From Rhizobiaceae bacterium (lineage in GTDB: Bacteria; Pseudomonadota; Alphaproteobacteria; Rhizobiales; Rhizobiaceae), in NCBI GenBank assembly GCA_019635775.1, contig JAHBYU010000024.1:1-39744 (forward strand): DNA of 39,744 bases. The letters run 5' to 3'. Shown here one piece after another: positions 1 to 39,744 of this stretch (position 1 is its first letter; each line of letters starts with the position of its first letter). The position numbers and the translations under genes were made by a program. The notes beneath the pieces are model-generated. The model had not been told where the DNA came from. It ran no database searches and was given only the letters and a program-made list of their open reading frames with translations.

Positions 1-989
1 CTTTTCAGGTGGCTGCGATCGCCACCGCGTCACTCTTGTGTCTTGGCGCAGGCGCCGCCTTGGCGGATTTCGAATTGGGCATGGTCATCAAGTCGACGAC
101 CAATCCCTACTACAACGCGACGCTCAAGGGCGCACAGATGGCGGCGTCTGAAGTCGGCGGAAAGGTCGAAAACTGGGGGCCGACCCAATCAACCGCGACC
201 GCGCAGATCGATATAATCAACAGCCTCGCGAACCGGCGCATTTCGGCCATCGCCGTCGCTCCAAACGACGCCGCGGCAGTCGTTCCCGCGATGAAGCGCG
301 CCGCGCAGCTCGGCATCCCCGTCATCACTTTCGACGCCGATTCGGATCCGGAAGGCCGCAAGTTCTACGTCAACAGCGCCACCACCGAAGCAATCGGCAC
401 ATATGGCGCCAAGCGTCTTGCTGAAGAGATGGGCATGAAGGGCGAGATCGCAATCGTTTCGGCCCAGCCGACTTCGGCGAACCAGAACGCCTGGATCAAG
501 GCTTTCCGCGCGGAGCTGGCAAAGCCTGAATACAGCGAAATGTCGATCGTCGATGAAGTGTATGGCTATGATGACGAACAGAAGGCCTTCGACGCCACTG
601 TGGCGCTGACGACCAAGTATCCGAACCTCGCCGGCATCTTCGCGCCGACCTGCCCGGGTGCTCCCGCAGTCGGTCGTGCACTCGAGACGATCAAGAAGAA
701 CGGTGAGATCAAGGTCGCCGGTACCTGCGTGCCGAGCATCAGTGCGCAATACATGCTCAACGACACGATACAGGTTCTTTATCTCTGGGACCCGATCAAG
801 CTCGGCTACGTCACCTATCACGCGGCCAAGTTCATGTCCGAAGGTAAGCTGAAGGGGGAGCCTGGCGAGAGCTTCACGATTGAGACCGGCGCCTTCCCGG
901 GTACCTACACGATCAACGAGCAGAGCGAGGTCATCACCACCGAACCGCTCGAGTACACGGAGGAAAACTACAAGGACAACCCGTATTGA
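1..989 (+). CDS. Sugar ABC transporter substrate-binding protein, RhaS/LsrB-like (5' end cut)
   Basis: Periplasmic sugar-binding protein that delivers its ligand to the permeases encoded just downstream. The reading frame is open to the left window edge. The first possible start inside the window is a GTG at 9, but it falls within a hydrophobic signal-peptide core ending in an ALA-D cleavage-like site, so a few N-terminal codons are probably missing. The mature part has the two-lobe periplasmic-binding fold: STTNPYYN near the start, the FDADSD segment, and a C-terminal LWDPIKLGY segment. That last segment recalls the rhamnose/AI-2 branch (RhaS, LsrB) more than ribose RbsB. The order binding protein, ATPase, permease, permease matches rhizobial rhaSTPQ. 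The ligand cannot be read from the sequence. The downstream enzymes suggest a pentose, hexose or deoxy-sugar. Confidence 0.9.
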   Translation, partial: FQVAAIATASLLCLGAGAALADFELGMVIKSTTNPYYNATLKGAQMAASEVGGKVENWGPTQSTATAQIDIINSLANRRISAIAVAPNDAAAVVPAMKRAAQLGIPVITFDADSDPEGRKFYVNSATTEAIGTYGAKRLAEEMGMKGEIAIVSAQPTSANQNAWIKAFRAELAKPEYSEMSIVDEVYGYDDEQKAFDATVALTTKYPNLAGIFAPTCPGAPAVGRALETIKKNGEIKVAGTCVPSISAQYMLNDTIQVLYLWDPIKLGYVTYHAAKFMSEGKLKGEPGESFTIETGAFPGTYTINEQSEVITTEPLEYTEENYKDNPY

Positions 990-1040
990 TTACTTGTCGG
1001 CGAGGCGGCAACGTCTCGTCGCGGATACTCAAGGGGCGTC

Positions 1041-1060
1041 GGGCCAGCATTTGCTGGCCC
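1041..1060 (+). repeat. Intercistronic stem-loop after the binding-protein gene
   Basis: A perfect inverted repeat with 9-bp arms, GGGCCAGCA and TGCTGGCCC, separated by two T bases. It lies between the binding-protein stop and the ATPase start and has no T run after it, so it is unlikely to be a full terminator. In many ABC operons such a hairpin protects the upstream mRNA, so that binding protein is made in excess over the membrane parts. That role is inferred here. Confidence 0.6.
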
Positions 1061-1073
1061 GTTGGAGGGGGCC

Positions 1074-2588
1074 ATGAACGCTGTCGTTGACCTCAAGAAT
1101 ATTTCCAAGCGTTTCGGTTCCGTGGAAGTGCTGTCGAATGTCAGCATGGAACTGCGCGCCGGTCGGGTTCACGCGCTGGCGGGGGCCAATGGCGCGGGCA
1201 AGAGCACGCTTGTGAAGATATTCGCCGGCGTCCATCAACCGGATGCGGGTACGATCCGGGTCGATGGCGTCGAGGTCACCATCGCCGGTACAGCCGACGC
1301 ACGTCGGCAGGGAATTTCCGTCATTCACCAGCATCCTGCCCTGTTCCCCGATCTGACGGTGGCCGAAAATATCTTTGTCGGGCGGCAGCCTACCAGGCTG
1401 GGCCGAATAGATTGGCCTGAAATGCGACGCAACGCAGGTGCGCTCATCGATCGCATCGGCATGAAGGTCGACGTCGACGCGCGGGTCAAGGATCTCGGCG
1501 TCGCCGAACGACAGGCGGTCGCCATAGCCGCTGCTCTGTCATCTGAAGTCCGCGTGCTGATCATGGATGAACCGACGTCCGCCATTTCCGCTCACGAACT
1601 GGAGCAGTTCTTTGCGGTTGTCGAACGATTGAAGAAGGAAGGCGTCGCAATCCTCTTCATCACCCATTTCCTCGATGAGATATTCGCCATCAGTGACGAC
1701 ATCACCGTGCTGCGCTCCGGCAAGCACATCGTCACCGCTGTGGCCGCCGACCTCACGCCCGCTTCCGTCATCACGCATATGATCGGTACCGCGACCGACG
1801 ACCTCTTTCCTACCTGGCCGGCAAACATCGGCAAGACGGTCCTCTCGGTCGATGGCCTTTGCGGTGCTGACGGTTTCGATGACATCAGCTTCGACGTCCG
1901 CGCAGGAGAGATAATCGGTTTCTTCGGTCTCGTCGGAGCCGGTAGAAGCGAGGTCGCGGAAGCCATTTTTGGTCTCCGCAAGACGCTTTCCGGCTCAATC
2001 GCCATCGATGGCCGGAAACAGTCGATCCGGTCCCCGCGAGAGGCGATAGAACAAGGTATTTCATTGGTGCCGGAAGACAGGCACGAGCAGGGGCTCGTTC
2101 TCCAGTTCCCCAACCGTGCAAACACGTCGCTCGCCCTGCTCAGGCGCATATCAGACATATTCGGTCGCATCAGGGGTGAGCGCGAGGAGACACTGGCCGA
2201 AACGTATTCGCGTCGGTTGGGCGTGGTGGCCACGGGCATCGAGCAACTGACGGGCACGCTGTCAGGTGGTAACCAGCAGAAGGTGTTGCTGGCCAAGTGG
2301 CTGGCGCTTGAGCCGCGCGTGCTCATTCTCGACCAGCCTACGCGCGGCGTGGATGTCGGCGCGAAGGCGGACATCTACCGGATCATCTCGGAACTCGCGT
2401 CCGCCGGTCTCGCGATCATCCTTATTGGCGACGACCCGGATGAGGTCATGGCGATGTCGAACCGTGTGCTGGTTTTCCGGAACGGCCGTATAGCGGCTCG
2501 CTTCGAGCGCGGCGCCTTCGACCGCGAGGGGATGCTTACAGCGGCCGCCCATTCCCCGGTCCATTCCCTGAACGGGGAGGCGGCGTAA
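1074..2588 (+). CDS. Sugar ABC transporter ATP-binding protein (double ABC domain)
   Basis: Cytoplasmic ATPase of the importer, 504 residues, the usual length for the RbsA/MglA/RhaT type with two fused ABC domains. The first domain has Walker A GANGAGKST at about residues 37-45 and Walker B VLIMDEP, but a degenerate signature (LGVAERQ). The second domain has a degenerate Walker A (GLVGAGRSE) and an intact signature LSGGNQQK with Walker B VLILDQP. This split of intact and degenerate motifs is normal for the family. ATG 1074 is chosen because a GGAGGGGG ribosome-binding site stands just before it. A TTG at 1062 is in frame but overlaps that site. Its TAA overlaps the ATG of the next gene, pointing to translational coupling. 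Confidence 0.93.
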   Translation: MNAVVDLKNISKRFGSVEVLSNVSMELRAGRVHALAGANGAGKSTLVKIFAGVHQPDAGTIRVDGVEVTIAGTADARRQGISVIHQHPALFPDLTVAENIFVGRQPTRLGRIDWPEMRRNAGALIDRIGMKVDVDARVKDLGVAERQAVAIAAALSSEVRVLIMDEPTSAISAHELEQFFAVVERLKKEGVAILFITHFLDEIFAISDDITVLRSGKHIVTAVAADLTPASVITHMIGTATDDLFPTWPANIGKTVLSVDGLCGADGFDDISFDVRAGEIIGFFGLVGAGRSEVAEAIFGLRKTLSGSIAIDGRKQSIRSPREAIEQGISLVPEDRHEQGLVLQFPNRANTSLALLRRISDIFGRIRGEREETLAETYSRRLGVVATGIEQLTGTLSGGNQQKVLLAKWLALEPRVLILDQPTRGVDVGAKADIYRIISELASAGLAIILIGDDPDEVMAMSNRVLVFRNGRIAARFERGAFDREGMLTAAAHSPVHSLNGEAA

Positions 2589-3658
2589 TGTCGGCTTCTC
2601 CCTCTGGCCGTTCCATCCAACGGCGCGAACGCAGCTTCATCGAGCGGATACTCTTCGCCAGGGAAATGTATCTCGTGCTGGTTCTGCTTGTCCTTTCGGC
2701 GGGCATCACGATTGTCGAGCCTCGCTTCCTAACGGTCTACAATCTCCAGCAGGTCGCATTGTCGGCCAGTCTGGTCAGCATCGTCGCCATCGGTCAGGCG
2801 CTGGTCATCATATGCCGGCAGATCGACATCTCCGTCGGCCCGATCGTCGCGGCGAGCGCCTTCATTTCCGCCGACTACCTGGTAGGCAACCCGACGACGC
2901 CCATCCTGTTCATTTTCCTGATCGGCTGCGGGGTAGGAGCGTTTCTCGGGGCGATCAACGCCGTGATCGTCGCAGGCTTCGGTATCCCGGCGATCGTCGC
3001 GACGCTCGGGACGTTTGCGATATTTCGCGGTGCGATCATCATCCTCGCAGAAGGCAGGCAGATATCCGCAACGTCGCTCCCTCCCAACTTCGTCGGCATC
3101 GCAGAACTTACGGTCGCGGGGGTTCCTGCTCTCGTCTGGGCGGCGTTGCTCATGGCCGCGTTCGGCGGCTGGATGGCGCGCTACACCCGGTTCGGGCGCA
3201 ATCTCTACGCCATCGGAAGCAATCCCGAAGGCGCGCGGCTCGCCGGCATAAGCGAGCAGCGCCACATCGCTGCCGTGTTCGTCATCAGCGGTGTTCTGGC
3301 CGGCCTTGTCGGCGTCCTCTGGGGCGCGCGTTTCGGCACGGTCCATGCGGCCATCGCGCCAAACATGCACATCGACTCAATCCTGGCCGTCGTGCTTGGC
3401 GGGATCAGTATCTTCGGTGGCAGTGGGACTATCGCGGGCGCGGTCATCGGCGCACTCACCATTGCTGTTCTACAAAATGGAGTCCTTCTGCTCGGCGTAA
3501 ATCAGTTCTGGATCCAGGCGATCGTCGGAGCGGCTATCCTTGCCACTGTCGTGTTCTACGGCCACATGTCCCAGCGCGCGGAAACACGCCGCCGGACTGA
3601 GCGTCGCGACGCGCGCGCCAGGCAGCGGCATGTCCAGAACTCGAGGGCATCGTCATGA
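2588..3658 (+). CDS. Sugar ABC transporter permease 1
   Basis: Inner-membrane permease of the BPD_transp_2 (RbsC/AraH/RhaP) family, 356 residues with about eight to ten hydrophobic segments. The family motif region IICRQIDISVGPI and the cytoplasmic loop GSNPEGARLAGI are visible. The late VVLGGISIFGGSGTIAG segment is typical of this family. The start overlaps the ATPase stop (TAATG). The C-terminus carries an Arg-rich cytoplasmic tail of about 30 residues, longer than usual. It presumably forms a heterodimeric channel with the next permease. Confidence 0.92.
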   Translation: MSASPSGRSIQRRERSFIERILFAREMYLVLVLLVLSAGITIVEPRFLTVYNLQQVALSASLVSIVAIGQALVIICRQIDISVGPIVAASAFISADYLVGNPTTPILFIFLIGCGVGAFLGAINAVIVAGFGIPAIVATLGTFAIFRGAIIILAEGRQISATSLPPNFVGIAELTVAGVPALVWAALLMAAFGGWMARYTRFGRNLYAIGSNPEGARLAGISEQRHIAAVFVISGVLAGLVGVLWGARFGTVHAAIAPNMHIDSILAVVLGGISIFGGSGTIAGAVIGALTIAVLQNGVLLLGVNQFWIQAIVGAAILATVVFYGHMSQRAETRRRTERRDARARQRHVQNSRASS

Positions 3659-4650
3659 ACAGGCGCGAACTGATCGGAAAGTGGGAGTTGTTCCTATTTG
3701 CGTTGCTCGTCGCCGTGCTTGTCGCTGGCACTTTGACGTCGGAATATTTCCTGACGACGTCGAACATATCGATCGCGTTGGCTGGCGCCATGCCGACGGC
3801 GATCGTGGCGCTGGCCATGATGGCGGTTATCGTCACCGGCGAGATCGACATCTCGGTCGGCTCCATCGTCGGGCTCTGCGCGACCGCGATCGGGCTCACG
3901 ATAGAGCGGGGCGCAAGCGCGGAATTTGCTGTGCTTGCGAGTATGGCGGTCGGCCTTCTTGCAGGCGCACTGAACGGCGTTGTGGTCGCCTATGGCCGCG
4001 TGCCGTCGCTCGTCGCGACGCTGGGCACGCTCGCGCTGTTTCGGGGCGTAGCGCAGATCGTGCTGGAGGAGCGGGGTATCAGCAACTTTCCACAATGGTA
4101 CCAGGAGCTTGGCTTTGGAACGGTGCCTTATACGCCATTTCCGTGGAGTGCCATTCCGTTTGTTGTGCTGTTTCTGATCGCGCTCTTCATCCTCCACGCG
4201 ACGTATTGGGGACGCGGCCTTTTTGCGCTGGGTAACAACCGGACGGCCGCCGACTATTCAGGCATAGCAACGCGCAAGTACATCTTTGCCGCGTTCGTCG
4301 CGTCCGGGCTGGCCTGTTCGATCGCCGCCGTGGTGCTCACCGGTTACCTCGCCAGCGCGCGCTCCGACACTGCCATCGGTCTGGAACTTAACGTCATCAC
4401 TGCCGTGGTCCTCGGCGGTGTGAGCGTCTTCGGCGGCAGCGGCAAGTTGATCGCCGTAGTCACAGCGGTTTTCGTGCTTGCGCTGGTGCAGAACGTGCTT
4501 GGCCTTGCCGGCGTGACTCCGGAGCGACAACAGGTCGTTACGGGTCTGGTGCTGATCATCTCGTTGCTTGCGTTTGCAGGGCCTGCAAAGCTGCGCGGCT
4601 GGATCGCCAAGGTCACCTCACGAACCAACACTCACACAGTCGCCAATTAG
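3655..4650 (+). CDS. Sugar ABC transporter permease 2
   Basis: Second inner-membrane permease of the same family, 331 residues, with IVTGEIDISVGSIVG, the GNNRTAADYSGI loop and VVLGGVSVFGGSGK. Its ATG overlaps the TGA of permease 1 (ATGA), so the two are probably translated in a fixed ratio. Two different permeases with one double ATPase is the layout of rhamnose (RhaP/RhaQ) and AI-2 (LsrC/LsrD) importers, and differs from ribose systems, which use one permease twice. Confidence 0.92.
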   Translation: MNRRELIGKWELFLFALLVAVLVAGTLTSEYFLTTSNISIALAGAMPTAIVALAMMAVIVTGEIDISVGSIVGLCATAIGLTIERGASAEFAVLASMAVGLLAGALNGVVVAYGRVPSLVATLGTLALFRGVAQIVLEERGISNFPQWYQELGFGTVPYTPFPWSAIPFVVLFLIALFILHATYWGRGLFALGNNRTAADYSGIATRKYIFAAFVASGLACSIAAVVLTGYLASARSDTAIGLELNVITAVVLGGVSVFGGSGKLIAVVTAVFVLALVQNVLGLAGVTPERQQVVTGLVLIISLLAFAGPAKLRGWIAKVTSRTNTHTVAN

Positions 4651-4660
4651 AGGAGGAGGA

Positions 4661-5518
4661 ATGCCGATGTTGCTTGGTTTCAATATGTTGTTGTGGACTC
4701 CGTTCGTCACAGAAGCGGACTTCGCCACCTTTGGGGAGTTGAAGAAGGCCGGTTACGACGGCGTCGAACTGCCGATCTTCGAAGGAACGCCCGAGCACTA
4801 CCGCAAGGTCGGAAAGGCAATTCGCGACAATGGGCTGCGCTGCACCGGCGTCGGCATCATTCCCGAAGAGGCGAAGAACTGCACGAGCAGCGATCCAAAG
4901 GTTCGCGCGGCAGGTCTCGACCATCTGAAATGGTCGATTGACTGCCTCGAAGCGGCCGGTGGCGAGGTGCTTTGCGGGCCATTCTACCAGCCGCTCGCCA
5001 TCTTCACGGGCAATCCGCCGACCCAGGACGAGAAGGCCGGCGCCGTTGAAGTCCACAAGCAGGCAGCGCGCTATGCCGCGCCCAAGAACATCAAGCTCTC
5101 GGTGGAGCCTCTCAACCGCTTCGAATGCTACCTGCTGAATACGGTCCATGACGCTGCGGCCATGGTCGAGAAGGTTGCGGAGCCGAACTACGGCCTGCTC
5201 TACGACACGTTCCACGCCAACATCGAGGAAAAGGATCCTGTCGGCGTCATCAAGCCGAACATCAAGTGGATCAATCACGTTCATCTGTCAGAGAACGACC
5301 GGGGAACGCCGGGCAAGGGGCACGTTCCGTGGACCGAAACGTTCAAGGCGATCCGCGCTACCGACTACGACCAGTGGTACGTCATCGAGGCTTTCGGGCG
5401 TTCGCTTCCCGAAGTGGCTGCTGCCACGCGCGTCTGGCGCGATTTCTTCCCGACCAAGGAGGAAGTCTACCAGTTCGGCCACGACTTCCTGCGCGACCAA
5501 TGGTCCCGCGCTGCCTGA
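4661..5518 (+). CDS. D-tagatose/D-allulose 3-epimerase-like TIM-barrel enzyme
   Basis: Cytoplasmic TIM-barrel sugar isomerase, 285 residues, of the AP-endonuclease-2/xylose-isomerase-like superfamily. The four metal-binding residues of ketose 3-epimerases are all identifiable: Glu149 (in SVEPLNRFE), Asp182 (LLYDTFHANIEE), His208 (NHVHLSEND) and Glu243 (YVIEAF). They sit at the same spacing as E152/D185/H211/E246 of Pseudomonas cichorii D-tagatose 3-epimerase. Members interconvert ketoses at C3 using Mn or Co. ATG 4661 follows AGGAGGAGGA directly, while the in-frame start at 4568 lies inside the permease gene. The true substrate in this operon is not known, and 3-keto-sugar chemistry is possible. 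Confidence 0.82.
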   Translation: MPMLLGFNMLLWTPFVTEADFATFGELKKAGYDGVELPIFEGTPEHYRKVGKAIRDNGLRCTGVGIIPEEAKNCTSSDPKVRAAGLDHLKWSIDCLEAAGGEVLCGPFYQPLAIFTGNPPTQDEKAGAVEVHKQAARYAAPKNIKLSVEPLNRFECYLLNTVHDAAAMVEKVAEPNYGLLYDTFHANIEEKDPVGVIKPNIKWINHVHLSENDRGTPGKGHVPWTETFKAIRATDYDQWYVIEAFGRSLPEVAAATRVWRDFFPTKEEVYQFGHDFLRDQWSRAA

Positions 5519-5538
5519 AATTTTGAGAGGAGAACCAA

Positions 5539-6594
5539 ATGAAGACCATCAAGGGACCGGCCATCTATCTGGCACAGTTCGTCGGCGACAAGGCACCGTT
5601 CAACACGTTCAAGGACATTTGTGGCTGGGCAGCTTCGCTCGGCTATAAAGGCGTTCAGATTCCCGCGTGGGACACACGCCTAATCGACGTGACGAAAGCG
5701 GCCGAAAGCAAGACATACTGCGACGAGCTGAAAGGAACCGCCGCCGAGCAGGGCGTGGAGATCACCGAGCTTGCATCCCACCTCCAGGGTCAGCTTGTAG
5801 CCGTCAATCCGGCTTTCGACGATGCTCTCGACGCTTTCGCCGCGCCGCATGTACGTGGCAACCCCAAGGCAAGGCAGGAATGGGCGGTGCAACAGGTGCA
5901 AGCTTCGGCCATCGCCAGCAGGAATCTCGGCCTGAAGTCGCACGTCACGTTTTCGGGCGCGCTTGCCTGGCCTTTCTTCTATCCATGGCCACCCCGGCCG
6001 GCCGGCCTGATCGAAGCAGCCTTCGATGAACTCGCGCGCCGTTGGAAGCCGATTCTCGACTTGCACGAAGAGCATGGCGTCGATGCCTGCTTCGAGCTCC
6101 ATCCGGGCGAGGACCTTTTCGATGGAACGACCTTCGAGCGCTTCCTCGAAAAGGTCGGCAATCACAATCGTTGCTGCATTGCCTACGATCCGTCGCACTT
6201 CCGACTGCAGAACCTGGACTATGTCGGCTTCATCGATGTCTATCACGAGAAGATCAAGGCGTTCCACGTAAAGGATGCCGAGCTTCGCTCGACGCCGAAG
6301 CAGGGTGTCTATTCGGGCTTCTCCGATTGGCCCGATCGCGCCGGTCGCTTCCGTTCGCTGGGCGACGGCGACGTCGATTTCCGCTCCATCTTCTCGCAGC
6401 TGTCCGTACACAATTTCGACGGCTGGGCTGTGCTGGAATGGGAATGCGCCATCAAGGACCGCATGGATGGCGCACGCGAGGGAGCGAAGTTCATCTCCGA
6501 TCACCTGATCAAGGTGAGCCAGACGAACTTCGACGACTTCATCGACCAGGGAGCCAGCGACAAGGCCGTGAAGCGCGCTCTCGGCCTGAGCTGA
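5539..6594 (+). CDS. Sugar phosphate isomerase/epimerase-like TIM-barrel protein
   Basis: Second TIM-barrel enzyme of the operon, 351 residues, distinct from the first. A plausible metal set is Glu186 (CFELHPGED), Asp217 (IAYDPSHF), His243 (KAFHVKD) and Glu300 (VLEWE). The long insert around residues 80-160, with many aromatic residues, makes it larger than ketose 3-epimerases. Relatives occur in rhizobial sugar operons, often next to oxidoreductases, and some members of this superfamily act as lyases or hydratases on 3-keto-sugars. The start has a GAGAGGAGA site 6 bases upstream. The exact reaction cannot be given. Confidence 0.8.
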   Translation: MKTIKGPAIYLAQFVGDKAPFNTFKDICGWAASLGYKGVQIPAWDTRLIDVTKAAESKTYCDELKGTAAEQGVEITELASHLQGQLVAVNPAFDDALDAFAAPHVRGNPKARQEWAVQQVQASAIASRNLGLKSHVTFSGALAWPFFYPWPPRPAGLIEAAFDELARRWKPILDLHEEHGVDACFELHPGEDLFDGTTFERFLEKVGNHNRCCIAYDPSHFRLQNLDYVGFIDVYHEKIKAFHVKDAELRSTPKQGVYSGFSDWPDRAGRFRSLGDGDVDFRSIFSQLSVHNFDGWAVLEWECAIKDRMDGAREGAKFISDHLIKVSQTNFDDFIDQGASDKAVKRALGLS

Positions 6595-6610
6595 GTTTTC
6601 GACGAATTGA

Positions 6611-6640
6611 GATCGTCGGCCGCACCAGCGGCCGGCGATC
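6611..6640 (+). repeat. Intercistronic stem-loop
   Basis: An inverted repeat with 13-bp arms (one G-T pair) and a 4-base ACCA loop, in the roughly 155-bp gap after the second isomerase gene. No T run follows. It may be a processing or attenuation point splitting the operon, because this is one of its widest gaps. The stretch 6641-6735 contains no convincing gene. Confidence 0.55.
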
Positions 6641-6750
6641 GAAAAGCGACAGATGAAAAGAGGGTAGATGCTCGGTCGACGGGAACTGTCGCACGGTCCT
6701 GATGCGACCTACGGGCAGGGCGCTATAAATCCTGCGGAGGAGGATTGAGA

Positions 6751-7548
6751 ATGCCGATTGCGGAGAACGGCGACGTCGAAGTTTTCTACGAGGTTACCGG
6801 CAGCGGCCCGCCGCTTGTGCTGATCATGGGTCTGGGTGCCGACCACAGCGTCTGGGAATTGCATCGCGAGGCATATGCCAGGCATTTCCAGTGCATCGCG
6901 ATTGACAACCGTGGTGTTGGAAAAACCTCAAAGCCGGTTGGAAGCTACACCACGGCGGACATGGCGCGCGATGTGCTGGCAGTGATGGACGATGCGGGCG
7001 TCCAGCGCGCTCACGTCGCCGGCATTTCCATGGGAGGCGCAATCGCGCAGCAGGTGTGCCTGCAGGCGCCCGAGCGCGTGCGCTCGCTTGTCCTGATCAG
7101 CACCTGGGGGAGGCTTCCATCCTTCCACAGGACTGTTTTCGAGCATTTCAAGTCGGTCCGGGCGCACACAAACCCCGGAGACTTCATGCGGTGCCTGCAG
7201 CTCTGGATCTGGGGGCCTGCTTATTTCGAAAAGAACGGGACCGATCTCGAAACTGCGCGGCGCGACGCCAGCCAGAACCCGGCGCCACAGCCGCAATACG
7301 CGTTCGAAGCACAATGCGATGCTTGCATCTCCCATGACACGCTTGAGCGCCTCGGCGAGGTCAAGGTTCCGACGCTGGTTACGATCGGGCTGGAGGACAT
7401 TTTTACTCCGTTCGAGCTGTCGCAAGCGCTTCACAACGCAATTGCCGGATCCGAGCTTTTGAGGTTCCCTGGATGTGCGCACACGCACCACTGGGAGGAC
7501 CTCGACAAATTCAACAGTGCAACGTTGCTCTTCATGCAACGGCACTGA
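6751..7548 (+). CDS. Alpha/beta hydrolase (3-oxoadipate enol-lactonase/RutD-like)
   Basis: Cytoplasmic alpha/beta-hydrolase, 265 residues. The nucleophile elbow GISMGG places the catalytic Ser at about 93. The acid is likely Asp in GLEDIF, and the base His in GCAHTHHWE. The oxyanion region IMGLGADHSVW and the IDNRGVGKTS stretch resemble enol-lactonases and RutD-type hydrolases. ATG 6751 has GCGGAGGAGG 7 bases ahead, while the in-frame TTG at 6745 would be too close. Lying between sugar isomerases and an aldose 1-dehydrogenase, it could open a sugar lactone. That is an inference; an esterase role is equally possible. Confidence 0.82.
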   Translation: MPIAENGDVEVFYEVTGSGPPLVLIMGLGADHSVWELHREAYARHFQCIAIDNRGVGKTSKPVGSYTTADMARDVLAVMDDAGVQRAHVAGISMGGAIAQQVCLQAPERVRSLVLISTWGRLPSFHRTVFEHFKSVRAHTNPGDFMRCLQLWIWGPAYFEKNGTDLETARRDASQNPAPQPQYAFEAQCDACISHDTLERLGEVKVPTLVTIGLEDIFTPFELSQALHNAIAGSELLRFPGCAHTHHWEDLDKFNSATLLFMQRH

Positions 7549-7588
7549 TCTGACGCGAAAATCTGAAAGTGTTTCGAGGGAGGAAGAC

Positions 7589-8410
7589 ATGAAGGGAATC
7601 AAGATGGGCTGCCAGACCTATACCTGGCAGATGAGCGGCGAACTCTATCTCGGCAAACTCGACCACATCATAGCGGTTGCAGGTAAAAGCGGCTTTCAGG
7701 GCATCGAACCAGAGACGCAGTTTCTCGGCGCTCTGCGCGATCCCGGCGTTATGCGCAGCCATCTCGACAAGGCTGGCATGGAGCTGGCTTCGGTTTGCCT
7801 GGTCGAAAAGTGGCGCCAGCCGAAAGAAAACGATTCGGAACGGGAGGCCGCTGACTGGGTTATCGACTATCTGGCGCGCAATTTTCCGGACACTGTGCTG
7901 AATGTATGCCCGTATCCGGGAACGGATCGCGCCGACCTCGATGAGCGTCAGGCCAACCAGCTGTCGTGTATGAACGCGGTCGCTGCGCGCGCTGCCCAGA
8001 AAGGCATTCTTGCGGCCTATCATCCAAATTCACCGGAGGGCTCCGTTTGCCGGACCCGCGGAGACTACGATCGGATGTTGAACGGTTTGGACGGGAATGT
8101 GCTGAAGTGGGTGCCGGATGTCGGGCACATGACCAAGGGCGGCATGGATCCGCTCGCTGTCATGAAAACTTTCCGTCCGCTGATCGCGCATGTCCACTAC
8201 AAGGACATGACCGGGGACGGACAGTGGGCGATGATGGGCAAGGGCATCATCGATTTCGAGAGCATTACAAGCTTCCTGCGCGATACAGGCTACAGCGGCT
8301 GGCTGGTTGTCGAGGACGAAAGCCCGGAGGCCGAGGCAGAGCCCGATAAAGTTGCGTCGCTGGATGGGGCCTACATGAAGCAGCGCCTGGCGCCTCTTGT
8401 AGCGTCTTGA
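7589..8410 (+). CDS. IolE-like TIM-barrel sugar isomerase/epimerase
   Basis: Third TIM-barrel protein, 273 residues. It opens with KMGCQTYTW, like inosose dehydratase (IolE) and related enzymes, and has Asp177 (VPDVGHM), His203 (AHVHYKDM) and Glu242 (VVEDE) in the metal-site positions. The first site, usually Glu, reads YHPN (His145), as in IolE-like members. A GAGGGAGGAAG site precedes ATG 7589. It may dehydrate, isomerise or epimerise a keto-sugar or cyclitol. No inositol dehydrogenase is in view, so a full inositol pathway is not supported. Confidence 0.8.
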   Translation: MKGIKMGCQTYTWQMSGELYLGKLDHIIAVAGKSGFQGIEPETQFLGALRDPGVMRSHLDKAGMELASVCLVEKWRQPKENDSEREAADWVIDYLARNFPDTVLNVCPYPGTDRADLDERQANQLSCMNAVAARAAQKGILAAYHPNSPEGSVCRTRGDYDRMLNGLDGNVLKWVPDVGHMTKGGMDPLAVMKTFRPLIAHVHYKDMTGDGQWAMMGKGIIDFESITSFLRDTGYSGWLVVEDESPEAEAEPDKVASLDGAYMKQRLAPLVAS

Positions 8411-8442
8411 CGGTTGGCGCGGCCAAGCAAGGGACATAAGCC

Positions 8443-9447
8443 ATGGACATCAGGAAGCGGCGTATCGGCAAAACCGATCTCGAAGTAACCGATCTTGGCT
8501 TCGGGGGCACCGCCATAGGCGGTCTTTACCGTGCCTGTCCCCGCGATCAGGCCATTGCGACTTTGGAAGCCGCTTGGCAGGCGGGCATTCGCCTTTTCGA
8601 CAATGCTCCCCTCTACGGCTACGGTCTTTCTGAGCGCGTTGTCGGCGATTACCTTCGCGACAAGCCGCGCAACGAATATGTCCTCATCACAAAGGTAGGG
8701 CGACCGCTTCGTCCGCTTCGTGCGGGCGAAAGTCACAACGAAATCTTCGTCGGCGGTCTGCCCTTCGACATCGAGCACGACTATTCCTACGACGGGGTGA
8801 TGCGCTCGCTGGAACAAAGCTATGCGCGTCTGGGTCTCAACCGTATCGACGTCCTGCTCGCGCACGATCTCGGCGTTGAAACGCACGGAGCCGAAGCGGC
8901 AGTCCACCATATGCGTCAGTTTCTCGACGGCGGCGTGAAGGCGTTGGAAGAGTTGAAGCGCGCGGGCGATATATCGGCCTACGGACTGGGTGTAAACGAG
9001 ATCCCGGTTTGCCTCGAACTCATGTGCCACGCACCGATCGACTGTATCCTGCTTGCCGGCAGGCATACGCTTCTGGATCGTTCCGCCGAGGATGAACTGA
9101 TACCCCTCTGCCGCGACAGTGGCACGTCTCTGATCATTGGTGGCGTTTTCAATTCAGGCATTCTGGCCACAGGTCCTTCGCCGGATGCCCATTTCAACTA
9201 TGCGCCGGCCTCTCCCGATATCGTGGACAAGGTTGTGGAGATGCAGGGCATCGCGGATGCCCGTGGATTTCCGCTCGCCGCAGCCGCCCTGCAATTCCCG
9301 CTTCGGAGTGATGTAGTCGCGTCAGTACTCTTGAGCACGGCACGGCCGGAAAGCCTCAAGCGCAACCTGTCCCTCATGGACCTGCCTATCGCAGCGGGCG
9401 ACTTTGCTCGCTTTGAAGAATGTCGCGTGTCCAGTTTGCAGCCGTAG
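8443..9447 (+). CDS. Aldo/keto reductase, D-threo-aldose 1-dehydrogenase-like
   Basis: NAD(P)-dependent aldo/keto reductase, 334 residues. The catalytic tetrad is visible: Asp53 and Tyr58 (FDNAPLYGYG), Lys84 (LITKVG) and His141 (LLAHDLG). The order and the FDNAPLYGYGLSE motif fit the subgroup that includes L-fucose/D-threo-aldose 1-dehydrogenase and pyridoxal 4-dehydrogenase. These oxidise a cyclic hemiacetal to a lactone. Together with the upstream hydrolase it would give aldose to lactone to aldonate. It lies 32 bp after the IolE-like gene in the same direction. The substrate is inferred only from context. Confidence 0.85.
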   Translation: MDIRKRRIGKTDLEVTDLGFGGTAIGGLYRACPRDQAIATLEAAWQAGIRLFDNAPLYGYGLSERVVGDYLRDKPRNEYVLITKVGRPLRPLRAGESHNEIFVGGLPFDIEHDYSYDGVMRSLEQSYARLGLNRIDVLLAHDLGVETHGAEAAVHHMRQFLDGGVKALEELKRAGDISAYGLGVNEIPVCLELMCHAPIDCILLAGRHTLLDRSAEDELIPLCRDSGTSLIIGGVFNSGILATGPSPDAHFNYAPASPDIVDKVVEMQGIADARGFPLAAAALQFPLRSDVVASVLLSTARPESLKRNLSLMDLPIAAGDFARFEECRVSSLQP

Positions 9448-9497
9448 CATATTATGTTCAGAAAAAGACCAATTCACAGCAATCGCAGGCATCAAAC

Positions 9498-10544
9498 GTG
9501 TCAACCATAAAAGACGTAGCCAAGCGGGCAAATGTCTCCGTCGGCACCGTCTCGGCAGCTCTGAACAAGACCAAGTACGTCAGCCCGGCGCTTGTGGAGC
9601 GCATTCTGCAGGCAGTGCATGAGTTGGACTATCGCGCCGACGGGATCGCGCGAAGCCTGAAGCGCGGAAAGACCGACCTGATCGGTCTGATCGTGGATGA
9701 TCTCAACAATCTCTTCTACGTTGAGCTTCTCGAACAGATCGAGCACGAGGCGCGCAGGAACGGATACTCCGTCCTTCTTTGCCAGTCAGGTGGCGACGTG
9801 GCCACCGAACGCGCCTATCTCGACATCCTGAAGAAATATCGAGTCGACGGTCTTATCTGGTCGACCGCGGGCAAGCCGGAACACTACGAAGCGGAATATG
9901 GCGGGAAGTTCCCCGTTCCGCTGGTGTTGGTCGACCGTGTGCAGCCGTCTTTCGCGGCATTCGATCATGTCGTGTTGAACAATAGCTCAGCCGGTCGTCA
10001 GGCCGTGGATTACCTGCTAGACCTTGGACACCGGAGGATAATTCTCCTCAACGGGCCAGACTATCTGTCTGTGGCACACGAGCGACGCGTCGGTTTCCAG
10101 GAGGGTTTGATAGCGCGTAATGTGGAAGTCGACGATCGTCTTGTAATCAACGCCTCATTCCATGAGCAGCAAGCGTTCGAGGCCTGTTGTGACCTGTTGC
10201 GGCAGCGCCCCGACGTTACGGCAATCATGGCCGCGAGCGGCGTCCTGTTTGTCTCCGCGTTGCGTGCTCTGAAAGCGTGCAAGCGAGCCTTCCCGGGAGA
10301 CGTTTCCGTGGTTGGCATAGACGATTTTCCGCTTGCCAGTCTGATGACGCCGACCGTCACGGTCGTCGCCCAGCCGGTAAGGCGTATGGGCAGGGTCGCA
10401 TTCGAACTTCTCCAGCGCAGGATGGAGACGCCGGATGCTCCCACGGTTCATCGAACGCTCGAACCCAGCCTCATTGTTAGGGGCTCCTGCCGGCCAGTCG
10501 GCGACAGCGCGAGACCAGTTAAAAAATCACGAAACAGGAGGTGA
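9498..10544 (+). CDS. LacI-family transcriptional regulator
   Basis: DNA-binding repressor of the LacI/GalR family, 348 residues from GTG 9498. The N-terminal helix-turn-helix reads [20 protein letters not shown], followed by the hinge region and a periplasmic-binding-like sensor domain ([36 protein letters not shown]). An ATG at 9420, inside the end of the aldo/keto reductase gene, would add 26 residues of unlikely sequence. GTG 9498 gives the standard LacI N-terminus, though its ribosome-binding site is weak. As the regulator inside the operon it probably responds to the imported sugar or a derivative. Its operator is probably upstream of the window. Confidence 0.88.
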
Positions 10545-10546
10545 CT

Positions 10547-11587
10547 ATGTCGGAACCGCAATACCCGAAGCTTCACAATGCGATGTGGCCTGGTCTAGTC
10601 GGCAAGGGCGGCGATGCCGAGCCTGCAATCGATCTGGATACGATGCTGCGGCTGACGGCAGACGCACGCGTTGGCGACCGCCGCTTTGACGGCGTCGACC
10701 TGTTCCTCGCCGACCCCCATATCCCGATCGATGCCAGCAATGACGAAATCGACGCGATCGGCCAAAAGATCTCCGGTCATGGGCTCGTCATCGGTTCGGT
10801 GGTCGCTCCGGTCTGGCCGTTTACGGGCGGCGGTTCGGCGATGGGAACGCAGGAGGAGCGCGACCGGTTCGTCGAGATGATTCGAAAGGCTTGTCGCATC
10901 GCTGGTCGTTTCAGGCAGACGGGGCTTCGTCCCTATGGCGTCATCCGGATGGATTCCGCGGCCTCCGTCGAGGAGTGGTCAAAGGACCCCGCGGGTAACA
11001 CCGCCCTTATAGCGGACACGTTCCGGAAGGCGTGCGACGTTGCGGCAACCTTCGATGAAAAACTCGCGATCGAAGGCGAAATCTGTTGGGGCGGTATGCA
11101 CAGCTGGAAATCCGCAGTGGAATTGCTCGAAGCCGTCGACCGGCCCAACATCGGCTTCCAGGCGGATATGGCCCATACGCTCCTCTACACGATGGGCTAC
11201 AATGCACCCGAGGCGCGCCTGCTACCGAAGGATTACGACTGGTCCGATCGTGGTCCGATGCGCGAGGCGCTTGCGAAAGTGTCGGCTGCGCTCCGTCCAT
11301 GGACGATCGATTTTCATGTGGCTCAGAATGATGCGACGGTGAAGGGCTCCGGCGACCACGACGTCACCGGCAGACACTGCCAGGTCAATGATCCGAACGG
11401 CAAGCTGGACGTCGTGCGAGACGCAGCCTTCTGGTTGCGCGACGAGAAGGGCAATCTGACCAAAGCCTTCCGCCATATCTGCTGGGATGGGTGCATGTTC
11501 CCAAATGACGTGATGTTGCGGCAGCAGACATGGAACGACGTCCTGGCCACCATGATCAAGGTGCAAAGGGAATATGGCTGGAACTGA
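10547..11587 (+). CDS. Sugar phosphate isomerase/epimerase-like TIM-barrel protein
   Basis: Fourth TIM-barrel protein, 346 residues, of the xylose-isomerase-like superfamily. Visible candidates for the metal site are Glu176/Glu178 ([10 protein letters not shown]), Asp207 (FQADMAH) and His257 (IDFHVAQND). There is a Cys- and Trp-containing C-terminal segment (HICWDGCMF). It does not look like a ketose 3-epimerase. An AGGAGG site overlaps the LacI stop and precedes ATG 10547 by 5 bases; the GTG at 10541 is inside that site. Closely coupled to the regulator and last in the operon. The reaction is unknown. Confidence 0.78.
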
Positions 11588-11775
11588 GATCGAACGGGTT
11601 GCCGCTGTCACAGGGCATTAGGGCTGTCTTGGAAGTCTGGCCGACGATGTTGCTGCGACGCGATGATTTCTGGCGGGCGGCAGCCGCTGTCTGATCCGGG
11701 GATGGTTTTGCCGGCTTGGGAGAGGTTGTGATTGAACTCGACGGCTCCCAGTTTGCGGCGACCATCCGCATGCTG

Positions 11776-12132
11776 TCACACGCTGGGCGGCATCGTACGA
11801 AAAACGTCGGCCGGCGGTGGGGCGAACCCTGTGTACATCTGCGCCTCGGAGGCCAGATCCTGCCCGAAGTCTCCGTTCGGATGAAGTCGCTGGCACTCCG
11901 CGGCTATCGGGCGCGGTCCCTCATCATGGCCGTGATCTGAGCAGACGCCATCCCTGCGAATGCCTCGAAACTTGACGATTGCGTCCTCTTCGTCCGCCGC
12001 CTGCGAAACGATGTCGGCTGCAATGTAGAGGGCGAGACCCATGACCCTAACGGAAGGTTCGATATTCGCCAGTCCCTTGGTCATTGATCGTGCGACATTG
12101 GTGGCGGTCGCGGCCTGCTCCTCGGTAAACAT
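11776..12132 (-). CDS. Hypothetical protein, 118 residues
   Basis: Not recognised. The start is supported by a GGGAGGCG site 7 bases upstream. Residues 1-55 look like a normal folded helical segment (VARSMTKGLANIEPSVRVMGLALYIA is cut by a few small residues). The part after about residue 58 is rich in Gly, Pro, His and Asp and less protein-like, so a late frameshift is possible. It ends a run of minus-strand small genes. A soluble helical protein is likely; no function is proposed. Confidence 0.55.
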   Translation of the reverse strand: MFTEEQAATATNVARSMTKGLANIEPSVRVMGLALYIAADIVSQAADEEDAIVKFRGIRRDGVCSDHGHDEGPRPIAAECQRLHPNGDFGQDLASEAQMYTGFAPPPADVFRTMPPSV

Positions 12133-12146
12133 CCACGCCTCCCGAT

Positions 12147-12368
12147 CTATTTGGCTTTGCGCTTTCGCTTGGCGGGCTTGACTGCGCTGGCCGGGCCGTC
12201 CTTTGCCTCCTGGGCTTCCCTCGCGGCTCGAAGCCTGGCGGTCTTGGCTATTCGGGCCGCTTCCAAACCATCACTGATCTCACGAGCGACACGATTGGTG
12301 ATGTCGTTCTTTGTTTCAGCCTTGCTCAAGGTAGCCTTGAAGATTCCAGTCTCGACGGGCTGTCGCAT
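12147..12368 (-). CDS. Small basic protein, 73 residues, unknown
   Basis: Not recognised as a named family. A strong AGGAGG stands 5 bases before ATG 12368. The upstream in-frame start at 12443 would run through the cold-shock gene's terminator and is rejected. The protein is helical and charged (KAETKNDITNRVAREISDG) and ends in a Lys/Arg/Ala-rich tail (VKPAKRKRKAK) that could bind nucleic acid. That is only a suggestion from composition. Confidence 0.65.
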   Translation of the reverse strand: MRQPVETGIFKATLSKAETKNDITNRVAREISDGLEAARIAKTARLRAAREAQEAKDGPASAVKPAKRKRKAK

Positions 12369-12382
12369 TGTCGCCTCCTGTA

Positions 12383-12411
12383 AAAGAAAAAGGCCGGGCT
12401 GACCCGACCTT
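12383..12411 (-). terminator. Rho-independent terminator of the cold-shock gene
   Basis: On the minus strand a stem of AAGGtCGGG and CCCGgCCTT with a 4-base loop is followed by TTTCTTTT. It stands 63 bp after the cold-shock stop and directly before the 73-residue gene, so that gene probably has its own promoter or depends on read-through. Confidence 0.8.
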
Positions 12412-12473
12412 CCTTCAACGCCTCGATGACCGTGCCAGTACATCCGTGGTCAGGGTCAGAAACGCGATTTGCT

Positions 12474-12683
12474 TTAAGCAGCCTGCAGGTTCTCGGCAGC
12501 GCTCTTGCCGTTGCGCTTGTCCTGGACAACGTCGAAGCTGACCTTCTGGCCCTCAACGAGGGTACGCATGCCGGCGCGCTCGACGGCCGAGATGTGGACG
12601 AATACGTCAGCCTGTCCATTGCCCTGCTCGATGAAGCCGAAGCCTTTGGTGGAATTGAAGAACTTTACTGTTCCAGTATTCAT
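12474..12683 (-). CDS. Cold-shock protein, CspA family
   Basis: Small single-strand nucleic-acid-binding protein of 69 residues, the standard length. Both RNA-binding motifs are present: KGFGFIE (RNP1) and VFVHISA (RNP2). It acts as an RNA chaperone in cold or stationary phase. The ribosome-binding site is GAAAGGA. Upstream lie about 190 bp without a gene, which may carry the promoter and a long leader, as is usual for csp genes. In rhizobia a csp gene is commonly found beside rpsU, as here. Confidence 0.95.
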
Positions 12684-12872
12684 GGCGATTTCCTTTCAAT
12701 CGACATAGAAATTCGCCGCTTGGCAACATACCAAACGCCGTAGTGTTCGAAATTGAAAAGGAAGATCGTTGAGGCGCTCAGGCGCAGAAACAAAGTTCGA
12801 AACCAAGATCGATATGAGAACCTTATCAGTTCAATGTGTTTTCAACAAGGCGAAAGTTATTTTTGTCGAGTC

Positions 12873-13013
12873 TCACCAATGCATGCTCGCCAGGAAGACG
12901 ACAAGAAAGCTAGCTAAAATTGCCAACAGGAGCGCGCCTCCGGTCAGTTCGACCCATATCGATCGCGTCGGGCGGGTTGTTCCGCTCTGCGGGTCAACTT
13001 CTGGATCGGTCAT
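12873..13013 (-). CDS. Single-span membrane microprotein, 46 residues
   Basis: A very short reading frame, found by translating the minus strand by eye. It begins ATG at 13013 with MTDPEVDPQS, has a charged N-terminal half and one hydrophobic helix at about residues 26-43 (GALLLAILASF...), and ends SMHW. It overlaps the 3' end of the 93-residue gene by 20 bp, consistent with translational coupling. No strong ribosome-binding site is seen, so its translation would rely on the upstream gene. Unknown function; likely inserted in the inner membrane. Confidence 0.5.
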   Translation of the reverse strand: MTDPEVDPQSGTTRPTRSIWVELTGGALLLAILASFLVVFLASMHW

Positions 13014-13275
13014 TTGCTACGGTCCAGCGGTCGAGATTTGTGGTCTTGGCCGATCCGCTGTCGAGTTCGACGCCAAGGCCGAGTATGATCGCCTGGCCTG
13101 CTATCATATCGGTCAGGTGCGAATCGGAAGCACTTAGGCTTGGGAACGTCTTCCGAACGTGACCGATCGCGTCGGCCACCGTCACCATTCTGCTCCCGTT
13201 CCGGTTTGCAAGATATGTTGAAAGGCTGCCACGTATTTCTGGCGATGTCGCGTGTTGGTTGATCGCATGGATCAT
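12994..13275 (-). CDS. Conserved-looking hypothetical protein, 93 residues
   Basis: Soluble protein beginning MIHAINQHATSPEI, with a helical middle (VTVADAIGHVRKTFP) and an Ile/Gly-rich segment (MIAGQAIILGLGVELD). GGAGG 6 bases before ATG 13275 fixes the start. The longer frame beginning at 13422 would read through the neighbouring small gene. Proteins of this appearance are found beside rpsU/csp in rhizobia, but I cannot name a domain. Confidence 0.65.
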   Translation of the reverse strand: MIHAINQHATSPEIRGSLSTYLANRNGSRMVTVADAIGHVRKTFPSLSASDSHLTDMIAGQAIILGLGVELDSGSAKTTNLDRWTVANDRSRS

Positions 13276-13294
13276 CGGGTCCTCCGGTGCCGGC

Positions 13295-13468
13295 TTACAG
13301 AAGCCGGTTGTCTTCCTTGGTTTGCAATATTCGTCGCCGCCTTCCGTCAGTGTCAGCCATGCGGTGCCGCTCCTTGAGCGAGATGTCTGGCTTGGCAACT
13401 GGGCGCGACAACGGCTCCGCAATCGGCTGCTTGGATATCGTCCGCTGTCTGATGAATGGATTGAACAT
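13295..13468 (-). CDS. Small basic protein, 57 residues, unknown
   Basis: Short frame between rpsU and the 93-residue gene, starting MFNPFIRQRTISK and ending KEDNRLL. GGAG stands 6 bases before its ATG and 12 bp separate it from the rpsU stop. The next gene's ribosome-binding site follows its stop closely, the spacing expected of an operon. It is rich in Arg, Lys and Pro (GRRRRIL near the end). A ribosome- or RNA-associated role would fit the neighbours but is speculation. Confidence 0.5.
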   Translation of the reverse strand: MFNPFIRQRTISKQPIAEPLSRPVAKPDISLKERHRMADTDGRRRRILQTKEDNRLL

Positions 13469-13479
13469 GGAATCTCCGT

Positions 13480-13743
13480 TCAGCTTGAAGGGCGCGCTGG
13501 CGCTGGCCGCTTCAACGGCGTCTTCTTCGTCGGGGATGGAAGAAGTCCCTCGCGTTGAGCCTGCTTGCGGATGAGCTTGCGCTGCCGGCGTATTGCCTCG
13601 GCCCTGCGGCGGGTTCTTCTTTCTGAGGGCTTTTCGTAAGCTCGCCGCTCACGCAATTCCCTGAAATGGCCTTCGCGCTGGAGCTTCTTTTTCAGTACGC
13701 GCAAGGCTTGGTCAACGTTGTTGTCTCTTACGAGAACTTGCAT
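13480..13743 (-). CDS. rpsU: Small ribosomal subunit protein bS21
   Basis: Ribosomal protein of the 30S subunit, 87 residues. It begins [25 protein letters not shown], the typical bS21 N-terminus, followed by the very basic helical region ([14 protein letters not shown]) and an extended Lys/Pro tail as in rhizobial copies. bS21 helps initiation on mRNA. A GGAAAGGA site precedes the start. It leads a minus-strand run of small genes ending in the cold-shock gene. Many rhizobia have more than one rpsU, so this may be the stress or cold copy. Confidence 0.95.
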
Positions 13744-13787
13744 TCATTATCCTTTCCTGGCCTGCCGCAACTGCGACGGACGGAATT

Positions 13788-14072
13788 TCAGTCTGTGTAA
13801 CGGTTAATGACGAGAACTTCCTCGCCGCCCACGATCGCTGTGGCCATTTCGGCGTCGGTTAAGACAGCCGTCCTCAGCGTCCATTTCCCGTCCGCGATGA
13901 TTGGCACGTGCATGAAGGTCGCCAAGGGCGTGTAGACGGAACCGCTGTGGCTTGCCGACCAGCTCTCATGCAGGTCGATTGCATACGCCCCTTCCGGAAA
14001 CAGACCATCGGCCGAAGCCAGACGGAAAGGTGCGGGAAAGTGCGCCACCGCTTGCCTGATGCGAATTTTCAT
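13788..14072 (-). CDS. Hypothetical protein, 94 residues
   Basis: Not recognised. Starts MKIRIRQAVAHFP after a GGGAGACC site 4 bases before ATG 14072. No signal peptide or membrane segment; beta-rich appearance (FMHVPIIADGKWTLRTAVL) and acidic overall. It lies 44 bp upstream of rpsU in the same direction and could be co-transcribed with it. Confidence 0.6.
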   Translation of the reverse strand: MKIRIRQAVAHFPAPFRLASADGLFPEGAYAIDLHESWSASHSGSVYTPLATFMHVPIIADGKWTLRTAVLTDAEMATAIVGGEEVLVINRYTD

Positions 14073-15010
14073 GACGGTCTCCCAAGATCACGCGGCGCGG
14101 TCTCATCCACGCGCTAATCGCGAATCTGGAAAACAGTGGCGGGTCGAAGTCTCTGACACCGCGAAAGCCAAGATCGGCCAAACAAACGATATGTCCTTAT
14201 GAACGTCAATTGAGTTTCAAACAAGGCATTGGCTGTAATTCGTAAGCCGGCGGCGTTTAGAGTGGCGCTTGGCGCTTACATCTGGGCAGGCGAAATGCGG
14301 CTTGCATCTCCCTTTATCCTTGTAGTCCGCTATCCCTCGACGCGTAATATTGGCGCGCGCAAGATTTTCGTCGTTGCGCAACCCAGGCGCATGGGAGGCG
14401 TGGATCGGCGTTCTCTTCAGTCGAAATCGCGTCTGTCGTCGGGCTGCCTGATTCGGTCATGTAGAAGGTCAGAAGAGGTTTCCGGTCCTTAACCAGAGAC
14501 TTCCGTCGTTTTACCGAGGGCGGAGGCGCATCTGTTGACGTATCCGAGTTGCGAGCCGCCCAAGTTCGCAAGGTATTGTTTTCCAAGAAAATTTGCCATC
14601 TTCAACAAGGCCTGGCTTTGGAGACGGGCACTCTTTTTGCAAGCGAGCTGAGTCGCCGGACATCTCGACATTGGGCTTCGCGATATGGTGCGATCACGCC
14701 ATATGCCGCCCTGTCAACGGCGGATTAACCATACCGCAGGTCCACTTCGGTTCCACGGACGGGAAGAGCGACCGCCGATACAAGACAGTGTCATATCCCC
14801 AACGGGCACTGTTTCGGCGAAGTTCGGATGGCTCTCCATCCGGATGCGCAGCGCCTCCCGTCCGTTTTTTCTTTCTCTGCCACAACGATGCAAGTGCCCG
14901 GCGTCGTCCGTAGGAAGACCCGTTGCGGGTAAACCCTTGATCGCTGTGACACTCAGGAACGGCCGCCGCGGCGTGGAATACTTGGCCGGCATCGCGGGGT
15001 CGCAGGCTTT
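14073..15010. other. About 0.9 kb with no convincing gene
   Basis: Several frames of 60-110 codons are open on both strands, but none has a ribosome-binding site together with protein-like composition, and they overlap each other. Base composition is less GC-rich and less coding-like than the flanks at 14200-14700. It holds the upstream regions of the 94-residue gene (left, minus) and pstS (right, plus). It may be decayed coding sequence. I see no tRNA, insertion-sequence end or repeat in it. Confidence 0.5.
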
Positions 15011-15016
15011 ACGGGA

Positions 15017-15045
15017 CTGACATCAAACTGTCATCCGACTGTAAT
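15017..15045 (+). promoter_or_regulatory. PhoB box upstream of pstS
   Basis: Three 7-bp direct repeats, CTGACAT (15017), CTGTCAT (15028) and CTGTAAT (15039), with starts exactly 11 bp apart. This matches the PhoB consensus of 7-bp repeats separated by 4 bp. It ends 75 bp before the pstS start, where the box replaces the -35 element. GCTATT near 15053 may be the -10. It implies induction of the whole operon by phosphate limitation through PhoB encoded at its end. Confidence 0.88.
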
Positions 15046-15120
15046 AAACGGACGCTATTGGCTCAGCGGGCGCCGAAGGATCGCGTCCTTGAAACAGGTT
15101 TCCGAACAGGAGCAGGCTAG

Positions 15121-16158
15121 ATGAAAAAAGCAATCCTCACGGCGTCGGCGGCTGTCGTCGCGCTTGCCGTGTCGGCCGGATACGCCGCCGCGCGCGATCA
15201 GGTCAAGGTGGTCGGCTCATCGACCGTTTTCCCCTACAGCCAGGCGGCTGCCGAGGAGTTCGCCAACAAGACCGGCAAGCCGGCTCCTGTCGTCGAGTCA
15301 ACGGGAACGGGCGGTGGCTTCAAGGCATTCTGCGGCGGCATTGGTCCCGACTTCGCCGACATTACAGGCGCATCGCGTGCGATAAAGGAGTCCGAGGTGA
15401 AGCTTTGCGCCGATAACGGCGTCGTGGACATCACCGAGGCGCTCATCGGCTATGACGGTCTCTCGATTGCGCACGCCTCCAGCGCACCGGAAATGGATCT
15501 GACCGAGGAGCAGATTTTCAAGGCTCTTGCCGCCGAGTTGCCGGATGGCAATGGCGGTTTCGTCGCCAACCCGAACAAGAAGTGGTCGGATATCGATGCT
15601 TCGCTGCCATCGATCGAGATCATTGCCTTCGGTCCGCCGCCGACGTCGGGAACGCGCGATGCCTTCGTGGAGCTCGTCATGCATGATGGCTGCAAGGACC
15701 TCGCCGGCATGGCGGATCTGAAGAAGGCCGATGAAGACAAGTGGAACGAGGTCTGCTCGCGCATGCGCCAGGACGGACCGTTCGTCGAGGCAGGTGAGAA
15801 CGACAACCTTATCGTCCAGCGTCTCGAGTCCGACCCGAACGCGATCGGCATTTTCGGCTATTCCTTCCTGTACGAAAATTCCGACAAGCTGAAACCCGTG
15901 AAGGTCAACGGTGTTGCCCCCACGTTCGACACCATTGCAGACGGATCCTACCCGGTTTCGCGTCCGATCTTTTTCTACGTGAAGAACGCTCATCGTGACG
16001 TCATACCGAACATGAACGAGTTCCTCGCCGAGTACGTTTCGGACGGCGCCCTTGCTGCCGATGGCTACCTGCCGGAACGCGGCCTCACCCCGCTCTCCGA
16101 CGAGAAGCGTGCCGAAGTCCAGAAGGCTGTCACCGACGGCAAGAAGCTGGGTTCGTAA
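15121..16158 (+). CDS. pstS: Phosphate ABC transporter substrate-binding protein
   Basis: Periplasmic phosphate-binding protein, 345 residues. The first 24 or so form a signal peptide (MKKAILTASAAVVALAVSAG) ending AAA. The phosphate-binding signature is clear: VVGSSTVFPYSQ, STGTGGGFKAFC and PTSGTRDAFVELV. It captures phosphate for the PstCAB importer, and PstS-PstB also signals phosphate status to PhoR via PhoU. First gene of the operon, under the PhoB box. Confidence 0.95.
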   Translation: MKKAILTASAAVVALAVSAGYAAARDQVKVVGSSTVFPYSQAAAEEFANKTGKPAPVVESTGTGGGFKAFCGGIGPDFADITGASRAIKESEVKLCADNGVVDITEALIGYDGLSIAHASSAPEMDLTEEQIFKALAAELPDGNGGFVANPNKKWSDIDASLPSIEIIAFGPPPTSGTRDAFVELVMHDGCKDLAGMADLKKADEDKWNEVCSRMRQDGPFVEAGENDNLIVQRLESDPNAIGIFGYSFLYENSDKLKPVKVNGVAPTFDTIADGSYPVSRPIFFYVKNAHRDVIPNMNEFLAEYVSDGALAADGYLPERGLTPLSDEKRAEVQKAVTDGKKLGS

Positions 16159-16230
16159 GCCGGCCAATCTGATGCAGCCGTTCCGACAGGGACTTCGCAA
16201 TTGGAACAATGCATTCCGGTCGGGGGATCT

Positions 16231-17601
16231 ATGGCTGGGTATCTTCTTCTCTTCATAGTCTTGGCGGCTCTGTTCGTTTCAGTTCTTGGCGTTGCTCGCG
16301 GAAAGAGCAGGCGAGCGGCGGCAGCCGTAAAGACCCATTCCCGACCAATCTATCATGGCCTTAACGCGGCGATATGGGCAGGTGTCCCCGCCTTCGTGTT
16401 CCTGCTGCTCTGGCTGCTTTTCCAGAACAGCGTAATCGATGCCCTTGTCCTGGCGAGTTTTCCCGGCGTCGATGCAATGACCGGGCCCGAGCGCGATCTT
16501 GTTATCAGCGAAATCCGACAGGTAGCCGCAGGCAATATCTTCAAGGAGCCGACGGCAGAAGTCACCGCTGCCGTTGCTCATCTCAAATCCCTGCAGGCGC
16601 TGGCAATGTGGGCGATGGTCGCCCTCACGGCGGCACTCGTCGCGATTGGCGCCTTCTTCGGACTAGGCGCGATCCAGGCGCGGTTTCGGGCGCGCCACAG
16701 CGTTGAACGCTCGGTTACCTGGTTCATGATGTTCTCGTCGCTGGTGGCCATCCTGACGACCGCCGGGATCGTGTTTTCGTTGCTTTACGAAGCGATGCAA
16801 TTTTTCGCGCGCGTTCCGGTAACCGAGTTTCTCTTCGGCCTTCGCTGGGAGCCCCAGATCGCCATGCGCGCGGATCAGGTTGCCGGTCAGGGCGCGTTCG
16901 GGATGATCCCGGTCCTGTTCGGCACCTTCATGATTTCCATGCTGGCCATGCTCGTCGCGGTCCCGGTGGGCATTCTCTCGGCCATTTATCTGACCGAGTA
17001 TGCCAACGAGCGGTTCCGCGCCGTGGCAAAGCCACTGCTCGAAATCCTTGCGGGTATACCCACCATCGTCTACGGCTTCTTTGCGGTTCTGACCGTGGCT
17101 CCGATGATCCGCTCCCTTGGCCTTGCCATGGGGATCGAAGCGTCACCCAACAGCGCGCTCGCCGCCGGCGGGGTGATGGGCATCATGATCATCCCGTTCA
17201 TATCTTCGCTTTCCGACGATGCGTTTGCCGCGGTACCCCGCGCTATACGCGAAGGGTCGTTTGCGCTCGGCGCCACGAAGGGTGAAACGATCCGCAAGGT
17301 TTTACTGCCCGCCGCTCTGCCAGGCATCGTCGGGGGCGTCCTGCTGGCGCTAAGCCGCGCGGTCGGCGAAACAATGATCGTTGTCATGGCAGCGGGCCTT
17401 ATCGCCAAGATAACGCTCAACCCGTTCGACGCCGTGACCACCGTTACCGTTCAGATCGTCACCCTGCTGATTGGCGATAGCGAATTCGACAATCCCAAGA
17501 CGTTGGCGGCCTTCGCGCTCGGACTTGTCCTGTTCATCATTACGCTGGGCCTCAATCTGATTGCGCTCCGCACCGTCCGCAAATATCGGGAGAAGTATTG
17601 A
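16231..17601 (+). CDS. pstC: Phosphate ABC transporter permease PstC
   Basis: Inner-membrane permease, 456 residues, longer than the roughly 320-residue E. coli protein because of an N-terminal extension with extra membrane segments, as usual in Hyphomicrobiales. The BPD_transp_1 part includes the AIREGSFALGATKGETIRKVLLPAALPGIVGG coupling-loop region (split here over its EAA-type motif). ATG 16231 follows CGGGGGATCT; the TTG at 16201 would add ten unlikely residues. The stop overlaps the pstA start. Confidence 0.93.
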   Translation: MAGYLLLFIVLAALFVSVLGVARGKSRRAAAAVKTHSRPIYHGLNAAIWAGVPAFVFLLLWLLFQNSVIDALVLASFPGVDAMTGPERDLVISEIRQVAAGNIFKEPTAEVTAAVAHLKSLQALAMWAMVALTAALVAIGAFFGLGAIQARFRARHSVERSVTWFMMFSSLVAILTTAGIVFSLLYEAMQFFARVPVTEFLFGLRWEPQIAMRADQVAGQGAFGMIPVLFGTFMISMLAMLVAVPVGILSAIYLTEYANERFRAVAKPLLEILAGIPTIVYGFFAVLTVAPMIRSLGLAMGIEASPNSALAAGGVMGIMIIPFISSLSDDAFAAVPRAIREGSFALGATKGETIRKVLLPAALPGIVGGVLLALSRAVGETMIVVMAAGLIAKITLNPFDAVTTVTVQIVTLLIGDSEFDNPKTLAAFALGLVLFIITLGLNLIALRTVRKYREKY

Positions 17602-18911
17602 TGTCACTTGCTGACGGCGCATCCCAGCACACACCAACGACTGTCCGCCCCCCAATTGACTGGAAGTCGGGCGAAATGGCCAGCCGCCGCGCATCCCGTT
17701 ACGCTGCCGATCGGCGGCTGCAAGTCTACGGCATGATCGCCATAGCCTTTGCGCTCGGATTCCTGGCGATCCTTCTCGCGACGCTCACATTCACCGGCTA
17801 CCGGGCGTTCACGCAGACGATGGTCACGGTGGACATCGACTTCAGCAATGCCGATCTCGATCGCGCGAACCTCATGGAGGCCAACTGGCGCAACGTCTTC
17901 CGGCAGGCGATGCTGGATGACGTCGGAGAATTGTCGCGGGCGCAACAGCGTGACTACTTCTCCATGTTCACGTCGTCGGCGCCCTTCCTCATACGTGACC
18001 AGATTATCGCCAACCCCGCTCTCCTGGATGGCCGGGCCACGTTCAAGGTGCCGATGTCTGATCCCATCGATCAGCTCGCGAAGGGACAGGTCAACACAAG
18101 CCTTCCGCCGGACCAGCGCAGGGTAAACGACAACCAGATCGAGCTTTTCAAGAAGCTTGAGGCAAGTGGCGCTATCAGCCAGCCCTTCAACTGGGGTCTC
18201 TTCCTCAACTCCGACAGCCGCTTCCCCGAACTGGCAGGTCTGGCGGGTGCAATTTCCGGTTCGTTCTGGCTGCTTCTGGTCTGCTTCCTGATAAGCTTCC
18301 CTGTCGGCATCGCGGCCGCGATCTATCTCGAGGAGTTCGCACCCAGGAACCGCTTCACGGATCTGATCGAGATCAATATCAACAACCTCGCCGCGGTTCC
18401 CTCAGTGGTGTTCGGCCTGCTCGGCCTTGCGGTCTTCCTAGGCTGGTTCGGCCTGCCGCGTTCGGCGCCTTTGGTTGGCGGCATGGTGCTTGCGTTGATG
18501 ACGCTGCCAACCATCATCATCGTAACGCGCGCCGCGCTGACGTCGGTTCCGTCATCGATACGCGAAGCGGCACTCGGCATCGGCGCGTCCAAGCACGAGA
18601 TGATCTTCCATCATGTGCTTCCGCTCGCCATGCCGTCTATCCTCACCGGAACAATCATCGGCCTGGCGCAGGCACTCGGCGAGACCGCGCCGCTGCTCCT
18701 GATCGGTATGAACGCCTTCATCACCAGCCCGCCCGCCGGCGTGCTGGAGGCATCTACGGCGTTGCCGACGCAGATCTACATCTGGGCTGACAGCCCCGAA
18801 CGCGGCTTCGTCGCCCGTACATCGGCGGCCATTCTCGTGCTGCTTGGCTTCCTGGTCATCATGAACGGCATTGCGATCTTCCTGAGGCAGCGCTTCGAGC
18901 GTCGCTGGTAA
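17601..18911 (+). CDS. pstA: Phosphate ABC transporter permease PstA
   Basis: Second inner-membrane permease, 436 residues. After an N-terminal membrane span ([17 protein letters not shown]) it has a large extra-membrane domain of about 150 residues with no membrane segments, then the permease domain with the loop [20 protein letters not shown]. The extended form is typical of rhizobial PstA. ATG 17601 overlaps the pstC TGA. A TTG at 17598 is immediately upstream but unnecessary. Confidence 0.93.
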
Positions 18912-19741
18912 TGGAGCAGAAGGATATGAACATGCTTACCGAAGCCGTTGTCGAACAGAAGCTTGGCGAACTGTCGAAAGAGCGCTCCATCAAGATGAGG
19001 GGCGAGGATGTCACCGTGCACTACGGCGAGAAGCAGGCCCTTTTCGGTGTCAGCCTGGATATCGCTGAAAATCAGGTGACTGCGCTGATCGGTCCGTCGG
19101 GCTGTGGCAAGTCAACGTTCCTGCGCTGTCTGAACCGCATGAACGATACGATCGACATTGCCCGCGTCGGCGGCAAGCTTACACTTGATGGGGAAGATAT
19201 CTACGATCCCAAGATCGATGTGGTTGAGTTGCGCGCCCGCGTTGGCATGGTGTTCCAGAAGCCGAATCCTTTCCCGAAGTCGATTTATGAGAACGTCGCC
19301 TATGGCCCGCGCATTCACGGTCTGACGCGCGGCAAGTCGGAACTGGACGCGATCGTGGAGGAGAGTCTGAAAAAGGCTGCCCTCTGGAACGAGGTGAAAG
19401 ACCGGCTGCACGAGTCTGGCACAGGCCTGTCGGGCGGCCAGCAGCAGCGCCTTTGCATCGCCCGCGCTATCGCGGTGTCCCCGGAAGTCATTCTTATGGA
19501 CGAGCCGTGTTCGGCGCTCGACCCGATCGCGACCGCGAAGGTAGAGGAACTGATCGACGAGTTGCGCGAAAACTACACGATCGTGATCGTCACGCACTCC
19601 ATGCAGCAGGCTGCACGCGTCTCGCAGCGCACCGCGTTCTTCCACCTCGGCGTGCTGGTCGAGGAAGGTCCGACCGACATGATCTTCACCAGCCCGCTCG
19701 AGAAGCGCACGCAAGACTATATCACCGGCCGCTTCGGCTGA
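18911..19741 (+). CDS. pstB: Phosphate ABC transporter ATP-binding protein
   Basis: ATPase of the phosphate importer, 276 residues. Walker [11 protein letters not shown]-loop [19 protein letters not shown], signature LSGGQQQRL and Walker [14 protein letters not shown] are all intact. The N-terminus is about 20 residues longer than E. coli PstB; ATG codons at 18911 and 18926/18932 are possible, and the first overlaps the pstA stop (TAATG). Functions with PstC and PstA. Confidence 0.95.
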
Positions 19742-19784
19742 GCCAGGCCGCCGCAGTTTTACCGGAACCGGAAGGGCTCCATTC

Positions 19785-20492
19785 ATGGGCGAACATACAG
19801 TCACCTCCTTCGACGAGGAACTCGACCACATCCAGCGGCTCGTACGCGATATGAGCGACCTCGCAGCTTCGATGGTGGGCGATTCCATCCGGGCGTTGCT
19901 GGCTTCCGACAATGCGCTTGCGCAACGCGTTATCTCCGACGACGCCATCATGGATGCCCGCCAGCGCGAACTGGACGATCGGGCGATCGCTTTGATCGCA
20001 AAGCGCCAGCCGATGGCTCAGGACCTGCGCGCGGTAGTCGGCGCGATCCGCATGGCGGGTGACCTGGAGCGCATCGGCGACCTTGCCAAGAATGTGGCCA
20101 AGCGCGTCAGCGCCGTCGGCCACGGCGCGACGCCGCGCACCCTCGCCTACGGCATCGAGGACATGTCGTCGCTGGTGCTGGAACAGGTAAGGGGAGTCAT
20201 CGACCTTTATGTCGCGCGTGACGCCGACGGCTTGCGCAAACTGCGCGCGGACGACGAGAAGGTCGACGTCAAATACACCGCCGTCTTCCGCGAACTCCTC
20301 ACCTATATGATGGAGGATCCGCGCAACATCACTGCCTGCACGCATCTGTTGTTCTGCGCCAAGAATCTGGAGCGCATAGGCGACCATGTGACGAATATCG
20401 CCGAGAATGCCTATTATGTTGTCACGGGCGAGCAGTTGCCGGTCACCCGTCCGAAGGTGGACGAGACCCAGTTGCCGGCGCTCGCTGAATAG
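19785..20492 (+). CDS. phoU: Phosphate signalling protein PhoU
   Basis: Cytoplasmic regulator of 235 residues made of two PhoU three-helix repeats. The metal-binding E/DxxxD patterns appear in MAGDLERIGDLAKNVAKR and its second-half counterpart NLERIGDHVTNIAENAYY. It links the Pst transporter to the PhoR kinase, keeping the Pho regulon off when phosphate is ample. It is 43 bp after pstB and 20 bp before phoB in the same direction. Confidence 0.95.
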   Translation: MGEHTVTSFDEELDHIQRLVRDMSDLAASMVGDSIRALLASDNALAQRVISDDAIMDARQRELDDRAIALIAKRQPMAQDLRAVVGAIRMAGDLERIGDLAKNVAKRVSAVGHGATPRTLAYGIEDMSSLVLEQVRGVIDLYVARDADGLRKLRADDEKVDVKYTAVFRELLTYMMEDPRNITACTHLLFCAKNLERIGDHVTNIAENAYYVVTGEQLPVTRPKVDETQLPALAE

Positions 20493-20512
20493 AACGGGCC
20501 TTGGTGATCCGC

Positions 20513-21202
20513 ATGATCGCGCCGAAAATCATGGTGGTGGAGGATGAGGAGCCGCTCGGCGTCCTCCTGCGCTACAACCTGGAGGCCGAGGGATACCAGG
20601 TCGAGATCGTCACCCGCGGCGACGAGGCGGAAGTCCGGCTGCAGGAACACGTCCCCGACCTGCTCGTGCTCGACTGGATGGTGCCGGGCATCTCCGGTAT
20701 CGAGCTTTGCCGACGGCTCAGGATGCGGTCGGAGACGCAGCGACTGCCGGTCATCATGCTTACGGCGCGCGGCGAGGAAAGCGACCGTGTGCGGGGCCTT
20801 TCGACGGGTGCCGACGACTATCTGGTGAAGCCGTTTTCGACGCCGGAATTCATGGCCCGGGTCAAGGCGCTTCTGCGCCGCGCCAAGCCTGAGGTACTGT
20901 CCTCCGTGCTCAAGGTCGGCGATATCATGCTGGACCGCGAGGCGCATCGCGTCTATCGCAAGAAGAACGAGATCAAGCTCGGGCCGACGGAATTCCGCCT
21001 GCTTGAGTTCATGATGCGGCATCCGGGCAGGGTCTTCTCCCGCTCCCAACTGCTCGACAATGTCTGGGGCGAGACGATCTATATCGACGAGCGCACTGTG
21101 GACGTGCATGTCGGTCGCCTGCGCAAGGCTGTGAACACGGGCCGCATGCCGGATGTCATCCGCACGATCCGTGGCGCAGGCTACGCGATCCGCGAGGACT
21201 AA
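20513..21202 (+). CDS. phoB: Phosphate regulon response regulator PhoB
   Basis: OmpR-family response regulator, 229 residues. The receiver has the acidic pair in VVEDEE, phospho-acceptor Asp54 (LVLDWMVP) and Lys106 (YLVKPF). The C-terminal winged helix carries GPTEFRLLEFMMRHPGRVFSR and TVDVHVGRLRKA. It activates genes with CTGTCAT-type boxes, including the pst operon in front of it. ATG 20513 gives the usual N-terminus MIAPKIMVVEDE; TTG 20501 and GTG 20504 are in frame but less likely. The gene ends 6 bp from the end of a convergent ROK gene. Confidence 0.94.
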   Translation: MIAPKIMVVEDEEPLGVLLRYNLEAEGYQVEIVTRGDEAEVRLQEHVPDLLVLDWMVPGISGIELCRRLRMRSETQRLPVIMLTARGEESDRVRGLSTGADDYLVKPFSTPEFMARVKALLRRAKPEVLSSVLKVGDIMLDREAHRVYRKKNEIKLGPTEFRLLEFMMRHPGRVFSRSQLLDNVWGETIYIDERTVDVHVGRLRKAVNTGRMPDVIRTIRGAGYAIRED

Positions 21203-21208
21203 GACGGC

Positions 21209-22450
21209 TTACTTGAAACCCGTTTCGGCGTTGCTTTTCGGCGAAGCAGGGCCAGCCGCGAAGATCTTGTCATCGACATAGACCAGGGCACGCGCGGCGC
21301 AACCCTGCCGGATGAGCGGCAGTTCGTCCGATATCGTGTCGAACAGGATGGCGCCGGGATGTTGTCCGCCCGCCGTCTCGGCGATCGCCGCGCGGATGGA
21401 TGGTTCCAGCATGTCGAAGGCATTCGCTCCTGCGCCGATGAAGGCTACCGGCGCGGGGTCGATCAGTGCAAACAGGCTGCCCAGTTCGAAACCGATTGCC
21501 GTTCCCGCCCTGCGATAGGCGTCGCGCTCGGGCCCGTCCGCAAGGCGTGCGCGTTCCGCAAGCGCCAGCATGTCGGACGCGCTGACGCTGTCGGCCGGGG
21601 GCGAACCTTCGTCCTTCCCCTGCGCCGCGCGCCAGATCGCGTAGTCGCCGGCATAGGCTTCAACGCATCCACGTCGGCCGCAACGGCACAGCGCGCCGCC
21701 GGGCCTGTGTATCATGTGGCCGAACTCGCTGCCGGAAGACCGTGTTCCGGTAAACAGCTTGCCCTTCAGCACCAGTCCCATGCCGATGCCGTGTGAAAGA
21801 AGAATGGCAAGAAAGTCGTCGCGATAGCGAACGGGATCGCGCCACTGCAGGGCCACAGCCATCATGTTGCAATCGTTCTCTACTGTCGTCGGTATGCCGA
21901 ACTTGCGCTCCATCATGTCGGCGAACGGCACGTTGCGGTGCGGCGTTATGGGCGACCAGAGAAGGATGCGCGCGGCCGCGTCGGTGGTGCCCTGGATGGC
22001 AAGGACGATGCGCAGAGGCCGCCGGCTGCCCGGCTGATCAATCAGCCGGGAAAGCATGCCCGACAGCTCTGTAAAGAGCTCATCGCGCGAGATACTCGCG
22101 GTCGCCAGCGTGCGGTGTTCCTCGGCCTGCATTCCGCCGGCATAGTCGATCATGGCGGCCGACAGCTGATTCAGAGACAACACAGCCACAATGACGCTTG
22201 CGGCGTTTGGATTCAGGGCCAGTTCAACCTGAGGCCGGCCCCGGCGGGCTGTCGGCTGTTCGCCGTTCTTCGCCTCGAGAAGGATTCCTTCTTCGATCAG
22301 GTCTGCCGAGATCGCCGAAATGGTCGAATGGCTTAGCCGGGTCGAGGATGCGATCTCCGTCCTTGACGGAAAGCTCGAACGCCTCACGGCGTCGATCACG
22401 AGCGCGCGGTTGCGCTTGCGCAGATCGTCGTGACGGATTCCTGCCGTCAT
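21209..22450 (-). CDS. ROK-family transcriptional regulator
   Basis: Repressor of the NagC/XylR type, 413 residues. An N-terminal winged helix (SRTEIASSTRLSHSTISAI) precedes a sugar-kinase-like ROK domain. That domain has the zinc motif CRCGRRGCVEAY and EFGHM, and SHGIGMGLVLKGKLFTG in the nucleotide or sugar fold. It probably senses a sugar and represses a transport operon located outside the window on the right of its promoter or elsewhere. The nearest genes do not look like its targets. Strong family call; ligand unknown. Confidence 0.9.
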   Translation of the reverse strand: MTAGIRHDDLRKRNRALVIDAVRRSSFPSRTEIASSTRLSHSTISAISADLIEEGILLEAKNGEQPTARRGRPQVELALNPNAASVIVAVLSLNQLSAAMIDYAGGMQAEEHRTLATASISRDELFTELSGMLSRLIDQPGSRRPLRIVLAIQGTTDAAARILLWSPITPHRNVPFADMMERKFGIPTTVENDCNMMAVALQWRDPVRYRDDFLAILLSHGIGMGLVLKGKLFTGTRSSGSEFGHMIHRPGGALCRCGRRGCVEAYAGDYAIWRAAQGKDEGSPPADSVSASDMLALAERARLADGPERDAYRRAGTAIGFELGSLFALIDPAPVAFIGAGANAFDMLEPSIRAAIAETAGGQHPGAILFDTISDELPLIRQGCAARALVYVDDKIFAAGPASPKSNAETGFK

Positions 22451-22750
22451 CCGGCTACTCCTCCCGCAACCCTTGCATCGCCCCGAGTACTCAATCGTCG
22501 CACTTCCGCATCAATATTGACAGAAAGCAGTCGGCTGGCCAAATTTTTGATTTTCGACAGGTTGCCGGCCGATGCGCCAACCTACGTGCCTTTGGACCGA
22601 TTTTGACGGTCTGACAGGGCGCTGGGAAACCCCAAGATCTGATGCGGGATATCGAATGACGCAAGGTCGTACCTACCCGTCAAAGAAGGGCATTGTATTG
22701 TCGCATTGGAGTGCAGATAAGAAGATTCTGTCGCAGGTCCGGATCGTCCA
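22451..22750. other. 300-bp divergent intergenic region
   Basis: Lies between the start of the ROK regulator (minus) and the CHASE-domain kinase (plus), so it must hold both promoters. It is relatively AT-rich around 22540-22560. No EcfG-type GGAAC element, clear inverted repeat or gene was found. Confidence 0.4.
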
Positions 22751-24391
22751 TTGAAAAAGCTCTTTCCCATCATCGCCTTTCTGGCCGTCGCAGCTGCGGG
22801 CGTGGCCACGGCGGTTTTTGCCTATCTCGCAGCCGAGGAGGCCAATCGTATCAAGTTCGAGGCGACGGCGGACGAGGCGGTCAACCGCATCGAGAGCCGT
22901 CTGGTCGTCTATCTCTCGCTGCTGCGTGCCACCGATGCCTACTTCTCGACCCAGGGGGGAGACGTACCCGCCGCTGAATTCAAGGCCTATTTCGACGGGC
23001 TCCACGCCGAAACCAATTTCGAAGGGCTCCGCGGAATAGGGATGCTTGGCATGGCGGGTGCAAAGGACACGGCCTTGCTCGAAAGCACGATTCTTCGCCT
23101 CCAGGGCATTGAGAAAGTTATCAGGCCCGAGCAGACCGAAAACGAGTGGCGCGCACCGATCGTTCTGTACGAGCCATTGGTGCGGCCCGAAATGTCGGGC
23201 CTTGGATTCGACATGTTCTCCGACCCGGAAAGACGCGAAACGATATTGTCCGCCATCGACACCGACGAACCGCGGGCTACAGGCAAGCTCCTGCTTGGCC
23301 AGGCGACCGGCGGGGAGATATGGCCGGGCTTTCTGATCTTTTCCGCAGTTGACGACAAGCGGCGCATGCCCGGCCAACCCACGAGTATTCTTTTTGCGTC
23401 GTTCCGCGCGGACGATCTTTTCCGCATGATTTTGGATAAATTCCCGGCTCTGCCTGTACATGCCCAGGTTTTCGACGGGGAAATCGCTCCGCAAAACCTT
23501 CTTTTCAAGGCGGAGAAGCCTGCCTACGGAACTCTGGTGACGACAAGGCAGTTGCTCGTTGCCGGGCGGCCCTGGACCATCGAGTTCCGTCCAACAGCCG
23601 AGTTCACAAGGCCTACCTCGCAGACGGTGCCCATATTGCTGGGTGTCTTCGGATTGCTGCTTGCTGTCGCGATCGCCCTGCTTCAGCGGTATCAGGCCCG
23701 GGCCTATGAGGCGATGTCACAGTTGCAGGAAAACGCCGAGAAGAGCCTTCTGGACAAGGACCTCATGCTTCAGGAGATGAAGCACCGCATAAAGAATTCC
23801 ATTGCGCGCGTCCTGGCGATTGCGCGGCAGACGGCGGCGGGATCGGCGGACATGGCCGAGTTCTCTGAATCGTTCTCGGCGCGGCTTCAGGCCATGGCGG
23901 CCTCCCAGGATATGCTGACGCGCTCGCGCTGGCAGAAGGCGGAAATGGGAGAGCTTCTGCGCATCGAGCTTTCCCAGGCTTTCGGGAAGGAGCTTCCGGA
24001 AGGCATGCTCAACGGCCCGAAAGTTTTGATGTCGGAAACGGCGACGCAGGCGCTCGGGCTGACCTTCCACGAACTGGCCACCAATGCCCTGAAATACGGA
24101 GAGGTTGCCCGCTCGCCGGACACGCTCAAGGTTACCTGGGGTCTGCGCCAGGGGGGCAGCGTGCTCTGGCTCTCGTGGCGCGAAACCGGGACCGGCTCCG
24201 TCGGACAACCTGAGAAATCAGGCTTCGGCACAAAGCTGATCGACATGAACATAACGCGCGAACTGAACGGTAGGATAAAGCGGACCTTCAGCGAGGACGG
24301 TCTGCAAATCGAGATCCTGATCCCGCTCGATGAGGAAAAGACCGCAGGCGCAAAGGCAAAAAACAGGGCCCGCCCGCCCAAGGAGGCGTGA
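22751..24391 (+). CDS. CHASE-domain HWE-family sensor histidine kinase
   Basis: Membrane sensor kinase, 546 residues. Membrane helices at about 5-27 and 292-312 enclose a periplasmic CHASE-type ligand domain (roughly 40-285, with FEGLRGIGMLG and GFDMFSDPERR). The cytoplasmic kinase has the phospho-accepting His345 (EMKHRIKNS), the N-box HELATNALKYG (His440, Asn445) and the WxE of HWE kinases (LSWRETG, Trp476, Glu478). The start is a TTG at 22751 immediately before the first membrane helix, with no better start and a weak ribosome-binding site. CHASE-HWE kinases in rhizobia often feed PhyR. Its closeness to the phyR locus (about 2.3 kb) supports that, but the partner is inferred. Confidence 0.88.
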   Translation: MKKLFPIIAFLAVAAAGVATAVFAYLAAEEANRIKFEATADEAVNRIESRLVVYLSLLRATDAYFSTQGGDVPAAEFKAYFDGLHAETNFEGLRGIGMLGMAGAKDTALLESTILRLQGIEKVIRPEQTENEWRAPIVLYEPLVRPEMSGLGFDMFSDPERRETILSAIDTDEPRATGKLLLGQATGGEIWPGFLIFSAVDDKRRMPGQPTSILFASFRADDLFRMILDKFPALPVHAQVFDGEIAPQNLLFKAEKPAYGTLVTTRQLLVAGRPWTIEFRPTAEFTRPTSQTVPILLGVFGLLLAVAIALLQRYQARAYEAMSQLQENAEKSLLDKDLMLQEMKHRIKNSIARVLAIARQTAAGSADMAEFSESFSARLQAMAASQDMLTRSRWQKAEMGELLRIELSQAFGKELPEGMLNGPKVLMSETATQALGLTFHELATNALKYGEVARSPDTLKVTWGLRQGGSVLWLSWRETGTGSVGQPEKSGFGTKLIDMNITRELNGRIKRTFSEDGLQIEILIPLDEEKTAGAKAKNRARPPKEA

Positions 24392-24403
24392 GGGCCCTGT
24401 TTT
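24360..24403. terminator. Bidirectional terminator overlapping the kinase gene's end
   Basis: Perfect 12-bp arms, AAAACAGGGCCC and GGGCCCTGTTTT, with a 20-base loop. The left arm lies inside the last codons of the kinase and the right arm just after its stop, so A and T runs flank the stem on both sides. It can end transcripts of the kinase (plus) and of the convergent lipoprotein gene (minus). Confidence 0.82.
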
Positions 24404-24433
24404 CAGGTTTCAGCGTAGGCAGCTTTGCCGGGA

Positions 24434-24685
24434 TTAGCGGCAGCGTGCCTCGTAGATACGACCATAGCGGTCACGATAACGGCACCATCCGGTACGGGTC
24501 GCCTTGCCCAGCAAAACGCCGGATGCGGCGCCAACCACACCACCGACGATCGCACCCCCGGCATCCCCGGTAGCAAGGCCACCGATGATCGCGCCCGCCG
24601 TGCCACCAACGGCGGCATCGTTCTCAGCGGTTGTGCAGCCTGCCAACGCCATCAGCGCCGCGACCGCGAAAATGGTCTTCCTCAT
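24434..24685 (-). CDS. Glycine-zipper lipoprotein
   Basis: Small envelope lipoprotein, 83 residues. The signal peptide ends in the lipobox LAGC (MRKTIFAVAALMALAGC), so Cys16 should be lipidated. The rest is a glycine-zipper segment of GxxxG repeats (GAIIGGLATG, AIVGGVVGAASG), of the YMGG/OmpA-like 17-kDa-antigen type, and a short basic C-terminus ending in Cys-Arg. Likely inner leaflet of the outer membrane. Such proteins are often envelope-stress induced. No EcfG promoter was seen directly upstream; read-through from the upstream minus-strand gene is possible. Confidence 0.85.
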   Translation of the reverse strand: MRKTIFAVAALMALAGCTTAENDAAVGGTAGAIIGGLATGDAGGAIVGGVVGAASGVLLGKATRTGWCRYRDRYGRIYEARCR

Positions 24686-24761
24686 ATACTGCTCCTACTG
24701 CTTGTCATGGTCGTCCCAAATGGTCACTTAGCACGCAACAATGGTGCGTGCGTAGCCGAAA

Positions 24762-25088
24762 TCATTCTTGGCTAAGATAGTCTTTTTCGCGGCCATCCAT
24801 TCTCGCCGCAACTAGGATTATCGGTACCTCGATCGTGGCGATCAAGGTGCCGTCCGGGTTCATCTGCCACAAAAGTTCAGCACCCTCCTCCTCTACTGCC
24901 GGATCGACCTGTACGCACTGGCTGAAAACCCTCGGATATCTGGCAACGACGCGTCCGATAGCCGGGGAGATGGTCGCTTCGCATTCCTCGGCGGTCTCGA
25001 ATATCGTGATCGGCGTGGCGATCTCCCTGCACTGGGAAAGATCGCCTGAGCAGCCGACCAGCAACAACACCGCTGCTATATGTTCCAT
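24762..25088 (-). CDS. Uncharacterised exported protein, 108 residues
   Basis: Starts MEHIAAVLLLVGCSGDLSQC. The short hydrophobic start with a VGCS box could be a lipoprotein signal or a membrane anchor. The mature part has further Cys residues (CREI, EECEAT, SQCVQVD) that might form disulfides in the periplasm, and a beta-rich end (PDGTLIATIEVP). GTG 25097 and ATG 25088 are both possible; ATG follows CGGGGTGA. A perfect EcfG-type promoter lies 42 bp upstream, so it should belong to the general stress regulon. No function known to me. Confidence 0.72.
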   Translation of the reverse strand: MEHIAAVLLLVGCSGDLSQCREIATPITIFETAEECEATISPAIGRVVARYPRVFSQCVQVDPAVEEEGAELLWQMNPDGTLIATIEVPIILVAARMDGREKDYLSQE

Positions 25089-25129
25089 GACGGTCACCCC
25101 GGTTATGAGACAACGGCTTCCGGATTGAT

Positions 25130-25154
25130 AACGTGGGGTGCCCGCGCTGGTTCC
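25130..25154 (-). promoter_or_regulatory. EcfG-type promoter for the 108-residue exported protein
   Basis: On minus, GGAAC (25154-25150), 16 bases, CGTT (25133-25130): an exact match to the alphaproteobacterial EcfG consensus. It lies in the short gap after the upstream kinase gene and reads toward the gene starting at 25088. Confidence 0.75.
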
Positions 25155-25163
25155 GTCCCGCGC

Positions 25164-26228
25164 TCATGCCTTTGTGACAGGGCTGCCCGCAGGATCGGTT
25201 GGAATCTCGAAATTCTCGGCGGGCATCTTCAGCGTGTATTCAAGTGCGCCGTCGCCAATCTCCAGTCTCGCGCTTCCGTTCAGCGCGGCCGGGACCACGC
25301 GTTCAAGCGCTGTTCCGCCAAAGCGCTTCTGGCCCTTGTCGAGACTGTCCTTGCGCTTGATCTTTTCGGACCAGACCAGACAAAGGGAATCGTCAGGTTC
25401 CAGGACCGCACGCAATTTGGCATGACCCTCTGGTGTCGAAAGCGCACCATAGCTGATGGAATTCGCGATAAGTTCGTGCAGCGCCAGACCGACATGCAGT
25501 GATGCGTTGGGGTTAAGCCAAAACTTTTCGCCTTCCAGCGTCACGATCGAGGCAGGATCCGTGTTGTAGCGCGCTGCCTGTCCGTAGAGCAGGTCGCCCA
25601 GATCCGCCCCGCGCCAGTTGGACGACGTGACCAGATCCTGAGACGAAGCGAGGGAAAGTAGCCGCCCGCGGAAACCAACAAGGAACTCATCCACCGTAGT
25701 GGAATGTCTTCCGGTCTGCATCGCTATGCTCTGCACAATGGCCAGCATGTTGCGCGAACGATGACTGACCTCACGGAGCAGAACCCGCAGCGTCTGCTCG
25801 CGCTGCTTCTGTTGCGTCGTCTCGACGGCGGTCGTCACGATGCCACGAATCTCGCCCTGCGGTCCGACATCAGCGTCTATCCACAACGCGAACCACTGGC
25901 CGCCGTTCTGGGAGTGCCCGGGAACGCATATTTCGAGGTTTCTGGGTTGATTGTTCCTGCCCGACCCGTTGAGCACCTCAGTCTTGGCAGCAATGACGCT
26001 TTCGGCGGCCGGCGAGGGTAGAAAGTCTACGTCGGAGAGACCGATAACGCTCCCGGTCGACCAGCTTGCCGGAATGTTCTGCGCCCAGGTGACGCGCAGT
26101 TCCGGATTCTGGTAGAGAACCGATACCGCTGTGTTGCGCAATGCGCTAAGCATGCTGAAAGCGACATCGGGGTCGCTTCGTTGGACTGGAAAGGCTCCCT
26201 CGTCCTTTTCGTTCGATCCCGCCGCCAT
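25164..26228 (-). CDS. PAS-domain HWE/HisKA_2-family histidine kinase
   Basis: Soluble sensor kinase, 354 residues from ATG 26228 (a GTG at 26258 would add ten). A PAS domain occupies about residues 30-140 (ENPELR-like start NPELRVTWAQN, ending IVTTAVETTQQKQ). It is followed by the kinase core with phospho-accepting His156 (EVSHRSRN), the HELIANSISYGAL N-box and a VWSEKI segment. No membrane span, so it likely senses a cytoplasmic signal. Kinases of this class next to phyR (PhyK, LovK and relatives) phosphorylate PhyR. The neighbourhood makes that the leading proposal. Neither candidate start has a good ribosome-binding site. Confidence 0.85.
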   Translation of the reverse strand: MAAGSNEKDEGAFPVQRSDPDVAFSMLSALRNTAVSVLYQNPELRVTWAQNIPASWSTGSVIGLSDVDFLPSPAAESVIAAKTEVLNGSGRNNQPRNLEICVPGHSQNGGQWFALWIDADVGPQGEIRGIVTTAVETTQQKQREQTLRVLLREVSHRSRNMLAIVQSIAMQTGRHSTTVDEFLVGFRGRLLSLASSQDLVTSSNWRGADLGDLLYGQAARYNTDPASIVTLEGEKFWLNPNASLHVGLALHELIANSISYGALSTPEGHAKLRAVLEPDDSLCLVWSEKIKRKDSLDKGQKRFGGTALERVVPAALNGSARLEIGDGALEYTLKMPAENFEIPTDPAGSPVTKA

Positions 26229-26380
26229 GATGCTTGGTCTTGAATTGGAGGGCTTCACCGCATGAAGCCGACTGATCCTCTGTTCCTCGAAGGGGACCGC
26301 CGACCAACCCTCCGAAGAAGGCTGGCCGGCGGATTCTGGACGCCGTTTGAGGGGTGCGGCTTCCAGTTACGTTGGCTTGG

Positions 26381-26545
26381 CTATGCTCTGCGGAACAGCC
26401 CGGCCAGAAGCGAAATAACGAGGAAGGCGAGGAACACGAAGAACAGGATCTGCGCGATACCGGCAGACGTTCCCGCGATGCCGCCAAAGCCAAGCGCACC
26501 AGCGATGATGGCTACGACAAGAAAAACAAGGGCCCAGTAAAGCAT
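26381..26545 (-). CDS. DUF1328 small membrane protein
   Basis: A 54-residue protein read by eye from the minus strand: [20 protein letters not shown], then [16 protein letters not shown] and a second hydrophobic helix ending LLAGLFRRA. This is the two-helix DUF1328 (YtjA-like) inner-membrane family, at its normal length. AGGAG is 8 bases before ATG. It has its own exact EcfG promoter upstream and so should be induced in the general stress response. Its molecular role is unknown. Confidence 0.93.
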
Positions 26546-26578
26546 CGGTTCGATCTCCTAAATTCTGCTATGCCTCAA

Positions 26579-26603
26579 AACGAAACGCACCGGAGTTTGT
26601 TCC
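26579..26603 (-). promoter_or_regulatory. EcfG-type promoter for the DUF1328 gene
   Basis: On minus, GGAAC (26603-26599), 16 bases, CGTT (26582-26579), 33 bp before the DUF1328 start. Exact consensus match. Confidence 0.8.
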
Positions 26604-26615
26604 TGACAGGGTAAG

Positions 26616-26644
26616 AAAAAGGCCACCTTGCGGCAGCCTTTTTT
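26616..26644. terminator. Rho-independent terminator after phyR
   Basis: AAAAAGGC and GCCTTTTT arms around a 12-base loop with T runs in both directions. It lies 23 bp beyond the phyR stop on the minus strand and separates phyR from the DUF1328 promoter. Confidence 0.75.
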
Positions 26645-26666
26645 CACGGAATGGTACTGACCGGAC

Positions 26667-27461
26667 TCAGGCTGCCGCCTGTGCCTGCCTGTCGAAGAAA
26701 AGAGCCTGGCTGATCAACGCCTTCACCATCTCGGGATTGAAGGGCTTGGTTACCAGGAATGCCGGCTCGGGACGCTCGCCGGTGAGCAACCGCTCCGGAA
26801 ACGCCGTTATGAAAATCACGGGAACGTGGGCCGAAGCGAGGATCTCGTTGACAGCATCTATGCCCGAGCTGCCGTCGGCGAGCTGGATGTCGGCCAGGAT
26901 CATCTTGGCGCCAGTGCTCCTGAACAGTGTTGTGGCCTCCGCCTGTGTGCGGGCGATGCCGACGACCCTGTGCCCAAGGCTTTCGACCATCTGTTCGATA
27001 TCCATGGCGATAAGGGGTTCATCCTCTATTATAAGGATGTCGGTGGCCACCTGCCGCGAGATTTCCGCGCTTGCCTGAGCAAGCAGGTCCGAGAACTCCT
27101 TCTCGGAAACGTCTAGTACCTCGGCAGCCTGATCGTTGGAAAAGCCCTCGACCGCGACCAGAAGGAACGCCTGGCGCGCCTGCGGCGCTAGAGCGCCGAG
27201 ATTGGCGGCGGCACGCTGTTCCCATGCTGTCGGCGCCTTTTCCTGCGGTATCTTTATGGAGACCGAAGTGAACAATTGCGCGAACAGCCGATAAAGAGCG
27301 ATCCTGTCGGATGATGCCTTCGGAAAGATGCTGGTGTCGGCGATGATTGCTTCAAGCATTGCAGCGACCAGCGCGTCGCCGCTGTGTTGCGATCCGGATA
27401 CCGCGCGCGAGAACCGCCTCAGAAAAGGCAGATGCGGCGCGATCGTTGCGGACAAACTCAT
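26667..27461 (-). CDS. phyR: General stress response regulator PhyR
   Basis: 264-residue anti-anti-sigma response regulator. Residues 1-135 form the sigma-factor-like (EcfG-mimic) domain (MSLSATIAPHLPFLRRFSRA; the sigma-4-like FSNDQAAEVLDVSEKEF). Residues 140-260 form a receiver with acidic Glu146/Asp147, phospho-acceptor Asp191 (ILADIQLADG) and Lys239 (VTKPF). When phosphorylated it binds NepR and releases EcfG. ATG 27461 follows GGGAGAC; the in-frame start at 27539 would include promoter DNA. Divergent from nepR-ecfG, the classic arrangement. Confidence 0.96.
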   Translation of the reverse strand: MSLSATIAPHLPFLRRFSRAVSGSQHSGDALVAAMLEAIIADTSIFPKASSDRIALYRLFAQLFTSVSIKIPQEKAPTAWEQRAAANLGALAPQARQAFLLVAVEGFSNDQAAEVLDVSEKEFSDLLAQASAEISRQVATDILIIEDEPLIAMDIEQMVESLGHRVVGIARTQAEATTLFRSTGAKMILADIQLADGSSGIDAVNEILASAHVPVIFITAFPERLLTGERPEPAFLVTKPFNPEMVKALISQALFFDRQAQAAA

Positions 27462-27540
27462 AAATCCGTCTCCCTCAAATGACGCAGTGGGCAGAAAACC
27501 GGCTTGAACGTCAGCCAAGAGCCGTGCCCCACAACGCATA

Positions 27541-27565
27541 AACGCGGCTTATGAAAGAAGGTTCC
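27541..27565 (-). promoter_or_regulatory. EcfG-type promoter for phyR
   Basis: On minus, GGAAC (27565-27561), 16 bases, CGTT (27544-27541), about 80 bp before the phyR start. Its -35 is only 20 bp from the -35 of the divergent nepR promoter. Autoregulation of phyR by EcfG is established in related bacteria. Confidence 0.85.
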
Positions 27566-27585
27566 AAACTTTTTCATGACCTGAC

Positions 27586-27610
27586 GGAACCAAAGCTCGC
27601 TCTTTGCGTT
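27586..27610 (+). promoter_or_regulatory. EcfG-type promoter for nepR-ecfG
   Basis: GGAAC (27586-27590), 16 bases, CGTT (27607-27610), 118 bp before nepR. Exact consensus match, giving positive feedback on ecfG together with its inhibitor. Confidence 0.85.
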
Positions 27611-27727
27611 TATGGGTCCGGAATGCAACTGCCCCAAGGGGGAGCGCCTGGTTTCATTATCATGGGGAAACCGGTCTCGTGATATGAAGCTGCTCGTAGA
27701 TCTGGGGATAGAAGGGCGAATACCATC

Positions 27728-27925
27728 ATGACGAAAAAAATCAGCGCCGCGCAGGCTACCACCGTGCGCCGGCCGTCGACAGCCGATCCTCTGGGGCCGA
27801 ACTCCGAGATCGGGCGCAAGCTGAAGCAGTATTACGATGATCTGGTGTCCGATGAGATACCGGATCGGTTTGCGTCGCTCCTGGCACAACTCGAAGAAGC
27901 CCGGCCGGCGCAAAAAGAGGATTGA
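27728..27925 (+). CDS. nepR: Anti-sigma factor NepR
   Basis: 65-residue inhibitor of EcfG. The conserved core is visible as GPNSEIGRKLKQYYDDLVSD followed by EIPDRFASLLAQLEE, two helices that clamp the sigma factor. The N-terminus is basic and disordered, as in the family. It is displaced by phosphorylated PhyR. The stop lies 5 bp before the ecfG start, so the inhibitor and its sigma factor are co-translated. Confidence 0.94.
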   Translation: MTKKISAAQATTVRRPSTADPLGPNSEIGRKLKQYYDDLVSDEIPDRFASLLAQLEEARPAQKED

Positions 27926-27930
27926 TCCGC

Positions 27931-28479
27931 ATGGCGGTTTCCCAGGACTTCAAGGCCGATCTGCTCGCGGCCATTCCGAGCCTGCGCGCATTCGCCATGT
28001 CGCTGGCGCAGGGCGGAGACAAGGCAGACGATCTTGTGCAGGAAACGCTCGTCAAGGCGTGGGACAAGCACGAAAGCTTCCAGATGGGCACAAACCTGAA
28101 GGCCTGGCTTTTCACCATCCTTCGCAACGAGTTCTATTCGCAGATGCGCAAGCGCGGCCGCGAGGTGCAGGATTCCGATGGCATCATGACCGGCAGGTTG
28201 GCGGTGCATCCAGCGCAGCACGGGCAACTGGACCTCGACGATTTCAGGACCGCGCTGGAACAATTGCCTGAAGACCAGCGAGAGGCCATCATCCTCATTG
28301 GAGCATCCGGCTTTTCCTATGAGGAGGCCGCCGAGATCTGCGATTGCGCGGTCGGAACAATCAAGAGCCGGGTCAGCCGCGCCCGTACGCGGCTTCAGGA
28401 TATCCTCCAGATTTCAGGTGAGGCGGATTTCGGCCCCGATGCGATAGCGTCGCAGGTCATGGGGTCCAGCGCAGCCTGA
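27931..28479 (+). CDS. ecfG: General stress ECF sigma factor EcfG
   Basis: 182-residue ECF15-group sigma factor. Region 2 includes ADDLVQETLVKAWDKHESF and NLKAWLFTILRNEFY; region 4 includes LPEDQREAIILIGASGFSYE and GTIKSRVSRARTRL. It directs RNA polymerase to GGAAC/CGTT promoters, of which six exact examples occur around it. ATG 27931 has AGAGGA 8 bases upstream; TTG 27922 is in frame but overlaps the nepR stop. The C-terminal extension after region 4 (about 25 residues) is common in rhizobial copies. Confidence 0.95.
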   Translation: MAVSQDFKADLLAAIPSLRAFAMSLAQGGDKADDLVQETLVKAWDKHESFQMGTNLKAWLFTILRNEFYSQMRKRGREVQDSDGIMTGRLAVHPAQHGQLDLDDFRTALEQLPEDQREAIILIGASGFSYEEAAEICDCAVGTIKSRVSRARTRLQDILQISGEADFGPDAIASQVMGSSAA

Positions 28480-28541
28480 CAACGCGAACCGCCGGTATCC
28501 AATTTTTGCGTCAACCCCTTTGACATTCGGGGGCAGGCGTC

Positions 28542-28566
28542 GGAACTTCGCCCTGTGCGCGGCGTT
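28542..28566 (+). promoter_or_regulatory. EcfG-type promoter for the DUF883/holin-like pair
   Basis: GGAAC (28542-28546), 16 bases, CGTT (28563-28566), 29 bp before the DUF883 gene start. Exact consensus match, separate from the ecfG promoter upstream. Confidence 0.8.
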
Positions 28567-28595
28567 GAATGCACACAATTCAAGGAGTGAAAGTC

Positions 28596-28922
28596 ATGGC
28601 CAATGCGGCAACCGGCAAGGCAGGCGATGCAAAGGACTATGCGGAACTTGAGGCCGAGATCAAGCAATTGAAGGCGGAACTCGAAAAGCTCGCGAAAATG
28701 GCGCAGGCGACCGGCGAGCGCGGGTATGGAACTGCCAAGAGAGCCGCTGCGCTCGGCGCCGAACAGTTGATTGCCCAGGGCGAGGCGAAGTTCGAGGACC
28801 TGCGCGCGACCGCCAGGGACATTGAAGATCAGGTCCTGTCGCATGTCCGCGAGAAGCCCGTTACGTCACTTGCGATTGCTGCTGGGGTCGGCTTCCTTTT
28901 TGCTCTGATCGCCCGACGCTGA
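28596..28922 (+). CDS. DUF883 (ElaB/YqjD-like) membrane-anchored protein
   Basis: 108-residue protein with a long charged amphipathic helix region (residues 12-90, coiled-coil-like ELEAEIKQLKAELEKL) and one C-terminal membrane helix (PVTSLAIAAGVGFLFALI), ending in Ala-Arg-Arg. This is the ElaB/YqjD/DUF883 layout; E. coli YqjD tethers ribosomes to the inner membrane in stationary phase. AAGGAGTG precedes ATG 28596. Forms an operon with the next gene under an exact EcfG promoter. Confidence 0.88.
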   Translation: MANAATGKAGDAKDYAELEAEIKQLKAELEKLAKMAQATGERGYGTAKRAAALGAEQLIAQGEAKFEDLRATARDIEDQVLSHVREKPVTSLAIAAGVGFLFALIARR

Positions 28923-28928
28923 TCCTCG

Positions 28929-29381
28929 ATGCTGGCGTCGCTCCTCGCGGGTCTGGCATCGGGTGAAACCGTCGCAGCGCTCAGGCGCGCACGGCGGGCC
29001 GCTTTCGTATACGCTATCGCCGGCGTCACCGCCCTGGCGGGCGTCGGCTTTTTCGTTGGCGCGATTTACATATGGCTCGCCGGGAAGTACGGCAGTCTCC
29101 ATGCAGCCCTCATTCTAGGCGCGGCATTCCTCTTCATCGCGATCATGGTATTGTTGATCGACCGTCTTACTGCGGGTTCACGTTCCCGCAAGGTCGCCCA
29201 ACAGCGCAAGTCCGATCTCGCTGCTGTTGGAGTTGCGGCCAGCCTCGCCATCCTTCCCGGATTGTTGCGCAGGCCGCTTGGGCTCGGCACAGTCCTGTTG
29301 CCTGCGGCCGCAGTCATCGCCTATGCGATCTATCGTGAGAACGTCCGGGCAAAGCCCCGCGACCCGCTCGACGAAGGCTGA
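28929..29381 (+). CDS. Holin-like (YqjE/DUF1469-type) inner-membrane protein
   Basis: 150 residues. Two adjacent membrane helices (about 25-45 and 58-78, AFVYAIAGVTALAGVGFF and HAALILGAAFLFIAIMVLL) are followed by a basic stretch and a further hydrophobic region near 95-130. It resembles YqjE/phage-holin-family proteins that sit next to YqjD-like genes, exactly as here, 6 bp downstream of the DUF883 gene. Probably an envelope-stress protein, not a real phage holin. No phage genes are nearby. Confidence 0.8.
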   Translation: MLASLLAGLASGETVAALRRARRAAFVYAIAGVTALAGVGFFVGAIYIWLAGKYGSLHAALILGAAFLFIAIMVLLIDRLTAGSRSRKVAQQRKSDLAAVGVAASLAILPGLLRRPLGLGTVLLPAAAVIAYAIYRENVRAKPRDPLDEG

Positions 29382-29448
29382 CGTCTTCGCGGAACCACCT
29401 GCCCTCTCGATGCATTGACCGGTCAACATACGCAGTAAGGAACCGATC

Positions 29449-29661
29449 ATGCAGCAAGAAACGCAGAATTTTCGGACACGTGAGGTCCCCGCCACCAGAG
29501 TTCGGCAGGGCAGGTGGGGCGTACAGATTCTGATCGTCCTTATCGTCAGTCTGGCGCTCGCAATGGCTGTCTGGTTTGGCCTGGAGTTCTACGGCCAGTC
29601 GATTGACGCGCAGAGCGTGGACTCACCGGGCGCTACTACGGATGCTGCTCCCAATCCCTGA
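29449..29661 (+). CDS. Small single-span membrane protein, 70 residues
   Basis: Not recognised. Charged N-terminus (MQQETQNFRTREVPATRVRQ), one membrane helix at about 24-46 (ILIVLIVSLALAMAVWFGLE), and a short acidic, Pro/Thr-rich tail likely outside. AAGGAA precedes the ATG. GGAAC at 29391 is followed by TT at the 18-19-base spacing reported for Sinorhizobium RpoE2 promoters, but not by CGTT, so stress control is possible but weakly supported. Ends at a terminator. Confidence 0.72.
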   Translation: MQQETQNFRTREVPATRVRQGRWGVQILIVLIVSLALAMAVWFGLEFYGQSIDAQSVDSPGATTDAAPNP

Positions 29662-29688
29662 CTTCGGTATCATCTCATCCAAATTTCG

Positions 29689-29719
29689 GGCGATCGGTCA
29701 AATTGGCCGGTCGCCTTTT
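29689..29719 (+). terminator. Rho-independent terminator
   Basis: Stem GGCGATCGG and CCGGTCGCC (one G-T pair) with a 9-base loop and TTTT after it, 27 bp past the stop of the 70-residue membrane protein gene. Confidence 0.65.
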
Positions 29720-29868
29720 GCGTTGCAAGTGCCGTTCCTGCCTGGCCGGTGCGGGGGCGGCCTGTGCCGACCCGTGATGGACTGCGGTGCGATTGCGAGG
29801 AGCACGGCGTACGATCTGCTCGTGTCGCGCGAGAGACGGATATCATTGAATCCGAAGCAGGTTTCTTC

Positions 29869-29893
29869 GGAACGGATTCACCGGCATCACGTT
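29869..29893 (+). promoter_or_regulatory. EcfG-type promoter for the PRC-barrel gene
   Basis: GGAAC (29869-29873), 16 bases, CGTT (29890-29893), giving a leader of about 95 bases before ATG 29995. Exact consensus match. The stretch from 29720 to 29868 holds no convincing gene. Confidence 0.8.
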
Positions 29894-29994
29894 GTGTGGG
29901 TGTGACGACGCACCGGCCCTCCCCAGCGACGAGTCAGGCCAGCGCGTCGATGCATGAGATCTTTTACGGAAACCACGCACGAGGAGAATCTAAC

Positions 29995-30942
29995 ATGATC
30001 CGCACTCTGTTTGCCACCACGGCTTTGGCCACTCTGCTTGCTACCGGTGCCTATGCGCAGGAAGCAACCACCCCGGCTCCTGCCACCACCGCGGACCCTG
30101 CCGCTCCGATGACGCAGGAAGCTGCACCGGCTGCCATGAAGGCTGACGGCCATCTTGCCTCGCAGATCATCGGCGAGAACGTCTACAACAGCACGGCCGA
30201 CGACGCCGAGCATATTGGTGATGTCACCGACATCGTCATCGACGCGGAAGGAAACATCCAGGCGGTTGTTGTTGGTGTCGGCGGCTTCCTTGGCCTCGGC
30301 CAGAAGGACGTAGCGGTCGACTTCGCACAGCTCGACTGGGCTGAACGTGACGGCGACCGTTGGCTGGTTGCCGCGATGAGCAAGGAGCAGCTTGAGCAGC
30401 AGGCCGAATTCGATCGCAGTGCGTATGAGCCTGCTCCCGCACAGACAACGGCTGCCAACGATCCCGCAGCCGCTCCGGGTGCAGCGACGGTGCCCGCCGA
30501 TCCGGCAGCATCCGGCCAGATGGCTGAAGGCACGACGGCCGATCCGGCTGCTCCTGCGGCGGATTCCACGATGGACCAGACCACGACCGCCGCTATCGAT
30601 CGTTCGACGCTCACCGAGCTTCCGGCTGACAAGATCACCGCGGACGAACTCATTGGCACGACCGTCTACGGTGCCAATGATGCGGACGTCGGCGACATCG
30701 GCGACGTTGTCCTGACAGCGGACGGCAAGATCGACGCCTATCTGGTTGACGTCGGCGGGTTCCTTGGTCTTGGCGCCAAGCAGGTTGCCCTCGGAAGCGA
30801 CAATCTCGCTTTCATGACCGACGCCGACGGCAACAAGTATCTGTATACCAACTTCACCAAGGAGCAGTTGGAAGCAGCCCCTGCCTACGACAAGGCGACC
30901 TTTGCCGACAAGCGTGACGAACAGCGTCTGCTGGTTCAGTAA
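29995..30942 (+). CDS. Exported protein with two PRC-barrel domains
   Basis: 315 residues with a signal peptide (MIRTLFATTALATLLATGAYA, cut before QE). Two PRC-barrel-like domains, roughly 47-130 and 205-290, share the hallmark VGGFLGLG and the pattern (D)IVIDAEGNIQAVVV / VVLTADGKIDAYLV. An Ala/Pro/Thr-rich linker joins them. Periplasmic PRC-barrel proteins of this kind are abundant in rhizobia and often stress-induced; their partner is not known. ATG 29995 has GAGGAGA upstream; the open frame from 29749 runs through the promoter and is rejected. Confidence 0.88.
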   Translation: MIRTLFATTALATLLATGAYAQEATTPAPATTADPAAPMTQEAAPAAMKADGHLASQIIGENVYNSTADDAEHIGDVTDIVIDAEGNIQAVVVGVGGFLGLGQKDVAVDFAQLDWAERDGDRWLVAAMSKEQLEQQAEFDRSAYEPAPAQTTAANDPAAAPGAATVPADPAASGQMAEGTTADPAAPAADSTMDQTTTAAIDRSTLTELPADKITADELIGTTVYGANDADVGDIGDVVLTADGKIDAYLVDVGGFLGLGAKQVALGSDNLAFMTDADGNKYLYTNFTKEQLEAAPAYDKATFADKRDEQRLLVQ

Positions 30943-30963
30943 CGCGTATCGCAGCGTAAGATG

Positions 30964-30990
30964 AAAGCCCGCGCCTCGGCGCGGGCTTTT
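30964..30990. terminator. Bidirectional terminator
   Basis: Arms AAAGCCCGCGC and GCGCGGGCTTT around CTCG, with T and A runs on either side, placed between the convergent PRC-barrel gene (plus) and the sulfatase-like gene (minus). Confidence 0.88.
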
Positions 30991-31008
30991 GTCGTCTGCG
31001 CTTTGCCG

Positions 31009-32568
31009 TCAATAGATGGGCAGCGGTGCGACATCACCCGCCACACCGTCTTCGGTGAGAGCGGAAAGCGCAAGCGACTGGTCAAGATGTTCGGCGCGCC
31101 AGGCAAGCAGCCTTTCGGCAAAGTCCAGCCTCACCGCAGCGCAGGAAGGGTCGCCGGCAAGGTTGTGGAGTTCTTCCGGATCCTCCTTCATATTATAGAG
31201 GAGGGGCGGCAGGCCTCCCCCGAAATGCACGTATTTCCATTCCTCGCCCCTCAGGACGGCCAGGTTGCATTGCTGCGATCTGATCTGGAAATGCCGTTCT
31301 GGTCGTCCTTTTTCGATCGACCGGAAATCGAACTCCCAATGTGCCGCATCGCGCCAGTCGGACGGCTGCCTGCCCTCCAGGAACGGCCTGAGGGATCTGC
31401 CGTCGAGATGGGCTGGCGGGGTTGCTCCAAGCAGTTCCAGCAGGGTCGGCATGATGTCTACGGCTTCGGTGAAATGATCCACGACTGAGCCGGCCGCCTT
31501 TCGCCGTTGGGGATCGCGAACGATCAGCGGGATATGATAGCTCTGGTCGAAGAAGCCGCCCTTGCCGAGCATGAAATGGTCGCCCATCATCTCGGCGTGA
31601 TCGGAGGTCAGGACGATGATCGTGTTGTTCCAGCTTCCGGCGCTACGGAGCGCCGCCCATAGCCGGCCAAGCTGTGCGTCCATTTCAGAGATCATGCCCC
31701 AGTAGATCGCCCGGATCGCTCTGAAATCCACTTCGGTGAAGTTGCGCACCTTGCCCTTCATGCCGGGCAGGAATTTCCCCTTTTTCTGCCGGCTGATCAC
31801 ATAGTCGAGGAAGGGATGCGTCTCCGCCTCGCTCGACCACGACGTGCCGCGCCTGAAGTCCGGGCCGCCAGCCGGATCGTACATGCTGTTGTAGGGCTCC
31901 GGCACGATGAACGGAGGATGTGGGCTGAAGAAGGACAGGTGCGCAAACCATCCTCTTCCAGAGCTTGGATCCTGTTCGCCAAGCCATCTGATGAATTCCC
32001 CGGCCAGGAACGCAGCCGGTGTCTCATCCGCCTTGTACACCGGTGGGTCATTGCTGACCGTCTTTCCCGAGCCACTGGCGGACCGGTGGATATCCGGGAA
32101 GCCCGCCGATGCGTCGACCCCACGTGCGGAAAGCCATGAGAGCCACGGCTTTTGATGCTCCGGCAGCAGCTGCCGGACCGTGAATCCGGGCAATACCCCT
32201 TCATAGGTCCGTAGCACCGGATCATCAGGCGCGTGATAGCGCGGATCGGGGGACACGTCTGTATAGCCGAAGAGTGTCGGGTCGTAGCCAAACGCACGCG
32301 CTGCAAGTGCGATGTTTCCGTGGCGCCTGTCGAGCGGGGTCCCGTTGCGGCACACGCGGTTGTTCATCTGGGAGAGCCCCGTATAGAGGCAGGCGCGCGC
32401 CGGCGAGCACGGCGCTGCTCCGCCATAGTGCCGCCGGAAAAGCACCCCTTCGGTTGCGAGTGCGTCGCTGTTGGGGGTTTTCACCACCGGATGGCCCGCT
32501 ATCGAAAGCGAGTCGCCACGCCATTGGTCGCAGGTGATGATCAGGACGTTGGGTTTTGCACGCGCCAT
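31009..32568 (-). CDS. Sulfatase / phosphonate monoester hydrolase-like enzyme
   Basis: 519-residue member of the alkaline-phosphatase-superfamily sulfatases. The formylglycine motif C-S-P-A-R (Cys54 to Arg58, in APCSPARACLYTG) is intact. Metal ligands include Asp14 (ITCDQWRGDS) and the SDHAEMMGDH segment. The regions LSQMNNRVCRNGTPLD and FGYDPTLFGYTDVSPDPR look like Rhizobium phosphonate/phosphate monoester hydrolase, more than choline- or aryl-sulfatase. No signal peptide, so cytoplasmic. ATG 32568 follows GGGGG; the frame extends upstream to 32772 but without a good start. Substrate unproven. Confidence 0.86.
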   Translation of the reverse strand: MARAKPNVLIITCDQWRGDSLSIAGHPVVKTPNSDALATEGVLFRRHYGGAAPCSPARACLYTGLSQMNNRVCRNGTPLDRRHGNIALAARAFGYDPTLFGYTDVSPDPRYHAPDDPVLRTYEGVLPGFTVRQLLPEHQKPWLSWLSARGVDASAGFPDIHRSASGSGKTVSNDPPVYKADETPAAFLAGEFIRWLGEQDPSSGRGWFAHLSFFSPHPPFIVPEPYNSMYDPAGGPDFRRGTSWSSEAETHPFLDYVISRQKKGKFLPGMKGKVRNFTEVDFRAIRAIYWGMISEMDAQLGRLWAALRSAGSWNNTIIVLTSDHAEMMGDHFMLGKGGFFDQSYHIPLIVRDPQRRKAAGSVVDHFTEAVDIMPTLLELLGATPPAHLDGRSLRPFLEGRQPSDWRDAAHWEFDFRSIEKGRPERHFQIRSQQCNLAVLRGEEWKYVHFGGGLPPLLYNMKEDPEELHNLAGDPSCAAVRLDFAERLLAWRAEHLDQSLALSALTEDGVAGDVAPLPIY

Positions 32569-32657
32569 GAGACCCCCGCGGTTGGTGAGGTCATGGAGCA
32601 GAATTCTCAGGCTGCTTGCAAGGGTTAGAGCGCTGGTGTCCGATAGGTCGACCTTTC

Positions 32658-32674
32658 GTTCACTAATTGAGAAC
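32658..32674. promoter_or_regulatory. Candidate operator in the divergent region
   Basis: Imperfect palindrome GTTC-N9-GAAC (inner positions partly symmetrical, 12 of 17) in the 203-bp region between the sulfatase-like gene (minus) and the VOC gene (plus). A dimeric repressor such as a MarR, TetR or HxlR protein could bind it. No such regulator is encoded nearby. Confidence 0.3.
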
Positions 32675-32771
32675 AGTCCATGCATTGATTGACGTCTTTT
32701 TGTGAACGTATGAATGGACGACATAGGGTTCATCGAAAGCGGCATGCGCCGCATGAAGGAAGGAGCCGACA

Positions 32772-33704
32772 ATGCTCGACCAGATCAAGGGCCTGCACCA
32801 CGTCACGTCGATGGCGAAGGATGCCCGCCAGAACAATGAATTCTTCACTGGCAAGCTTGGCCTTCGCCGCGTCAAGAAGACAGTCAACTTCGACGCGCCT
32901 GACGTCTACCACCTCTATTACGCCGACGAGGTTGGAACGCCGGGTTCCGTCATGACCTATTTCCCGTTCCCGAACATAGCGAAGGGACGCGCCGGAGTGG
33001 GCGAGGTCGGAACAACAGTGTTTGCCATACCCGAAGGCTCACTCGGATACTGGAAAGAACGCTTCGGCAAGCAGGGCGTGACCGGCTTGAGGGAAGAAAC
33101 CAGCTTCGGCGAGAATCGACTGCTGTTCGACGGTCCCGATGGCGACAGCTTCGCGCTTGTTGAGGCCAAGGGAGACACCCGCGCGCCCTGGTCGAAGGGC
33201 GGTGTGGCCGCCGACGAGGCGATCCGCGGCTTTCACTCGGCCTCGCTCAGGTTGCGCGATGCCGGCGCTACCGAAGAGCTGCTGAAGTATATGGGCTACG
33301 AGACCGTCGACCAGTCCGGCAACGTCAAGCGCTTCGCCATCAGGAACGGCAACGGCGCGGATGTCATCGACCTCGAAACGCTTCCCGGTTCGCCCTTTGC
33401 CGATCTGGGCGCGGGTTCGGTGCATCACATCGCGTTTGCGGTGGAAGATCGCGAGAAGCAACTCGAGGTGCGAAAGGCGCTTATAGACACCGGCTACCAT
33501 GTCACGCCGGTCATCGACCGCGACTATTTCTGGGCGATCTATTTCCGCACGCCGGGCGGCGTGCTGTTCGAGGTCGCGACCAATGAGCCCGGCTTCGACC
33601 GCGACGAGGATACCGCGCATCTCGGTGAAGCCCTGAAGCTGCCGACCCAGCATGCGCATCTGCGCGACTATCTGGAAAAGCATCTCCAGCCGCTCGGAAA
33701 CTGA
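32772..33704 (+). CDS. VOC-family ring-cleaving dioxygenase (MhqO-like)
   Basis: 310 residues with two vicinal-oxygen-chelate domains, about 5-130 and 150-290. Likely metal ligands are His in GLHHVTS, His in VHHIAFAVED and Glu in VLFEVAT. The family includes B. subtilis MhqO, a hydroquinone/quinone-responsive dioxygenase. The next gene is an MhqD-like esterase, the same pairing. AAGGAAGGAG precedes the ATG. Likely detoxifies quinones or cleaves an aromatic; the substrate is inferred. Confidence 0.88.
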   Translation: MLDQIKGLHHVTSMAKDARQNNEFFTGKLGLRRVKKTVNFDAPDVYHLYYADEVGTPGSVMTYFPFPNIAKGRAGVGEVGTTVFAIPEGSLGYWKERFGKQGVTGLREETSFGENRLLFDGPDGDSFALVEAKGDTRAPWSKGGVAADEAIRGFHSASLRLRDAGATEELLKYMGYETVDQSGNVKRFAIRNGNGADVIDLETLPGSPFADLGAGSVHHIAFAVEDREKQLEVRKALIDTGYHVTPVIDRDYFWAIYFRTPGGVLFEVATNEPGFDRDEDTAHLGEALKLPTQHAHLRDYLEKHLQPLGN

Positions 33705-33717
33705 AGGAGACACGATC

Positions 33718-34347
33718 ATGTCCACCGACAGCTACATCAACAAGGTCCTGCCCGGCGCGCCGGGCGGACCGCTGCTGTTCACCTTCCACGGTACCGGCGG
33801 TGACGAGAACCAGTTCCTCGGCCTTGCCCGCGAGCTTCTGCCATCGGCAACCATCGTTTCGCCGCGCGGCGACGTTTCGGAACACGGAGCGGCGCGCTTT
33901 TTCCGCCGCACTGGCGAGGGGGTCTACGACATGGCCGATCTTTCCCGCGCTACGGGCAAGATGGCCGATTTCGTCCGCGCCCACATTGCGGCCCAGAAGC
34001 CCTCGGCGGTCGCCGGTCTTGGCTATTCCAATGGCGCGAACATTCTCGCGTCGGTGCTGTTTGCCGAGCCCGGTCTGTTCGATGCAAGCGTGCTGATGCA
34101 TCCGCTGATCCCGTTCGAGCCAGTCCGAAACGATCTCTCGGGCCGGCGCGTTCTGGTCACGGCCGGGCGGCGCGATCCGATGTGCCCACCGCAATTGACC
34201 ACGCGGCTGGTTGCCGGTTTGCAGGATCGCGGTGCGGACACCACATTGGAGTGGCATGAAGGCGGGCACGAACTACGGCCGAACGAGATCGAGGCCACGG
34301 CACGTTTCCTCGGCACATTGGCAAGCTCGGCAGGAGAAGCGGCGTGA
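33718..34347 (+). CDS. Alpha/beta hydrolase, carboxylesterase (MhqD-like)
   Basis: 209-residue phospholipase/carboxylesterase-family hydrolase. Oxyanion region FTFHGTGGDENQF, nucleophile Ser104 in GLGYSNGAN, then Asp in GRRDPMCPP and His in EGGHELR. The GAAGGAGA site lies over the end of the VOC gene and its ATG is 13 bp after that stop, so the two are coupled. It overlaps the next gene by 4 bp. Probably hydrolyses an ester or lactone product of the dioxygenase. Confidence 0.86.
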   Translation: MSTDSYINKVLPGAPGGPLLFTFHGTGGDENQFLGLARELLPSATIVSPRGDVSEHGAARFFRRTGEGVYDMADLSRATGKMADFVRAHIAAQKPSAVAGLGYSNGANILASVLFAEPGLFDASVLMHPLIPFEPVRNDLSGRRVLVTAGRRDPMCPPQLTTRLVAGLQDRGADTTLEWHEGGHELRPNEIEATARFLGTLASSAGEAA

Positions 34348-34640
34348 GCGATCAACCCGAAATCCGGTTCGAGGACAACGGCACGAAAGGGCGCTACTTC
34401 ATCCGAACGCCTGCCGGCGACGAAGCCGAGATGACCTTCACCAAGGTGGGAGAACAGCAGATCATCATCGACCATACCGGTGTGCCCGATGCGTTTCGCG
34501 GGCAGGGGGCGGGTCTCCGCCTCGTCACCCGGGCGGTCGAGGACGCGCGTTCGGCTGGAAAGACGATCATTCCTCTCTGCCCCTTCGCCGCAGCCCAGTT
34601 CCGTCGGCACCCGGAATGGGCCGACGTGTTGAGGAAGTGA
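34344..34640 (+). CDS. Mini-GNAT (YjdJ-like) N-acetyltransferase family protein, copy 1
   Basis: 98-residue GCN5-related protein of the short YjdJ/GTL3-like group. The acetyl-CoA-binding motif is FRGQGAGLRLV, followed by the C-terminal IIPLCPFAAAQFRRHPEWADV. It consists of little more than the cofactor-binding core. Starts inside the end of the esterase gene (ATGA-type overlap). Acceptor unknown. The next gene encodes a clear paralogue. Confidence 0.88.
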   Translation: MSDQPEIRFEDNGTKGRYFIRTPAGDEAEMTFTKVGEQQIIIDHTGVPDAFRGQGAGLRLVTRAVEDARSAGKTIIPLCPFAAAQFRRHPEWADVLRK

Positions 34641-34654
34641 CAGGATTTACGGAT

Positions 34655-34960
34655 ATGACTGGGAACATCGGCGACGAAGAGATCATGCTGGAGCGCGCTG
34701 GCGGAAAGGGCGCCTGGATACTGCCCCTTGCAGGCGGTCAGCCGGCCCGGCTCACTTTCGTCGAGCGTGGCTCAGGCCATATCGCCATCGACTACAGTTT
34801 CGTGCCGCCGTCCTTTCGGGGCCGGGGCGTCGCGCTCCGGCTTGTCAGGCGCGCGGTCGAGGATGCCCGCTCGCAGGGGTTTCGGATCACGCCGCTCTGC
34901 GGCTACGTGGCGGCTGAATTCCGGCGTCATCCGGAGTGGTCCGACGTCGTCGCGGGCTAA
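34655..34960 (+). CDS. Mini-GNAT N-acetyltransferase family protein, copy 2
   Basis: 101-residue paralogue of the preceding protein, with FRGRGVALRLVRRAVEDARS and PLCGYVAAEFRRHPEWSDV aligned to it. The N-terminal half has diverged (LERAGGKGAWILP). GTG 34637, overlapping the previous stop, would add six residues; ATG 34655 with CAGGA upstream is preferred. Last gene of the dioxygenase-esterase-GNAT run. Confidence 0.84.
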   Translation: MTGNIGDEEIMLERAGGKGAWILPLAGGQPARLTFVERGSGHIAIDYSFVPPSFRGRGVALRLVRRAVEDARSQGFRITPLCGYVAAEFRRHPEWSDVVAG

Positions 34961-35108
34961 GCCTCGCTCATTTCCGTAAATTTTGACCGTTTATGCCCGA
35001 TTTATCGGATTCGATCGTGATACATAGTCATGAAGATGCAGCATCGGGCGGAAACAAATAGGCCCCATTGTGCGTTTCAATAAGAGAACACATTGAAAGG
35101 CAGGGGCC

Positions 35109-35486
35109 ATGACCACTATCACCGAGAAGGAATTCAACCGGAGCGTTAGTCCGCGTACCACAGGGCGCTTCCCGAGGATTGCGCTTCGCCAGCGCAGCGC
35201 GGACCATCCGATGATCCTTTTCCTTGCCATCGTTGTGACCGCTTTGATCGCCATGGCGCTTATGCCGCCCTCCGGCGTAGCCATGTCGACATTCCAGGAT
35301 GCGCCAGCCGCCGCCGCTGCCGATAGCGACACCGCCGACGGGCCGGTTTCCGTGAGCCTTTCGGAACTGGAGATCGCCTGTCACGGTCAAGCCTGGGGTG
35401 CCGAAAGCGCAGAGTGCATCGCCGAGATCGCCAGTGAATCCGGTCGTCCTGACGGTCGTCCCGTGCGGGTCATCGCCGGTTCGTAA
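35109..35486 (+). CDS. Hypothetical single-span membrane protein, 125 residues
   Basis: Not recognised. Basic N-terminus (residues 1-33, many Arg), one membrane helix at about 34-55 (MILFLAIVVTALIAMAL), then an Ala/Asp-rich region and an exported C-terminal part with two Cys (EIACHGQAW, SAECIAEIA) that could pair in the periplasm. Starts after AAAGGCAGGGGCC. Monocistronic, ended by the terminator at 35560. An imperfect EcfG-like element (GGAAA and CGTT, 18 bases apart) lies upstream but is not convincing. Confidence 0.7.
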   Translation: MTTITEKEFNRSVSPRTTGRFPRIALRQRSADHPMILFLAIVVTALIAMALMPPSGVAMSTFQDAPAAAAADSDTADGPVSVSLSELEIACHGQAWGAESAECIAEIASESGRPDGRPVRVIAGS

Positions 35487-35559
35487 GAAATTCAGAGTAG
35501 TCCCCCGCGCAGTCCCTGTTGCGCGAGGAAGCGCGCAACTCCTCCAGCGCGCCACTACG

Positions 35560-35591
35560 GCCCCGCCACCTGCCCGGCGGGGCATTTTTTT
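35560..35591 (+). terminator. Rho-independent terminator
   Basis: Perfect 8-bp arms GCCCCGCC and GGCGGGGC, 8-base loop, then A and seven T bases. It ends the 125-residue membrane-protein transcript directly before the convergent hybrid kinase gene. Confidence 0.88.
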
Positions 35592-35592
35592 G

Positions 35593-37680
35593 TTAGCGCG
35601 GATGCGCGACCTGGTCGCTGACGGCGGTCAGCGCGCTTCGCACGTCGAGCGTGCTGAACGGCTTTTCCAGCACAAGCGGCCTTTCGTGCGCGGCCAGCGT
35701 CGCGATTTCCGCGCGTGCGCCCACCATGTCTCCGGTCACCAGGACGAAACGCCGGACAAGATCCGGTCGGGCCGCCACCAGTTGCCGCAGGATCGTGATG
35801 CCGCTCGCCTCGGGCATGCGCAGGTCGCTGAACACGATGTCTGGTGAGAACTCGGCGAGCACGGCGTCGACCGAACTCCATGCCGTGATGATGCGCGACT
35901 TTATCCCCATCAGCTCGAGGATGTCGGAAAGGGAACCGGCCACATCGGGCTCGTCGTCGATGATGAGAGCCTGCGTGATCGTCGTCGAACGCGCCTCCGG
36001 GGCGGCCACCCCGACATGCTTGCCGGTGAAGGCCGGAAGCTCGACCACGAAGCGCGCGCCGCTTGGCTGCGCTTCCTCGAAGCGTATGGAACCCTTGTGG
36101 CGCTCCACGATCGCCTTGGAAATCGAAAGCCCGATGCCGGTGCCCACGCCTTGCGGCTTCGTCGTGAAATAGGAATCGAAGATGCGATGGCGAATGGATT
36201 GGGGAATGCCCGGTCCCGTATCCTCCACCGCGAAGCCGACGATGGCCTCGCTGACCCGGAACGTCCTGACCGTGATCTTGCGTTCGCCATTGTGGGCGGC
36301 AAGCGCATGCTGGCTGTTGATCAGGAAGTTTGCGGCGACCTGCGTGATATGGTCGGCATCGGCCATCACCGGCAGCGCTTCCTGCGCGAACTCGGCGTTG
36401 ATCACTATGCCGGTGGAACGCGCGCCATAGGCGGTAACCTCAAGTGCGGCGCGTATCGCCGCGTTGAGGTCGGTTTCAGCCGGCAGGGTCTGGTGCAGGC
36501 GCACCATGCCAAGGAAGCTCTTGACGATGCGTCCGCAGCGCTCGGCGGCCGCGCGCACCTTTTCGGCGCGCAGCTTGGTCTGCTGGTCGGGCGCGAATTC
36601 GTGCAGCAGAGTCGATTGCGCGACCACCACGGCCAGCGGATTGTTCAGCTCGTGCGAGACGCCGGCCAGCAGCGAGCCCATCGCGGCCATCTTCTCGTTC
36701 TGGTGCAGCCGCTCGCGCTGGCGATTGATCTCCTCCTCGGCGCGCCGTTTCTCGCGCATGTCTCGGATCGAGCCAAAGAAGAAGCGCCGGTCGGCGACAT
36801 GCATTTCCGTCACGGTCAGCTCGATGGGGAACACCTCGCCGGACGCCGTCTGCGTCACCGTCTCCATGCGCGAGCCGATCATCGGCGCGCCGCGTCCCTG
36901 CATGTACTCGGCTCCCGTCGCATAGCCCTTGCGGTAGAAGCTCGGCACTATGGTGTCGATCAGGTCCTTGCCCAGGATGTCGGCGCGGCGGAAGCCATAC
37001 ATGCGCTCGGCGGCCGGATTGAACTCCACGATGCTCGCCGTCTCGTCGATGACGATGATGGCGTCGAGCGAGGACTGCAGCATGGTCTGACGAATGATCT
37101 CGCTGACATGGTCTTCGGACAGCGAGCGCTCGATGGCTGCGCCGATCGCCATCGCAACGATTTCCGCTGCGGCCTTTTCCTCGTCCGTCCAGCGTCGCTC
37201 GACCGTGCAGTCGTTGACGGCCAGCGTTCCCCATAGGTTGCCGTTGGCAAAGACGGTGATCGAAAGAAAGGACTTGATCCGCTGGCCCTCGAAGTCTTCC
37301 CGCAAATAGCCTTCTATTTCGCGCGTCCGGCCTGCGAACATCTTGCCCTGGCGGACTTCCTCGCCGAGCCGGGTCAGCAGCGGGTCGCTGTTGACCACGG
37401 ATTGCAGGATGACCTTTGGGCGATTCGCCCCGCGTACCACTGGCTCGTCTTCCCAGTAGGCCGCGATGGACTGGGCGAAGCCTTCGCCGGGCAGTTCGCG
37501 CAGCCGGAAGAGGATCGCGCGATGACAGTGAAGCGACCTCGCCAGCAGTTCCAGCACCTCGTCGATGATGCGCTGCCACTCGGCCGTCTCATGCAGCCTT
37601 CTGACGATGCGCGCGGCTGCAACGGTGCAGCCGGGATCATTCAGCGAAAGGTCGGTGCTTGGAGGCTGGGTGTCGATCAT
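35593..37680 (-). CDS. GAF-PAS hybrid sensor histidine kinase with C-terminal receiver
   Basis: 695-residue cytoplasmic hybrid kinase with no membrane spans. Order: GAF domain (about 20-185), PAS domain (about 198-310), dimerisation helix with phospho-accepting His343 (VSHELNNPL), ATP-binding domain (Asn455 region, DTGPGIP, GVGTGIGLSISK), and a receiver with Asp619 (IVFSDLRMP) and Lys673 (VLEKPF). ATG 37680 follows AAAGG. It lies 33 bp downstream of an OmpR-type regulator in the same direction, probably its partner. The fused receiver may act as a phosphate sink or a second output. Confidence 0.9.
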   Translation of the reverse strand: MIDTQPPSTDLSLNDPGCTVAAARIVRRLHETAEWQRIIDEVLELLARSLHCHRAILFRLRELPGEGFAQSIAAYWEDEPVVRGANRPKVILQSVVNSDPLLTRLGEEVRQGKMFAGRTREIEGYLREDFEGQRIKSFLSITVFANGNLWGTLAVNDCTVERRWTDEEKAAAEIVAMAIGAAIERSLSEDHVSEIIRQTMLQSSLDAIIVIDETASIVEFNPAAERMYGFRRADILGKDLIDTIVPSFYRKGYATGAEYMQGRGAPMIGSRMETVTQTASGEVFPIELTVTEMHVADRRFFFGSIRDMREKRRAEEEINRQRERLHQNEKMAAMGSLLAGVSHELNNPLAVVVAQSTLLHEFAPDQQTKLRAEKVRAAAERCGRIVKSFLGMVRLHQTLPAETDLNAAIRAALEVTAYGARSTGIVINAEFAQEALPVMADADHITQVAANFLINSQHALAAHNGERKITVRTFRVSEAIVGFAVEDTGPGIPQSIRHRIFDSYFTTKPQGVGTGIGLSISKAIVERHKGSIRFEEAQPSGARFVVELPAFTGKHVGVAAPEARSTTITQALIIDDEPDVAGSLSDILELMGIKSRIITAWSSVDAVLAEFSPDIVFSDLRMPEASGITILRQLVAARPDLVRRFVLVTGDMVGARAEIATLAAHERPLVLEKPFSTLDVRSALTAVSDQVAHPR

Positions 37681-37713
37681 GCCTGCCTTTCAAACGCGAC
37701 CGGCCGCATGGCG

Positions 37714-38502
37714 TCAACGGGAGGCTTCGTCCGGCAGCGAGAAAATGTAGCCTTCGCCGCGCACCGTACGCAGGAATTTCGGGTTTGCCGGATCGTCCTC
37801 GATCTTCTTGCGCAGCCGCATGATGCGAATGTCGACGGCGCGCGAGGACTCCGGGTCTTCCGCAAAGCCGATCGCGTCCGATATGGCGGCGCGGCTGAGC
37901 AGCCGGTTGCAGCGCGTCAGGAACACTTCAAGCACGTCGAATTCACTTTTGGCTAGGTCGAGGATGGTGCCGCCGCGTCCCGTCACCATGCGCCCGTCGA
38001 GATCGGCCTTGAAGTCGCCGAACGCAATGATCCGCCGTTCCGGTTCGCGCGACTTGCCGGTAGCGGCGGGAGCGTCCTCCGGTCGGGGCACGCGCCGCAG
38101 CACGCTGCGCACGCGCGCCAGCAACTCGCGCAGTTCGTAGGGCTTGACGACATAGTCGTCCGCGCCAAGCTCCAGGCCCACGATTCGATCTATGGCCGAG
38201 CCGGCGGCGGTCGCGTAGATGATGCCCATAGGGGCCTGCTGGCGCAACCACCGGCCGAGCGAAAGACCGTCCTCGCCAGGCATCGCGATATCCAGTATTG
38301 CCAGATTGAAGCTCTCCGTCTTCACCAGTTCGCGCATGGCGTCGGCGTTCTCGGCGGTGCGCACATCGTAGCCGTTCGCGCCGAGATACTCGGCGACCGC
38401 ATCCCGCAGGTCGGGCTCGTCCTCGACTATCGCGATCCGTGTCGGCAGGGAAATCGCGCCTCCTCTATCGGCGCTGGAAAGTAGATTGGGTATAAACATC
38501 AT
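37714..38502 (-). CDS. OmpR-family response regulator
   Basis: Two-domain response regulator, 262 residues from ATG 38502. Receiver with IVEDEPD, phospho-acceptor Asp71 (AILDIAMPGEDG) and Lys120 (YVVKPYELREL), then an Arg-rich linker and a winged helix (LAKSEFDVLEVFLTRCNRLLSR, VDIRIMRLRKKIEDD). No ribosome-binding site precedes ATG 38502 or 38499. A GGAGG stands before an in-frame ATT at 38454, which would give MSLPTRIAIVEDEP if used as a start. Pairs with the hybrid kinase downstream. Divergent from the degenerate regulator at 38557. Confidence 0.88.
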   Translation of the reverse strand: MMFIPNLLSSADRGGAISLPTRIAIVEDEPDLRDAVAEYLGANGYDVRTAENADAMRELVKTESFNLAILDIAMPGEDGLSLGRWLRQQAPMGIIYATAAGSAIDRIVGLELGADDYVVKPYELRELLARVRSVLRRVPRPEDAPAATGKSREPERRIIAFGDFKADLDGRMVTGRGGTILDLAKSEFDVLEVFLTRCNRLLSRAAISDAIGFAEDPESSRAVDIRIMRLRKKIEDDPANPKFLRTVRGEGYIFSLPDEASR

Positions 38503-38523
38503 GTCCAGCACTGATTTGGGCGG

Positions 38524-38540
38524 TTGTCGGGAATTGTCGG
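38524..38540. repeat. Direct repeat in the divergent regulator promoter
   Basis: TTGTCGG occurs at 38524-38530 and 38534-38540, a 10-bp period that places both copies on one DNA face. OmpR-type regulators bind such tandem sites, so this could be an autoregulatory site for one or both divergent regulators in the roughly 54-bp gap. Confidence 0.4.
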
Positions 38541-38556
38541 AGCAGGGGTATTAAGC

Positions 38557-39240
38557 ATGGCGAGGCCGGTCATTGCGTTGATTTGCCTGTCGCGGGATGC
38601 CGACGGCAGTCTTGCCGATTATCTCGATCGGCGCGGCTACGAAGTGCATGAGGTCAATGACGAGTGGATGGCCGAGACGCTGCTTTCGCGCGGCGGCGTC
38701 GACCTCGCGGTAATCGGCGACCGCTATCCGCCGGCAGCCGGCCTCGATCTCCTGAGAAAGCACGCGGGTGAGGGGGGGCCAAGCTTCGTCATCGTCGCCG
38801 GGCAGGCCGACCTCATCGACAAGGTGCTCGCGCTCGAACTGGGGGCGGCCGACATCGTGGCGCGCCCGGTCGTCATGCGTGAACTGGCGGCGCGTATCGG
38901 CGGCATCGTGGGAAGGCGCAGCAGGACGCAGCGCGAACTGGTCGTGCTGGAGAACACCACGGTCGATCTCAGGTCGGCTCTGGTGATGCACAGGTCCGGC
39001 GCGGAAGAGCAGCTTTCGGCGGGTCAGGTCGCGCTGCTGCGGCTCTTTCTTGCCAATCCGCGCAAGGTCCTGACGCGCGACGACATCATGGCGGCCGCAC
39101 CCGCCGAAAGCGCCGATGCCTATGACCGCTCCATCGATTCCCGTATCGTGCGCCTGCGGCGCAAGCTGGATACCGAGAGCATCGCAACGATCCGCGGATC
39201 CGGCTATCGCTTCGATCCGCCTGCGCCGGGCCACAGCTGA
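38557..39240 (+). CDS. OmpR-type regulator with degenerate receiver
   Basis: 227 residues. The N-terminal domain follows the receiver fold and keeps Asp55 (LAVIGDRYPP), but the acidic pair after strand 1 reads LSRD and the conserved Lys reads Arg103 (IVARPVVMREL). The Thr/Ser position is Ala (IVAGQAD). The C-terminal winged helix is normal (LSAGQVALLRLFLANPRKVLTR, SIDSRIVRLRRKL). AGGGG precedes ATG 38557; the in-frame start at 38524 is less likely. It probably works without normal phosphorylation, perhaps by pairing with the divergent regulator. Confidence 0.84.
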   Translation: MARPVIALICLSRDADGSLADYLDRRGYEVHEVNDEWMAETLLSRGGVDLAVIGDRYPPAAGLDLLRKHAGEGGPSFVIVAGQADLIDKVLALELGAADIVARPVVMRELAARIGGIVGRRSRTQRELVVLENTTVDLRSALVMHRSGAEEQLSAGQVALLRLFLANPRKVLTRDDIMAAAPAESADAYDRSIDSRIVRLRRKLDTESIATIRGSGYRFDPPAPGHS

Positions 39241-39271
39241 AGAGGCTTTGTGAACCGGCGCGCCCATGGCG

Positions 39272-39433
39272 TCAGCGTAGCTGGACGTCGGCGGAAGCCG
39301 CCATGACGACAGGCGCCGGCTGCGGCCTGTCCTTCAGGACGACGAGCGTGACGGCTGCCAGGCCGAGCAGGCCCTGCGTGTAGAGAAGCGCCGAAAGGAC
39401 GGCCGCGGCGAACTTCGAACTTTTCCCGTGCAT
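39272..39433 (-). CDS. Small single-span membrane protein, 53 residues
   Basis: Not recognised. MHGKSSKFAAAVLSALLY begins a basic N-terminus followed by one hydrophobic segment (residues 8-34) and a Pro/Ala-rich tail. A weak GGGA precedes the ATG. The frame extends upstream to 39511 without a better start. It converges on the degenerate regulator gene, 31 bp away. Confidence 0.5.
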   Translation of the reverse strand: MHGKSSKFAAAVLSALLYTQGLLGLAAVTLVVLKDRPQPAPVVMAASADVQLR

Positions 39434-39744
39434 GACGGTTGTCCCGTTTCGAACAATTAAGGTCGGATGTCTGAAGACGGAACCGCACAAGGTCGCGTCC
39501 CGCATTTCCATCGGTCCACAATGAAGCGCGACTGTATCGGCGCAATGTTGCCGTTGCCGTCCATTGTATCCGGGGAGTTACGCCGCCCCGGCGTCCAATG
39601 AAGCAAGGCCGGACAGCTTTTGCTGCCTCCTACACCTGCCGACGGCAGGAGGGCCTTGAGGCGTGGACAGAGAAACCGTGCAAGCCATGATTCCCCTAGA
39701 TGGGTTTCGAAGAATTCGGGCGCTTTGTCCACATCCTTGCCGTC
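39434..39744. other. Right-end stretch without a clear gene
   Basis: Contains a short palindrome CCTGCCG-A-CGGCAGG at 39635-39649 with no T run. A minus-strand frame running left from 39732 has a reasonable first 35 codons (KAPEFFETHLGESW) but no ribosome-binding site in view and an unlikely remainder. I could not decide whether a gene crosses the edge. Confidence 0.3.

Follow-up and report, generated by a model that had tools for sequence, protein, structure and literature searches.

An island of EcfG-type promoters around the phyR/nepR-ecfG locus of a Rhizobiaceae bacterium and its conservation in the family

The locus raises the question of whether six promoter-like motifs packed into 4.8 kb mark a single general-stress regulon arranged around its own regulator, as a preliminary description had claimed. 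The window analyzed here is the whole stretch of 39,744 bases. A pattern scan recovered the six exact GGAAC-N16-CGTT matches at the positions described earlier and none elsewhere in the window, compared with a mean of 0.31 and a maximum of two in 100 dinucleotide shuffles of the window. A looser pattern (N15-18 with SGTT) gave 12 window matches against a shuffle mean of 2.0, and a one-mismatch pattern gave 23 against 10.3; in both cases the extra matches were scattered. According to our own gene caller, all six sites are intergenic, and each faces a gene, as had been stated, the targets being single genes or operons.

In the whole genome, 53 exact N16 sites (33 intergenic, 20 coding) and 22 N17 sites (7 intergenic, 15 coding) were assigned with the same gene caller. 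The 75 N16 or N17 matches are fewer than the 112 of the reversed-letter control, and genome-wide enrichment of the motif was therefore rejected; what stands out is the local cluster. When 53 sites were placed randomly in 20,000 simulations, the fullest 4.8 kb window held at most four, and the first-moment bound for six sites in one such window is 1.1e-7, assuming an intergenic share of 12%. The comparison of densities proposed in the preliminary description gave six sites in 4.764 kb of the island versus 47 in the remaining ~4.94 Mb, that is, an approximately 130-fold higher density in the island; an equal density outside it, which would have spoken against the claim, was not seen. Beyond the window there are 27 intergenic N16 sites, and for 22 of them a gene was called no more than 260 nt away. 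The genes behind these sites, including those of an RpoH-like sigma factor, two DUF892-like proteins, SodC, and two DUF883-like proteins (the names are our own reading), look like known EcfG targets.

As for the regulators, PhyR, NepR, and EcfG each exceed Pfam or NCBIfam cut-offs. The phyR gene, encoding the anti-anti-sigma response regulator, is located at 26667–27461 of the minus strand (NF006623, 381 bits; PhyR_sigma2 and Response_reg), and its product has the sigma-like N-terminus and the receiver domain of PhyR proteins. The start is most likely at 27461, the point from which the product matches the PhyR family; the longer ORF start at 27539 is disfavored because it lies upstream of the expected transcription start. 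After phyR there is a weak terminator-like hairpin of five pairs (26622–26634, minus strand); the consensus scan listed nine terminator-like sites in the region versus 6.9 (sd 2.8) in shuffles. The anti-sigma factor gene nepR (27728–27925, plus strand; PF18557 above cut-off) is the single NepR family match in the genome, NCBIfam NF051865 reaching only 23 of 100 bits. It is co-directional with the sigma factor gene ecfG (27931–28479, plus strand; NF009199, 340 bits, above cut-off), and the two genes are 5 nt apart from stop to start. One EcfG was found in the genome, the next best sigma match being 30% identical. It is assigned to the ECF15 type from the NF009199 match taken together with the nepR/phyR context.

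Both regulator units lie, by sequence match, behind EcfG-type promoters: that of phyR at 27541–27565 of the minus strand and that of nepR-ecfG, an exact motif, at 27586–27610 of the plus strand. Autoregulation of both units has been published (PMC8103513, section 6.2). An HWE histidine kinase (PF07536) with the HRXXN motif HRSRN is encoded at 25164–26258 of the minus strand, and a second HRXXN kinase (HRIKN, also HWE_HK) is located nearby at 22751–24388. The locus is a textbook alphaproteobacterial PhyR/NepR/EcfG general-stress locus.

It could be supposed that the sites are served mainly by an ECF sigma factor other than EcfG whose consensus is similar, and that control by EcfG is indirect. 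GGAAC -35 boxes are common to several ECF groups, and five further sigma-like stretches occur in the genome. However, the identity of these stretches to EcfG is 27–32% where they match, and in two of them the search showed an internal stop. The motif cluster also follows phyR, nepR, and ecfG through the family, and GGAAC-N16-CGTT is exactly the motif of EcfG1 of R. etli (PMC3892343). Service by another factor is accordingly very improbable, and EcfG is retained as the predicted user of the sites.

The four remaining sites precede candidate target units. The site at 26579–26603 (minus strand, exact motif) faces the gene of a small DUF1328 membrane protein (26381–26545, minus strand; PF07043, NF010228). 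It probably also serves the HRSRN kinase, which is probably co-transcribed with DUF1328; the consensus scan of the region listed no terminator-like site between the two genes. In 55 of 80 relatives an exact N16 site directly serves the kinase gene itself, whereas the window has none there. The DUF1328 promoter was found in 79/79 relatives (76 exact N16, three N17) and in 40/42 genera.

The exact motif at 28542–28566 of the plus strand opens a three-gene operon and is present in 76/78 relatives (74 N16, two N17) and 34/47 genera. Its first gene encodes a DUF883-like protein (28596–28922; PF19029 at 23 bits, where the cut-off is 27) and its second a membrane protein resembling holin superfamily III (28929–29381; PF07332, 21.9 bits, also below cut-off). 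The DUF883/holin-like pair described earlier needs this correction, both domain matches staying below the Pfam thresholds. No exact site lies directly upstream of the holin-like gene in any of 77 relatives or 32 genera. The third gene, for a small membrane protein (29449–29661, plus strand) with no Pfam match, has a tblastn match in 46/80 relatives; in 39 of these 46 it has its own EcfG site, which is absent from the window. A terminator-like hairpin of 13 pairs closes the operon (29688–29716, plus strand; consensus scan). The last site (29869–29893, plus strand, exact motif) precedes a gene for a double PRC-barrel protein with a signal-like N-terminus (29998–30942, plus strand; PF05239 in two stretches). 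Measured from the extrapolated ortholog start, the promoter lies at no more than 300 nt in 11/74 loci, a count affected by the poor quality of these starts for this gene, and at no more than 600 nt in 72 loci; with the wider limit it was found in 25/38 genera.

The fourth unit is the small gene behind the exact motif at 25130–25154 (minus strand). Its ORF (24762–25088, minus strand; alternative ORF start 25097) encodes a protein of ~108 aa beginning MEHIAAxLLLxGC, of unknown family. An alignment of 46 rows, in which 45 of 50 less redundant relatives were used, shows four invariant cysteines, and the median dN/dS of 0.18 (782 non-independent pairs with dS 0.15–1, from 69 ORFs) indicates purifying selection. 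No Pfam or NCBIfam match was obtained for the protein at E <= 0.01, and a Pfam search with the 46 members gave stray matches only, the best being DUF7772 in five members (0.0045). The AlphaFold model has a mean pLDDT of 81, and its fold found no PDB match at E <= 0.001; when PDB sequences were searched with a profile, the two matches obtained were de novo designed proteins, the better one at E 0.028. The earlier label "exported" is doubtful for this product, the N-terminus of which contains no K or R. The promoter is located upstream of the tblastn ortholog in 68/72 loci (30 exact N16, 38 N17) and in 24/34 genera.

In R. etli, an EcfG1-driven transcript starting just downstream of tcrY has been named the non-coding RNA ReC64 (PMC3892343). 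The site at 25130–25154 shares this position: it is an EcfG-type promoter that follows the phyR-kinase unit immediately on its downstream side. The ORF behind it is conserved in the window and relatives, which does not agree with a non-coding transcript. Among 15 loci labeled "Rhizobium-like" (a name we chose on the basis of identity and gene order; four of the genomes differ), the site precedes the four-cysteine gene in 11/11 loci having the gene, four being without it. Rfam gave no match at the site up to E 1, the five listed hits all being below gathering scores, and a known RNA was rejected. The small gene represents a conserved four-cysteine family at the position of ReC64.

The family was surveyed in two sets that overlap partly (for example, L070 and L201, or L069 and L204, the last being of the window's own genus): 80 loci of relatives, and 60 phyR neighborhoods, one per genus, taken from the 91 genomes above the PhyR cut-off. 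The choice favored the highest-ranking genomes with a suitable contig. The 60 neighborhoods (990 kb) contained 248 sites versus nine control matches. Exact N16 or N17 sites were found for PhyR in 39/60 genera, for NepR in 24/46, and for ecfG, inside its operon, in 6/60; the reversed-letter control at the orthologs was zero for every gene. Exact N16 sites are absent in four of the 60 genera and number one or two in a further 14; many Mesorhizobium islands carry 8–10 sites. One-mismatch counts for genera cover N16 only and may fall below the exact N16/N17 counts. The tblastn presence counts take best hits, which may include paralogs; hits for the CHASE kinase partly belong to the other kinase, so its conservation rows are of little use, and the one hit for the sulfatase is an artifact of slicing. 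Judged from these sequences, the island is conserved in the family, an old arrangement present in most of the sampled genera. The compact extent of 4.8 kb claimed earlier holds for this genome, but in relatives the island can reach ten sites and extend over about 9 kb. Other families have a sparser island: 20 loci, taken from 28 above-cut-off genomes (the window's own aside), had 36 sites, 14 loci having one or two, three none, and two seven.

These counts bear on the supposition that phyR and nepR-ecfG alone depend on EcfG, the other four sites being chance or decayed matches. Nine fixed bases do recur by chance, as the 20 genomic sites inside genes illustrate, but the DUF1328, DUF883, four-cysteine, and PRC sites are kept at the ortholog in most relatives and the reversed control is nearly nil, which makes this very improbable. 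The predicted regulon of all six units around its own regulator, as originally described, is supported by family identities, the published motif, conserved promoter-gene pairs, and the resemblance of genes behind other genomic sites to known targets.

The two regulator promoters show additional features. The phyR promoter, GGAACCTTCTTT..., is T-rich after its -35 box, and in 36/36 genera having both, this T-tract exceeds that of the other sites. Around the phyR promoter of 54 genera, the footprint of conservation is confined to its two boxes, the T-tract, and an indistinct trace of the nepR boxes. The phyR promoter forms a distinct T-tract subclass, and we infer that the tract would make it stronger, or more sensitive, than all the other promoters of the island. 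The T-tract is not tied to pairing, since five phyR promoters outside any pair retain it (mean 6.2 of 7) and it is missing from 14 other sites that are paired (1.2). By these scores, a reciprocal UP-element, in which the T-tract serves the opposite polymerase, was rejected.

The nepR promoter is present upstream of NepR in 80/80 relatives (79 N16, one N17). By coordinates, the back-to-back -35 boxes are separated by 20 bp (27566–27585). The gap is 8–10 bp in 74 of the 80 loci and 18–20 bp in six, and the genome studied belongs to the few with the longer gap. Among 39 genera with the pair (ties resolved towards the smaller gap), the gap is 6–10 bp in 36 and 19 bp in three, the values 0–5, 11–18, and 20–60 being absent. 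Variation per base is 1.13 for the gap (0.13 without the 19s) versus 3.14 for the phyR leader. A recognizable pair is lacking in 20/59 divergent loci and, at <=1 mismatch, in 11/15 of the "Rhizobium-like" loci (L156–L170). The fixed gap was not seen in the 20 other-family loci. Helical phasing as a general property of EcfG pairs was not supported, other class and family pairs showing many gaps.

Both features might reflect the binding of a further protein, or upstream contacts of the polymerase, rather than EcfG alone. The clustering of gaps and their low variation relative to the leader fit this idea; however, the genera are related, so inheritance contributes to gap constancy, and the unpaired loci, the treatment of ties, and the T-tract's independence of pairing speak against it. 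Such binding or contacts are a possible but rather unlikely explanation.

The preferred reading, which we hold with high confidence, is the core general-stress locus of an alphaproteobacterium close to Mesorhizobium, in which free EcfG would drive six promoters, two for regulators and four for targets. Stress would activate the HRXXN kinases, leading to phosphorylation of PhyR, which would take NepR off EcfG; free EcfG with RNA polymerase would then transcribe from the six promoters. The back-to-back pair would re-supply PhyR and NepR-EcfG, giving amplification with a built-in brake, and the other four would yield small stress proteins of membrane and envelope type and, probably, the kinase encoded in the locus. 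Regulators and several targets would be kept together in an old island arrangement. Transcription, order of firing, and protein functions are deduced in this scheme from the observed sequence, conservation, and gene identity. A more speculative extension, to which we give little weight, joins the details: the GGAAC-TTTTT phyR promoter class would fire first at little free EcfG, so that PhyR, the anti-anti-sigma factor, would accumulate earlier than EcfG and NepR. With the nepR promoter at a fixed back-to-back spacing changing by one helical turn, it would form one two-way switch, the island, with as many as ten EcfG promoters and spread through the family, would keep early targets beside regulators, and ReC64 would be the 5' part of the mRNA of an unrecognized four-cysteine stress protein.

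Mostly, this is known biology with testable new details: an established control system is confirmed for one more genome. From the comparisons arise the questions of whether the T-tract sets the phyR promoter threshold, whether the promoters of the back-to-back pair are mutually exclusive, why targets stay beside regulators across the family, and whether an RNA published as non-coding conceals a protein. The described PhyR-NepR-EcfG (ECF15) locus likewise has phyR divergent from nepR-ecfG, EcfG promoters for both, and an HRXXN kinase nearby (PMC8103513, section 6.2), whereas the present locus has four more EcfG-type promoters within 4.8 kb. No description of an island of 6–10 promoters was found in the available portions of the literature on such loci. 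The R. etli ecfG1 (rpoE4)-nepR/tcrX (phyR)-tcrY locus shares the motif and gene order (PMC3892343), but here DUF1328 lies between phyR and the kinase, and the ReC64-type site precedes a conserved protein-coding gene instead of a product termed non-coding RNA. At the RpoE2 locus of S. meliloti (rsiB1, rsiA1-rpoE2), rsiA1 and rsiB1 similarly have transcript starts downstream of RpoE2-dependent promoters, but SMc01507, a neighbor by locus tag, has an RpoH-like promoter (PMC3616915). In Sphingomonas melonis, the ecfG locus #1442–#1448 likewise places a number of EcfG-dependent units next to the regulators, among them nepR2 and a small secreted protein, but with other target genes and looser motifs (PMC6599016). 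The present analysis adds the family-wide island, the phyR T-tract, the kept gap, and the four-cysteine family at the ReC64 position.

The whole window was scanned for exact copies of the EcfG-type promoter motif GGAAC-N16-CGTT (N16 sites). The six sites between 25130 and 29893 that had been claimed in the preliminary description were all recovered, and no further exact N16 sites were found; a relaxed spacer and -10 box yielded six more matches scattered over the window. All six sites are intergenic, and each faces a gene, as had been proposed. On the minus strand, the site at 25130 faces the gene of a 108 aa protein, that at 26579 faces the DUF1328 gene followed by a kinase gene, with no terminator-like site listed between the two, and that at 27541 faces phyR (start most likely at 27461). 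The plus-strand sites at 27586, 28542, and 29869 face nepR-ecfG, the genes of the DUF883-like, holin-like, and small membrane proteins, and the double PRC-barrel protein gene, respectively. A hairpin of 13 pairs (29688–29716) lies 3' of the DUF883-like/holin-like/small membrane protein genes. Since the hairpin scan as a whole was not above chance (9 terminator-like hairpins vs. 6.9 expected, sd 2.8), operon ends are tentative.

The genome (4.95 Mb, 36 contigs, with the window on C17) contains 75 matches with spacers of 16 or 17 bases (N16/N17) vs. 112 for the reversed-letter control; therefore, the motif itself shows no genome-wide excess. According to a purpose-made codon-usage gene caller, 33 N16 sites are intergenic and 20 coding (N17: 7 and 15). 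The first-moment bound for six of 53 N16 sites falling within 4.8 kb is 1.1e-7, and random placement gave at most four per 4.8 kb in 20,000 runs. Away from phyR, a second cluster of three intergenic sites occupies 7.6 kb (G000:C1:421391-428960, L005–L007); these precede genes of what we take, from reading, to be DUF892-like, cytochrome b561-like, and unknown proteins. Second clusters of five and four sites are present in Mesorhizobium amorphae (G002:C1:3132513-3139234 and G002:C1:3088033-3092203). In addition, GGAACG-N15-CGTTCC, an exact site on both strands simultaneously, lies between two divergently called genes (G000:C12:296895-296921; L035 1496-1522); it is also present near the DUF1328 promoter in loci L176 and L180.

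As for the gene labels, PhyR, NepR, EcfG, DUF1328, and PRC were clear, whereas DUF883_C and holin remained below the Pfam cut-offs. The HWE kinase domain match was also clear, and HRXXN is carried by both nearby kinases (25164-26258 and the CHASE-domain kinase at 22751-24388). The genome has one NepR match, and no second EcfG was found in it (next best match, 30% identity). Next to the island, the CHASE-domain kinase lacks an EcfG site of its own in the window and probably acts as a second input kinase not subject to the feedback; how widely it is conserved is not cleanly countable, as tblastn also matches the other kinase. A sulfatase-like gene at the island border (31009-32670), which likewise lacks a preceding EcfG site in the window, is matched by tblastn in 71/80 phyR loci.

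Conservation was assessed in 80 relative loci, most titled Mesorhizobium (closest PhyR match, a Mesorhizobium MAG, 92% identical), by counting exact N16 (plus N17) sites up to 300 nt upstream of orthologs. Sites precede PhyR in 78 (+2) of 80 loci, NepR in 79 (+1) of 80, DUF1328 in 76 (+3) of 79, DUF883 in 74 (+2) of 78, the small membrane protein in 39/46, and the 108 aa protein in 30 (+38) of 72. The PRC start was badly extrapolated, which affects its count of 10 (+1)/74; when the range is widened to 600 nt, a site is present in 72 loci. Genes inside operons have none (EcfG 0/79, holin 0/77), the Gly-zipper gene has one (1/76), and controls over all genes gave 3 (reversed) and 2 (complement) matches. 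The locus kinase is directly preceded by an extra exact site in 55 (+1) of 80 relatives, which is absent from the window genome; in L073–L147 it lies ~1.2–1.4 kb after the phyR start.

Among the matches listed, many Mesorhizobium loci have 8–10 sites within 6.5 kb of phyR, and ten of the 83 sites of the M. amorphae genome of L117 fall within 9.2 kb. In another M. amorphae locus, L125, the distance from the kinase to the small-protein gene is ~3 kb above usual (region between +2.5 and +5.9 kb relative to the start of phyR), and the small-protein gene keeps its EcfG site. Across 60 genera of the family (990 kb), 248 sites were found vs. 9 reversed-control matches: one or more sites are present in 56 loci, three or more in 42, and six or more in 19, whereas four loci have none. 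Twenty loci of other families (171 kb) gave 36 sites vs. 3.

The gap between the -35 boxes of the back-to-back phyR and nepR promoters was measured in 59 divergent loci (at most one mismatch per pair in total, 0–60 bp allowed, ties given to the smaller gap). It is 6–10 bp in 36 of the 39 genera with a pair and 19 bp in three, a constancy whose reading is limited by the relatedness of the genera. The 80 relative loci show 8–10 bp (74) or 18–20 bp (6), and the window 20 bp; bases inside the gap vary freely.

Around the phyR promoter of 54 genera (one mismatch allowed), the only elements that stand out are GGAAC, T at the next five positions (78–93%), and CGTT; further upstream, the nepR boxes appear in blurred form. 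The first five positions of the spacer include four or five T in 33/37 exact phyR sites vs. 14/211 others, and the phyR T count exceeds the mean of other sites in 36/36 genera having both kinds. Four or more T occur in 3/32 other intergenic N16 sites of the own genome; in the window, T occupies five of seven positions at the phyR site, and 0–2 at the other five sites. In Rhizobium etli, the phyR promoter is reported to be recognised by EcfG1 as well as EcfG2, each otherwise favouring its own promoter (PMC3892343). This would fit a special phyR promoter only as a lead, since few of the 15 loci nearest here to Rhizobium by identity (L156–L170) show a recognisable phyR site.

The product behind 25130 had been described as an unknown exported protein. 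The gene does face the site; export is doubtful, because lysine and arginine are absent from the N-terminus and residues 6–13 are modelled as a strand. The 46 aligned sequences of this four-cysteine protein share M1, A6, C13, C20, C36, C58, and W74, and its median dN/dS is 0.18 over 782 pairs. In L156–L170, all 11 loci having the gene carry an EcfG-like site before it (at most one mismatch, spacers 15–18 allowed; 16 in nine, 17 in one, 18 in one), ending 12–17 nt 5' of the aligned query start, with the start codon ~9 nt further. According to PMC3892343 and PMC2881028, the R. etli non-coding RNA ReC64 (88 nt) starts downstream of the kinase gene tcrY at an EcfG1 promoter, and its Northern blot shows an unexplained larger band. 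Judging from relatives rather than from R. etli sequence, ReC64 is inferred to overlap the four-cysteine gene.

The titles, abstract openings, and text passages covered in the literature search contained no description of an island of 6–10 promoters, of a T-tract at phyR, or of a fixed gap. The family-wide clustering and promoter details merit a short comparative note. Autoregulation of both units, phyR and nepR-ecfG, has been published (PMC8103513, section 6.2), and at the sequence level the locus is a well-confirmed example of this known system.
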